A stretch of DNA of 64,000 nucleotides from contig OX424559.1 of the NCBI GenBank assembly GCA_949152475.1, positions 30,423,119 to 30,487,118 on the forward strand, read 5' to 3'. The stretch comes from Terebella lapidaria (taxonomy: Eukaryota; Annelida; Polychaeta; Terebellida; Terebellidae). The stretch's first letter is position 1. Every line of letters starts with the position of its first letter. The notes beneath the pieces were generated by a model. The model saw only the letters and a program-made list of their open reading frames with translations. It was not told the DNA's origin and did not search any database. Both the position numbers and the translations under genes were made by a program. Positions 1 to 64,000 of this stretch are shown piece by piece.

Positions 1-486
1 ATAGTTAGCATATATCATTTCCTATATGTTCACAATTGATTCCTAAGTTGTAAAGTCAATAATAAACGAAGGTCAAGTTGAAGGGCTTCAGAATATTAGC
101 ATATATCATTTCATATATGTCCATGATTGATTCCTATGTCATTTTGTGCTCTGGCCTTGAAAATAAGGTAAAGGTCAAGTTCAAAACCATGAGAATATTC
201 GGCATTCATCATTTCCTATTATGTCTACAATTGACTCCCAAGCTATAAGGTTGATAATAAGCGAGATACTCACTAAATAAAAAAATAAAAGTAGAAAAAT
301 TCACCTTGATTGAAAGCTGGGTTTTTGCGATTCTTCATGCTTGACCTTTACTATGACTGTAACTCTAATTCATGTTCTCAAGTCCTACAAGTTCACACAT
401 GCTCAATGTGATAAGGCACACCTACTAACGTATATGGAACCTGGCTCCCCAGTGGGGGTGAATATTTCACACACAAAATTATCACA

Positions 487-2655
487 TAGTAGTAGTAGTA
501 ATTTTATTCTGACACACAATAATCATACAAAAATGAACATTTACGATATAGAGTACATTTTGAGCGCTATTTACAATATTCGATTCTGTTATTTAGTCAG
601 CTTATGAAATTTCAACATACGATTAATGGTGAGTCATGGTAAATGCTGAAGCTTTCGCTGTGCACTCCACTCATTAGAGTGAAGTGTAGCAAACACCAAA
701 AATTCCAAGTTATTATGAACATGATTTCCATATAATTTCATAACTAAATTATTATGATAATATAATTTCCCTATACATATCATCCCTATCCCCATACCGT
801 TCCCTTCCCTTAACCCATACTGCTATTTTCATTTAATAATATTCTCAAAATGGCGTATGTACGTCTGGCACCAAAACAAGAACGAGGAATACTAGTACAT
901 TCAATTACTATATAGTGTGAATAAATATTGTTTCAATTTTCTTTTAAAAACTTGTTTTGAGCGACTTTCTTTAATATCGGTTGGTAACTGTTGCCATGAA
1001 TCAGGACCCCTCACAAAAAAACTTTTACCGTATACATTGGTTTTGAAAGCAAGATGATGGGGATTATTTGATTGCCTTGTGTTATATGCATGAATTTCAC
1101 TATTGCGGTCGTACATCGACTGGAGAGGGGGTGGAAGCAATTCCCTACTATATGCATACATAAACTGTAACAAATGATATGTAAATAGATCATATATCCT
1201 CAAAATTTTACTCTGCAGAAACAAAGCTAGTGTATGATCATTGTATCTAGCTTTATGAATGGCCCGGAGTGATTTTTTCTGTAATATATTGAGTTGATCG
1301 AAGTATCGTTTAGCAGCGGTACCCCATAATAATATCCCATACGTAAGATGAGGGTGGACCATGCAGTAATATATTGTGGTGAGTAAATTAATTGAAAACG
1401 ATCGCTTTAATGAATTCAATATATATAGCCCCGTCGTTATCTTTTTCCTGCACATGCTGATTTGAGGGCCCCATTCAAGATGTTTATTGACAATTATACC
1501 CAAAAATTTAGTTTCATTCACCGTGGAAATTACATCATTATTTAGGACTAAATGAAAGTTATATTGGCCGATATCGTGCCCTTTTCTGGAAAATAAAATG
1601 CTGTAAGTTTTACTCGTGTTTAATGATAGCTTGTTAGCTCTAAACCAGTCATTTAATGTTTGCAATTCGGTATTCATAGATAAGTACAATTGTTGAATAT
1701 CCTTCGCGTGGCTAAATATTGTGGTGTCATCTGCAAATAGTATAGACTGTGAACTGTTTAAGTTTTGGGGCAGGTCATTAGAGTATAGTATAAATAATAA
1801 AGGCCCAAGTACTGAGCCTTGTGGGACCCCGCATTTCATTATGTGTGTGTTTGATTTATGATTATTTATTTGAACATACTGAAGCCTATCTTCTAAATAA
1901 CTCTTGAACCACTCCAAGGCCACACCCCGTATACCATAATGTGCTAATTTCGCTAACAATATTTTGTGGTCAATAGTGTCAAAGGCCTTGGAGAGGTCCA
2001 AAAATACTGATAATACATATTCGTTGTTTTCAAATGCTTTCAATATATTGTAATTTAATTCTGTTACTGCATTAATAGTGCTGTGGTTGGGACGAAACCC
2101 ATACTGACTATTATATAATATTTTACTACTAGACAAAAAATTGTACAACCTTTTATGCATTACTTTTTCAAGTAGTTTAGAAATACATGGTAGTAATGAA
2201 ACTGGTCGATAATTTGAGAACAACTTTTTATCTTTGGATTTGTATAAAGGTATAATTTTAGCTAATTTCATTTTGGATGAAACTTTACCAGTTTCTATGG
2301 ACTTATTGATAATAACTGTTAATGGTTTGATTATGGAGTTTTTGATTTGTTTTAACAAAATTGAGGTTATACCGTCAAACCCAGAGCTTCGTTTATTTTT
2401 TAGTACAGTTATTAAATCTGATATTTCTTCTTCTGTTACGGGATATAAGTAAATTGATTTATTGTTTGGATTATTCGACATATATTCAGTGAACGAGTTT
2501 TTATTTTTTGGTATTTGGTCAGCCAATAATTTTCCTACATCAGTAAAATATTTACAAAAATCGTTAGAAATTGTTTCGGCGTCAGATACATCACGTCCGT
2601 CAATATTGAATACATTAGATATTCCGTTACCAGTTTGTTTACATGATACAAATGA
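487..2655 (-). mobile_element. 5'-truncated non-LTR retrotransposon (CR1/Jockey-like) inserted in family A repeat
   Basis: Repeat sequence resembling the 322-bp monomer is present on both sides (up to about 480, and from about 2,655), so the retrotransposon interrupts one monomer. On the minus strand it holds a long reverse transcriptase ORF and a ~410-bp 3' UTR. An AATAAA signal (502-508 on the plus strand) is followed directly by a (CTA)4 tail at 487-498. A short microsatellite tail instead of poly(A) is typical of CR1/L2-type elements. The endonuclease and ORF1 are missing, as expected for 5' truncation during target-primed reverse transcription. Exact junctions are uncertain by about 10 bp. 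Confidence 0.82.
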
Positions 2656-2727
2656 TTTCAAGACCCCCCCCCCCATTTTCGACCTCTGGCTATGATCGAG
2701 AGTTATTCTCGTACAACCATCAGACAT
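901..2727 (-). CDS. Reverse transcriptase of a 5'-truncated non-LTR retrotransposon
   Basis: The frame is open for 608 codons. The first ~25 codons come from the surrounding repeat read in frame, so true element sequence starts near 2,655. RT landmarks in order are NYRPVSLLPCISKLLEKV, then LDLSKAFDTIDH (about 1,978), GVPQGSVLGPLLF (about 1,825) and the catalytic FADDTTIF (1,726-1,737), followed by a thumb and C-terminal region ending at the TGA at 901-903. All catalytic aspartates are present and there is no frameshift, so the copy is fairly young. The APE endonuclease that normally precedes RT is absent, so the copy cannot move by itself. It belongs to the Jockey/CR1/Rex-like group; the exact clade is not resolved. 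Confidence 0.9.
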   Translation of the reverse strand: MSDGCTRITLDHSQRSKMGGGVLKSFVSCKQTGNGISNVFNIDGRDVSDAETISNDFCKYFTDVGKLLADQIPKNKNSFTEYMSNNPNNKSIYLYPVTEEEISDLITVLKNKRSSGFDGITSILLKQIKNSIIKPLTVIINKSIETGKVSSKMKLAKIIPLYKSKDKKLFSNYRPVSLLPCISKLLEKVMHKRLYNFLSSSKILYNSQYGFRPNHSTINAVTELNYNILKAFENNEYVLSVFLDLSKAFDTIDHKILLAKLAHYGIRGVALEWFKSYLEDRLQYVQINNHKSNTHIMKCGVPQGSVLGPLLFILYSNDLPQNLNSSQSILFADDTTIFSHAKDIQQLYLSMNTELQTLNDWFRANKLSLNTSKTYSILFSRKGHDIGQYNFHLVLNNDVISTVNETKFLGIIVNKHLEWGPQISMCRKKITTGLYILNSLKRSFSINLLTTIYYCMVHPHLTYGILLWGTAAKRYFDQLNILQKKSLRAIHKARYNDHTLALFLQSKILRIYDLFTYHLLQFMYAYSRELLPPPLQSMYDRNSEIHAYNTRQSNNPHHLAFKTNVYGKSFFVRGPDSWQQLPTDIKESRSKQVFKRKLKQYLFTLYSN

Positions 2728-4480
2728 ACATCAGCTGATGTCGAATTCAACAAATAAAAAAAAATATTACAAAAATTATTCTTGATTTCAAACAGAGTTA
2801 TTGCGATTTTTCGATTTTGACCTTTACTATGACCTTAAAACTTAAGACACAGCTCCTTCCTAAAAATCAGCAGGATATATTGGAATTTGATGCCATAGTA
2901 TGGTTTTGAATATTGCGTGACAAGAAAAAAAAAACTAAATCCGTGATCCCCAAAATTTCGACCTGGACCAAAAATCGAGAGTTTTGGTCGTACGACCATC
3001 TGAGATGAATCATATGACGTGGAATTGACCATAGAAAAATACAAAAATATGTCAAAAAAATAATATTGATTACGAAAAGAGTACTTGTGATTTTCGGATT
3101 TTGACCTTTAATATGACTTTAACTCTCATACTTGATCTGGAGTCCAACATCTTTACACATGTGTTCAATGTGATAAGGCACACCTTCTTAGTAAAAATCA
3201 GCAACGTATATTGGAACCTGACTCCCCAATACGGATTTGAATATTGCATAGAAAACGAATGATCTGAAAACCCCCAAATTTTCGACATTGGGCGATAATC
3301 AGGAGTTTTGGTCGTACAACCATCGGACATACGTCAGCTAATGTTGAATTTACCAAATAAAAATTTTAAAATGCTTAGAAAAATTCATTCTAATTAGAAG
3401 CGAATTTATTGTGAATTTTCTATTTTGACCTTTACTATGACCTTAACTCTAATTCTTGACTTTGAGTCCTGCAACTTCATAATCTTGTTCTACGTGATAA
3501 AGTACAACTCCTGAGTAACTATCAGCAATATCTATTAGAATCTGGCTCTATAATATGGTTTTGAATATTACGAGACAGGAAAAACCTAAATTCGTGACCC
3601 CCAAATTTTCGACCTTGACCGAAAATCGGGGGATTTCGTCATACGACCATCGGGCATGCACCACAGGACGCGGAATCGACCATAGAAAAATACAAAAATA
3701 TGTAGAAAAAATAATAATGATTAGGAAAGGAGTATTTGTGATTTTTCGATTTTTACCTTTACTATGACTTTAACTGTAATTCTTTATCTTGAGTCCTACA
3801 CCTTTACACATATGTTCAATGTGATAAGACACACCTACTGATTAAAAATCAGCAACTTATATTGCATTCTGACTCCACAATAACGGTTTGAATATTGCAC
3901 AAAATACAAATGATCTCAAAACCCCCAAATGTTCGACCTTGGGCGATAATCAGGAGTTTTGGTCGTACAACGATCGGGCATACGTCAGCTGATGTCGAAT
4001 TGACCAAATAAAAATACAATTAGAAAAATTAATTTTGATCAGAAGCGAAGTTATTGCAATTTTTCGATTTTGACCTTTACTATGACCTTAACTCTAATCC
4101 TTGACCCTGAGCTCTGAAACTTCAGGATCTTGTTCTGCGTGATAAGGCACAACCTCTGAGTAAAAATCAGCAACATATATTGGAACCTGGCTCTATAATA
4201 TGGTTTTGAGTATTGTGAGACAGGAAAAACCTAAATTCTTGACCCCCAAATTTTCGACCTGGACCGAAAATCGGGAGTTTTGGTCGTACGACCATCGGGC
4301 ATGCATCATATGATGCAGAATTGACCATAGAAAAATATAAAAATAATAAGAAAAAATAATCTTAATTACAAGCGAAGTTATCGCAATTTTTCGATTTTGA
4401 CCTTTTGCTTGACCTTGACCTCAGTTTTTGACCTTGACCTCCGAAAAGTTTACCACTTGGTCCGAAATTGATTGTCCACC
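2656..4480. repeat. ~322-bp tandem repeat core of family A
   Basis: The landmark GACCTTTACTATGACCTTAA recurs near 2,820, 3,105, 3,427, 3,749, 4,073 and (diverged) 4,391, a spacing of about 285-324 bp. Each monomer also carries TTTTGGTCGTACGACCATCG and a CATATGATG-type palindrome. Adjacent monomers alternate between two subtypes (TCGACCTGGACCGAAAATC versus TCGACCTTGGGCGATAATC), so a ~645-bp higher-order unit is likely. Short open frames here are non-coding by-products. Confidence 0.85.
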
Positions 4481-4597
4481 TCCTGGTGAAGTTTCATGAC
4501 GATACGACCAAAATTGTGACCTGTAGAGTGCACACATACAAACAAACAAACAAACAAACAGACAAACAGACAAACAGACAAACTCAACTGACCAACA

Positions 4598-4626
4598 TAC
4601 TTGACGAAATTTAATTTCGTCAAGTA
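4598..4626. other. 3'-terminal hairpin of family A copy 1
   Basis: This is a perfect 14-bp inverted repeat: TACTTGACGAAATT, one T, then AATTTCGTCAAGTA. It follows the microsatellite and the motif AACTGACCAACA. The next family A copy starts at the following base. A terminal stem-loop is the presumed rolling-circle termination signal in Helitron-type elements. Confidence 0.85.
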
Positions 4627-7130
4627 AAAATCGGCCATAGGCCAACACTTGACGAAATATCTACACATTTGTTTATTTACATTTAAAACATTTACTCATA
4701 ATTTACACATTGAAAATATTTACTGAACAACTAGCATTAGAAATTGACACATTTAAGACACCTCCTGAGCATCACCCAGCAGTAGAATTCACAATTTTAG
4801 AAATTAGACAAGAGTTGCTTCATTTACACAGTGACCTTGGCCTTAATACTTGTCCCTGAATTCTGAATTTTCAAAAATTTGTTAGAATTAATAATGCACA
4901 ACTCCTGAGCAGACATACATATTGAAATTTTATGACGTCTCCTGAGCAAGACCCAGCCATTTGAGACTGACTCATTTAAAACATCCAATCGATGTGTGTA
5001 TCAACATAGTATATACTACTAACAGCACAAAATTTTGATGATGTCAATATAAAAAAAATCATAAAATACAGTATTGCTATTAATGTTCGTTACTACAACT
5101 TGGTAACTTTCATATCATGATGCTGCATCTTTGGAGAACCATCTAATGAATTCAAGCAGATCGTGATGGCCGTTTTTGTATGCCATACTGGTATTATATG
5201 ACAGAGGCGACGACAATTTTCGCACGACATAATGCCCATATTCCTACCAAATGATCATTCAACAGTGTATATTATTAATATATCATAACACATTGCAAAA
5301 AGTTCTTGGATAACCGCTATAATAGATTATAATGGTACTGGATATTCTAAAAAAAAACAAAGAGCAAAAAAAATATTTACCAGCAGGTAGATTCTAACCC
5401 ACAGAGTCAACAGCCTACGTGTTAGAGAGCGAGCACTGTAACCACTCGGCCACCGAGCCATCATACAACTTGTTGCCGTATTCCCTTCCCCATTGTGAAC
5501 AACTTTTACTGTACATGTATGACCGCATGCATGTCGGCATGACTGCACGAAGAAATCGATCCCAAAATAACTGTAACTTTATAACCCAAACTAATATTGA
5601 TAACCAACTTTCACAGTCAACTCAATTGGAGAATTAGAGCAAGAAAAGTCCACATTTCATATTTGTGTATTCAAATCTGCATAAAACATTTCATATTTCC
5701 TATAAATTGGCAACTTATGTTAGGTCATTTTGCGGCCACTACTCTAGGGCTACAACTATGCAACTTGCACATGACCCCCAGATTTTCGGCATCGGGCGAT
5801 AATCGGGAGTTTTGGTCGTACGACCATCGCACATACACCATTTGACGCCGAATTGACCATACAAAAATACAAAAATACTGACAAAAATTAATGTTGATCG
5901 AAAGTGGAGTTATTGCGATTTTTCGATTTTGACCTTTTACATGACCTTGACCTTAATTTTCGACCTTGCGTTAAGAAACTCCACAGATTTGTTCAATTTG
6001 ATAAGGCACAACTCTTGAGTAAAAATCATTAACACATATCAGAACCTGGCCTCGCAATATGGGGTTGAAGTTGCGAGACATGAAACCATAAAATCAAGAC
6101 CCTCGAATTTTTGACCCGGACCGAAAATCGGGAATTTTGGTCGTACGACCATCGGGCATGCACCACAGGACGTGGAATTGACCATAAAAAAATATAAAAA
6201 TACTCACAAAAATTAACATTGAATAGAAACGGAGTTATTGCGATTTTTCGATTTTGACCTTTACTATGACTTTAACTGTAATTCTTGATCTTGAGTCCTA
6301 CACCTTTACACATATGTTCAGTGTGAAAAGACACACCTACTGATTAAAAATCAGCAACTTATATTGGATTTTGACTCCACAATAACGGTTTGAATATTGT
6401 ACAAAATTCAAATGATCTCAAAACCCCCAAATGTTCGACCTTGGGCGATAATCGGGAGTTTTGGTCGTACAACCATCGGACATACGTCAGCTGATGTCGA
6501 ATTGACCAAATAAAAATACAAAAATGTTTAGAAAAATTAATTTTGATCAGAAGCGAAGTTATTGCGAATTTTCGATTTTGACCTTTACTATGACCTTAAC
6601 GCTAATTCTTGACCTTGAGTCCTATAACTTCACAATCGTGTTTTGTGTGATAAGGCACAACTTCTGAGTAAAAATCAGGAACATCTATCGGGAACTTGCT
6701 CTATTATATGGTTTTGAATATTGTGAGGCAGGAAAAACCTAAATTCGTGACCCCCAAATTTTCGACCTGGACCGGAAATCGGGAGTTTTGGTCATACGAC
6801 CATCGGGCATGCATCATATGATGCGGAATTGACCATAGAAAAATATAAAAATACCTAGAAAAAATAACATCGATTAGAAACTGAGTTATTGCGATTTTTC
6901 GATTTTGACCTTTTCCTTGACCTTGACCTCAGTTTTTGACCTTGACCTCCCAAAAGTTAAGCACTTGGTCGAGTATTAATTGCACATCTTCTGACAAATT
7001 TTCGGGACTTTATGATCAAAATTGTGACCTGTAGAGCGCTAACAAACAAACAAATAAACAGACAGACAGACAGACAGACAGACAAACGCAACTGACCAAC
7101 ATACTTGACGAAATTTAATTTCGTCAAGTA
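4627..7130. mobile_element. HINE-like family A, copy 2 (complete)
   Basis: The 5' end carries GGCCATAGGCC followed by ACACTTGACGAAAT, which is the inverse of the 3' hairpin arm (7,102-7,130), i.e. a subterminal inverted repeat. From 5' to 3' there is a ~1.1-kb unique AT-rich part, a tRNA-like block (5,381-5,460), about four 322-bp monomers (from 5,760), a CAAA/CAGA microsatellite (7,041-7,085) and the hairpin. A second complete copy at 35,333-37,837 is closely similar throughout, which fixes both ends. No protein-coding gene is present, so the element is non-autonomous. Confidence 0.75.
5381..5460 (-). repeat. tRNA-like block in family A
   Basis: On the minus strand GGTGGCCGAGTGGTTACAG resembles a tRNA D-arm and A box, and GGGTTAGAATCTACC resembles a weak B box. 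A run of eight T (a possible Pol III stop) follows in AAATATTTTTTTTGC. The acceptor stem does not pair, so this is a SINE-like or pseudo-tRNA remnant and not a functional tRNA. Confidence 0.55.
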
Positions 7131-7243
7131 ACAAACGGAACTGACCAACATAGTTGACGAATTTTAATTCGTCAACTAATCAAACCAACCGACCAACATA
7201 CTTGCCGAAATCTTTAGATTCCGGCAAGTAACAAACAAACTAA
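7131..7243. other. Stacked 3' ends of other hairpin families
   Basis: Two further terminal hairpins follow the family A hairpin. One at 7,151-7,178 has arms TAGTTGACGAAT/ATTCGTCAACTA. One at 7,199-7,230 has arms TACTTGCCG/CGGCAAGTA. Each is preceded by (A/C)TGACCAACATA or CCGACCAACATA. Only about 45 bp of each element remains, as expected if younger elements inserted just upstream of the hairpin of older ones. Confidence 0.7.
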
Positions 7244-10200
7244 TGAAGCAATCGCTCAAAGAGCTAGGACTTGGCAAAATAAAGTAATGAACTTGAAGAG
7301 AAGTCTATAAACCAGCTAAAAAACGTTCTGAGAGAGAATTGAATAGTTCTTTTCTTCATAAATTATCTATTTGCTAAATTGTGCAGTTATGCTATAAAAG
7401 ACATGATCCTGTAAGTTAGAGAGAAAATACAAGTTTTGAGAGGGAGTTGAACCCGGGGTCTGTGGATTCAGAGTCCTGAGCTCTATGTACAGCACCAACG
7501 TGGCTGACAGCATCAAGTTGCGTTGTATTGTAACAGTTCCTCTATGGCAAATTATTGCTAAAAACCGGGAAGGGGAACCGGGAAGGGGGCCCGGTTCGTC
7601 ACCCCCAGCAGTCCTAATATAAGTTTTAGGCTTTGTTATATCACTTGTACATCACTGAGTTAGAAAACCACTGAAATGTTGTTTGAGATCTGCATCTGGA
7701 TACATATATGATATACTGTATTGCTATGCAACCGAGCGTGTGTATTTAGGACGGGACATGTCCACAGGGGGTAATCGTTTCTACAGCTTATTGGCGTGTG
7801 AACGGATTGAGAATCAGATTCACCCCACTGCTCTTTCTACTTTGATATCTCGGCGAGTTTTCAATCTATTCCAAATGTAAAAGGTGCATTATAAACTAGA
7901 AATAACACTGCAACTGACTGTATAAAAAGTAAGTTAGAGATAAAAGCGATTAGAGTTTTGAGGGAGGGTTGAACACGGGTCTTTGGATTCAAAGTCTTAC
8001 GCTCTATCCACTGCACCAACGTTGCCGACAGTGTGAAGAAGTGTATTCCATGTAACAGTTACTTCATGGTTTTCCAGCCTCCATAGTTATAGTTATGTAA
8101 CGGTTTTTCAGTCGCCAAAACAACAGTTTTTAAGCTATGACCTTCAAAATCAATAGGCTTATGCAGGAGTCTTATGCGCATCTTCTTTGAAAATTTCATG
8201 TCATTCCGACAAGGATTGCGCCCGCTATCATGCGAACAGACGGACAGAACACATATTTGATCGCTGAGCAACATACAACTGAAGCAATCGCTCAAAGAGC
8301 TAGGACTTGGCAAAATAAAGTCAAAGAACTTAAACAGATGTCTATAAACCAGCTAAAAACGTTCTGAGAGAGACTTGAATAGTTCTTTTTTTAAAAATTA
8401 TCTAGTTGCTGTTAAGTAAGTTGTACATGTATTAAATTGTACAGTTATGCTATAAAAGACATGATCTTGTAATTTAGAGAGAAAAAACAAGTTTTGAGAG
8501 AGAGTTGAACCCGGGGTCTGTGGATTCAGAGTCCTGAGCTCTACGCACAGCACCAACGTGGCTGACAGCATGAAGTGGTGTATGTATGGTAACAGGTCCT
8601 TCAAGGCAAATTACTGCTAAAAACCGGGAAGGGGAACCGGGAAGGGGGGCCGGTTCGTCACCCCCAGCAGTCCTAATATAGGGAGCCTGTGGCTTGACAC
8701 AGACTGTATTTAGACTAGAGTTTTAGGTTTTGTTATATCACTTGTACATCACTGAGTTAGAAAACCACTGAAATGTTGTTTGAGATCTGCATTTGGATAC
8801 ATATATGATATACTGTATTACTATGCAACCGAGCGTGTGTATTTAGGAAGGGACATGTCCACAGGGGGTAATCGTTTCTACAGCTTATTGGCGTGTGAAC
8901 GGATTGAGAATCAGATTCACCCCACTGCTCTTTCTACTTTGATATCTCGGCGAGTTTTCAATTTATTCCAAATGTAAAAGGTGCATTATAAACTAGAAAT
9001 AACACTGCAACTGACTGCATAAAAACAAAGTTAGAGATAAAAGAGATTAGAGTTTTGAGGGAGGGTTGAACACGGGTCTTTGGATTCAAAGTCTTACGCT
9101 CTATCCACTGCACCAACGTTGCCGACAGTGCGAAGAAGTGTATTCCATGTAACAGCTACTTTACGGTTTTCCAGCCTCCATAGTTATAGTTATGTAACGG
9201 TTTTTCAGTCGCCAAGACAACAGTTTTTAAGCTATGACCTTCAAAATCAATAGGCTTGTGCAGGAGTCTTATGCGCATCTTCTTTGAAAATTTCATGTCA
9301 TTCCGACAAGGATTGCGCCCGCTATCGTGCGAACAGACGGACAGAACACATATTTGATCGCTGAGCAACATACAACTGAAGCAATCGCTCAGAGAGCTAG
9401 GACTTGGCAAAATAAAGTAATGAACTTGAAAAAAAGTCTATAAAAAAAACAGCTGAAAAACGTTTTGAGAGAGGCTTGAATAGTTCTTTTTTTTAAATTA
9501 TCTAGCTGCTGTTAAATAAGTTGTACATGTATTAAATTGTGCAGTTATGCTATAAAAGACATGATCCTGTAAGTTAGAGAGAAAAAAACAAGTTTTGAGA
9601 GAGAGTTGAACCCAGGTCAGTGGATTCAAAGTCCTGAGCTCTATGCACAGCACCAACGTGACCGACAGCGTGAAGTGGTGTATTTATTGTATGTACTGCT
9701 AAAAACCGGGAATGGGGCCGGTTCCTTTGCCGGTTCGTCACCCCCAGCAGTCATAATATCAGGGAGCCTGTCACTTGACACAGACTGTATTTAGACTAAA
9801 GTTTTAGGCTTTGTTATATCACTTGTACATCACTGAGTTAGAAAACCACTGAAATGTTGTTTGAGATCTGCATCTGGATACATATATGATATACTGTATT
9901 GCTATGCAACCGAGCGTGTGTATTTAGGACGGGACATGTCCACAGGGTGTAATCGTTTCTACAGCTTATTGGCGTGTGAACGGATTGAGAATCAGATTCA
10001 CCCCACTGCTCTTTCTACTTTGATATCTCGGCGAGTTTTCAATCTATTCCAAATGTAAAAGGTGCATTATAAACTAGAAATATCACTGCAACTGACTGTA
10101 TAAAAAGTAAGTTAGAGATAAAAGAGATTAGAGTTTTGAGGGAGGATTGAACACGGGTCTTTGGATTCAAAGTCTTACGCTCTATCCACAGCACCAACGT

Positions 10201-13019
10201 CGCCGACAGTGTGAAGAAGTGTATTCCATGTAACAGTTACTTTATGGTTTTCCAGCCTCCATAGTTATAGTTATGTAACGGTTTTTCAGTCGCCAAGACA
10301 TCAGTTTTTAAGCTATGACTTTCAAAATCAATAGGCTTGTGCAGGAGTCTTATGCGCATCTTCTTTGAAAATTTCATCTCATTCCGACAAGGATTGCGCC
10401 CGCTATCGTGCTAACAGACGGACAGAACACATATTTGATCGCTGAGCAACATACAACTGAAGCAATCGCTCAGAGAGCTAGGACTTGGCAAAATAAAGTA
10501 TTGAGCTTGAAAAGAAGTCTATAAAAAACTAGCTAAAAAACGTTTTGAGAGAGACTTGAATAGTTTTTTCTAGTTGCTGTTAAGTAAGTTGTACATGTAT
10601 TAAATTCTGCAGTTATGCTATAAAAGACATGATCCTGTAAGTTAGAGAGAAAAAAACAAGTTTTGAGAGGGAGTTGAACCCGGGTCTGTGGATTGAAAGT
10701 CCTGAGCTCTATGCACAGCACCAAAGTGGCCGACAGCGTCAAGTTGTGTTGTATTGTGACAGTTCCTTTATTGCATGTACTGCTAAAAACCGTGAATGGG
10801 GCCGGTTCCTTTGCCGGTTCGTCACCCCCAGCAGTCCTAATATAAGGGAGCCTGTCGCTTGACACAGACTGTACTTAGACTAGAGTTTAAGGCTTTGTTA
10901 TATCACTTGTACATCACTGAGTTAGAAAACCACTGAAATGTTGTTTGAGATCTGCATCTGGATACATATATGATATACTGTATTGCTATGCAACCGAGCG
11001 TGTGTATTTAGGACGGGACATGTCCACAGGGGGTAATCATTTCTACAGCTTATTGGCGTGTGAACGGATTGAGAATCAGATTCACCCCACTGCTCTTTCT
11101 ACTTTGATATCTCGGCGAGTTTTCAATTTATTCCAAATGTAAAAGGTGCATTATAAACCAGAAATAACACTGCAACTGACTGTATAAAAAGTAAGTTAGA
11201 GGTAAAAAAGATTAGAGTTTTGAGGGAGGGTTGAACACGGGTCTTTGGATTCAAAGTCTTACGCTCTATCCACTGCACCAACGTTGCCGACAGTGTGAAG
11301 AAGTGTATTCCATGTAATAGTTACTTTATGGTTTTCCAGCCTCCATAGTAATAGTTATGTAACGGTTTTTCAGTCGCCAAGACAACAGTTTTTAAGCTGT
11401 GACCTTCAAAATCAAAAGGCTTGTGCAGGAGTCTTATGCGCATCTTCTTTGAAAATTTCATGTCATTCCGACAAGGATTGCGCCCGCTATCGTGCGAACA
11501 GACGGACAGAACACATATTTGATCGCTGAGCAACATACAACTGAAGCAATCGCTCAAAGAGCTAGGACTTGGCAAAATAAAGTAATGAACTTGAAGAGAA
11601 GTCTATAATCCAGCTTTGGTCTATAAACCCTTGCATCATAATACTGTAATGATATTAAATTGTGCTGCTACATTCTTCAGAATTGAAAGCATGATCATGA
11701 TCTTGTAAGTTACAGATGAAAAATTACAATGACAACAAGTGAACAAAACGAATAGAGACACTCGGTGAATACAAATCATGCCAGAATGGACTTAACACAG
11801 ATGCATTATGATGCATGAAGGACACGATCATAATGGAACCAATGAGACACTGTTAAATGAATTTAAGGAATTCATAGTGAGAAATAATTAAGTATGATGA
11901 CATAATAACGATAAAGATTACTCGTGCTACATTTATTTGCTGATTTTGTACACTACGAATGTGTTGTTTCGTTGTTTGGAATTGAATACATGATCTTTTA
12001 ATGGAGAAAAAAAAATAGTTTTGAGATAGTATCGAACCCGGGTCTGTGGATTCAAAGTCCTACGCTCTACGCTCAGCACTAACGTGGCTGGCGATGTGAA
12101 GCGGAGTGTTTCATATAGCAATGCTATTATCGTTTTCATGTAATGCTTTTCAGTAACGATTTTCTGTTGCCGTGACAACAGTTTGAGAGCTATGATGTTC
12201 CAAATTAAAAGGGTTATGCGGACATTCCGTGCACATATTATGTGAGAATTTCGTCAAAATCAGACAAGAATCGACTGCACAGCAATGTGTTAAACTTTGG
12301 ATCCGAACTTCCTGACCCCCATGTATTTCACCTGGAGTTTAAATCGTCAATTTTGATTCAACTGCTGTCGGTCATACATCAAATGATGCAGAATTGACCA
12401 TAATAAAAGACGTGAACACTTTTGGAAGTGCAGGTGGAATGAAAGTGGAGTTATGGCCATTTTTATTTTTTTTGTTTTTCAATGACCTTGGCGTTAATTC
12501 TTGACTTTTGACCTTGAGAAACAACAGGAATATGCCGACATCTGGTATGCATATGCTGTGAAAATTTCATAAGAATCCGACAAGAATTGACTGCACAGCA
12601 ATGCATGAAACTTTTGATCCAGAAACTCCTGACCCCCGTCTTTTTAACCCGGAGTCAAAATCGTCAATTTTGATGGAACAGCTGTCGGCCATACATCAAA
12701 AGATGCAGAATTGGCCATAGTATTCGATGCTAGAAATCTCGAAACTCCAGATAAAATATAACTGGACTTATTACGATTTTAAATTTTTTGGTTTTTGAAT
12801 GACCGTGACGTCAATTTTTGACCTTTGACCTTCAGAATCGAAAGGCTTATGAGGAAGATCCTTGCACATGTTGTGTCAAAATTTCATGAAAATCCGACAA
12901 GAATTGCGCCCGCTATCGTGCGAACGGACGGACAGACAAACATACAAACAAACAAACAAACAAACAAACAAACAAGATGACTGACCAACATACTTGGCAA
13001 AATTTATTTTGCCAAGTAA
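7244..13019. mobile_element. Family B composite 1: four hairpin-less units plus one hairpin unit
   Basis: Unit starts (TGAAGCAATCGCTC) are at 7,244, 8,280, 9,377, 10,458 and 11,542. The first four units (1.04-1.10 kb, 'type A') end in GAGCAACATACAAC with no hairpin and abut the next start. The fifth (1.48 kb, 'type B') has one and a half ~350-bp tandem monomers, a (CAAA)n tract and the hairpin TACTTGGCAAAAT/ATTTTGCCAAGTA. Minus-strand tRNA-like blocks lie near 7,447-7,507, 7,970-8,025, 8,503-8,565, 9,064-9,123, 9,604-9,663, 10,147-10,203, 10,671-10,733, 11,229-11,288 and 12,031-12,088. No protein gene is supported. Confidence 0.72.
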
Positions 13020-14493
13020 TGAAGCAATCGCTCAGAGAGCTAGGACTTGGCAAAATAAAGTAATGAACTTGAAGAGAAGTCTATAAACCAGCTTTGGTCT
13101 ATAAACCCTTGCATCATAATACTGTAATAATATTAAATTGTGCTGCTACATTCTTCAGAATTGAAAGCATGATCATGATCTTGTAAGTTACAGATGAAAA
13201 ATTACAATGACAACAAGTGAACAAAACGAATAGAGACACTCGGTGAATACAAATCATGCCAGAATGGACTTAACACAGATGCATTATGATGCATAAAGGA
13301 CACGATCATAATGGAACCAATGAGACACTGTTAAATGACTTTAAGGAATTCATAGTGAGAAATAATTAAGTATGATGACATAATAACGATAAAGATTACT
13401 CGTGCTACATTTATTTGCTGATTTTGTACACTACGAATGTGTTGTTTCGTTGTTTGGAATTGAATACATGATCTTCTAATGGAGAAAAAAAAATAGTTTT
13501 GAGATAGTATCGAACCCGGGTCTGTGGATTCAAAGTCCTACACTCTACGCTCAGCACTAACGTGGCTGGCGATGTGAAGCGGACTGTTTCATATAGCAAT
13601 GCTATTATCGTTTTCATGTAATGCTTTTCAGTAACGATTTTCTGTTGCCGTGACAACAGTTTGAGAGCTATGATGTTCCAAATTAAAAGGGTTATGCGGA
13701 CATTCCGTGCACATATTATGTGAGCATTTCGTCAAAATCAGACAAGAATCGACTGCACAGCAATGTGTTAAACTTTGGATCCGAACTTCCTGACCCCCAT
13801 GTATTTCACCTGGAGTTTAGATCGTCAATTTTGATTCAACCGCTGTCGGTCATACATCAAAAGATGCAGAATTGGCCATAATAAAAGACGTGGACACTTT
13901 TGGAAGTGCAGGTGGAATGAAAGTGGAGTTATGGCCATTTTTATTTTTTTTGTTTTTCAATGACCTTGGCGTTAATTCTTGACTTTTGACCTTGAGAAAC
14001 AACAGGAATATGCCGACATCTGGTATGCATATGTTGTGAAAATTTCATAAGAATCCGACAAGAATTGACTGCACAGCAATGCATGAAACTTTTGATCCAG
14101 AAACTCCTGACCCCCGTCTTTTTAACCCGGAGTCAAAATCGTCAATTTTGATGCAACAGCTGTCGGCCATACATCAAAAGATGCAGAATTGGCCATAGTA
14201 TTCGATGCAAGAAATCTCGAAACTCCAGATAAAATATAACTGGACTTATTACGAGTTTAAATTTTTTGGTTTTTGAACGACCTTGACGTCAATTTTAGAC
14301 CTTTGACCTTCAGAAACGAAAGGCTTATGAGGAAGATCTTTGCACATGTTGTGTCAAAATTTCATGAAAATCCGACAAGAATTGCGCCCGCTAACGTGCG
14401 AACGGACGGACAGACAAACATACAAACAAACAAACAAACAAACAAACAAGATGACTGACCAACATACTTGGCAAAATTTATTTTGCCAAGTAA
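13020..14493. mobile_element. Family B composite 2: single hairpin unit (type B)
   Basis: This is a 1,474-bp type B unit nearly identical to 11,542-13,019. It runs from TGAAGCAATC to a CAAA microsatellite (14,422-14,450) and the terminal hairpin (14,466-14,493). The tRNA-like block is at about 13,508-13,567 (minus strand). The tandem core includes GTCGGTCATACATC and GTCGGCCATACATC, related to the family A monomer. It is the simplest complete member and a good reference for the family. Confidence 0.75.
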
Positions 14494-17226
14494 TGAAGCA
14501 ATCGCTCAAAGAGCTAGGACTTGGCAAAATAAAGTAATGAACTTGAAAAGAAGTCTATAATAAACCAGCTGAAAAACGTTTTGAGAGAGACTTGAATAGT
14601 TTTTTCTAGTTGCTGTTAAGTAAGTTGTACATGTATTAAATTGTGCAGTTATGCTATAAAAGACATGATCCTGTAAGTTAGAGAGAAAAAAACCAGTTTT
14701 GAGAGAGAGTTGAAGCCAGGTCTGTGGATTCAAAGTCCTGAGCTCTATGCACAACATCAGCGTGGCCGACAGCATCAAGACGTGGTGTATGTATTGTAAC
14801 AGGTCCTTCACGGCAAATTACTGCTAAAAACCGGGAATGGGGCCGATTCATCACCCCCAGCAGTCCTAATATAAGAGAGCCTGTCGCTTGACACAGACTG
14901 TATTTAGACTAGAGTTTTAGGCTTTGTTATATCACTTGTACATCACTGAGTAAGAAAACCACTGAAATGTTGTTTGAGATCTGCATCTGGATACATATAT
15001 GATATACTGTATTGCTGTGCAACCGAGCGTGTGTATTTAGGACGGGACATGTCCACAGGGGGTAATCGTTTCTACAGCTTATTGGCGTGTGAACGGATTG
15101 AGAATCAGATTCACCCCACTGCTCTTTCTACTTTGATATCTCGGCGAGTTTTCAATCTATTCCAAATGTAAAAGGTGCATTATAAACTAGAAATAACACT
15201 GCTACTGACTCTATAAAAACTAAGTTAGAGATAAAAGAGTTTAGAGTTTTGAGGGGGGGTTGAACACGGGTCTTTGGATTTAAAGACTTACGCTCTATCC
15301 ACTGCACCAACGTTGCCGACAGTGTGAAGAAGTGTATTCCATGTAGCAGTTACTTTATGGTTTTCCAGCCTCCATAGTTATAGTTATGTAACGGTTTTTC
15401 AGTCGCCAAGACAACAGTTTTTAAGCTATGACCTTCAAAATCAATAGGCTTGTGCAGCAGTCTTATGCGCATCTTCTTTGAAAATTTCATGTCATTCCGA
15501 CAAGGACTGTGCCCGCTATCGTGCGAACAGACGGACAGAACACATATTTGATCGCTGAGCAACATACAACTGAAGCAATCGCTCAAAGAGCTAGGACTTG
15601 GCAAAATAAAGTAATGAACTTGAAAAGAAGTCTATAATAAACCAGCTGAAAAACGTTTTGAGAGAGACTTGAATAGTTTTTTCTAGTTGCTGTTAAGTAA
15701 GTTGTACATGTATTAAATTGTGCAGTTATGCTATAAAAGACATGATCCTGTAAGTTAGAGAGAAAAAAACCAGTTTTGAGAGAGAGTTGAAGCCAGGTCT
15801 GTGGATTCAAAGTCCTGAGCTCTATGCACAACATCAGCGTGGCCGACAGCATCAAGTGGTGTATGTATTGTAACAGGTCCTTCACGGCAAATTACTGCTA
15901 AAAACCGGGAATGGGGCCGATTCATCACCCCCAGCAGTCCTAATATAAGAGAGCCTGTCGCTTGACACAGACTGTATTTAGACTAGAGTTTTAGGCTTTG
16001 TTATATCACTTGTACATCACTGAGTTAGAAAACCACTGAAATGTTGTTTGAGATCTGCATCTGGATACATATATGATATACTGTATTGCTATGCAACCGA
16101 GCGTGTGTATTTAGGACGGGACATGTCCACAGGGGGTAATCGTTTCTACAGCTTATTGGCGTGTGAATGGATTGAGAATCAGATTCACCCCACTGCTCTT
16201 TCTACTTTGATATCTCGGCGAGTTTTCAATCTATTCCAAATGTAAAAGGTGCATTATAAACTAGAAATAACACTGCTACTGACTCTATAAAAACTAAGTT
16301 AGAGATAAAAGAGTTTAGAGTTTTGAGGGGGGGTTGAACACGGGTCTTTGGATTTAAAGACTTACGCTCTATCCACTGCACCAACGTTGCCGACAGTGTG
16401 AAGAAGTGTATTCCATGTAGCAGTTACTTTATGGTTTTCCAGCCTCCATAGTTATAGTTATGTAACGGTTTTTCAGTCGCCAAGACAACAGTTTTTAAGC
16501 TATGACCTTCAAAATCAATAGGCTTGTGCAGCAGTCTTATGCGCATCTTCTTTGAAAATTTCATGTCATTCCGACAAGGACTGTGCCCGCTATCGTGCGA
16601 ACAGACGGACAGAACACATATTTGATCGCTGAGCAACATACAACTGAAGCAATCGCTCAAAGAGCTAGGACTTGGCAAAATAAAGTTAAAGATCTTGAAG
16701 AGAAGTCTATAAACTAGCTTTGGTCTATAAACCCCTGCACCATAATACTGTAATATATTTTTTTCAATTATTTATTTGTCGTTAACTAAATTGTACATTT
16801 ACTAAATTGTGTTGTTATGCTGTTTATAATTAAATGCAAGATCATGATTCTGTAAGTTAAAAAAAAAAAATAGTTTCAAGAGAGACTTGAACCCAGGTCT
16901 GTGGATTGAGAGTCATACGCTCTATGCACAGCACTAACGTCGCTTGCAGTTGGAGGAGGTGTATCCCATGTAACAATTCCTGTATGGTTTTCCAACCTCC
17001 ATAGATATAAGCAATGTAACAGTTTTTTGGTCGCCAAGACAACAGTTTTTGAGCTATGATCTTCAAATTCAAAAGGCTTATGATGGAGTCTTATGCGCAT
17101 CTTATGTGTAAATTTGATGTCATTCAGACGAGGATTGCGGCCACTATCGTGCAAACTGACGGACAGACAAACATACAAACAAGATGACTGACCAACATAC
17201 TTGGCAAAATTTATTTTGCCAAGTAA
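14494..17226. mobile_element. Family B composite 3: two hairpin-less units plus a short hairpin unit
   Basis: Units start at 14,494, 15,571 and 16,645. The first two (1,077 and 1,074 bp) are almost identical to each other and end without a hairpin. The third is a 582-bp 'type C' unit with a short body, no long tandem core, and the terminal hairpin. tRNA-like blocks are near 14,710-14,768, 15,250-15,318, 15,785-15,845, 16,330-16,392 and 16,885-16,945 (minus strand). Confidence 0.7.
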
Positions 17227-20200
17227 TGAAGCAATCGCTCAAAGAGCTAGGACTTGGCAAAATAAAGTTAATGAACTTGAAAAGAAGTCTATAATAAACC
17301 AGCTAAAAAGCGTTTTGAGAGAGACTTGAATAGTTTTTTCTAGTTGCTGTTAAGTAAATTGTACATGTATTAAATTGTGCAGTTATGCTATAAAAGACAT
17401 GATCCTGTAAGTTGGAGAGAAAAAAAAAAAGTTTTGAGAGAGAGTTGAACCCGGGTCTGTGGATTCGAAGTCATGAGCTCTATGCACTGCACCAACGAGG
17501 CTGACAGCATCAAGTTGTGTTGTATTGTAACAGGTCCTTTACGGCAAATTACTGCTAAAAACCGGGAATGGGGCTGATCTCTACGCCGTTTCGTCACCCA
17601 GGATAGTTCTGATATAAAAGAGCCTGTCGCTTGCCACAGATTGTATTTAGACAAGAGTTTTAGGCTTCGTTATATCACTTGTACACCTCTGAGTCAGAAA
17701 ACAAAAGAAATGTTGTTTGAGATCTGCGTTTGGATACTTTTATGATATACTGTATTACTACGCAACCGAGATGGAACGATATAATGATGTATGTATTATT
17801 GATAGAATGGAGCTAACACGGATGCGCTATGACGCATAAAAGACACGATCATAATGGAACCAATGAGACACTGTTAAGTGATATTTATAGCGACAAATAG
17901 TTAAGTATGACATGAAAACTATGAAAATAACTCCTGGTGCATAAAAAAATAACACTGCTCTTTCCACTTTGATATCTCGGCGAGTTTTCAATCTATTCCA
18001 AATGTAAAAGGTGCATTATAAACTAGAAATAACACTGCAACTGACTGTATAAAAACTAAGTTAGAGATAAAAGAGATTAGAGTTTTGAGGGAGGGTTGAA
18101 CACGGGTCTTTGGATTCAAAGTCTTACGCTCTATCCACTGCACCAACGTTGCCGACAGTGTGAAGAAGTGTATTCCATGTAACAGTTACTTTATGGTTTT
18201 CCAGCCTCCATAGTTATAGTTATGTTACGGTTTTCAGTCGCCAAGACAACAGTTTTTAAGCTATGACCTTCAAAATCACTAGGCTTGTGCAGGAGTCTTA
18301 TGCGCATCTTCTTTGAAAATTTCATGTCATTCCGACAAGGATTGCGCCCGCTATCGTGCGAACAGACAGACAGAACACATATTTGATCGCTGAGCAACAT
18401 ACAACTGAAGCAATCGCTCAAAGAGCTAGGACTTGGCAAAATAAAGTTAAAGATCTTGAAGAGAAGTCTATAAACTAGCTTTGGTCTATAAACCCCTGCA
18501 CCATAATACTGTAACATATTTTTTTTCAATTATTTATTTGTCGTTAACTAAATTGTACATTTACTAAATTGTGTTGTTATGTTGTTTATAATTAAATGCA
18601 AGATCATGATTCTGTAAGTTAAAAATAAAAAAAAATAGTTTCAAGAGAGACTTGAACCCGGGTCTGTGGATTGAGAGTCATACGCTCTATGCACAGCACT
18701 AACGTCGCTGGCAGTTGGAGGAGGTGTATCCCATGTAACAATTCCTGTATGGTTTTCCAACCTCCATAGATATAAGCAATGTAACAGTTTTTTGGTCGCC
18801 AAGACAACAGTTTTTGAGCTATGATCTTCAAAATCAATAGGCTTATGAAGGAGTCTTATGCGCATCTTCTTTGAAAATTTCATGTCATTCCGACAAGGAT
18901 TGCGCCCGCTATCGTGCGAACAGACGGACAGAACGCATATTTGATCGCTGAGCAACATACAACTGAAGCAATCGCTCAAAGAGCTAGGACTTGGCAAAAT
19001 AAAGTAATGAACTTGAAAAGAAGTCTATAATAAACCAGCTAAAAAACGTTTTGAGAGAGACTTGAATAGTTTTTTCTAGTTGCTGTTAAGTAAGTTGTAC
19101 ATGTATTAAATTGTGCAGTTATGCTATAAAAGACATGATCCTGTAAGTTAGAGAGAAAAAAAAAGTTTTGAGAGAGAGTTGAACCCGGGTCCGTGGATTG
19201 AAAGTCCTGAGCTCTATGCACTGCACCAACGGGGCTGACAGCATCAAGTTGTGTTGTATTGTAACAGGTCCTTTAAGGCAAATTACTGCTAAAAACCGGG
19301 AATGGGGCTGATCTCTACGCCGTTTCGTCACCCAGGATAGTTCTGATATAAAAGAGCCTGTCGCTTGCCACAGATTGTATTTAGACAAGAGTTTTAGGCT
19401 TCGTTATATCACTTGTACACCTCTGAGTCAGAAAACAAAAGAAATGTTGTTTGAGAACTGCATTTGGATACTTTTATGATATACTGTATTACTACGCAAC
19501 CGAGATGGAACGATATAATGATGTATGTATTATTGATAGAATCTAGCTAACACGGATGCGCTATGATGCATAAAAGACACGATCATGATGGAACCAATGA
19601 GACACCAATAACACTGCAACTGACTGTATAAAAACTAAGTTAGAGATAAAAGATATTAGAGTTTTGAGGGAGGGTTGAACACGGGTCTTTGGATTCAAAG
19701 TCTTACGCTCTATCCACTGCACCAACGTTGCCGACAGTGTGAAGAAGTGTATTCCATGTAACAGTTACTTTATGGTTTTCCAGCCTCCATAGTTATAGTT
19801 ATGTAACGGTTTTTCAGTCGCCAAGACAACAGTTTTCAAGCTATGACCTTCAAAATCAATATGCTTGTGCAGGAATCTTATCCGCATCCTCTGTGAAAAT
19901 TTCATGTCATTCCGACAAGGATTGCGCCCGTTATCGTGCGAACAGACGGACAGAACACATATTTCATCGCTGAGCAACATACAACTGAAGCAATCGCTCA
20001 AAGAGCTAGGACTTGGCAAAATAAAGTTAAAGATCTTGAAGAGAAGTCTATAAACTAGCTTTGGTCTATAAACCCCTGCACCATAGTACTGTTATATATT
20101 TTTTTTCAATTATTTATTTATCGTTAACTAAATTGTACGTTTACAAAATTGTGTTGTTATTTTGTTTATGATTAAATGTATGATCATGATTCTGTAAGCT

Positions 20201-20569
20201 AAAAATTAAAAAAAAATAGTTTCAAGAGAGACTTGAACCCGGGTCTATGGATTGAGAGTCGTACGCTCTATGCTCAGCACTAACGTGGCTGGCAGTTGCA
20301 GGAGGTGTCATCCACGTAACAACTCATGTATGGCTTTCCAATCTCCATAGGTTTAAGCAATGTAACCGTTTTTTGGTCGCCAAGACAACAGTTTTTGAGC
20401 TATGATCTTCAAATTCAATAGGCTTATAAAGGAGTCCTATGCGCATCTTCTGTGTAAATTTGATGTCATTCAGACGAGGATTGCGGCCGCTATCGTGCAA
20501 ACTGACGGACAGACAAACAAACAAGCTGACTGACCAACATACTTGGCAAAAATGTATTTTGCCAAGTAA
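17227..20569. mobile_element. Family B composite 4: rearranged hairpin-less units plus a type C hairpin unit
   Basis: Units start at 17,227, 18,406, 18,964 and 19,986. The first three lack a hairpin and show internal deletions or swaps. The 558-bp unit starts like type C but ends like type A. The 1,022-bp unit joins a GAACCAATGAGACAC segment directly to the type A tail. The last unit is type C and ends in a slightly altered hairpin (loop AATGT, 20,542-20,569). tRNA-like blocks are near 17,445, 18,085, 18,650, 19,176, 19,672 and 20,232. This shows recombination between unit types. Confidence 0.65.
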
Positions 20570-23500
20570 TGAAGCAATCGCTCAAAGAGCTAGGACTTGG
20601 CAAAATAAAGTAATGAACTTGAAGAGAAGTCTATAAACCAGCTAAAAAACGTTCTGAGAGAGAATTGAATAGTTCTTTTCTTCATAAATTATCTATTTGC
20701 TAAATTGTGCAGTTATGCTATAAAAGACATGATCCTGTAAGTTAGAGAGAAAATACAAGTTTTGAGAGGGAGTTGAACCCGGGGTCTGTGGATTCAGAGT
20801 CCTGAGCTCTACCCACTGCACCAAAGTGGCCGACAGTATCAAGTTGTGTTGTATTGTAACAGGTTCTTGAAGGCAAATTACTGCTAAAACCGGGAATTGG
20901 GCTGATCTCTACGCCGTTTCGTCACCCAGGATAGTTCTGATATAAAAGAGCCTGTCGCTTTCCACAGATTGTATTTAGACAAGAGTTTTAGGCTTCGTTA
21001 TATCACTTGTACACCTCTGAGTCAGAAAACAAAAGAAATGTTGTTTGAGATCTGCATTTGGATACTTTTATGATATACTGTATTACTACGCAACCGAGAT
21101 GGAACGATATAATAATGTATGTATTATTGATAGAATGGAGCTAACACGGATGCGCTATGATGCATAAAAGACACGATCATGATGGAACCAATGAGACACT
21201 GCTAAGTGGTATTTATAGCGACAAATAGTTAAGTATGATGACATGAAAACTATGAAAATTACTCCTGGTGCATTTATTTGCTGAATACCTACATTATGAA
21301 TGCGTTGTTTTGTTATTTGGAATTAAATACATGATCGTGAAAGCAAGCGATAAAAAAAAAATAGTTTCAAGAGAGACTCGAACACGGGTCTGTGGATTCA
21401 AAGTCTTACGCTCTACGCACACCACCAACATGACCTACAGCTTGAAGTGGTGTATGTATTGTAACAGGTGCTTTAAAAACCGGGAATGGCGCCGGTTTGT
21501 CACCCCCAAAACTTTTGATATACAGGAGCCTGCTGCTTGACACAGACTGTATTTAGACATGAGTGTTAGACTTTATTGTACCAGTTGGACACCCCCGAGT
21601 CAGAAAACAAAAGAAACGTTGTTTGAGACTTGCATTTAGATACATATGATATACTCTACTACTAGGCAACCGAGTGTGTATATTTAGGATGAGACATGTC
21701 CACAGGGGGTAATCGTTTCCAAATGTGAAAAGTCCACCATAAACTAGGAATAACACTGAAGCTGGCTGCATGAAAAGTGAGTTGGAGATAAAAGAGTTTT
21801 GACGGAGGGTTGAACACGGGTCTGTGGATTCAAAGTCTTGCACTCTATGCACAGCACCAACGCTGCCGACAGTATGAAACAGTGTATTTCATGTAACAGT
21901 TATTTTATAGTTTTCCAGCCTCCATAGTTATAGCTATGTAACGGTTTTTCAGTCGCCAAGACAACAGTTTTTGAGCTATGACCTTGAAAATCAATAGGCT
22001 TATGCAGGAGTCCTATGTGCATCTTCTGTGAAAATTTTACGTCATTCCGACAAGGATTACGCCCGTTATCGTGCAAACAGACAGACAGAACACATATTTG
22101 ATCGCTGAGTAACATACAACTGAAGCAATCGCTCAGAGAGCTAGGACTTGGCAAAATAAAGTAATGAACTGGAAAAGAAGTCTATACACTAGCTTTTACA
22201 CTAGCTTGATACAGTTATTAAAATGTATTGTTATGTTGTTTAGAACGAAATTCATGATCATGATTGTGTAAGTTGAAAATAAAAATAAAATAATTTCAAG
22301 AGAGATTTGAACCCGGGTCTGTGGATTCAAAGTCCTGAGCTCTACGCACAGCACCAAAGTGGCCAACAGCGTCAAGTTGTGTTGTATTGTGACAGTTCCT
22401 CTATGGCAAATTACTGCTAAAAACCGGGAATGGGGCCGGTTCATCACCCCCAGCAGTCCTAATATAAGGGAGCCTGTCGCTTGACACAGACTGTATTTAG
22501 ATTAGAGTTTTAGGCTTTGTTATATCACTTGTACATCACTGAGTTAGAAAACCACTGAAATGTTGTTTGAGATCTGCATCTGGATACATATATGATATAC
22601 TGTATTGCTATGCAACCGAGCGTGTGTATTTAGGACGGGACATGTCCACAGGGGGTAATCGTTTCTACAGCTTATTGGCGTGTGAACGGATTGAGAATCA
22701 GATTCACCCCACTGCTCTTTCTACTTTGATATCTCGGCGAGTTTTCAATCTATTCCAAATGTAAAGGGTGCATTATAAACTAGAAATAACACTGCAACTG
22801 ACTGTATAAAAACTAAGTTAGAGATAAAAGAGATTAGAGTTTTGAGGGAGGGTTGAACACGGGTCTTTGGATTCAAAGTCTTACGCTCTATCCACTGTAC
22901 CAACGTTGCCGACAGTGTGAAGAAGTGTACTCCATGTAACAGTTACATTATGGTTTTCCAGCCTCCATAGTTATAGTTATGTAACGGTTTTTCAGTCGCC
23001 AAGACAACAGTTTCTAAGCTATTACCTTCAAAATCAATAGGCTTGTGCAGGAGTCTAATGCGCATCTTCTTTGAAAATTTCATGTCATTCCGACAAGGAT
23101 TGCGCCCGCTATCGTGCGAACAGACGGCCATAACACATATTTGATCGCTGAGCAACATACAACTGAAGCAATCGCTCAAAGAGCTAGGACTTGGCAAAAT
23201 AAAGTAATGAACTTGAAAAGAAGTCTATAATAAACCAGCTAAAAAACGTTTTGAGAGAGATTTGAATAGTTCTTTTTTTAAAATTATCTAGTTGCTGTTA
23301 AGTAAATTGTACATGTATCAAATTGTGCAGTAATGCTATAAAAGACATGATCCTGTAAGTTAGAGAGAAAAAAACAAGTTTTGAGAGGGAGTTGAACCCG
23401 GGTCTGCGGATACAAAGTCCTGAGCTCTATGCACAGCACCAAAGTGGCCGACAGCGTCAAGTTGTGTTGTATTGTGACAGTTCCTCTATGGCAAATTACT

Positions 23501-24845
23501 GCTAAAAACCGGGAATGGGGCTGGTTCCTTTGCCGGCTCGTCACCCCCAGCAGTCCTAATATAAGGGAGCCTGTGGCTTGACACAGACTGTATTTAGACT
23601 AGAGTTTTAGGCTTTGTTATATCACTTGTACATCACTGAGTTAGAAAACCACTGAAATGTTGTTTGAGATGTGCATCTGGATACATATATGATATACTGT
23701 ATTGCTATGCAACCGAGCGTGTGTATTTAGGACGGGACATGTCCACAGGGGGTAATCGTTTCTACAGCTTTTTGGCGTGTGAACGGATTGAGAATCAGAT
23801 TCACCCCACTGCTCTTTCTACTTTGATATCTCGGCGAGTTTTCAATCTATTCCAAATGTAAAAGGTGCATTATAAACTAGAAATAACACTGCAACTGACT
23901 GTATAAAAACTAAGTTAGAGATAAAAGCGATTAGAGTTTTGAGGGAGGGTTGAACACGGGTCTTTGGATTCAAAGTCTTACGCTCTATCCACTGCACCAA
24001 CGTTGCCGACAGTGTGAAGAAGTGTATTCCATGTAACAGTTACTTCATGGTTTTCCAGCCTCCATAGTTATAGTTATGTAACGGTTTTTCAGTCGCCAAG
24101 ACAACAGTTTTTAAGCTATGACCTTCAAAATCAATAGGCTTATGCAGGAGTCTTATGCGCATCTTCTTTGAAAATTTCATGTCATTCCGACAAGGATTGC
24201 ACCCGCTATCGTGCGAACAGACGGACAGAACACATATTTGATCGCTGAGCAACATACAACTGAAGCAATCGCTCAAAGAGCTAGGACTTGGCAAAATAAA
24301 GTTAAAGATCTTGAAGAGAAGTCTATAAACTAGCTTTGGTCTATAAACCCCTGCACCATAATACTGTAATATATTTTTTCAATTATTTATTTGTCGTTAA
24401 CTAAATTGTACATTTACTAAATTGTGTTGTTATGTTGTTTATAATTAAATGCAAGATCATGATTCTGTAAGTTAAAAATAAAAAAAAAATAGTTTCAAGA
24501 GAGACTTGAACCCGGGTCTGTGGATTGAGAGTCATACGCTCTATGCACAGCACTAACGTCGCTGGCAGTTGGAGGAGGTGTATCCCATGTAACAATTCCT
24601 GTATGGTTTTCCAACCTCCCTAGATATAAGCAATGTAACAGTTTTTTGGTCGCCAAGACAACAGTTTTTGAGCTATGATCTTCAAATTCAATAGGCTTAT
24701 GATGGAGTCTTATGCGCATCTTATGTGTAAATTTGATGTCATTCAGACCAGGATTGCGGCCGCTATCGTGCAAACTGACGGACAGACAAACATACAAACA
24801 AGATGACTGACCAACATACTTGGCAAAATTTATTTTGCCAAGTAA
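20570..24845. mobile_element. Family B composite 5: three hairpin-less units plus a type C hairpin unit
   Basis: Units start at 20,570 (1,551 bp, extended, with three tRNA-like blocks near 20,770, 21,377 and 21,808), 22,121, 23,164 and 24,261. The first three end in GAG(C/T)AACATACAAC and abut the next unit. The fourth, 585 bp, ends in the hairpin at 24,816-24,843. Other tRNA-like blocks lie near 22,305, 22,850, 23,388, 23,945 and 24,505 (minus strand). Confidence 0.7.
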
Positions 24846-27800
24846 TGAAGCAATCGCTCAAAGAGCTAGGACTTGGCAAAATAAAGTTAATGATCTTGAA
24901 GAGAGGTCTATAAACTAGCTAAAAAAACGTTCAGAGAGAGATTTGAATAGTTCTTTTTTTTTTAAATTATCTAGTTGATGTTAAGTAAGTTGTAATTGTG
25001 CAGTTATGCTATGAAAGACATGATCTTGTCATTTAGAGAGAAAAAACAAGTTTTGAGAGAGAGTTGAACCCAGGTCTGTGGATTCAGAGTCCTGAGCTCT
25101 ATGCACAGCGCCAACGTGGCCTACAGTGTAAAGTGGTGTATGTATTGTAACAGTTCCTCTATGGCAAATTACTGCTAAAAACCGGGAATGGGGCCAGTTC
25201 CTTTGCCGGTTCGTCACCCCCAGCAGTCCTAATATAAGGGAGCCTGTCGCTTGACACAGACTGTATTTAGACAAGAGTTTTAGGCTTTGTCATATCACTT
25301 GTACATCACTGAGTTAGAAAACCACTGAAATGTTGTTTGAGATCTGCATCTGGATACATATATGATATACTGTATTGCTATGCAACCGAGCGTGTGTATT
25401 TAGGACGGGACATGTCCACAGGGGGTAATCGTTTCTACAGCTTATTGGCGTGTGAACGGATTGAGAATCAGATTCACCCCACTGCTCTTTCTACTTTGAT
25501 ATCTCGGCGAGTTTTCAATCTATTCCAAATGTAAAAGGTGCATTATAAACTAGAAATAACACTGCAACTGACTGTATAAAAACTAAGTTAGAGATAAAAG
25601 AGATTAGAGTTTTGAGGGAGGGTTGAACACGGGTCTTTGGATTCAAAGTCTTACGCTCTATCCACTCCACCAACGTTGCCGACAGTGTGAATAAGTGTAT
25701 TCCATGTAACAGTTACTTTACGGTTTTCCAGCCTCCATAGTTATAGTTATGTAACGGTTTTTCAGTCGCCAAGACAACAGTTTTTAAGCTATGACCTTCA
25801 AAATCAATAGGCTTGTGCAGGAGTCTTATGCGCATCTTCTCTGAAAATTTCATGTCATTCCGACAAGGATTGCGCCCGCTGTCGTGCGAACAGACGGACA
25901 GAACACATATTTGATCGCTGAGCAACATACAACTGAAGCAATCGCTCAAAGAGCTAGGACTTGGCAAAATAAAGTTAATGATCTTGAAGAGAGGTCTATA
26001 AACTAGCTAAAAAAACGTTCTGATAGAGACTTGAATAGTTCTTTTTTTAAATTATCTAGTTGCTTTTAAGTAAGTTGTAATTGTGCAGTTATGCTATAAA
26101 AGACATGATCCTGTAAGTTAGAGAGAAAAAAACAAGTTTTGAGAGAGAGTTGAACCCGGGTCTGTGGATTCAAAGTCCTGAGCTCTATGCACATCACCAA
26201 AGTTGCCGACAGTGTGAAGTGGTGTATTTATTGTATGTACTGCTAAAAAACGGGAATGGGGCCGGTTCCTTTGCCGGTTCGTCACCCCCATCCGTCCTAA
26301 TATAAGGGAGCCTGTCGCTTGACACAGACTGTATTTAGACTAGAGTTTTAGGCTTTGTTATATCACTTGTACATCACTGAGTTAGAAAACCACTGAAATG
26401 TTGTTTGAGATCTGCATCTGGATACAAATATGATATACTGTATTGCTATGCAACCGAGCGTGTGTATTTAGGACGGGACATGTCCACAGGGGTTAATCAT
26501 TTCTACAGCTTATTGGCGTGTGAACGGATTGAGAATCAGATTCACCCCACTGCTCTTTCTACTTTGATATCTCGGCGAGTTTTCAATCTATTCCAAATGT
26601 AAAAGGTGCATTATAAACTAGAAATAACACTGCAGCTGACTGTATAAAAACTAAGTTAGAGATAAAAGAGATTTGAGTTTTGAGGGAGGGTTGAACACGG
26701 GTCTTTGGATTCAAAGTCTTACGCTCTATCCACTGCACCAACGTTGCCGACAGTGTGAAGAAGTGTATTCCATGTAACAGTTACTTTATGGTTTTCCAGC
26801 CTCCATAGTTATAGTTATGTAACGGTTTTTCAGTCGCCAAGACAACAGTTTTTAAGCTATGACCTTCAAAATCAATAGGCTTGTGCAGGAGTCTTATGTG
26901 CATCTTCTTTGAAAATTTCATGTCATTCCGACAAGGATTGCGCCCGCTATCGTGCGAACAGACGGACAGAACACATATTCGATCGCTGAGCAACATACAA
27001 CTGAAGCAATCGCTCAAAGAGCTAGGACTTGGCAAAATAAAGTAATGAACTTGAAGAGAAGTCTATAAACCAGCTTTGGTCTATAAACCCTAGCATCATA
27101 ACACTGTAATAACATTAAATTGTGCTGCTACATTCTTCAGAATTGAAAGCATGATCATGATCTTGTAAGTTACAGATGAAAAATTACAATGACAACAAGT
27201 GAACAAAACGAATAGAGACACTCGGTGAATACAAATCATGCCAGAATGGACTTAACACAGATGCATTATGATGCATGAAGGACACGATCATAATGGAACC
27301 AATGAGACACTGTTAAATGACTTTAAGGAATTCATAGTGAGAAATAATTAAGTATGATGACATAATAACGATAAAGATTACTCGTGCTACATTTATTTGC
27401 TGATTTTGTACACTACGAATGTGTTGTTTCGTTGTTTGGAATTGAATACATGATCTTTTAACGGAGAAAAAAAATAGTTCTGAGATAGTATTGAACCCGG
27501 GTCTGTGGATTCAAAGTCCTACGCTCTACGCTCAGCACTAACGTGGCTGGCGATGTGAAGTGGAGTGTTTCATATAGCAATGCTATTATCGTTTTCATGT
27601 AATGCTTTTCAGTAACGATTTTCTGTTGCCATGACAACAGTTTCAGAGCTATGATGTTCCAAATCAAAAGGGTTATGCGGACATTCCGTGCACATATTAT
27701 GTGAGAATTTCGTCAAAATCACACAAGAATCGACTGCACAGCAATGTGTTAAACTTTGGATCCGAACTTCCTGACCCCCATGTATTTCACCTGGAGTTTA

Positions 27801-29051
27801 AATCGTCAATTTTGATTCAACCGCTGTCGGTCATACATCAAAAGATGCAGAATTGGCCATAATAAAAGACGTGAACACTTTTGGAAGTGCAGGTGGAATG
27901 AAAGTGGAGTTATGACGATTTTTAATTTTGTGGTTTTTCAATGACCTTGGCGTCAATTCTTGACCTTTGACCTTGAGAAACAACAGGAATGTGCCGTTGT
28001 ACAGTGTGCATATGCTGTCAAAATTTCATAAGAATCCGACAAAAATTGACTGCACAGCAATGCATGAAACTTTTGATCCAGAAACTCCTGACCCCCGTCT
28101 TTCTAACCCGGAGTCAAAATCGTCAATTTTGATGCAACAGCTGTCGGCCATACATCAAAAGATGCAGAATTGGCCATAGTATTCGAGGCTAGAAATCTCG
28201 AAACTCCAGATAAAATATAACTGGACTTATTACGATTTTAAATTTTTTGGTTTTTGAACGACCTTGACGTCAATTTTTGACCTTTGACTTCCAGAAACGA
28301 AAGGCTTATGAGGAAGATCCGTGCACATGTTGTGTCAAAATTTCATGAAAATCTGACAAGAATTGCGCCCGCTATCGTGCGAACGGACGGACAGACAAAC
28401 ATACAAACAAACAAACAAACAAGATGAAGCAATCGCTCAAAGAGCTAGGACTTGGCAAAATAAAGTTAATGATCTTGAAGAGAAGTCTATAAACTAGCTT
28501 TGGTCTATAAACCCCTGCACCATAGTACTGTTATATATTTTTTTTTCAATTATTTATTTATCGTTAACTAAATTGTACGTTTACTAAATTGTGTTGTTAT
28601 TTTGTTTATGATTAAATGCATGATCATGATTCTGTAAGCTAAAAATAAAAAAAAAATAGTTTCAAGAGAGACTTGAACCCGGGTCTGTGGATTGAGAGTC
28701 GTACGCTCTATGCTCAGCACTAACGTGGCTGGCAGTTGGAGGAGGTGTCATCCACGTAACAACTCATGTATGGCTTTCCAATCTCCATAGGTTTAAGCAA
28801 TGTAACCGTTTTTTGGTCGCCAAGACAACAGTTTTTGAGCTATGATCTTCAAATTCAATAGGCTTATAAAGGAGTCTTATGCGCATCTTCTGTGTAAATT
28901 TGATGTCATTTAGACGAGGATTGCGGCCACTATCGTGCAAACTGACGGACAGACAAACAAACAAGCTGACTGACCAACATACTTGGCAAAAATGTATTTT
29001 GCCAAGTAATGACTGACCAACATACTTGGCAAAATTTATTTTGCCAAGTAA
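24846..29051. mobile_element. Family B composite 6: two hairpin-less units plus a type B unit split by a nested unit
   Basis: Units start at 24,846, 25,934 and 27,002. The first two lack hairpins. The third, type B, stops at 28,424 inside AACAAGA and resumes at about 29,010 with TGACTGACCAACATAC and its hairpin. A complete type C unit (28,425-29,009) lies between the two parts. tRNA-like blocks are near 25,065, 25,618, 26,148, 26,690 and 27,487 (minus strand). Confidence 0.7.
28425..29009. mobile_element. Nested type C family B unit
   Basis: This complete ~585-bp unit runs from TGAAGCAATCGCTC to the hairpin ending GCCAAGTAA. It sits inside the A|TGACTGACC site of the older unit 27,002-29,051, and both halves of that target are preserved without an obvious target duplication. 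This agrees with the Helitron/Helentron insertion mode. Its tRNA-like block is near 28,670-28,730 (minus strand). Confidence 0.75.
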
Positions 29052-32000
29052 TGAAGCAATCGCTCAAAGAGCTAGGACTTGGCAAAATAAAGTAATGAAC
29101 TTGAAGAGAAGTCTATAAACCAGCTTTGGTCTATGAACCCTTGCATCATAATACTGTAATAATATTAAATTGTGCTGCTACATTCTTCAGAATTGAAAGC
29201 ATGATCATGATCTTGTAAGTTACAGATGAAAAATTACAATGACAACAAGTGAACAAAACGAATAGAGACACTCGGTGAATACAAATCATGCCAGAATGGA
29301 CTTAACACAGATGCATTATGATGCATGAAGGACACGATCATAATGGAACCAATGAGACACTGTTAAATGACTTTAAGGAATTCATAGTGAGAAATAATTA
29401 AGTATGATGACATAATAACGATAAAGATTACTCGTGCTACATTTATTTGCTGATTTTGTACACTACGAATGTGTTGTTTCGTTGTTTGGAATTGAATACA
29501 TGATCTTTTAATGGAGAAAAAAAAATAGTTTTGAGATAGTATTGAACCCGGGTCTGTGGATTCAAAGTCCTGAGCTCTATGCACTGCACCAACATGACCC
29601 ACAGCTTGAAGTGGTGTATGTATTGTAACAGGTGCTTTAAAAACCGGGAATGGGGCCGGTTCGTCACCCCCAAAACTTTTGATATACAGGAGCCTGCTGC
29701 TTGACACAGACTGTATTTAGACATGAGTGTTAGACTTTATTGTACCAGTTGGACACCCCCGAGTCAGAAAACAAAAGAAACGTTGTTTGAGACTTGCATT
29801 TGGATACATATGATATACTCTACTACTAGGCAACCGAGTGTGTATATTTAGGATGAGACATGTCCACAGGGGGTAGTCGTTTCTACAGCTTATTGGCGTG
29901 TGAACGAATTGAGAATCAGATTCACCCAACTGTTCTTTCTACTTTGATATCTCGGCGAGTTTTCAATTTATTCCAAATGTGAAAAGTGCACCATAAACCA
30001 GAAATAACACTGAAGCTGGCTGCATGAAAAGTGAGTTGGAGATAAAAGAGTTTTGACGGAGGGTTGAACACGGGCCTGTGGATTCAAAGTCTTGCACTCT
30101 ATGCACAGCACCAACGCTGCCAACAGTATGAAACAGTGTATCTCATGTAACAGTTACTTTACAGTTTTCCAGCCTCCATAGTTATAGCTATGTAACGGTT
30201 TTTCAATCGCCAAGACAACAGTTTTTAAGCTATGACCATGAAAATCAATAGGCTTATGCAGGAGTCTCATGCGCATCTTCTGTAAAAATTTTACGTCATT
30301 CCGACAAGGATTGCGGCCGCTATCATGCGAACAGACGGACAGCACACATATTTGATCGCTGAGCAACATACAACTGAAGCAATCGCTCAAAGAGCTAGGA
30401 CTTGGCAAAATAAAGTAATGAACTTGAAAAGAAGTCTATAATAAACCAGCTAAAAAACGTTTTGAGAGAGACTTGAATAGTTTTTTCTAGTTGCTGTTAA
30501 GTAAGTTGTACATGTATTAAATTGTGCAGTTATGCTATAAAAGAAATGATCCTGTAAGTTAGAGAGAAAAAAAAAAGTTTTGAGATAGAGTTGAACCCGG
30601 GTCCGTGGATTGAAAGTCCTGAGCTCTATGCACAGCACCAACCTGGCCCACAGCGTCAAGTGGTGTATGTATTGTAACAGGTCCTCTATGGCAAGTTACT
30701 GCTAAAAACCGGGAATGGGACCCGTTTGCTCCGCCGGTTGATCACCCCCAATAGTTCTGATATAAAGTGGCCTGTCGTTTGACACAGACTGTATTAAGAG
30801 TAGAGTTTTAGGCTTTGTTATATCACTAGTACATCACTGAGTCAGAAAACCACCAAAATGTTGTTTGAGATCTGCATTTGGATACATATATGATATACTG
30901 TATTACTACGCAACCGAGTTTTGTATATTCAGGAGATAACACAGATGCGCTATGATGCATGAAAGACATGATCATAATGGAACCAATGAGACACTGTAAA
31001 TGACTTGGAAAAATATATACCAAGAAATAATTGAGTGTGATGACATAGAATTGACGAAGATTACTGCTGCTATATATATTTGCTGAATTTGTACACTACG
31101 AATGTGTTGTTTCCTTGTTTGGAATTGAATACATGATCTCATAATGGAGAAAAAAAAATAGTTTTGAGATAGTATTGAACCTGGGTTTGTGGATTCAAAG
31201 TCCTACACTCTACGCTCAGCACTAACGTGGCTGGCGATGTGAAGTGGAGTGTTTCATATAGCAATGCTATTATCGTTTTCATGTAATGCTTTTCAGTAAC
31301 GATTTTCTGTTGCCGTGACAACAGTTTCAGAGCTATGATGTTCCAAATCAAAAGAGTTATGCGGACATTCCGTGCACATATTATGTGAGAATTTCGTCAA
31401 AATCACACAAGAATCGACTGCACAGCAATGTGTTAAACTTTGGATCTGAAATTCCTGACCCCCATGTATTTCACCTGGAGTTTAAATCGTCAATTTTGAT
31501 TCAACCGCTGTCGGTCATACATCAAATGATGCAGAATTGGCCATAGTAAAAGACGTGAACACTTTTGGAAGTGCAGGTGGAATGAAAGTGGAGTTATGAC
31601 GATTTTTAATTTTGTGGTTTTTCAATGACCTTGGCGTTAATTCTTGACCTTTGACCTTGAGAAACAACAGGAATGTGCCGTTATAATGTGTGCATATGCT
31701 GTCAAAATTTCATAAGAATCCGACAAAAATTGACTGCACAGCAATGCATAAAACTTTTGATGCAGAAACTCCTGACCCCCGTCTTTTTAACCCGGAGTCA
31801 AAATCGTCAATTTTGATGCAACAGCTGTCGGCCATACATCAAAAGATGCAGAATTGGCCATAGTATTCGATGCTAGAAATCTCGAAACTCCAGATAAAAT
31901 ATAACTGGACTTATTACGATTTTAAATTTTTTGGTTTTTGAACGACCTTGACGTCAATTTTTGACCTTTGACCTTCAGAAACGAAAGGCTTATGAGGAAG

Positions 32001-32207
32001 ATCCTTGCACATGTTGTGTCAAAATTTCATGAAAATCCGACAAGGATTGCGCCCGCTATCGTGCGAACGGACGGACAGACAAACATACAAACAAACAAAC
32101 AAACAAGATGACTGACCAACATACTTGGCAAAATTTATTTTGCCAAGTAACAAGATGACTGACCAACATACTTGGCAAAATTTATTTTGCCAAGTAATGA
32201 AGCAATC
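29052..32207. mobile_element. Family B composite 7: chimeric hairpin-less unit plus type B unit with two stacked 3' ends
   Basis: Units start at 29,052 (1,323 bp; begins like type B, ends like type A) and 30,375 (1,833 bp; begins like type A, ends like type B). At the end, two hairpins stand 47 bp apart (32,122-32,149 and about 32,170-32,196). The second is the orphan 3' end of another interrupted unit. tRNA-like blocks are near 29,540, 30,060, 30,590 and 31,176 (minus strand). Confidence 0.65.
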
Positions 32208-33633
32208 GCTCAAAGAGCTAGGACTTGGCAAAATAAAGTAATGAACTTGAAGAGAAGTCTATAAACCAGCTTTGGTCTATGAACCCTTGCATCATAATAC
32301 TGTAATAATATTAAATTGTGCTGCTACATTCTTCAGAATTGAAAGCATGATCATGATCTTGTAAGTTACAGATGAAAAATTACAATGACAACAAGTGAAC
32401 AAAACGAATAGAGACACTCGGTGAATACAAATCATGCCAGAATGGACTTAACACAGATGCATTATGATGCATGAAAGACACGATCATAATGGAACCAATG
32501 AGACACTGTTAAATGACTTTAAGGAATTCATAGTGAGAAATAATTAAGTATGATGACATAATAACGATAAAGATTACTCGTGCTACATTTATTTGCTGAT
32601 CTTGTACACTACGAATGTGTTGTTTCGTTGTTTGGAATTGAATACATGATCTTTTAATGGAGAAAAAAAAATAGTTTTGAGATAGTATTGAACCCGGGTC
32701 TGTGGATTCAAAGTCCTACGCTCTACGCTCAGCACTAACGTGGCTGGCGATGTGAAGCGGAGTGTTTCATATAGCAATGCTATTATCGTTTTCATGTAAT
32801 GCTTTTCAGTAACGATTTTCTGTTGCCGTGACAACAGTTTCAGAGCTATGATGTTCCAAATCAAAAGGGTTATGCGGACATTCCGTGCACATATTATGTG
32901 AGAATTTCGTCAAAATCACACAAGAATCGACCGCACAGCAATGTGTTAAACTTTGGATCCGAACTTCCTGACCCCCATGTATTTCACCTGGAGTTTAAAT
33001 CGTCAATTTTGATTCAACTGCTGTCGGTCATACACCAAATGATGCAGAATTGACCATAATAAAAGACGTTAACACTTTTGGAAGTGCAGGTGGAATGAAA
33101 GTGGAGTTATGGCCATTTTTATTTTTTTTTGTTTTTCAATGACCTTGGCGTTAATTCTTGACTTTTGACCTTGAGAAACAACAGGAATATGCCGACGTCT
33201 GGTGTGCATATGCTGTGAAAATTTCATAAGAATCCGACAAGAATTGACTGCACAGCAATGCATGAAACTTTTGATCCAGAAACTCCTGACCCCCGTCTTT
33301 TTAACCTGGAGTCAAAATCGTCAATTTTGATGCAACAGCTGTCGGCCATACATCAAAAGATGCAGAATTGGCCATGGTAATCGATGCAAGAAATCTCGAA
33401 AGTCCAGATAAAATATACTTGGAGTTATTACGATTTTTAATTTTTTGGTTTTTCAATGACCTTGGCGTCAATTTTCGACCTTTGACCTTCAGAAACGAAA
33501 GGCTTATGCGGAAGCTGCTTGCGCATATTGTGTGAAAATTTCATGGAAATGCGACAAGAATTGCGCCCGCTATCGTCATAACAGACTGACAGACAAACAT
33601 ACAAACAAACAAACAAACAAACAAACAAACAAA
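32208..33633. mobile_element. Family B type B unit cut in its (CAAA)n tract
   Basis: A 1,426-bp type B unit runs up to the microsatellite at 33,600-33,633, where the next unit begins. Its own hairpin is probably one of the orphan 3' ends at 37,838-37,994. The tRNA-like block is near 32,686-32,745 (minus strand). Confidence 0.65.
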
Positions 33634-35332
33634 TGAAGCAATCGCTCAGAGAGCTAGGACTTGGCAAAATAAAGTATTGAACTGGAAAAGAAGTCTATAC
33701 ACTAGCTTTTACACTAGCTTGATACAGTTATTAAGTTGTGTTGTTATGTTGTTTAGAATGAAATTCATGATCATGATTGTGTAAGTTGAAAATAAAAATA
33801 AAATAATTTCAAGAGAGATTTGAACCCGGGTCTGTGGATTGAAAGTCCTGAGCTCTATGCACAGCACCAACCTGGCCCACAGCGTCAAGTGGTGTATGTT
33901 ACGGCAAGTTACTGCTAGAAACCGGGAATGGGGCCGGTTTCCTCCGCCGGTTGATCACCCCCAATAGTTCTGATATAAAGTGGCCTGTCGTTTGACACAG
34001 ACTGTATTAAGAGTAGAGTTTTAGGCTTTGTTATATCACTAGTAGTTCACTGAGTCAGAAAACCACCGATATGTTGTTTGAGACCTGCATTTGGATACAT
34101 ATATGATATACTGTATTAATACGCAACCGAGTGTGTATATTCAGGAATTAACACAGATGCGCTATGATGCATGAAACACATGATCATAATGGAACCAATT
34201 AGACACTGTAAATGACTTGGAAAAATATATACCAAGAAATAATTGAGTGTGATGACATAGAAATGACGAAGATTAACGTTACTGCTGCTATATATATTTG
34301 CTGAATTTGTACACTACGAGTGTGTTGTTTCCTTGTTTGGAATTGAATACATGATCTCATAATGGAGAAAAAAAATAGTTTTGAGATAGTATTGAACCCG
34401 GGTTTGTGGATTCAAAGTCCTACACTCTACGCTCAGCACTAACGTGGCTGGCGATGTGAAGCAGAGTGTTTCATATAGCAATGCTATTATCGGTTTCATG
34501 TAATGCTTTTCAGTAACGATTTTCTGTTGCCGTGACAACAGTTTGAGAGCTATGATGTTCCAAATCAAAAGGGTTATGCGGACATTCCGTGCACATATTA
34601 TGTGAGAATTTCGTCAAAATCACACAAGAATCGACCGCACAGCAATGTGTTAAACTTTGGATCCGAAATTCCTGACCCCCATTTATTTCACCTGGAGTTT
34701 AAATCGTCAATTTTGACTCAACCGCTGTCGGTCATACATCAAATGATGCAGAATTGGCCATAATAAAAGACGTAAACACTTTTGGAAGTGCAAGTGGAAT
34801 GAAAGTGGAGTAATGACGCTTTTTAATTTTTTGGTTTTTCAATGACCTTGGCTTTAATTCTTGACCTTTGACCTTGAGAAACAACAGGAATATGCCGTTA
34901 TACTGTGTGCATATGCTGTCAAAATTTCATAAGAATCCGACAAAAATTGACTGCACAGCAATGCATGAAACTTTTGATCCAGAAACTCCTGACCCCCGTC
35001 TTTTTAACCTGGAGTCAAAATCGTCAATTTTGATGCAACAGCTGTCGGCCATACATCAAAAGATGCAGAATTGGCCATAGTAATCGATGCAAGAAATCTC
35101 GAAAGTCCAGACAAAATATACTTGGAGTTATTACGATTTTAATTTTTTTGGTTTTTCAATGACCTTGGCGTCAATTTTTGACCTTTGACTTTCAGAAACG
35201 AAAGGCTTATGCGGAAGCTGCTTGCGCATATTGTGTGAAAATTTCATGAAAATGCGACAAGAATTGCGCCCGCTATCGTCATAACAGACGGACAGACAAA
35301 CATACAAACAAACAAACAAACAAACAAACAAA
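33634..35332. mobile_element. Last family B unit, interrupted by family A copy 3
   Basis: A 1.7-kb chimeric unit carries tRNA-like blocks near 33,820 and 34,390 (minus strand), a type B tandem core and a (CAAA)n tract at about 35,302-35,330. The family A element starts inside that tract. The sequence that would continue it (ACAAACAAGATGACTGACC plus hairpin) reappears at 37,838, right after family A copy 3. Confidence 0.7.
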
Positions 35333-37837
35333 AAATCGGCCATAGGCCAACACTTGACGAAATTATTTACACATTTGTTTACATTTAAAACATTTACACA
35401 GAATTTACTCATTGAAACGATTTACTGAACAACTCATAGCATTAGAAATTGACACATTTAAGACACCTCCTGAGCATCACCCAGCAGTAGAATTCACAAT
35501 TTTAGAAATTAGACAAGAGTTGCTTCATTTACACAGTGACATTGGCCTTAATACTTGTCCCTGAATTCTGAATTTGCAAAAATTTGTTAGAATTAATATT
35601 GCACAACTCCTGAGCAGACATACATATATGACGTCTCCTGAGCAAGACCCAGCCATTTGAGACTGACTCATTTAAAACATCCAATCGATGTGTGTATCAA
35701 CATAGTATATACTGCTAACAGCACAAAATTTTGATGATGTTAATATAAAAAAAATCATAAAATATAGTATTGCTATTAATGTTCGTTACTACAACTTGGT
35801 AACTTTCATATCATGATGCTGCATCTTTGGAGAACCATCTAATGAATTCAAGCAGATCGTGATGGCCGTTTTTGTATGCCATACTGGTATTATATGACAG
35901 AGGCGACGACAATTTTCGCACGCCATAATGCCCATATTCGTACCAAATGATCATTCAAACAGTGTATATTCATAATATATCATAACACATTGCAAAAAGT
36001 TCTTGGATAACCACTATAATAGATTATAATGGTACTGGATATTCTCAAAAAAAACCAAAGAGCAAAAAAAATATTTACCAGCAGGTAGACTCCAACCCGC
36101 AGAGTCAAAAGCCTACGTGTTAGAGAGCGAGCACTGTAACCACTCGGCCACCGAGCCATCATACAACTTGTTGCCGTATTCCCTTCCCCATGGAGAACAA
36201 CTTTTACTGTGCATGTATGACCGGATGCATGTCGGCATGACTGCACGAAGAAATCGATCCCAAAATGACTGTAACTTTATAACCCAAACTAATATTGATA
36301 ACCAACTTTCACAGTCAACTCAATTGGAGAATTAGAGCAAGAAAAGTCCACATTTCATATTTGTGTATTCAAATCTGCATAAAACATTTCATATTTCCTA
36401 TAAATTGGCAACTTATGTTAGGTAATTTTGCGGCCACTACTCTAGGGCTACCACTATGCAACTTGCACATGACCCCCAGATTTTCGGCATCGGGCGATAA
36501 TCGGGAGTTTTGGTCGTACGACCATCGCACATACACCATTTGACGCCGAATTGACCATACAAAAATACAAAAATACTGACAAAAATTAATGTTGATCGAA
36601 AGTGGAGTTATTGCGATTTTTCGATTTTGACCTTTTACATGACCTTGACCTTAATTTTCGACCTTGAGTTAAGAAACTCCACAGATTTGTTCAATTTGAT
36701 AAGGCACAACTCTTGAGTAAAAATCAATAACACATATAAGAACATGGCCTCGCAATATGGGGTTGAAGTTGCGAGACATGAAACCATAAAATCAAGACCC
36801 TCAAATTTTCGACCCGGACCGAAAATCGGGAATTTTGGTCGTACGACCATCGGGCATGCACCACAGGACGTGGAATTGACCATAAAAAAATATAAAAATA
36901 CTCAGAAAAATTAACATTGAATAGAAACGGAGTTATTGCGATTTTTCGACTTTTACCTTTACTATGACTTTAACTGTAATTCTTGATCTTGAGTCCTACA
37001 CCTTCACACATATGTTTAGTGTGATAAGACACACCTACTGATTAAAAATCAGCAACTTATATTAGAATCTGACTCCACAATAACGGTTTGAATATTGCAC
37101 AAAATACAAATGATCTCAAAACCCCCAAATGTTCGACCTTGGGCGATAATCGAGAGTTTTGGTCGTACAACCATCGGATAGACGTCAGCTGATGTCGAAT
37201 TGACCAAATAAAAATATAAAAATGTTTAGAAAAATTAATTTTGATTAGAAGCGAAGTTATTGTGATTTTTCGATTTTGACCTTTACTATGACCTTAACTC
37301 TAATTCTTAACCTTGAGTCCTATAACTTAACAATTGTGTTTTGTGTGATAAGGCACAACTTCTGAGTGAAAATCAGCAACATATATCAGGAATTTGCTCT
37401 ATAATATGGTTTTGAATATTGCGAGGCAGGAAAAAACCTAAATTCGTGACCCCCAAATTTTCGACCTGGACCGAAAATCGGGAGTTTTGGTCATACGACC
37501 ATCAGGCATACATTATATGATGCGGAATTGACCATAGAAAAATATAAAAATACCTAGAAAAAATAATATTGATTAGAAACGGAGTTATTTCGATTTTTTG
37601 ATTTTGACATTTTCTTTGACCTTGACCTCAATTTTTGACCTTGACCTCCCAAAAATGAACTCATCCATCTATATTTGATTGCACATCTTCTGACCTATTT
37701 CCATGATTCTACAATCAAAATTGTGACCTGTGGAGCGCTAACACACAAACAAACACACAAACAAACAAGCAAACAAACAAACAGACAGACAAACGCGACT
37801 GACCAACATACTTGACGAAATTTAATTTCGTCAAGTA
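35333..37837. mobile_element. HINE-like family A, copy 3 (complete)
   Basis: This copy is collinear with 4,627-7,130: a 5' GGCCATAGGCC/ACACTTGACGAAAT end, the tRNA-like block (36,079-36,160, minus strand), the 322-bp tandem core from about 36,460, a CAAA/CACA microsatellite (37,740-37,796) and a hairpin at 37,809-37,837. Small indels separate the copies, for example a missing TGAAATTTTA-like stretch near 35,627. It interrupts the (CAAA)n tract of a family B unit. Confidence 0.75.
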
Positions 37838-37994
37838 ACAAACAAGATGACTGACCAACATACTTGGCAAAATTTATTTTGCCAAGTAACAAGATGACTG
37901 ACCAACATACTTGGCAAAATTTATTTTGCCAAGTAACAAACAAACAAACAAGATGACTGACCAACATACTTGGCAAAATTTATTTTGCCAAGTA
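37838..37994. other. Three stacked family B 3' ends
   Basis: The motif AAGATGACTGACCAACA plus the hairpin TACTTGGCAAAAT/ATTTTGCCAAGTA occurs three times. The hairpins are at 37,861-37,888, 37,908-37,935 and 37,967-37,994. They differ in how much (CAAA)n precedes them, as expected for tails cut off from interrupted units upstream. Confidence 0.75.
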
Positions 37995-39112
37995 ATCAGC
38001 TCTCCTCATTGTTAGAATACATATACACTTTTCGTGCGTTAATTAAAAATGACAGCTAATTGTATAATGTATATTCATGAAAACAGTGGCAACCAGTTCT
38101 ATCATATTTGAACGGAACAAGTTAATATTATTGTTACGGTATACGTTTAAAAAGTGTCAGGATTTTGCCAGTGATAGTAAATGTGAACGATTTTATCACC
38201 ACAGGAAATAGGTTATGTGTCATAATATTTGATACCACTCTCTGTATACTGGGTTTTATAATTGAAGAGACACGGTGTATTCACTTTTATAGTTTATTAA
38301 TTGATTAGCACCAAAACACGAGACGTTTGAGACTAAAGTGGACCACTTTAGACACTTAGTACATAACAACACAACTTTATTAACTGTGAGCCTGTCTCCT
38401 CTTTTGTGACGGTGTATTCAGGCGGCAGAATAGGTCTCGTAGAGCAAAGTTTATGAATTAGACGGAAAAGTTTAATCACTGCTACTTGATGAACGATTTC
38501 CACACTTTATCATTGACACGTTCCCGACTGGGCACTTATTCTATTTTCTACAGTCCGCGATTATGTGTGACCCCATGATTACCATATTACAAATAATACA
38601 GGCGCAGTGAACGCTCGACGTTGGGCGGAGATTACTCGACGATTAGAGTCGATAAAAACCTCTTGAATGATTTAATAAATAAAGTTATGATTTATGAACA
38701 CTTTGTAGGAATGCTCCGACTTCAGAACTTACAATCTCACAGCGTTCCTGTGGATGGGGGTCGAGCTCTGAGTGGCGGCAACTTGCCTTGGGGATGGCGT
38801 TGATGACGTCTGATCCAACGTCGTGACGTCACGTCCTTTTATAGGCTGAGCGTTGAATCACGTGACTCAACTTGAGGGTGCGACCATCGTTCAACTTAGA
38901 CAGATTTGTTATATAAACATTGCCGTTTCCAGCAGGAATTAGCATGGGTCTATGTGCAATATATTCACGAGACTTGTTTTATTAGAAAGATGAGGATTGT
39001 CTGCAACATGGGAGCATGTAATTAAGGTGTATTACGACCCTTTTTTTTTATATAGAATCGTCCGTTGAAATGAAGATATTCAGCCATTTTACTGAGATAT
39101 CATGCATACACA
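37995..39112. other. Intergenic DNA, nothing recognised
   Basis: I see no gene, tandem repeat or element end here. The 60-codon frame at 38,621-38,803 has no recognisable feature. The sequence flanks the LTR element and ends with its presumed target site CACA (39,109-39,112). Confidence 0.5.
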
Positions 39113-39990
39113 TGTGACGTTTGGTAGGTAATGGCTTGTTTCGTCTTTGGTGTGCCCAAAAGCCCGGTTTCTTGATCATATAGACTTTATGTAACTCCCG
39201 CTCGTGGTGATTCGAGAGCCGTCACTAAATTGGTGTTCCCAACGCTGGTGTATCATCACTCTGTAGCTCACCGGCTTCACTTAGGCAAGAAGCAAGATGT
39301 AAATAAAATGAAGATTTATCGACATCAAATAAACTTACTATTTGTATGGCTGGTCACCCACGTGACGTACAAATATGAAGTCCAGACATGGAGCACTGTA
39401 TGATCACATTTCAGAAAATAAATAGTGCACGAGGGCACAACTAAAAAGAGTTCTTAGCCGGCGGCGTCTCTCTGTCCTTTCCCGTTGAAGTTTCCCGTCC
39501 CGTTTAGTCGAATGGTTTCTCCAGGTAGTCGGTCTAAATCCCGGTTGACTCTAAGGCCCTGAAGAAGGAGTTGTCCGCACGGAGGTCGTCGAGTCCCTTG
39601 GCTGTGGCGGTGACGATCTCCCCACGGTCGATGTCGCTGTTGCAGTGCTCTCAGAGCGGCCGTCTGCTCTCCCTTATATAGCCAGGGTGGCTGCGCGCGC
39701 ATCTTCGTCCGCGAACGTCTCTTCCCTACTCTTCTCCAACGGTTCTTCCGCGAAGGCTCCTCTTCCGCGAACGGTGCTTCCGCGACTGATGCTTCCGCTG
39801 ATGATGCTTCCGCAATCGTGCTTCCGCGAACGGTTCTTCCGCGAACGATGCTTCCGCTGATGATGCTTCCGCGATCGTGCTTCCGCGAACGGTTCTTCCA
39901 TGAACGGTGTCTTCGCCAGTGGACTTTGAAGGTCACGTGACCGTTCCTAACGAACGTTTTTAGCGCGGCAGTTGCATGTATTTTGTTACA
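39113..39990 (-). repeat. 3' LTR (left on plus strand)
   Basis: On the element strand it starts TGTAACAAAATACATGC and ends CCAAACGTCACA, giving TG...CA ends. It aligns along its length with 44,555-45,425 but with substitutions and indels, mainly in the CTTCCGCGAACG repeat part (about 39,700-39,910), where it has extra copies. The LTRs differ visibly, so the insertion is not very recent. Confidence 0.9.
39674..39680 (-). promoter_or_regulatory. TATA box in left LTR
   Basis: GGCTATATAAGG on the minus strand sits after the repeat-rich U3-like part and is conserved in the other LTR. It is a likely RNA polymerase II core promoter. Confidence 0.6.
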
Positions 39991-40012
39991 TATCCACCCT
40001 TTCTGGAGATCA
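39991..40012 (-). other. Polypurine tract candidate
   Basis: On the minus strand the bases just before the 3' LTR read CCAGAAAGGGTGGATA, a purine-rich run expected for plus-strand DNA priming. It is only moderately pure. Confidence 0.5.
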
Positions 40013-40110
40013 ACGTCCCCGTTGATCCTTTCTCTCTCTTCTTTTCTCTTCTTCCTCCTTCTTCGTCTCTTCCTTCCTGGCTGCTGTGTACAGGGCTCTC
40101 TCCCTCCTCT

Positions 40111-40806
40111 TCACTGGCGCTCTACCTCGCTCTCGGACGTCTCCGCCAGTCTGTCCCGAGCGTCTGTGTAGGCTCGGAGCTGTTCTCGGAGCAGCTTGGT
40201 CTCCCTGATGTGGGCCCGCAGCTCCCTCCGGCGGCTCTTCTCCCGCTGAGAGGCCTCCCCTCGCAGCTGCAGCACCTCGGACTCGAGCTGTCTCTGCTCC
40301 TCCTTGGACTGGAGCCGAGCCTCAGCCTGGCTCAAGTGGCGTCGTCCTGTCGCTATAGTGGACGCCAGGTCCTTCAGGGCCTTCTCGCCGGCAGTGTCCG
40401 CTCTGCCCAGGCCCTCCACGTACGGTCGCAGCTGGTCCTCTTCCTTCCGAACTGGCTTGAGGAACCAGCTCAAATCCAGGGGCTTGTAGGTAGGGGCTGA
40501 GTCTCTGGGAACGGGGGGTCCGTCATCCGCGGGGGTGGGAGCCTCCGGGGACTTCTCCTCTCTCCGCTCCTGCTGAGACTCCGGTTCCTCTTCGCTATTC
40601 GGGGGGTCGTCCTCGTGGTCTGAGGCGTCCTCTGACCTGGGGGCGTCCTCTCGGGGGCTTGACGGCGTGCACTCTGGTTTCGGGCTGCTCAGGCGTCCGG
40701 TTCCGCCACTTGGTGGAGTTTGGTGTAAGGGGCCCATGCTCCCTCCCGTGCTCCTCTCGGTACCACTGTTCCCTCTTAGGTTCGTCTTGGGTTGTTTTTC
40801 CACCAT
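40111..40806 (-). pseudogene. Charged coiled-coil protein at the 3' end of the LTR element
   Basis: A 231-codon frame begins at an ATG. Its first half is Pro/Ser/Glu-rich and acidic (for example SDHEDDPPNSEEEPES). The second half, from about residue 115, is rich in E, R, L and Q with a heptad-like pattern (EQRQLESEVLQLRGEAS), indicating a coiled coil. It overlaps the protease frame in another frame. It could be the C-terminal remnant of a longer pol whose RT-RH-IN part was deleted, or an accessory protein. No known domain is recognised. Confidence 0.5.
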
Positions 40807-41746
40807 CAGGACGAAATCCCAGGTCGATCACGGCCTCTATCCCGTGAAGTTCGGCTAGGATAGTCCCCATCAGCACAGTGCAAACTCCAGCGCCGGCGTT
40901 CAGGAGTACCACCGGCACCAGGCGTCCTCGGGGTCGTACAAGGGCTCGTCCCATTACAAGGGGGTCGTCCTCCAAGGGCTCTCTTGCGAACTGCACGAGG
41001 CCGGCCTTCGGAACTCCTCCCTCACTTCCCGTCAGCTTGAGGTCCACCATCATCTCCGAAAAGGGTGGCAAGACGACTGTCTCTTCCGTCACCAGTGTGT
41101 AGACGGCGTCCTCGTGGCCCGAGCTCATTACTACGGTAGTGTCGCCCACCTGCCACTCGCCCTTACGCAGATCCAGCTGTCCCCCAATCTGTTGAAGTAC
41201 ATCAAGCCCCAGCACACCCGGGATCCCTAGCTTGGCTACCAGTACGTCTGCCGACACGAGTCGTGTGCCCAGTAGAAGTTGTGCTGTCATTTCTCGAACC
41301 TGTAAGTAGTCTCCGGTTGCTGCCCGTAACCTTACTCTCGTCTGCCTTATCATCGCTTTATGTTCGTCATCCATTTGGTTGAAGAGACAATAGTCCAGAA
41401 CGGTGGAAGAGGCACCCGTGTCCACCAACATACGAGTCGCCTTCCCCATAACGTGGCATGCCGCATACCACACCAATGCGCCTCGGGCACCGGCTGACAG
41501 CGACACCACCTGGCCATTTCTGACAATCTTAAGAGAGCTGCCACTTTCCTCAGGGACGCCGCCCTGGATAAGTACCGAGTCATCCACCCAGAGTGATGCA
41601 CCACCCTGGTCCTCTCTATCAGTCTTAAGGGAATCACTCCCCTTAGAACCGCCGCTCCGGATAAGTAATGAGTCGTCCACCAGCAATGGCTGCTGCGCTG
41701 GCCCCTTGGTCATTCCCCTCACCCGGCCCTCCGTCTCCTCTTTCAC
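40595..41746 (-). CDS. Retropepsin-like aspartic protease of the LTR element
   Basis: This 383-codon frame carries the retroviral-type aspartic protease signature RMLVDTGASSTVLDY (about residues 105-120), and GIPGVLGLDVLQQIGGQLDL about 65 residues later matches the second conserved block of Gypsy proteases. The N-terminal part repeats a short motif (LLVDDSLLIRSGG and LWVDDSVLIQGG). It follows a short frame (42,179-41,760), from which it is separated by a frame change at a G11 run (41,773-41,783). No RT follows. In active elements this protease processes Gag-Pol. Confidence 0.85.
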   Translation of the reverse strand: MKEETEGRVRGMTKGPAQQPLLVDDSLLIRSGGSKGSDSLKTDREDQGGASLWVDDSVLIQGGVPEESGSSLKIVRNGQVVSLSAGARGALVWYAACHVMGKATRMLVDTGASSTVLDYCLFNQMDDEHKAMIRQTRVRLRAATGDYLQVREMTAQLLLGTRLVSADVLVAKLGIPGVLGLDVLQQIGGQLDLRKGEWQVGDTTVVMSSGHEDAVYTLVTEETVVLPPFSEMMVDLKLTGSEGGVPKAGLVQFAREPLEDDPLVMGRALVRPRGRLVPVVLLNAGAGVCTVLMGTILAELHGIEAVIDLGFRPDGGKTTQDEPKREQWYREEHGREHGPLTPNSTKWRNRTPEQPETRVHAVKPPRGRPQVRGRLRPRGRPPE

Positions 41747-41759
41747 GGCCGCTTGTTGT

Positions 41760-42179
41760 TCAGTAGAATGGAGGGGGGGGGGGTCCCTGCTGTTTCGCAG
41801 CTTCTAGCCTCAAGGTTGTAACCTGCTGGTCCTCCTTGCTGCTAGCAGAAACCTCGTTGATGTCTCCGTGGGCCCCCAGACGCTCCACGGCTCCATCGGT
41901 CTGCATTTCGTCGACGTCTCCGCGGGTCATTAGACGCTCCACGGCTCCATCGGTTTGCTGTACATTGGCACTCCCGTCTGTGTTGACAGGCTTGCCCTCC
42001 AAATAGTCGAGAATTCGATCCTCGAGCTCCTCCCGTGGCCATCCAGTCACTTCGGATGCGCTTCGGAAAATCCTGCTCAAAATCTGTGAAACTATAAATT
42101 CCCCCCTGGCAATGTGTTTTTCACGTCTTCGTCGAGCTTCTCGCCTGTGAAGCCGTGCACACACCTGCCAATGGCCCAT
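41760..42179 (-). pseudogene. N-terminal pol segment before the protease
   Basis: This 139-codon frame holds two near-repeats (TDGAVERLMTRGDVDE and TDGAVERLGAHGDINE) and ends in poly-proline caused by the C-run. It lies just after the gag stop (42,203) and leads into the protease frame across an 11-base homopolymer. The break is probably an indel in that run. No catalytic motif is seen. Confidence 0.55.
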
Positions 42180-42202
42180 ACGGTTGGGGGCGGGTATGAG
42201 CC

Positions 42203-42697
42203 CTACTGGTTTTCCGACTCCTCATCCGAGCCGTTCAGCTCACCAATCTCTTCGATTAGTCGACTCAAGCGCTCCTCCTTGGTCCGAGGTGGCGGCCGGT
42301 CTGGACACTGGTATTTCCGATGACCCGTTTTCCCGCAGTACCAGCAGTCATCTGGTCCCGGCCTGGCGCTTGGTCCCTGGTTCTCAGCAGTGGCGGCCCT
42401 CGGCTTGATGGATAGCACCTGCTCACACAGCTCGATTAGTCGATCCAGCTTCCTGTCCTGACTCTCAAAGAGCCCTTTGAAGTAGGGAAGTCTGGGTAGA
42501 CCCGCTACGTTCGGCTGCTGGCTCTGCTGCCCACTGGTGGTAGCTCCGCCCTCCTGCTGGTTCTTCAGTAGCTGCAGGACCCGTCCTATTGCTGGCACGG
42601 AGTCTTCTGACTCGATGGACATCACCGGCTTTCCAGGCTTAGGCTTGACACATTCGTACTGGGTTACGAACGCTATGGCCTCCTCCATGGTCTTCAT
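42203..42697 (-). CDS. Gag nucleocapsid region with CCHC zinc knuckle
   Basis: This 164-codon frame contains CWYCGKTGHRKYQC near residues 117-130, a canonical CX2CX4HX4C knuckle for RNA binding. It begins with MKTMEEAIAFVTQYE, which continues the capsid C-terminus of the preceding frame. The two frames overlap at ATGA after an A6 run (about 42,696-42,704), so gag is broken there by a 1-nt frame change. Confidence 0.85.
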   Translation of the reverse strand: MKTMEEAIAFVTQYECVKPKPGKPVMSIESEDSVPAIGRVLQLLKNQQEGGATTSGQQSQQPNVAGLPRLPYFKGLFESQDRKLDRLIELCEQVLSIKPRAATAENQGPSARPGPDDCWYCGKTGHRKYQCPDRPPPRTKEERLSRLIEEIGELNGSDEESENQ

Positions 42698-43479
42698 TTT
42701 TTCATGAGCACCATCACCTTCATGTCCCCGTCTGGATGGCCCTGCCAGAAGTGGTCTAAGGCGATAGCCTCCTGAGCTGCGGAGTTCAGATCCGGGTAAC
42801 CACGGCCGGCCAGTCGCTGTAGTTCATAGCCGTACTGCTGGGGTGTCTCTGCCTTCCTGCGGGTTCTCTGTCCCAAGGTCGCCTTGTAGGACTCCTCCTG
42901 ACAGTCAGGGTCGAATCGTAGGGTCAGCTTGTCGGTCAGAACATCGATGTCCCTCCGGTCTGCAGGACTCAGGCTCATTAGCATTCGTCGCGCCTCTCGT
43001 GTCAAGCTTCCGGCTAAATAGACGCCCTGTTCCCGCTTGCTCCATCCGTTGACCTCTGCGATGACGTCAAAGTGGGCCCGGTATACCGGCCACTCTATGG
43101 ATGTCCCATCAAACTTGTCAGGTGTCAGCATCTTCCGGTTCCTTCTACCGCCCTGATTCCAGGCTGTACTGTCCTCGGACGACGAGTCCTCCTGCCTCCG
43201 TCTCGGTCTAGGGCTTCGTCGGTGCAGCGGCGGTCCCCGCCTCGGTGGTCGCTTCCCCCGTCCTGGGTAACCATGGCTGCTGTCGGTCCCTCCCTCTGGT
43301 GAAGGCCCTTCATCGCCCGATGATGAGAAAGGGTGCTGTCCCCGGCCTCCCTGGGTGCCTGAAATGGAAGTCTGATGCCTCCAGGAGGCTGGCTGTCTCG
43401 TTTGTCGACTGGGTGAAGACCTCCCTCTTCCGCGAACGCTGTCTTCCGCGAACCTTCCGTGAATGGACTCTTCCGCCAA
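42694..43479 (-). CDS. Gag capsid region (Retrotrans_gag-like)
   Basis: The C-terminal two thirds match the capsid of Gypsy elements. They begin with LTPDKFDGTSIEWPVYRAHF and continue with NGWSKREQGVYLAGSL, then YGYELQRLAGRGYP. The N-terminal ~100 residues are Arg/Gly/Ser-rich with copies of the repeat-encoded FAEDSxRGR motif. The frame differs from the upstream gag part (44,600-43,125). Confidence 0.8.
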   Translation of the reverse strand: MAEESIHGRFAEDSVRGRGRSSPSRQTRQPASWRHQTSISGTQGGRGQHPFSSSGDEGPSPEGGTDSSHGYPGRGKRPPRRGPPLHRRSPRPRRRQEDSSSEDSTAWNQGGRRNRKMLTPDKFDGTSIEWPVYRAHFDVIAEVNGWSKREQGVYLAGSLTREARRMLMSLSPADRRDIDVLTDKLTLRFDPDCQEESYKATLGQRTRRKAETPQQYGYELQRLAGRGYPDLNSAAQEAIALDHFWQGHPDGDMKVMVLMKK

Positions 43480-44600
43480 CAGCTCCCGAAGAAGTTCTTC
43501 CGCGAACAGGCCCCTTCCGCGAATGCTGTCTTCCGCGAGTCTTCCGCGAACCGGCTCACCCGCGAATGGTCTTCCCCGTCTACTCTGAAAAACTGGAAAG
43601 GAAAATTGGTCACCTGGATCTCTACTTTCGTCGAGCCGCCGTCTGGGTGAAGACTCCTCTCTTCTGCGAACACCCTCATCCGCGAGTCGTCCTCGTCCGC
43701 GAACGTGGTCGTCTGCGAAGGGCCCTCTCCGGTCACAAGCGTCCTCGTCACCAAAGACTCCCCCTCACCCGCGAGCACGTTCATCCACGAAGGATCCCCG
43801 GCTGCAAGCGTCCCTGCCGCCGAAGAATGCCTCTCGTCCGCGAAGAGTCCACTCCCTCTCGAGCTGCTCTCTTGGGTAGGAGCCCAAGTAACCCGTCCTC
43901 CAGTCGCTCCCGTTTGTAGACTCGTCACACTAGACCGCTGCCCTGTTGCACCAGACTGCTGCTGGGACTGGTCCCAAAGCCGCCTCAATGCTGGATTCTC
44001 TGGAGGTGCCACACTCGGACTCTGCTCTGGTATCTGTAGCCGATCCCTCCCCGCCCAGATTTCGCCATCCTCCCCGTCCAGGTTGACGTACTCCGCTCCC
44101 AGCACTCGTCGAAACTCGGGGCCCCTCCTAATGCTCTCAAGGTAGGTCAACCTCTCTCTGTCTCGATCATACTACCACCCAGAGTCGTGTCCAACGGACC
44201 TGAAAGGAAAACGGTTGTCGGGTGTCTGGCTCCGGGGTCTCTGCTGACTCGTCGACTGGGCCATGGAAGGTCTCGACCTCCCTGGATGCTCCTCATTCGT
44301 CAAAACACCATGTCCACCCCTGGCTGTGAAGCTGCTCTTCCGCGAACGGTCGTCTTCCGCGAACGTCGACTTCCGCGAACGGTCGTCGTCCCCTCCCTCC
44401 AAGGTCGTCTTCCGCGAATGGTTGTCGTCCGCGAACGTCTTCCGCGAACCGTCGTCTTCTGCGGCGAGTTTCGTCGTTCTCGCCGGACATGAGTGATGCT
44501 GAGGTTCGTTTCCTGGCAGTAAACCCTCGGGGATCCTTTTCACGGCACCAAGTTGTGACGTTTGGTAGGTAATGGCTTGTTTTGTCTTTGGTGTGACCAA
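43125..44600 (-). pseudogene. Gag N-terminal region with internal stop
   Basis: The minus-strand frame runs from the LTR edge to 43,125. One in-frame TAG (44,172-44,174) separates an upstream 142-codon part from a 341-codon part that starts YLESIRRGPEFRRVLGAEY. Both parts contain SRKTFAE/RSRKSTFAE-type repeats encoded by CTTCCGCGAACG units. The gag start is uncertain (an ATG gives MAQSTSQQRPRS). The frame shifts to 43,479-42,694 further on. Confidence 0.65.
44536..44554 (-). other. Primer-binding site candidate
   Basis: Directly inside the 5' LTR the minus strand reads ACTTGGTGCCGTGAAAAGG. The TGGTGCCG core is typical of tRNA-primed start sites in LTR elements. I cannot name the tRNA with confidence. 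Confidence 0.6.
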
Positions 44601-45425
44601 AAACCTGGTTTCTTGATTGTATAGACTTTATGTAACTCCCGCTCGTTGTGATTCGAGAGCCGTCACTTAATTGGTGTTCCCCAACGCTGGTGTATCATCA
44701 CTCAGTAGCTCACCGGCTTCACTTAGGCAAGAAGCAACTCAGATGTAAATAAAATGAAGATTTATCGACATCAAATAAACTTACTAATTGTATGGCTGGT
44801 CACCCACGTGATGTACAAATATGAAGTCCATACATGGAGCACTGTATGATCACATTTCAAAAATAAATAGTGCACGAGGGCACAACTAAAAAGAGTTCTT
44901 AGCCGGCGGCATCTCTCTGTCCTTTCCCGTTGAAGTTTCCCGTCCCGTTTAGTCGATTGGTTTCTCCAGGTAGTCGGTCTAAATCCCGGTTGACTCTAAG
45001 GCCCTGAAGAAGGAGTCGTCCGCACGGAGGTCGTCGAGTCCCTTGGCTGTGGCGGTGACGATCTCCCCACGGTCGATGTCGCTGTTGCAGTGCTCTCAGA
45101 GCGGCCGTCCACTCTCCCTTATATAGCCAGGGTGGCTGCGCGCGCATCTTCGTCCGCGAACGTCTCTTCCCTACTCTTCTCCACGTGGTGAAGACTGCGT
45201 CCGCGAACGGTTCTTCCGCGAAGGCTCGTCTTCCGCTGATGATGCTTCCGCAATCGTGCTTCTGCGAGTGCTTCTGCGAACGATGCTTCCGCTGATGATG
45301 CTTCCGCGATCGTGCTTCCGCGAACGGTTCTTCTGCGAACGGTGTCTTCGCCAGTGGACTTTGAAGGTCACGTGACCGTTTCTAACGAACGTTTTTAGCG
45401 CGGCAGTTGCATGTATTTTGTTACA
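44555..45425 (-). repeat. 5' LTR (right on plus strand)
   Basis: This 871-bp partner of 39,113-39,990 has the same TG...CA ends. On the element strand, U3 (about 45,425-45,126) holds CTTCCGCGAACG-type repeats. Its conserved TATA box (45,119-45,125) precedes the R/U5 part. Confidence 0.9.
45119..45125 (-). promoter_or_regulatory. TATA box in 5' LTR
   Basis: GGCTATATAAGG on the minus strand, about 300 bp inside the LTR, is the expected promoter of the element. Transcription would run leftward through gag. Confidence 0.6.
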
Positions 45426-45462
45426 CACATGTGGCGGTGGCACACGTAGGTGTCCAAATATG

Positions 45463-46709
45463 TCTAGATCTAATTATTAAGGCATTTCGGCAGAAATGCC
45501 CTTATGGTTTTAGCAGATTTTTACTTTTTCTTTCTTTTTTTTTTTCTTCTTCCGCCAGTTTTGGTTTCCGTACGATAACTTTAGATTGTCTCGATGGATC
45601 CTTGCCAAATTTTCACCAATAGTCAGAAATGATATGTGGAAGAATCCTATTTCTTTGAGCCGGCTCCGAGGTCCGTGAGGATGAATTCAAGGTTTTTGGT
45701 TTCCAGACAATAACTCGAAAAATATTCAGGCAATAGTTGCAGAACTTTGCATGGAGGTTTATATACCACCAAGGAAGAAGTCTCTTGATTTTGGGATTGA
45801 TATGTCAAACGACCTTTGACCTACAGGTCGAAATAATTTTTTGCTGAGTCATCCTTGAGGCTTCCTACATATCTTGGAAAAGGTACGTCGTAGAGTGAAA
45901 CGGACGTTATTTTCGGACTCGTCGCCTTAGACAACCATGTCTGAGCGGTATTATGGATGAACTTTGACCTTGACCAAAAATTTTTTTGCCGAGTTGACAT
46001 TTTTTGTTTTCGTCGATATATCGGAAACGGTGTGTCGTAGAGCGAAATGGACGCTATTTTCGGACTTATCGCCCTAGACAAACATGTCTAAGGTGTATTA
46101 TGAATGAACTTTGACCTTGACCCGAAATTTGTTTTGCCGAGTCGGCATTTTTCGTTTTCGTCGATATCTCGGAAACGGTGCGTCGTAGAGCGAAACGGAC
46201 GTCATTTTTGGACTCGTCGACCTAGACAAACATGTCTCAGGGTATTATGGATGTACTTTGACCTTGACCCGAAATTTTATTGCCGAGTCGGCATTTTTCG
46301 TTTTCGTCGATATCTCGGAAACAGTGCGTCGTAGAGTGAAACGGACGATATTTTTGGACTCCTCGCCCTAGACAAGCATGTCTCAGGGGTATTATGGATG
46401 AACTTTGACCTTGACCCGAAATTTTTTTGCCGAGTCGGCATTTTTCGTTTTCATTGATATCTCTTAAATGGTGCATTGAGAGGGAAACGGACGTTATTTT
46501 CGGACTCGTAGCTCTAGACAAACATGTCTAAGGGTATTACAGATGAACTTTGACCTTGACCTGAAATTTTTTTGCTGATTCAACATTTTTCATTTTCGTC
46601 GATATCTAGGAAACTGTGTGTCGTAGAGTCCGTGGCAATGTTTTGAATATTACAAATTAGTCCTAACACCGAAATGCCTCCAAGGCATCTTTAGGCCTTG
46701 ACGTCTAGT
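45463..46709 (+). mobile_element. Helitron-like non-autonomous element with 147-bp tandem core
   Basis: It starts TCTAGATCTAATTATTAAGG and ends in CTAGT (46,705-46,709). A small stem AAGGC/GCCTT lies 5-6 bp before that terminus. The subterminal GGCATTTCGG near the start recurs inverted (CCGAAATGCC) near the end (46,668-46,677). TC...CTAGT with a hairpin just upstream is the Helitron signature, and subterminal inverted repeats plus a tandem core suggest a Helentron/HINE relative. It contains no coding sequence. Plus-strand polarity is inferred from the hairpin. Confidence 0.55.
45810..46640. repeat. 147-bp tandem repeat, about 5.7 copies
   Basis: The landmark GA(A)CTTTGACCTTGACC recurs at 45,959, 46,106, 46,253, 46,400 and 46,545, with a degenerate first copy near 45,810. 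Each unit contains TCGATATCTCGGAAACGG and TAGACAAACATGTCT. Since 147 is divisible by three, frames stay open across copies, which explains the apparent ORFs here. Confidence 0.88.
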
Positions 46710-47520
46710 TATCTTGATAATTTCTGTGGATTTGGTCAGTCAAACTCATGTTTTTTATCATCCATGACTGTGTGGCTCAAATGTGTGACTGGCTGGACTT
46801 TAATTGCTCTGGCTCTCAATCAACCATCTTGCCGAAAGTTGACAGTTTTACAGATTGTTTTAGTGACATTTCTGGTTTGACAGCTCCTGTCAGCTGGTCT
46901 GAATTGCACTTGAGTACTATTGAATATGTCTTGATGATATCAGGCTGCGTTGACACTTGATTTCTCTGCCTCAGATATATCCAGGAGTAGGCTCAACATC
47001 AATTTATTAGAAGCTAGTAGAATTCAATAACAAGTGACAGGTCAGTGATAATAAATACAGATTCGATGTGATCCACATTTCATTCATGTACAGTACATAA
47101 CCATAATCACAGACTGAACAATATTTACAGAATAATTTAGGTAACAACATTTTGACAGTACAGTGTATGTACAAAATAATTATCTTAGACATTTCAATCA
47201 ACTGCAGGCAAATTCATCACAATATGTTCTGTGGAAAGGGTAAATTACGGAGATTCCAAAAATTAACTGAGTTCCTAGAATTATTTGAAATTATGGAGAT
47301 TCCTAACATTTACTGACTTTCTAAACTACTAAGTGTGAAATGCAGTTGATAGTAACTTGCTATAATAACTTGTAACTAGTAGGCTGAGTTTCTATAATAC
47401 TAACTGTGAAATTCAGTTAATAGTAACTTGTAATACTGCTAAATGTACTAATAACGTAGTATGTATTCTGACAGTACAGTGTATGTACAAAATAATTATC
47501 TTAGACATTTCAGTCAACTG
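46710..47520. repeat. Intergenic DNA with a 52-bp direct repeat
   Basis: TGACAGTACAGTGTATGTAC and the following ~32 bp occur at 47,153-47,204 and 47,469-47,520 with one mismatch, 264 bp apart. The second copy ends where a SINE begins. Between them is a degenerate AGTTAATAGTAACTTG-type repeat. No gene is seen from 46,710 to 47,152. Confidence 0.7.
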
Positions 47521-47720
47521 TGAGGGCGAGATGGCCGAGTGGTTACGTGCGAGCGCTTAGTCGCTCAATTTGAACCAACAGCTATCGCCGGCGTGGGTTC
47601 GATCCTACGTCAGGCCGCATGTGCGGTAATTGTAGGGGAATTTTCTCCCTGCCCTCACAACTGGCAGTGTGCCCGTGACTCGGATATCACGTAAAATGGA
47701 GGTCGTGCCAATAATTAACA
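47521..47720 (+). repeat. tRNA-derived SINE
   Basis: The A box TGGCCGAGTGG (47,532-47,542) and B box GGGTTCGATCC (47,595-47,605) are near-perfect RNA polymerase III promoter elements at normal spacing. The head resembles a class II (Leu/Ser-type) tRNA, but the acceptor ends do not pair. A ~110-bp unrelated body follows (CCCTGCCCTCACAACTGGC and onward). The 3' end is not clear. Confidence 0.75.
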
Positions 47721-48278
47721 CTTGCCTCGTTTAATACGACTTTTTGAATGTCTCGAGCCTGATAATTGCTTTAGAGCTTCTAGCTTCGTTGATGGTCAGA
47801 TTCGAGAGGTCGGAACGAGGCAGACCGGAAGTAGACGTCTGCCCCCGGTTCCTTGGGTCGCCGAATATTCGTTTGGTGTTGCTTGCAGGGCGCTACAAAT
47901 CATAATCTTGCTGGAAAATATTATAATATCTTCATTTTCCATTTCCTTTGAAACTGTACAAGTTTCTGTTCATTAAAACGTCAACTACGTCATGACCAAT
48001 GAAATGAATGAATTGAAACTTGGAACTCCCTTCCAGTACTCAGTTGACATATCTGATACCCCCTGGATCATCAAATCAATATTGGCACATTAAAATGGGA
48101 AATAATATATAGGGGTTTCAGTAATTACTTGAAAGGTCATTCAAAGGTTCAAAACAGCCATTTTTGCCAAAACAAACGATGTAATTGGGACTTTGGTAGC
48201 CTTCTTCTCAAAATATTATCAGCAAATTTGCTCTAATTCATCCATAGAATTTCGATGCACTTGAAAAAGTCTGCCGTT
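47721..48278. other. Intergenic DNA, nothing recognised
   Basis: No gene or element end is visible. The 84-codon frame at 47,722-47,976 is partly the 3' side of the SINE and has no recognisable domain. Confidence 0.4.
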
Positions 48279-48507
48279 GCATGGCAAAAGGGCGTAACTC
48301 CAATAATCATATTTTCCAGAAAATTGAATTATAATATTAAACATTGCCGTTTTGTATTATTTCTTCATACGTGTATCCCTTCAACGCACTTATAGACATG
48401 TAGTGAATCCTATCATAATGCAAGAAATGCAAATGTCAATAATTTGTTGTATAAGGATTAAATTACGTAAAACTGCCTTTTGGTGGAGATACGCCCTTTT
48501 GCCATGC
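48279..48507. mobile_element. Short inverted-repeat (MITE-like) element
   Basis: A 24-bp sequence GCATGGCAAAAGGGCGTA+ACTCCA (48,279-48,302) is repeated inverted at 48,484-48,507 with one mismatch. A third partial direct copy (AAGGGCGTATCTCCATG) follows at about 48,516. The interior is AT-rich without coding capacity. Family unknown. Confidence 0.6.
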
Positions 48508-49227
48508 ACGAGGTCAAGGGCGTATCTCCATGTGTGAGACTAATAACTTATTCACTGATTGAGATGAAGACATTTACTGCATTTTTGGTTGACGAAATAC
48601 GGTTTGTTGCAACAAAACTTGTCCGGAAGTAACAAGGAAATATAACAATTGACAACTGATATATTCTAGAAAATCTTGTTCAACAAGTAACCATTTCTCA
48701 TTCACCAAGAACTTTGTACATGTACCCTATTTTCAACACTATCATGCTCACGTCCACATGTTCATCATAATTAAAACCTTGAATTCCCTGAAGGGATCAT
48801 GACTCGCCAGTCAGTGGTCATAGCAACCGGTGGTTACTAAGGATCTATAGCACTTGACTGGTAACCATAGCAATTATATTATGTGTACGGACAATAAGTA
48901 TTGACAAAAAAATATATATGGGTATAAGGGTATAAGTCCAACTAAAGTCAGGATACTTATTTTTGACGGATGATAGAGTGAATCTCATGATTTATAATAG
49001 TTTTTACAGCATGTCAATATCTCGATTATTTATAAAGATATGACAGTTTTAGTGGAAATTTTGGGCTAACTTTCTCGTACCTAATTAACAATTATAATGA
49101 ATATTCATGACGTCACAAGGGTAAAACAAGTTAATTAAGGTGATGATACGTCTATTTTTAGACATGATGATAATATCTGTTTTACTTTGGCTTGTACTTT
49201 GTTTGGAATGAGATATAATCAGTATTC
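48508..49227. other. Intergenic DNA with X-box-like motifs
   Basis: No gene is seen. Two near-matches to the RFX X-box are present at 48,814-48,827 and 48,861-48,874 (GTAACC-AT-AGCAAT). Confidence 0.4.
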
Positions 49228-50856
49228 AATTTCCATAACTGGTTGCCAAGGTAACTATTCTCGAGATATGACCCATAGCAACTATGGTTGCTAGTTGCCC
49301 AACGCCCTGAACAGTGCATTGGGTACCATAAAATCGGTGAACGTGTGGAAGAAAGCCTTTTCTGAAATCCATTCAATAATTTTGAATCTCATTTCACATA
49401 CCAGTCCGGACTTAAACCCCATAGCAACCACGTTGCTAGGGACCGCACGTGAAGTGTGGTTAGTATAGCAAATAGACACATCTGATGGGTGTGGTATATT
49501 TTCTATCATCATGTTTATATTCACATTATTTAGCGATACTATGCATAAATCATCCTGAAAAAAGGCTTCAAAAGTAGCTAATTGAAGCGACTTACTTGTG
49601 TGGCGTCATGAATACTCATTATAATGCTAATGAGCTTCCTATTCCAAGTAATAATATTTTAAAGACTTCAAGTTATCATGTTTTGGTATCTTTAACCGTT
49701 TTATCTTTAACATTGATATCTTTAACCGTTCTCGAGATATTATACAACTTTTGCCTGTTCACCCAGGTAATAGACCAAATTATTCGACCCGAGGGCGTAG
49801 TGTTAGTGAACTATTTCCCGAGGGCGTATCCTGAGGGGAATAGTTCACTGACACTATCCCATCCCGAGGCGCAAATAATTTAGTCTATTACCTGGGTCTA
49901 CAGGCAAAAGTTGTTTTGTTATTATACTGGGTGAAATTTACAATGCATATAAAAGCCAATCGAAGCTCAATGGCGCATGTTCACAGTTTTTCGTTCTCCG
50001 GCTCCAGAGAGCATATATTATTTTAAATAGGATACAGAACATCTTTATGAATATCGTTAGTAAAACGCCATTGAACACAAAAATGATGAATTTAAATATT
50101 GTTTACACAGCACGAATATGAATATCGGGACAAGGAGTATAGTGCTTCAGATTGTACAGCACAGTTGCTGAAATTCATGATGACTTTGTGTGCGGTTTCT
50201 GCATCGCGAGTGTTGCGTGTCGTGAACAGGATCCGGCAAACGTTCTATCACATGACCGGAAGATAGTTCCAAAGACTATTTCATGGCAGAGCATGATCTG
50301 ACAAAATAGATCAAATCTGATCAAATATATCATTTGATCACCTGACGGGTATGAACCAATCGCGGTCCCTAAATTTTACCCACTATATAATAATACCAAT
50401 TATGTATCAAGTTTTTAAAAATATTTCTACTTGAATTAAGAAGCTCATTAGCTATTATAATGAGCAGTCATGACGTCAGACGAGTTAGTTGCTACAATCA
50501 GCTACTTTAGGAGCCTTTTTCTTAATGAACCGTGCATAATTTCGCTGAATAATACGAGTATAAACCTCATAATAGATAATATACCACACCCATAAGATTC
50601 TTTGATCACCATGCTAACCAAATTTAGCATACTGTCCATAGCAACGTGGTTGCTAGGGGGTTAACTCGGGACAGGTATACAAAATGAGATTTAAAAATGT
50701 TCAATGTGTTTCAGAAAAGGCTCTTGTTCACAGTTTCACCAGTTTTGAGGTACCTAATTCGATATTCATGGCGTGGGCCGTAGCAACCACGGTTGCTACG
50801 GGACATATCTCGAGAATAGTTACCTTGGCAACTAATTCTGGTAATTGATAACTTCC
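49228..50856. mobile_element. Large inverted-repeat element
   Basis: The left arm (about 49,228-49,680) and right arm (about 50,398-50,856) are reverse complements, diverged but collinear. Examples are TGGTTGCCAAGGTAAC versus GTTACCTTGGCAAC, GGGTGTGGTATATTTTC versus ATATACCACACCCA, and CTAATGAGCTTC versus GAAGCTCATTAG. The core holds a foldback (49,745-49,913) and short inverted ends ATTATACTGGGTGAAATTTA versus TAAATTTTACCCACTATATAAT (about 49,919 and 50,373). No transposase is seen, so it is non-autonomous. Confidence 0.75.
49745..49913. mobile_element. 169-bp foldback (hairpin) element
   Basis: The two ~80-bp halves are nearly perfect reverse complements around a centre at about 49,829. 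CAACTTTTGCCTG and ACCCAGGTAATAGAC on the left match GTCTATTACCTGGGT and CAGGCAAAAGTTG on the right. It would form a long RNA or DNA hairpin and lies in the core of the larger inverted-repeat element. Confidence 0.8.
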
Positions 50857-51158
50857 GGTTTTAAAACTACCAACATGCGATAGATATTGCTCTGGAATAC
50901 TCGTCAAAATATTGGATATGCCAAACCGCTGAAGTCAGATAATTATCTAAATAGCAATGTCGAGTATCAAGGTCTAAACATACGGATTACCAGACAATGT
51001 TCATGATATTTTGTGTACGGATTTTGAGCCTAGAATTTTGACTGTGAACAATATACGAACCACGCGGTGGCCATTCATGCACCGACGTACACCATCGCGA
51101 CCATACAAACAGTGCTCAAAACACGCTGAGTACAGAAACAATACCCACTGGTCCAACA

Positions 51159-52505
51159 ATGTCACAAGTCACACCACAACAGACTGAAGCACAGGATATT
51201 GATCGTAAAAGAGGTAGGGACCAGGTTTCACCAATTATAATGGAAGCGAACAAACTCCAAAAAAACCAAACGACTCTTCCACAAGATACACCAAAATGGG
51301 CAAAGATTCTTCATGAAGATTTGCGAAGTCAAATCGAAAGTATCAAAACCAGTGTGTCGGATGATTTGACAGAAATGAAGACCAAGCTAAAAGTGCAAGA
51401 CAAAAGAATCAACGTACTGGAAGCGGAGAACCAGTCTCTAAGATCCCAATTTGAGGCTCTCCAGGATGCGGACTCTAAATTGGGAGAACGTATCCTGTAT
51501 CTGGAAGCATACTCCAGGCGTAAACAGCTGATCTTCCATGGCATCAAAGAAGAAGTTTGGGAAAAGGAAGAACAAACAGAAGAAAAGCTAAAAAACTATA
51601 TAAAAGAATCCTTGGACATAGATCCTGACAGCTTGGCCTTTGATAGGGTGCACAGGATAGGCGCCAGAGTCTCAGAGCGAGATAATCCATATATCCGTAA
51701 AAAACCACGCGCGATCATTGCCAGCTTTCTGAAAGGCTCTGACAAGCAGAGAGTGTGGAGTGCCCGTCCATCCTATGAGGAGAGACAAGCTGCGTACGAC
51801 GATGGCAGAGAGGTGATCCACATTAGTCTGAGCTTGCCGAGAGAGATGGAAGCACGGCGTAAACCCCTTTTCCCTATCCTGAGAGCTGCAAAGAAAATTG
51901 ATATCTACAAAGACAGATCATACATACGGGAGGATAAACTGGTAATCAACGGTGCCATTTACACAGTATCCAATCTAGACGACTTACCTAGGGACTTAAA
52001 TCCAAAACATTTGGCCACCCAGGTAAAAGGTGAACTTACCTGCTTTTGGGGAAGAAACTCACCCCTATCAAACCACTACAAGTGCTGCTTCTTCGTCGGT
52101 GACACAATGTACAACTGCACCGAACAGTTTTTCCTACAGCAAAAAGCCACTTTCTTCAAGGACCCAGCCGTAGCAAGTGCCATCATGCGATCATCGGATC
52201 CAGGAGAGCAGAAACAACTATCCAAGAAACTTCGCATCCCGAAGGAAAACAGGTGGGAGGAAGAGTCTCTTCGTGTGATGGAAATAGGGATCAGAGAGAA
52301 GTTCCAACAGAATAGCGACCTCAAAAAGTTCCTCCTGGATACAAAGGACTCAACCATCGTCGAAGCTTCGGAGTACGACAAGTTCTGGGGAGCCAGATGC
52401 AACATCAACTCGGAGAACATCGAGGACCCCTCTTCCTGGACCGGTCAAAACAAGCTCGGTGAGCTCCTGATGTCACTCAGGTCAAACCTCCAAGGTCAAG
52501 CTTAG
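51159..52505 (+). CDS. LINE ORF1 protein with C-terminal NADAR (YbiA-like, DUF1768) domain
   Basis: This intact 448-residue frame starts at an ATG. Residues ~65-118 form a coiled coil, ~120-200 resemble the L1 ORF1p RRM (RILYLEAYSRRKQLIFHGI, then FDRVHRIG), and ~205-275 the L1 C-terminal RNA-binding region. Residues ~293-445 match the NADAR family: FWGRNSPLSNHY (296-307), Y318 and TEQFF (E322), K329, SSDPGEQKQL, RW (366), KFQQN (381-385), IVEASEYDKFWGA (E402, D407, W410) and NKLGELLMSLR (431-441). NADAR proteins act on NAD/ADP-ribose-type N-glycosidic bonds, and some remove ADP-ribose from guanine bases. Its length equals a complete domain and the conserved polar residues are present. Its role in retrotransposition is unknown. 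Positions 50,857-51,158 upstream show no gene. Confidence 0.9.
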   Translation: MSQVTPQQTEAQDIDRKRGRDQVSPIIMEANKLQKNQTTLPQDTPKWAKILHEDLRSQIESIKTSVSDDLTEMKTKLKVQDKRINVLEAENQSLRSQFEALQDADSKLGERILYLEAYSRRKQLIFHGIKEEVWEKEEQTEEKLKNYIKESLDIDPDSLAFDRVHRIGARVSERDNPYIRKKPRAIIASFLKGSDKQRVWSARPSYEERQAAYDDGREVIHISLSLPREMEARRKPLFPILRAAKKIDIYKDRSYIREDKLVINGAIYTVSNLDDLPRDLNPKHLATQVKGELTCFWGRNSPLSNHYKCCFFVGDTMYNCTEQFFLQQKATFFKDPAVASAIMRSSDPGEQKQLSKKLRIPKENRWEEESLRVMEIGIREKFQQNSDLKKFLLDTKDSTIVEASEYDKFWGARCNINSENIEDPSSWTGQNKLGELLMSLRSNLQGQA

Positions 52506-53224
52506 TTTGCAGGTTGCATATATGAGCCATATACCGAACTAAAACACTGCTCTGTGGAAAAATAACTGGTTGGCCCCTACAGACCTCAATAATATTAAAA
52601 ACTTTGCATCTGACTGTATATGCATACAATTAACATGTCACTGAGAGCAGGCCATTATGCTTGAATATGATATCTACATATATACATATATACATTTCAA
52701 AACAATGGCTTTGGAAGTATGCTGTTTTGTGAGTATCAAGACTTGCTACTTGCTACAATATATGTATGTTAAAAATATATATATATTTGTTGTTGAAACA
52801 TATAATTATTGATAACTACCATACATCATTATATTTGATTGTCATATTATCTTCCCAATATAGTTCATATGTAAAATGTATTTAAACTTCAGGAAAACAC
52901 TATGAAAAGGTCAATTGAACAATATTGGTCCAACTGACCATGTTAAAATTATACTTTCAGGCTTTGTCTCCCTCACACATGCTCATAGATTATAATTTAC
53001 TGATCAGATGATGGTTTTAGAAAAAGAGAAAATTACTAAAACAGAGAATTTACTAAAAACATTTGATTTAAAAAAACGTAGGTATGTTTTGGTGGTGTAT
53101 GAAATGTTCACTTTAAGACCATTTTTCGCATGATATATGACCGTTCACATATGAAACTGAATATATAATTTTATCTGGGAGGCCTGTTTTACTTATGTTT
53201 ACATGCACGTTGGCCCCAATACTT
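52506..53224. other. LINE inter-ORF region, AT-rich
   Basis: No coding frame is seen. Short (AT)n/(TATACA)n microsatellites lie near 52,678-52,695 and 52,770-52,785. The first copy of a local direct repeat begins at about 53,188. Confidence 0.4.
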
Positions 53225-53345
53225 GAGTAAGGTGCGGTATTTGACTTTCACCATGGTGATCTAACCCCCCTCATTGGCTAGAGAGGCCCCTAGCACCAAC
53301 TCAAATATACTATAGCTCACTAATGTGCTCGTACCGCACCTTAAA
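53225..53345. mobile_element. Small MITE with target duplication and matching empty site
   Basis: An insert of about 121 bp has inverted repeats TAAGGTGCGGTA (53,228-53,239) and TACCGCACCTTA (53,332-53,343). It is flanked by CAATACTT on both sides (53,217-53,224 and 53,347-53,354). A second copy of the surrounding sequence (from 53,669) reads CTCAATACTTAGGCC without the insert. An 8-bp duplication would suggest hAT and a 9-bp one (CCAATACTT) a Mutator-like source; no transposase is present. Confidence 0.75.
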
Positions 53346-53354
53346 CCAATACTT

Positions 53355-53935
53355 AGGCCAATTGTACATTAAGAGTACAACTCAACCCGCTGCCCATGAT
53401 CTCATTATTTTTGCATAGACGGCAGCCCGCTGGTTATTAGGAATTGAGTGTAACGCTCAACCTCGGAGACATGCTTTGCTGTTGTAGCCACACAATATGA
53501 TTCTTCATTTAGACCAACCATGTACGTTTCGGTAGTGCATGAAAATAACCTCCCAGAAATTTATACGAGTGAAATAGATGTCATAATATCCACCTTCCTC
53601 GCGGGATATACGTGTATGATCGTTGCATGTATATAATTCCTCAATGCGCTCTTTGTTCTCAGAGTCAGGTTTTGTTTACATGCACGCTGGCCTCAATACT
53701 TAGGCCAATAGTACATTAAGAGTACAACTCAATCCGCAGCCCATACTCGCTCTTTATTCGCATGGACGGCAGCCCGCTATTAAGAATCTCGGAGACACGA
53801 TTTGTTGTTATTGTTGCTTTTTACATTCATCATGACCGTTTTAATCAAAACAACTGTGTAGTACAACTCAACTCTACCCCGTGTTCGTACTGAATTCCAG
53901 TTATCCGCATGGGTGATAGCTGTCAACAGTGAAAT
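53355..53935. repeat. Local direct repeats in the LINE inter-ORF region
   Basis: A block containing GTTTACATGCACG(T/C)TGGCC, GTACATTAAGAGTACAACTCA and GACGGCAGCCCGCT occurs at 53,188-53,480 (with the small insert) and 53,669-53,815. A weaker third copy begins at about 53,868. No gene is seen. Confidence 0.7.
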
Positions 53936-55347
53936 GAGTAACAAATATACCGGTACACTGTATTTAGAGCTCTCTATGTATACCAAGCAACTAGTAGTCC
54001 CTATCGATCGATTTGTTTTTATTTATTTTGATGATGATCTTTTTGTAATAAGACCTGGAAAGTACTATACTCATTATCATAGCCAAGCTTTAATTGTTTT
54101 ACATTCACTAAGGTCGATTTAAGGGACCATTACCATCAATATTGCTCTTTGACTGATTATCTGTGCTCACGATAATTTCCACATTAGCTACTAGATGAGC
54201 CCCACAGTGACTTCCGAGCTCGACTGCTACATATGTTAGAACCTACTGATGGTTTCAATGCATGATATACGAGGTGCATGTACGGAATGCTTTGATGAGA
54301 TGGCTTTAATGACCGCTGGTTTGATTATACATTTACATGTAGATAAGTTTATTTAAGAAAAACATGTAAATACACTCTGTATACTGTAATGCCATGCAAA
54401 TAATTGTAGCCAGTAATACAATCTTGTTCCGAGATACATCAGTCGGTCACGGCAGTGACAGAAGATATATGCTGAGAACTGTTGTTATGAAATTTTAGTG
54501 TAATCTGGATCTACCTTAAACCTGTCTCTCTTCTTGTCGTTTTTTCTCTCTTCCGTTATCTTCTTTATCTTCACTTTCTCTCTTCCTTCTCTTATCCTTT
54601 ATTTTCCTTTCCTGCCGATTTTCTGCTTCTATCTTCTTTTAGCAACAGGTCTTCACGATCTTTTTTTTCTGTGGGTACACGGTGTCCGACTGTGAATCTT
54701 GGATCGAAGACGAATTCATGAAATGTTGAAGTAAGTACAGGTTTACTTTTTCGGATGTGATTTTATGATTTGAATGTAAAACATACCTGTATAAAAGTGT
54801 GCAGATTGTAACAGGGTGAAGGTTATATCATATGGTTTCAAAATATCAAAGTGTTGCTGATCGAACGGTAGAAACTGCTGTTATTACGTGTATGTTATAA
54901 CTGGTTAAAGTAGTTTCGATTTTGAGACTGGGTATCGCAATTCGAGAATCATGCAAATCCGCCTTTTTAATTACTTGTAAAGCACGGATTTAGACGGCAT
55001 ACCGAAAAATGAGTATTTTATGCGTGTATGTGAGTAATATACACATTGTATGCATGGGCATGTTTCCCAAATAACTTTGATCCCGGCATCAGCATCTTTT
55101 TTTCTGGTGAGTACGGCATCCAAGTTTGACGAGGGTCCAAGTGAGTTTTTATCGCCTGGTATATACCTATCGCGGTACCTGAACGCACATTTCTTCTCTC
55201 GGGTCATGCTTATTGTGATTCGATTTTATGCACTGATTTCGATTGAAACATGCATAACAGAGACTACTGGTGCGAAAAGCTACAGTTTTGAAGTTAGACA
55301 ACTTTACATTTCGGTTCGGGACAGGCCGTATTTTAATATACCACCCA
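53936..55347. other. Region before ORF2 with pyrimidine tract and splice-like signals
   Basis: A pyrimidine-rich stretch (54,520-54,647) ends in TTCTTTTAG, resembling a 3' splice site. Donor-like GAAGTAAGTA (about 54,729) and CTGGTGAGTA (about 55,104) follow. No coding exon can be identified, so these may be chance or part of the LINE 5' UTR. Confidence 0.35.
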
Positions 55348-58300
55348 ATGGATAAATTACATATTATTTCTTTGAACGTTAAAGGTCTTAGAACTCAGAA
55401 AGAAAAAAGGGATAAACTTTTCCACTGGATGTTTAGTTGCCACAACCCAGACATTATTATGCTGCAGGAAACTCACAGCACACCAGCAGATGAACAGACA
55501 TGGGCTGAAGAATGGGGTAAAGATAACTATGTAGCTTTTGACTCCCACGGGGAAACAAACTCTAGAGGAGTTTGCATATTAATAAAGTCTACGCTAAACA
55601 TCGATCTTCACCATTCCACATTGAGTAATAATGGAAGATATATTATTATGGATATAACTGTAGAAGACCGCAGGTTAACGATAGCAAACGTTTATGCCCC
55701 AAACTCTGACAACCCAGATTTCATTATAGAACTGGCTCAAGGTCTGGATAATTACGCAAATGATGATCGCATAATAGCAGGAGATTTCAATTGCGTTCTG
55801 AACGAACAAATCGATAAGAAGGGGGGTGCCCACAGACACTCCAACACAAACATGAGTAACGCTTTAAATGCATATATTCTAGAAAGCGATCTTGTTGATA
55901 TTTGGAGACAACAACACCAGGATACCCAGCGCTTTACATATAGATGTAAATACAAAACACACCAGATCTTCTCTCGTCTAGATTACTTCCTAATCTCGTT
56001 TGGACTCAGCAGTCTAGTGCAAACCTCAGATATAAAACCATCGATCTTAACTGATCATTCTCTCATATCACTCAAAGTTAACATTTCAGACACTTCTAGG
56101 GGGCCGGGTCACTGGAAACTAAACTGTTCACTACTGCAAGATCAAAATTATGTGACTTGTATAAAAGGTATAATATTGGAAGCAATTGACGAGGCGCGCA
56201 ATCTAGATCCAGAAAAACGATGGGAATTTGTAAAAGTTAAAATAAGAGGTGAAACTATTAGATACGGCTGTATAAAAGCGAAACATACACGTAACCTGTT
56301 GCAAGTATGGGACAGAAAGTTGAATATCCTTGAAAATAAATTTATCAGGGACCCAAGTGATAACGTGAAGGCGGATATAGAGAACGCTAAATCTGAGATA
56401 AATAATATTATTACCGAAAAAATAAAGGGGAATATAATGAGATCTAAGATTGGCTGGTTTGAGGAGGGCGAAAAACCCACTAACTTCTTTTTGGGACTAG
56501 AAAAACGGAACTACAATAAAAAGACAATAAAAAGTTTACAAGCGCATGGTCATTACATTTCACAGAAAGACGAAGTACTCGAATATGTTGTTGAATTTTA
56601 CAAAAAATTGTATACTAAGCCAAGAGATATTCCAGATTTGGATGAATTCGAAAGATATTTTCATGACATCACAATACCGAGGCTGACAAACGAAGAAATG
56701 GGCTCATGTGAAGGGTTGTTGACAGAAAAAGAGTTATTAGAGTCGTTGAAATCGTGTAAAAATAACAAAACTCCCGGCTCCGACGGACTACCAGCAGAAT
56801 TTTATAAAGCATTCTGGCCTAGCATAAAAGAAGTTCTTGTAGAAGCCCTAAACTTCAGTTACGATGAAGGTAGATTGGCCCATACACAACGAGAAGGAAT
56901 CATAATGCTCCTACCCAAAAAAGATAAGAATATACATCATATCAAAAATTGGAGACCCATTACCTTACTCAATCAGGACTACAAATGAGCAGCCAAATCA
57001 ATAGCTAAACGTTTATGTAAATATCTGAATAATATAATTAATGAAGATCAGACCGGTTTCATTAAAGGAAGATATATTGGGGAAAATATATATAGGGTAC
57101 AAAACATTATGCACTTAGCAGACTATGAAGATATAGAGGCACTACTGGTAGGGATTGATTTCGAAAAGGCGTTTGATTGTTTAAGTTGGGAATTCGTTCA
57201 AAGGGCTCTGAAAGCATTCAATTTTGGACCACAAAGTCAGAAGTGGGTAAGTGTATTCAACACATCGGTTTACAGCAGGGTAACAAATAACGGGTGGATG
57301 TCCCACCCATTTAACTTAGAGGGAGGGGCGAGACAAGGGTGTCCGTTATCGCCTTATCTTTTTATTATAGCAGCTGAGATTATGGCTATCCACTTTCGTC
57401 AAGATAATAATATTGAGGGAATTACATGCAGTTACAAAGAATTTAAAATCTCCCAATACGCCGAAGACACAGTTTTAACTATAAAATATTCTGAACAAAA
57501 TCTGAAAAATGCGTTACGAGTGTTCAAGACATATGAAAAATTTTCCGGATTACGCGTCAATATTGATAAAACCGAAATAATGCCGATTGGCGCCATTAAA
57601 TATGAGTATGATATATTAAGTCCAGATTTGGGGATTAGATGGTCACATGGCCCACTTAAAATGCTAGGGATTGAAATCTCACACGACTTTGAATTATTCA
57701 TGGAATCTAATTACGAAAAGGCTCTTTCCAAATTCAATAATTATGCTAAATTATGGAAAAGCAGGAAATTGTCGCTCTTCGGAAAAGTGACTATAATAAA
57801 TACATTCCTAATTTCACAAATAGTATATCTTATGTCAGTATTACCAACTCCATCTCAGAAAATTATGAAACAGATTGAAACTATAATCTTCAGCTTTCTT
57901 TGGGATAATAAACCAGACAAAATTAAACGGGAAACTATGAAATATATGAAAACCGACGGGGGGCTGTCAGTACCCGATATACAACTAAAAAATCAGTCCT
58001 TGAAAATAGCTTGGGTCAAACGAATCATTAGTGATCATATGAAAAGCTGGTCGGTATTAACGTACGTTAATATGCCAATCAAAGGTATAAAATTTTGGGA
58101 ATCAAATTTGAATAAGACAGACACTATTTTAATTGCAGACAGATGTATAGACTCCCTGACTAAAGATATCATTAGTAGTTGGTTCAACTACAACTTTGAG
58201 GAAGCATATAATATACCATGCTTTAATACACAATACATTTTCGGAAACTCCAACATCAAGATAAAAAATGCACCTATTTACTTGAACTCTGTGACTGAGA

Positions 58301-59115
58301 GAAAACTGGTTGTTTCAAACTTTCTTGAGCCAACTGGCAGAGGAAAGCTTTATGTAGATTTCGTACAAAATCTTAATATTAAACTTGATTATATTTCTTA
58401 CTATGGCATAGTCTCAGCGATCACTGACACAAGAAAAAAACTAGCTAACGAAAATGATACTATTCAACTAAAAAAAGATACGCTATATATTTCCGAAATT
58501 TCAAAATGCAAGAAAATATGTAAAAAGGTTTATGACAGTTTGATTAAAAGAAAAACCAATATTTCGAGCATTACGGGCCTTCAAAAATGGGTAGATTATT
58601 TCAAAGGACAACTAACAGAGGAACACTGGTTACGGGGTATGGAAAATATGTATGAAACGACAAGTTACACTGCGTTACTGAATTTTCAATTTAAACTATT
58701 ACATCATGTACTAGTCACAAACGAAAAACTATTTCTATGGAATCTATCCGATAGCGATTTATGCATATGGTGTGCAGAAGAAATAGAAACTTTACCACAC
58801 ATATTCCTGGAGTGTGAAGTTACAAAACGATTCTGGTCAGAAATCATATCTTGGATTTGCTCGAAAATAGAAAATAAGTTTGAAATATCTAATGTACAGA
58901 TAATATGTGGATGTATCGGTAACCGGAACGACCCTTTAGATGACATCGTACTGATGGTCAAAAAAATTATATATGCGGAAAAATGTAAAGGGAACTTTTT
59001 GACTTTTCAGCGTTTTCGTAATTATTTCAGAGAGATGATTGGAATCCAAAAACAAATAGCAAAGAATAATTCAAAGTTGGACATTTTCAATGAAAAGTGG
59101 AAAAATTTTGCATGA
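55348..59115 (+). pseudogene. LINE ORF2: APE endonuclease and reverse transcriptase, one in-frame stop
   Basis: The best start is the ATG at 55,348 (MDKLHIISLNVKGLR); a GTG upstream in the same frame is less likely. The APE endonuclease is complete, with LNVKG, MLQETH, IIAGDFNCVLN (about 55,780), SRLDY (about 55,972) and TDHS (about 56,049). RT blocks follow: GSDGLPAEFY, WRPITLLNQDYK, DFEKAFD (about 57,157), GARQGCPLSP and YAED (57,457-57,468). The TGA at 56,986-56,988 interrupts an otherwise open frame that continues to 59,115. The second breakage is GAA where the first catalytic aspartate codon of YADD is expected (57,463-57,465). A CxxC...H...C knuckle lies near 58,762-58,816. The layout matches the L1/Tx1 group. 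The copy should be inactive. Confidence 0.9.
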
Positions 59116-59315
59116 TTCTCATAGTCGGGCCTTTAACGTACATTTAAGATCCATTTATCCAATTAATTTCATTGATTCATTACAAGCCTGTCCGAACATT
59201 TTTCTTATGCAATGTTTACTTTTCTTGTAGCTCACCACAATCTGTCATTGTACTCACTATGTATGTATGTTGACTACGAATAAAGTGCATATTATAAAAA
59301 AAAAAGAAAAAAAAA
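59116..59315 (+). other. LINE 3' UTR and A-rich tail
   Basis: A ~165-bp untranslated region is followed by AATAAA (59,279) and an A10-G-A9 tail (59,296-59,315). The following ~95 bp to a C12 run (59,400-59,411) is flank. Confidence 0.8.
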
Positions 59316-59416
59316 TGCAGCTAACTGCGAGAGTCGACATTAGAGCTCGAGCACATCATCAGCACCCTGACAGCTGAATGTATACTACTCAACGTTACTC
59401 CCCCCCCCCCCTCTTC

Positions 59417-60064
59417 TGGTGTGCAGAAGAAATAGAAACTTTACCACACATATTCCTGGAGTGTGAAGTTACAAAACGATTCTGGTCAGAAATCATATCT
59501 TGGATTTGCTCGAAAATAGAAAATAAGTTTGAAATATCTAATGTACAGATAATATGTGGATGTATCGGTAACCGGAACGACCCTTTAGATGACATCGTAC
59601 TGATGGTCAAAAAATTTATATATGCGGAAAAATGTAAAGGGAACTTTTTGACTTTTCAGCGTTTTCGTAATTATTTCAGAGAGATGATTGGAATCCAAAA
59701 ACAAATAGCAAAGAATAATTCAAAGTTGGACATTTTCAATGAAAAGTGGAAAAATTTTGCATGATTCTCATAGTCGGGCCTTTAACGTACATTTAAGATC
59801 CATTTATCCAATTAATTTCATTGATTCATTACAAGCCTGTCCGAACATTTTTCTTATGCAATGTTTACTTTTCTTGTAGCTCACCACAATCTGTCATTGT
59901 ACTCACTATGTATGTATGTTGACTACGAATAAAGTGCATATTATAAAAAAAAAAGAAAAAAAAAATGCAGCTAACTGCGAGAGTCGACATTAGAGCTCGA
60001 GCACATCATCAGCACCCTGACAGCTGAATGTATACTACTCAACGTTACTCCCCCCCCCCCCCCC
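59417..60064 (+). repeat. Tandem duplicate of the LINE 3' end and its flank
   Basis: It repeats 58,768-59,411 at an offset of 649 bp with almost no change: one transversion (AAAATTATATA to AAATTTATATA, around 59,613), one extra A in the tail and a longer C run. It includes the last ~115 codons of ORF2, the 3' UTR, the A tail (59,945-59,965), the same 90-bp flank and a C15 run (60,050-60,064). Because the flank beyond the tail is included, segmental duplication at the C run fits better than a second retrotransposition. Confidence 0.85.
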
Positions 60065-62634
60065 ACAACAAACGCTACCAGATCCTCCCCCACACGATTC
60101 CAATTCATTCCCGTATATTATGATGAAAGCATAGGCCTCATAAGCAAACATTCATTTTGAACTCAATGAAACAGATACATTTGTACGCCTGCTAAAATGA
60201 TATTGAACCGTAATAAAATATCCTTAAAAATATTGGAAACTATAAGGAATATCTGCATCTGATATCATACTCAGTAATAAATAACATATTTACACTGGGC
60301 TAATGAAAAGACCAGTTTAAAATATAAATGATTGTCCGAAGGCTTCGCAAAGCCAACACCTTGACATATAAGGTACGTCAAATTAAGGTAAATGTAGCCG
60401 TGGCATCGCAAACGTATCGTTGTGTTCACTTCATAACACCGAAGAATGCCACATGACATACGCAAGCTTACATGCATGCACGAATTGCTGCACAGAAAAT
60501 TGTGTGCTCCAAAATACGCGTCATTGCGGTAAAATTTGCTTTGCATTCTGGGAACGTCAATTTCCATCGGCTCCGCCATTTTGACGTTTCCAAAACAATC
60601 TCAGCATTTTGCGTAATTTTCTCAAACCTAACACATCGATTTATGCATTATACATCTGTGGAATATTCAAAGTTTGCTATCAATTCGAGAGATTTTATGT
60701 CAAGGACGAAGAAAATTCTCATTTGAAGTAGGTTTCTAAACGTTTACATGCCAAAACGGGCGTCGATAGGTTGGCATGAAACCTCCATGAAAAAGTCAGC
60801 ACATAGACATGTAGAGGGTTGGGGGCTTCGCCCCCAACGCTCTAATGTCAAAAATATGTCTGTTTCCCTCTGTCATCTGTGGAAGGTATATCAGAATATT
60901 CTCGGAGAAATTGAATTAGTGTGGAATGTGACAGATTGATTGCCTACTTGTCCTCCTATTTTCAATGTGTTTTGTGGTGAGTAGCATATGTTTCATACCA
61001 TGTGACCCAGTATGATTGACACCCTAGTACATGTGCGAGCATAAAACTGATTCGACATTGTTTTTTTTTTAATATATGTGATAAGTGAGCCGAGAGTCAT
61101 TTGAGAGTTGAGCGTGGAAGAGTGGAGAGGGGAATGATCAATCTCAAAAGATACTACCTTTATAGATATGCATCAATCTCATAGGATAATGCCTTTATAG
61201 ACATGCACCAACGCGGGGTACAGAGTTTTTCAACTGATCAAAACCGAGTCCATTATGAAATCTCTACTCCAGTGGCCGACAAAGTCGTAGAATTGCATTG
61301 AACGTCATTTGCCCCCTATATATCAGTGCGGGCTGAACAAATATATATTCAAGTGGCCCCCAGGATATATACAGATATGAATATTTCAGCGTTCCTACAC
61401 ACGGTAGAAATATGAATATTTTATTATAGTATTGTTTGGTAGAAACTCTCTCAGTTCTATTCGTCATAAACATTGGAGCTGGCAATAGAAGGAAAATACC
61501 TGTGCAAGGTGATATTGCTGGTAATGAACTATAAAGTGAGAACAGGATATCCTAATACCATTCAATGAAAGACGGACAGTAACCACGTGAGCGTCATTCT
61601 ATCAGTGATGTGTATTAGCAAGTATATGTACTAATTAGATATGTGATTCCGTCGAGGAAGAGTGGGTGTCAATTATGACAACTTGTTTGAAAAGCAGCAC
61701 CTTGAATTATATAAAAGTGGGGAACATGCATTGTTCAATTTGGACCAACTTCTCGGTGTGGGTGGGAATTCATAGAAAAATCTGCACACGAAGATATCCA
61801 GAGGGAATCCCACTCAGCATATTCATCATTGGTATCGAAACATCACACACATTAATGTGAACAGTGAACACCTTTTTTGGGTGCTCAGTTGACACAAAAA
61901 AAACCTCGCTGCTTGGTTATGTCGGTTAGAGAGAAGGATAAATATAAGGCTATGGATGTAAGAATCAACCCATTACTTATAATACAGCGATATTTCGGTG
62001 ATGCCACGTACAACCAAATCATGAGATTCAAAGCCATACTTTCGTGATCAGCCATCTGGGGCAGCTAATTTGTAAAATTCATGATTTTACAAAGGGCGAG
62101 ATATCAGATGAAAATTTGTGTAATATCTGTGATGATGAATATCTCACACCAATATAGTTCACTCGGCGGACAAACAAACAATAGATCAACAAGTGATAAG
62201 CCAGCAGTGTATACAATATACTTTTGAAATCTGTTTATATATATGTATTTCCTTCTTTTCATGAATGTGAAATGAATGAACGATTTCCTGGAGGTTTATC
62301 ATAGTATAGTATTCACAATCATGGACTTTCTGACAAATGATATTGAAAGTGACCTTGACGCATCAGCAACATTGGTGCTGGTGACGTTATGAAATTAATA
62401 AAACTAATTGTATATAAAACTCAAACAATACATGTAAACGTTCCCGAAGTATAAGGGTAACGGAAATATATCATTCTCGCAATCCACCGTTCCCGTCCAA
62501 TAGTGAGAGCAGTTCCAAGATATTCCGATATGACACTCAAGAGACTAAATTATATATATATATATTTTTGCTGTAACGGCTGTTTATTGGCATGTCTCGC
62601 GAGAAAATGCATACGACATTATATTCTCTTGTCA
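60065..62634. other. Intergenic DNA with one GC-rich hairpin
   Basis: No gene, SINE or element end is recognised. The only marked structure is a hairpin at 60,815-60,841 (stem GTTGGGGGC/GCCCCCAAC, loop TTC, extended by GAG/CTC). Confidence 0.4.
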
Positions 62635-62723
62635 GATCGGTTTATCTAGCACTCTGATCACCATCTAAGCCTCGCCCAAATGCTCGGACTAGATTCGGTT
62701 ACAGAGTGCTTGATAAACCGATC
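62635..62723. repeat. 89-bp inverted repeat
   Basis: GATCGGTTTATCTAGCACTC (62,635 onward) is matched inverted by GAGTGCTTGATAAACCGATC (ending 62,723), with one mismatch in these 20 bp and a smaller inner pairing ATCTAAGCCTCG/CGGACTAGAT. The motif TCTAGCACTC is repeated just outside. It is probably a foldback element or its remnant. Confidence 0.65.
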
Positions 62724-63175
62724 TAGCACTCGAAACAATATCATATGCATATATTTCAGCCATACACCTATAACAAAACGTATCCCCCATTCGGTGTAGT
62801 TTTGCTCATGCAAAATAAGTCCTCCCTAATTTGACGTGACGTTTTGATTACTGGTTCAAGGTTACTCAGCCACAACGTCGCAATATCACAACAGGGAAAC
62901 TAGCATTTATTGTGGTTTATTGGGTAACATTTCTCTCACAAATTGGTGTATGGGGTATTTCGATCCCCAGTATGTGGGCTATTTTAACCCAAGTGTGTAA
63001 AGTGTTTATAGAGTACATATACAAGGCTTGTACGTCACGTAAATGGAAGACTGTGTTTTATGAAAACGTTCGAGAACTCTGCGGGAACACGTCCAGTACT
63101 CAGACCTCATGTTGGAAAGTAGACATCCGCAGTGTTCTGAAAATGAGGATGAGGTTACGTGTGACGTCATAACAC
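62724..63175. other. Intergenic DNA, nothing recognised
   Basis: The 86-codon frame at 62,912-63,172 has no recognisable domain and no supporting context. Confidence 0.35.
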
Positions 63176-63294
63176 AAAGATCATTTATCGTTGAGGCGAT
63201 GCGAGACAGGGCTGGGAAAACCGAACATTATAGGAAAGATCATTTATCGATGAGGCGATGCCAGACAGGGCTGGGAAAACCGAACATTTAGATA
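63176..63294. repeat. 59-bp tandem duplication
   Basis: AAAGATCATTTATCG(T/A)TGAG and the following ~40 bp occur at 63,176-63,234 and 63,235-63,293, differing at a few bases. No coding role is evident. Confidence 0.8.
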
Positions 63295-64000
63295 GCAGTG
63301 TCCAACACCTTCGATGTTTTTGACAAAAAAAACAAAAAAAAACGGCGGAAACAGCAGCATAACAATGGAGCAATGACACGGAGATGTGTCACATTTATTA
63401 TTACTATGTTCATAAATAAATCAGTACACGAACAGGATATCTCTTTCCTCACCAATTGATTTGCCGATAAAATGATCGGTAGTCGGTACGTAAACGAACA
63501 GTTTCGTTTTGGTTTACGATATTTATAACTGTTCAATGTTTACACCATTTTGTAGACTTGCAGCACTGCTCATGCAGAAGTGATGGCTTTTGGCCAATAA
63601 ACTAACTTCATTTCACATCACACATGTGTGGATATGTTCACGTTTACAAATTGTGAATGTCTTGCACATAGCTGCTGGCGGACACATCAGCACATTTGTT
63701 CTAGCTCCGCATCGAATGAATTACCCCATCTTTTAAAAACATGTCTATGACAAATATTGACATGAGATCACATATACACAGCTCAGTGAAATCAATATTA
63801 CTTCCTTTTCATCATCTCTGTTTCTGTCACGGAAATGTGTCCTGTTTGAAATATTTTCACTACAACGCATCCAAAATAGAACACCATAAATGTAAACAAT
63901 AGAATGTTTCGTCAAACGATTTATAACCGTGTATTACAAGTCACCACATGTAGATTTGCAATAGAGCGAAGGATTACAAATTTAATGAGCTGGGTTTTGT
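63295..64000. other. Intergenic DNA to window end, nothing recognised
   Basis: The sequence is AT-rich with an A-rich stretch at 63,326-63,341. No gene is supported on either strand. Confidence 0.4.

What the first reader, a model, noticed from the sequence alone, without database searches (positions are those of the whole stretch)
52035..52493. NADAR (YbiA-like) domain fused to a LINE ORF1 protein
The sequence shows one uninterrupted 448-residue frame joining an L1-type ORF1p (coiled coil, RRM-like part, C-terminal part) to a full-length NADAR domain with its conserved residues (E322, K329, E402, D407, W410, NKLG at 431-434). Known NADAR proteins process NAD/ADP-ribose conjugates, and some reverse guanine ADP-ribosylation. 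My inference is that the element carries an enzyme that removes ADP-ribose from its RNA or DNA, perhaps countering PARP- or DarT-like host defence. The frame is intact although ORF2 is broken. I do not know this fusion as an established system but cannot search.
Basis: partly seen in the sequence, partly recalled or inferred. Interest (0 to 1): 0.88.

Follow-up and report, generated by a model that had tools for sequence, protein, structure and literature searches.

The report
LINE ORF1 protein carrying NADAR enzyme

The parts
50856..59316 (+). LINE element, approximate extent (5' end not certain; A-rich tail about 59296-59315)
   Evidence: homology to copy L011 begins at 50856; AATAAA at 59279-59284 and an A-rich tail follow ORF2; no target-site duplication found for this copy
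51159..52505 (+). ORF1: coiled coil + RRM + CTD + NADAR, 448 aa, intact
51294..51515 (+). coiled-coil helix, residues 46-119
   Evidence: DSSP of the model
51516..52022 (+). RRM and C-terminal domain of L1 ORF1p type, about residues 120-288
52035..52499 (+). NADAR domain, residues 293-447
52122..52124 (+). codon of E322 (P. nicotianae E43, distal-ribose contact)
   Evidence: 43 of 43 sequences
52143..52145 (+). codon of K329 (P. nicotianae K50)
   Evidence: K in 32 of 43 sequences
52362..52364 (+). codon of E402 (P. nicotianae E125, YbiA-subfamily glutamate)
   Evidence: 42 of 43 sequences
52506..55347 (+). long spacer between ORF1 and ORF2, largely shared with copy L037 up to 55214
   Evidence: 97.2-99.6% identity in the pieces 52506-53224, 53346-54021, 54017-54545 and 54542-55214
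55348..56988 (+). ORF2 first part: endonuclease and start of RT, ending at the in-frame TGA
56989..59115 (+). ORF2 second part: RT and zf-RVT, 708 aa open frame, L1 group
   Evidence: searches used the part from 57109
59417..59761 (+). partial duplicate of the ORF2 3' end within a duplicated 3' end
   Evidence: tblastn 99.1% over 115 aa; sequence

Best explanation
The window holds an L1-group LINE whose ORF1 protein is an L1-type RNA chaperone (coiled coil, RRM, CTD) with a C-terminal NADAR domain of the YbiA subfamily. Shown here: the fusion is real, recurs with related ORF1s across diverged families, is as constrained as the polymerase where both could be measured, and keeps the residues around the distal ribose. 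Inferred: it is an active ADP-ribosyl hydrolase, held by the ORF1p multimer on the LINE RNA, cDNA and target site, that removes ADP-ribose from nucleic-acid bases (guanine N2 by analogy with known NADARs) or from the RNP, and so lets retrotransposition go on despite host ADP-ribosyltransferases.
For: Profile, fold and residue matches to NADARs. PMC11543638 section 12, read, shows that the equivalents of E402 and K329 matter for guanine de-ADP-ribosylation; PMC11125620 (passages) reports that all NADARs it tested hydrolysed guanosine-ADPr. Distal-ribose and pyrophosphate residues 322, 329, 366, 402, 407, 410 are far more conserved than random sets of NADAR positions (mean entropy 0.37 against 2.06, p 0.00006). 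Omega for NADAR 0.029-0.097 in six groups, each below that of the ORF1 N-part of the same group and each rejecting omega = 1; ORF2 of the second clade 0.107 and 0.070 in two sets. ORF1 N-part and NADAR distances correlate (Mantel r 0.72 for 43 sequences, 0.885 for 24 own-genome rows, 0 of 5000 permutations each). Near-identical whole elements recur, and listed NADARs near ORF2 hits lie upstream on the same strand with one exception.
Against: No activity was measured. K329 is not kept in 11 of 43 LINE sequences against 1 of 116 stand-alone NADARs, and adenine-side contacts are changed (P361, S370 in the window), so the substrate may differ from that of known NADARs. E88A, the equivalent of E322, had only a minor effect in vitro, though rescue of DarT1 toxicity was lost. 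The one host writer family tested, Scabin-like PF22596, gave no hit in this genome; its control rang nowhere, so this is inconclusive. A DarT search did not complete. Purifying selection would also fit a binding-only role. Two of 33 database relatives of the whole ORF1 have no NADAR in Pfam (P0030, P0033).
Confidence: 0.5

Rival explanations
1. NADAR works on the element's own RNA ends or caps (ADP-ribose on terminal phosphates, NAD-type caps) as an RNA-processing step of the life cycle and not against a defence.
For: PMC12477816 proposes RNA processing for TE NADARs; PMC9503650 raises RNA processing for viral NADARs (passages); a nematode trans-splicing paper mentions the NADAR domain 25 times (PMC9303266, search listing only). 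The fusion partner has an RNA-binding fold. Adenine-side contacts are remodelled in LINE copies.
Against: No RNA-end activity of NADARs was seen in the passages read; the activity reported there is on guanine bases.
Confidence: 0.2
2. NADAR is an ADP-ribose reader that docks the LINE RNP on PARP-modified chromatin at nicked target sites; hydrolysis is incidental.
For: PARP1/PARP2 act at human L1 integration sites and their loss lowers retrotransposition (PMC8535693 passages). The domain matches an ADP-ribose-bound NADAR.
Against: The residues of the hydrolytic centre E322 and E402 are kept in 43 and 42 of 43, stronger than plain binding would need; adenine contacts, which a reader would keep, are the relaxed ones.
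Confidence: 0.15
3. NADAR is kept only as a nucleic-acid-binding or folding module of ORF1p with no ADP-ribose function.
For: Some LINE copies lack K329; adenine-side contacts are not conserved.
Against: E322, W366 and W410 invariant and E402 in 42 of 43 sequences of about 37% mean NADAR identity.
Confidence: 0.1
4. The fusion is a chance joining of a host gene or a decayed copy and not a LINE feature.
For: ORF2 of the window copy is broken.
Against: The fusion is found in 24 distinct own-genome ORF1s put into alignment A1, in near-identical whole elements of the second ORF2 clade, four of them with convincing target-site duplications, and at repeated distances from L1-group ORF2s.
Confidence: 0.01

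Closest known systems
Tx1 LINE ORF1 proteins with YbiA-family NADAR, Crassostrea gigas (PMC12477816, passages)
   Same: NADAR within ORF1 of a LINE; Tx1 belongs to the L1 group (recalled; PMC10294476 writes L1-Tx1)
   Different: that paper gives one sentence and suggests RNA processing; here copies, selection, fold, active site and linkage to a second ORF2 clade were examined; I saw neither their figure S2 nor the Repbase sequences
Gypsy Pol NADAR of Ectocarpus (PMC12477816, passages)
   Same: NADAR carried by a retrotransposon
   Different: LTR element, N-terminal part of Pol; a Gypsy-type frame with NADAR after RT was seen here in passing at L053
Human L1 ORF1p (2ykp, 2yko), type II ORF1
   Different: human ORF1p has no NADAR (recalled)
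NADAR hydrolases: P. nicotianae 8bau, E. coli YbiA 2b3w, DarT1-linked NADARs
   Same: fold (8bau, 2b3w), distal-ribose glutamates, W, D (8bau)
   Different: stand-alone or toxin-linked; LINE copies often change K50, R79, Y84 and R93 equivalents
Esterase-type (type IV) ORF1 of CR1/L2 LINEs (PMC4120745 passages)
   Same: an enzyme domain recruited into ORF1
   Different: esterase and not an ADP-ribose enzyme; database protein P0032 holds both GDSL and NADAR
Macro and NADAR domains in RNA-virus polyproteins (PMC9503650 passages)
   Same: genetic parasites carrying ADP-ribose removers
   Different: viruses, not LINEs

Membership tests
NADAR superfamily (PF08719) | profile score over the curated cut-off | tested here: met
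   137.3 bits against 35.1
NADAR superfamily (PF08719) | YbiA fold | tested here: met
NADAR, YbiA subfamily | Glu (not Asp or His) in the last strand near the centre | tested here: met
   E402 aligns with E125; 42 of 43
NADAR guanine-ADPr hydrolase | hydrolysis of N2-ADPr-guanine | not testable with these tools
   needs enzyme assay
DarTG1 toxin-antitoxin | adjacent DarT1 partner | not tested
   DarT (PF14487) genome search did not complete
DarTG1 toxin-antitoxin | catalytic Asp in place of the last-strand Glu | tested here: not met
   Glu at 402
Type II (L1-type) LINE ORF1 | coiled coil, then RRM, then CTD | tested here: met
   definition from PMC4120745 passages
Type II (L1-type) LINE ORF1 | sequence profile of L1 ORF1p (PF02994, accession as printed in PMC4120745) | tested here: inconclusive
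   not among the 9 families listed at E <= 1, though the fold matches
APE-type LINE | ORF2 with endonuclease and reverse transcriptase | tested here: met
   one in-frame stop
APE-type LINE | poly(A) end and target-site duplication | tested here: inconclusive
   A-rich tail yes; duplication not found for the window copy; convincing in 4 of 7 tested copies, all 7 of the second ORF2 clade
L1 group of LINEs | ORF2 nearest L1 ORF2p | tested here: met
   126 bits to L1 ORF2p against 28 to R2, the only LINE-type RTs in the hit list
Tx1 clade | place in an RT tree with Tx1 references | not tested
   no reference RTs at hand

The most novel reading that the evidence does not exclude
In this host lineage NADAR is a near-universal, repeatedly exchanged or recruited anti-defence module of retrotransposons. 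It occurs with two ORF2 clades (L1 group, and a non-L1 clade with a 2A-like ORF2 leader), in two ORF1 architectures of the same genome (L1-type, and an RRM/CCHC-like one in L054), in a database protein with GDSL (P0032), and in a Gypsy-type frame (L053). That would imply a widespread invertebrate defence that ADP-ribosylates retroelement nucleic acid or RNPs.
Probability: 0.35. Interest if true: 0.88.

Novelty: new member of a known kind. Interest (0 to 1): 0.66.

Why it matters
The roles of NADARs across eukaryotes are called unclear in PMC11125620 (passages). A NADAR kept by selection on young retrotransposons offers a natural system in which to find one. It also points to ADP-ribosylation as a front between hosts and their transposons, as already proposed for RNA viruses (PMC9503650 passages), and can be tested with one enzyme assay and one retrotransposition reporter.

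Tried and rejected
Chance or decayed fusion: rejected by copies. Window ORF2 belonging to an unrelated element: suspected because the fetched C13 copy ended before ORF2 and the eight intact ORF2s of other fetched families were of another clade. Rejected: 12 of 73 L1-group ORF2 hits have a listed NADAR upstream on the same strand within 12 kb, against 0, 1 and 0 of 73 in three control placements; the other 61 have no listed NADAR there, and only 150 NADARs were scored.

Single capture of NADAR by LINEs: the tree of 122 NADARs is unresolved and mixes labels (19 changes). A smaller tree of 48 LINE and 21 stand-alone rows puts the LINE rows on one side with SH-aLRT 94.9, not starred. For it I dropped P0012, P0020 and P0027-P0032 and took the stand-alone rows, but for a Caenorhabditis one, from a stand-alone cluster of the first tree, which favours that result; so a single capture is not claimed.

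Shellfish CARP-1-like writer in this genome: no Scabin-like hit, control silent, inconclusive. That shellfish CARP-1 modifies guanine N2 is from passages of PMC8053099 and PMC11543638; the host is not known to be a mollusc. Structure of the L054 ORF1 from one sequence: pLDDT 34, not used. Search with the window NADAR piece alone gave 2 proteins; with alignment A2 536, of which 120 were listed.

Papers: passages only of PMC12477816, PMC11125620, PMC9503650, PMC4120745, PMC10294476, PMC8053099 and PMC8535693; passages and all of section 12 of PMC11543638; outline and abstract of PMC4441479; PMC9303266 search listing only. Claims of absence in print rest in one open-access library without preprints. 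One search was badly framed (its hits were dominated by LINE words). One search (YbiA and retrotransposon) gave only PMC12477816.

Failed or empty calls: 5 and 72 (wrong frame), 48 (omega not parsed; done in 53), 59 and 87 (term too short), 121 (no new loci to scan).

Full report

2. It is a LINE feature. The own genome (761.6 Mb, unnamed) gave 150 scored NADAR hits out of 973 first-look candidates, all over cut-off; 6 of the 150 have a stop inside the match, by my count of the rows. A search with ORF1 residues 1-288 gave 135 scored hits out of 549. Of these 135, 69 have a listed NADAR hit close downstream on the same strand, the gap peaking at 22 nt (36 cases) and 52 nt (17); seen from the other side, 68 of the 150 NADAR hits have such an ORF1 partner and 82 do not. 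I fetched 15 of the 66 unpartnered ORF1s, chosen by hand and mostly with long frames. All 15 carry NADAR sequence in frame; 12 cover 149 or more of 154 profile positions by my reading of the list, with L039, L042 and L052 ending early and L047 broken after 65 (- the last prints each range). Twenty 10-kb loci around top NADAR hits: NADAR in 20 of 20 and a match to the ORF1 N-part in 18 of 20 (not L018, L025); ORF1 frames of 408-457 aa stop to stop in 18 of 20; ORF2 frames over 1000 aa in 8 of 20. Pairs of these loci are co-linear over whole elements: L019/L020 98.8% over 7.1 kb, L027/L032 99.3% over 6.5 kb, L029/L030 98.5% over 7.0 kb. Of 7 of them tested, shared flanking words of 13, 11, 10 and 8 nt (L020, L032, L030, L019) were reached by 0, 0, 2 and 5 of 500 shuffles; L024 is weaker (8 nt, 27 of 500); L027, L029 and the window copy showed none. 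These whole-element and duplication results are for the second ORF2 clade of paragraph 3. For the window's own clade the evidence is the copies and the fixed distances.

3. Two ORF2 clades. The eight intact ORF2s of the 10-kb loci are 54-99.8% identical to each other but only about 23-31% to the window ORF2, over short pieces. L029 scores 58 bits with L1 ORF2p and 47 with R2. L029 and L019, the two given to Pfam, show RVT_1 and endonuclease but no zf-RVT at E 0.01. All eight begin with a leader that holds a hydrophobic stretch and ELNPGP or ELHPGP, which resembles a 2A peptide (the 2A reading and the label CR1/Jockey-like are recalled and untested). L1-group ORF2 hits: 12 of 73 have a listed NADAR upstream on the same strand within 12 kb, against 0 downstream and 1 and 0 on the other strand. 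Other clade: 15 of 80 (14 different NADARs) against 0, 0 and 0; all 15 lie in the first 41 rows and none in rows 42-80. So 61 of 73 and 65 of 80 have no listed NADAR; with only 150 of 973 candidates scored this says little either way. Distances repeat (3328 four times, about 3280 three times). ORF1s are held to be exchanged between LINE clades (PMC4120745 passages), so an old exchange of the ORF1-NADAR unit is the simplest reading; direction and date are unknown.

4. More than one ORF1 architecture. I then fetched the upstream side of one family from rows 42-80 (L054). It has a 545-aa frame with Pfam NADAR at 257-384, E 2.2e-32, after a part that by eye is RRM-like with a CCHC knuckle. Pfam names no other domain there, and a single-sequence model was useless. 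Database protein P0032 joins GDSL lipase (over cut-off) and NADAR, with a PHD match below cut-off; P0027 joins NADAR and an aspartyl-protease match below cut-off; L053 has aspartyl protease, RT and NADAR in one frame. Whether L053 is a true Pol fusion or a LINE fragment inserted in a Gypsy-type element I could not tell. Of 33 database relatives of the whole ORF1, 31 have NADAR in Pfam and 2 (P0030, P0033) do not.

5. Selection. Codon models (GY+F3X4; omega = 1 tested with topology and kappa fixed) on six groups of own-genome ORF1s, one of which overlaps others, give omega 0.097, 0.087, 0.029, 0.068, 0.030 and 0.052 for NADAR and 0.148, 0.089, 0.063, 0.076, 0.057 and 0.096 for the N-part; all reject omega = 1. 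Four groups have long trees (total lengths 15-24), so their values are rough; the two shallower groups (0.7-2.5), both of the second clade, agree. ORF2 of the second clade in two similar but not identical sets gives 0.107 and 0.070. ORF1 N-part and NADAR distances correlate with r 0.72 (43 rows) and 0.885 (24 own-genome rows), 0 of 5000 permutations each. So NADAR has largely been inherited with its ORF1 since before these families diverged.

6. Active site. By the phmmer alignment, E43, K50, W89, E125, D130 and W133 of 8bau are E322, K329, W366, E402, D407 and W410; Y84, D86, R93 and R79 are P361, E363, S370 and K356 (contacts from PMC11543638 section 12). In 43 LINE sequences E322, W366 and W410 are invariant, E402 is in 42, D407 in 37, K329 in 32. 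These six positions are more conserved than random sets of NADAR positions (p 0.00006), the adenine-side set is not (p 0.35). In 116 proteins taken as stand-alone NADARs (P0038-P0154 less P0107, from the 120 listed of 536; some may be fragments of longer proteins) K329 is K in 115 and 361 is F or Y in 104, against 32 of 43 and 13 of 43 in LINEs. The LINE set was found with the window protein, so it leans to the window's kin, and the rows are related, so the Fisher p of 2e-6 is not a clean probability. Reading: the end that holds the sugar to be cut is kept, the adenosine end has been rebuilt.

7. Mechanism. ORF1p of L1 is a trimeric RNA-binding protein that coats the LINE RNA (established knowledge; fold match). 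A NADAR fused to its C-terminus would be presented in many copies on the RNP. Known NADARs hydrolyse ADP-ribose from guanine N2 (PMC11543638, PMC11125620), and some animals make this mark: shellfish CARP-1 (PMC8053099 passages; Schuller et al. say that NADAR action on the CARP-1 mark is assumed and not confirmed). PARPs also act at L1 integration sites, and ZAP/PARP13 restricts human L1 (abstract; there the zinc finger domain suffices, by a section heading). I therefore favour removal of host-added ADP-ribose (0.5), then RNA-end processing (0.2), then reading (0.15). No Scabin-like transferase was found here in a six-frame search whose control was silent.

8. Novelty. One passage of PMC12477816 already states that ORF1 of several C. 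gigas Tx1 LINEs appears to contain YbiA-family NADAR. The window element is thus a new member of that kind. The spread over two ORF2 clades and over different ORF1 architectures in one genome, the selection and the remodelled pocket I did not find in print (searches; one open-access library, no preprints).

Noticed in passing
L054:1128-2762 (G000:C2:34542400-34545400): A LINE family with another ORF1 architecture (RRM/CCHC-like by eye, then NADAR, then a long tail) upstream of an ORF2 frame of 1250 aa.
   Followed up: partly
L053 (G000:C8:827300-829900): Gypsy-type aspartyl protease and RT followed in the same open frame by a NADAR domain; either a real Pol-NADAR fusion or a LINE fragment landed in frame.
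   Followed up: partly
ORF2 N-termini of L018, L019, L021, L022, L024, L026, L029, L032: Shared MGxSxxQxRxAIGxF leader, hydrophobic stretch and 2A-like E-L-N/H-P-G-P motif at the start of ORF2.
   Followed up: partly
5' ends of L019, L020, L024, L027, L029, L030, L032, L034, L036: Elements begin at or next to ATGGCGG or ATGGCCG words (several as AAGATGGCGG) that recall the YY1-type start of mammalian L1 (recalled, not tested).
   Followed up: no
L037 (C13 copy of the window element): Arrays of a satellite with a period of about 134 bp, related to window 1-268, border and twice interrupt a 99% copy of the element, with 4-5 nt overlaps at the two interruptions; a 147-bp satellite related to window 45474-46628 follows.
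   Followed up: no
window 59320-60060: Tandem partial duplication of the LINE 3' end, each copy followed by a poly(C) run.
   Followed up: no
window 2948-37995: Tandem arrays with units of about 317-327 bp and long duplications (mostly 82-94% identity in the 40 longest pairs printed) fill the first half of the window.
   Followed up: no
P0033: A EukProt ORF1-like protein with a 2A-like motif in its N-terminal part and no NADAR in Pfam: relatives without the domain exist.
   Followed up: no
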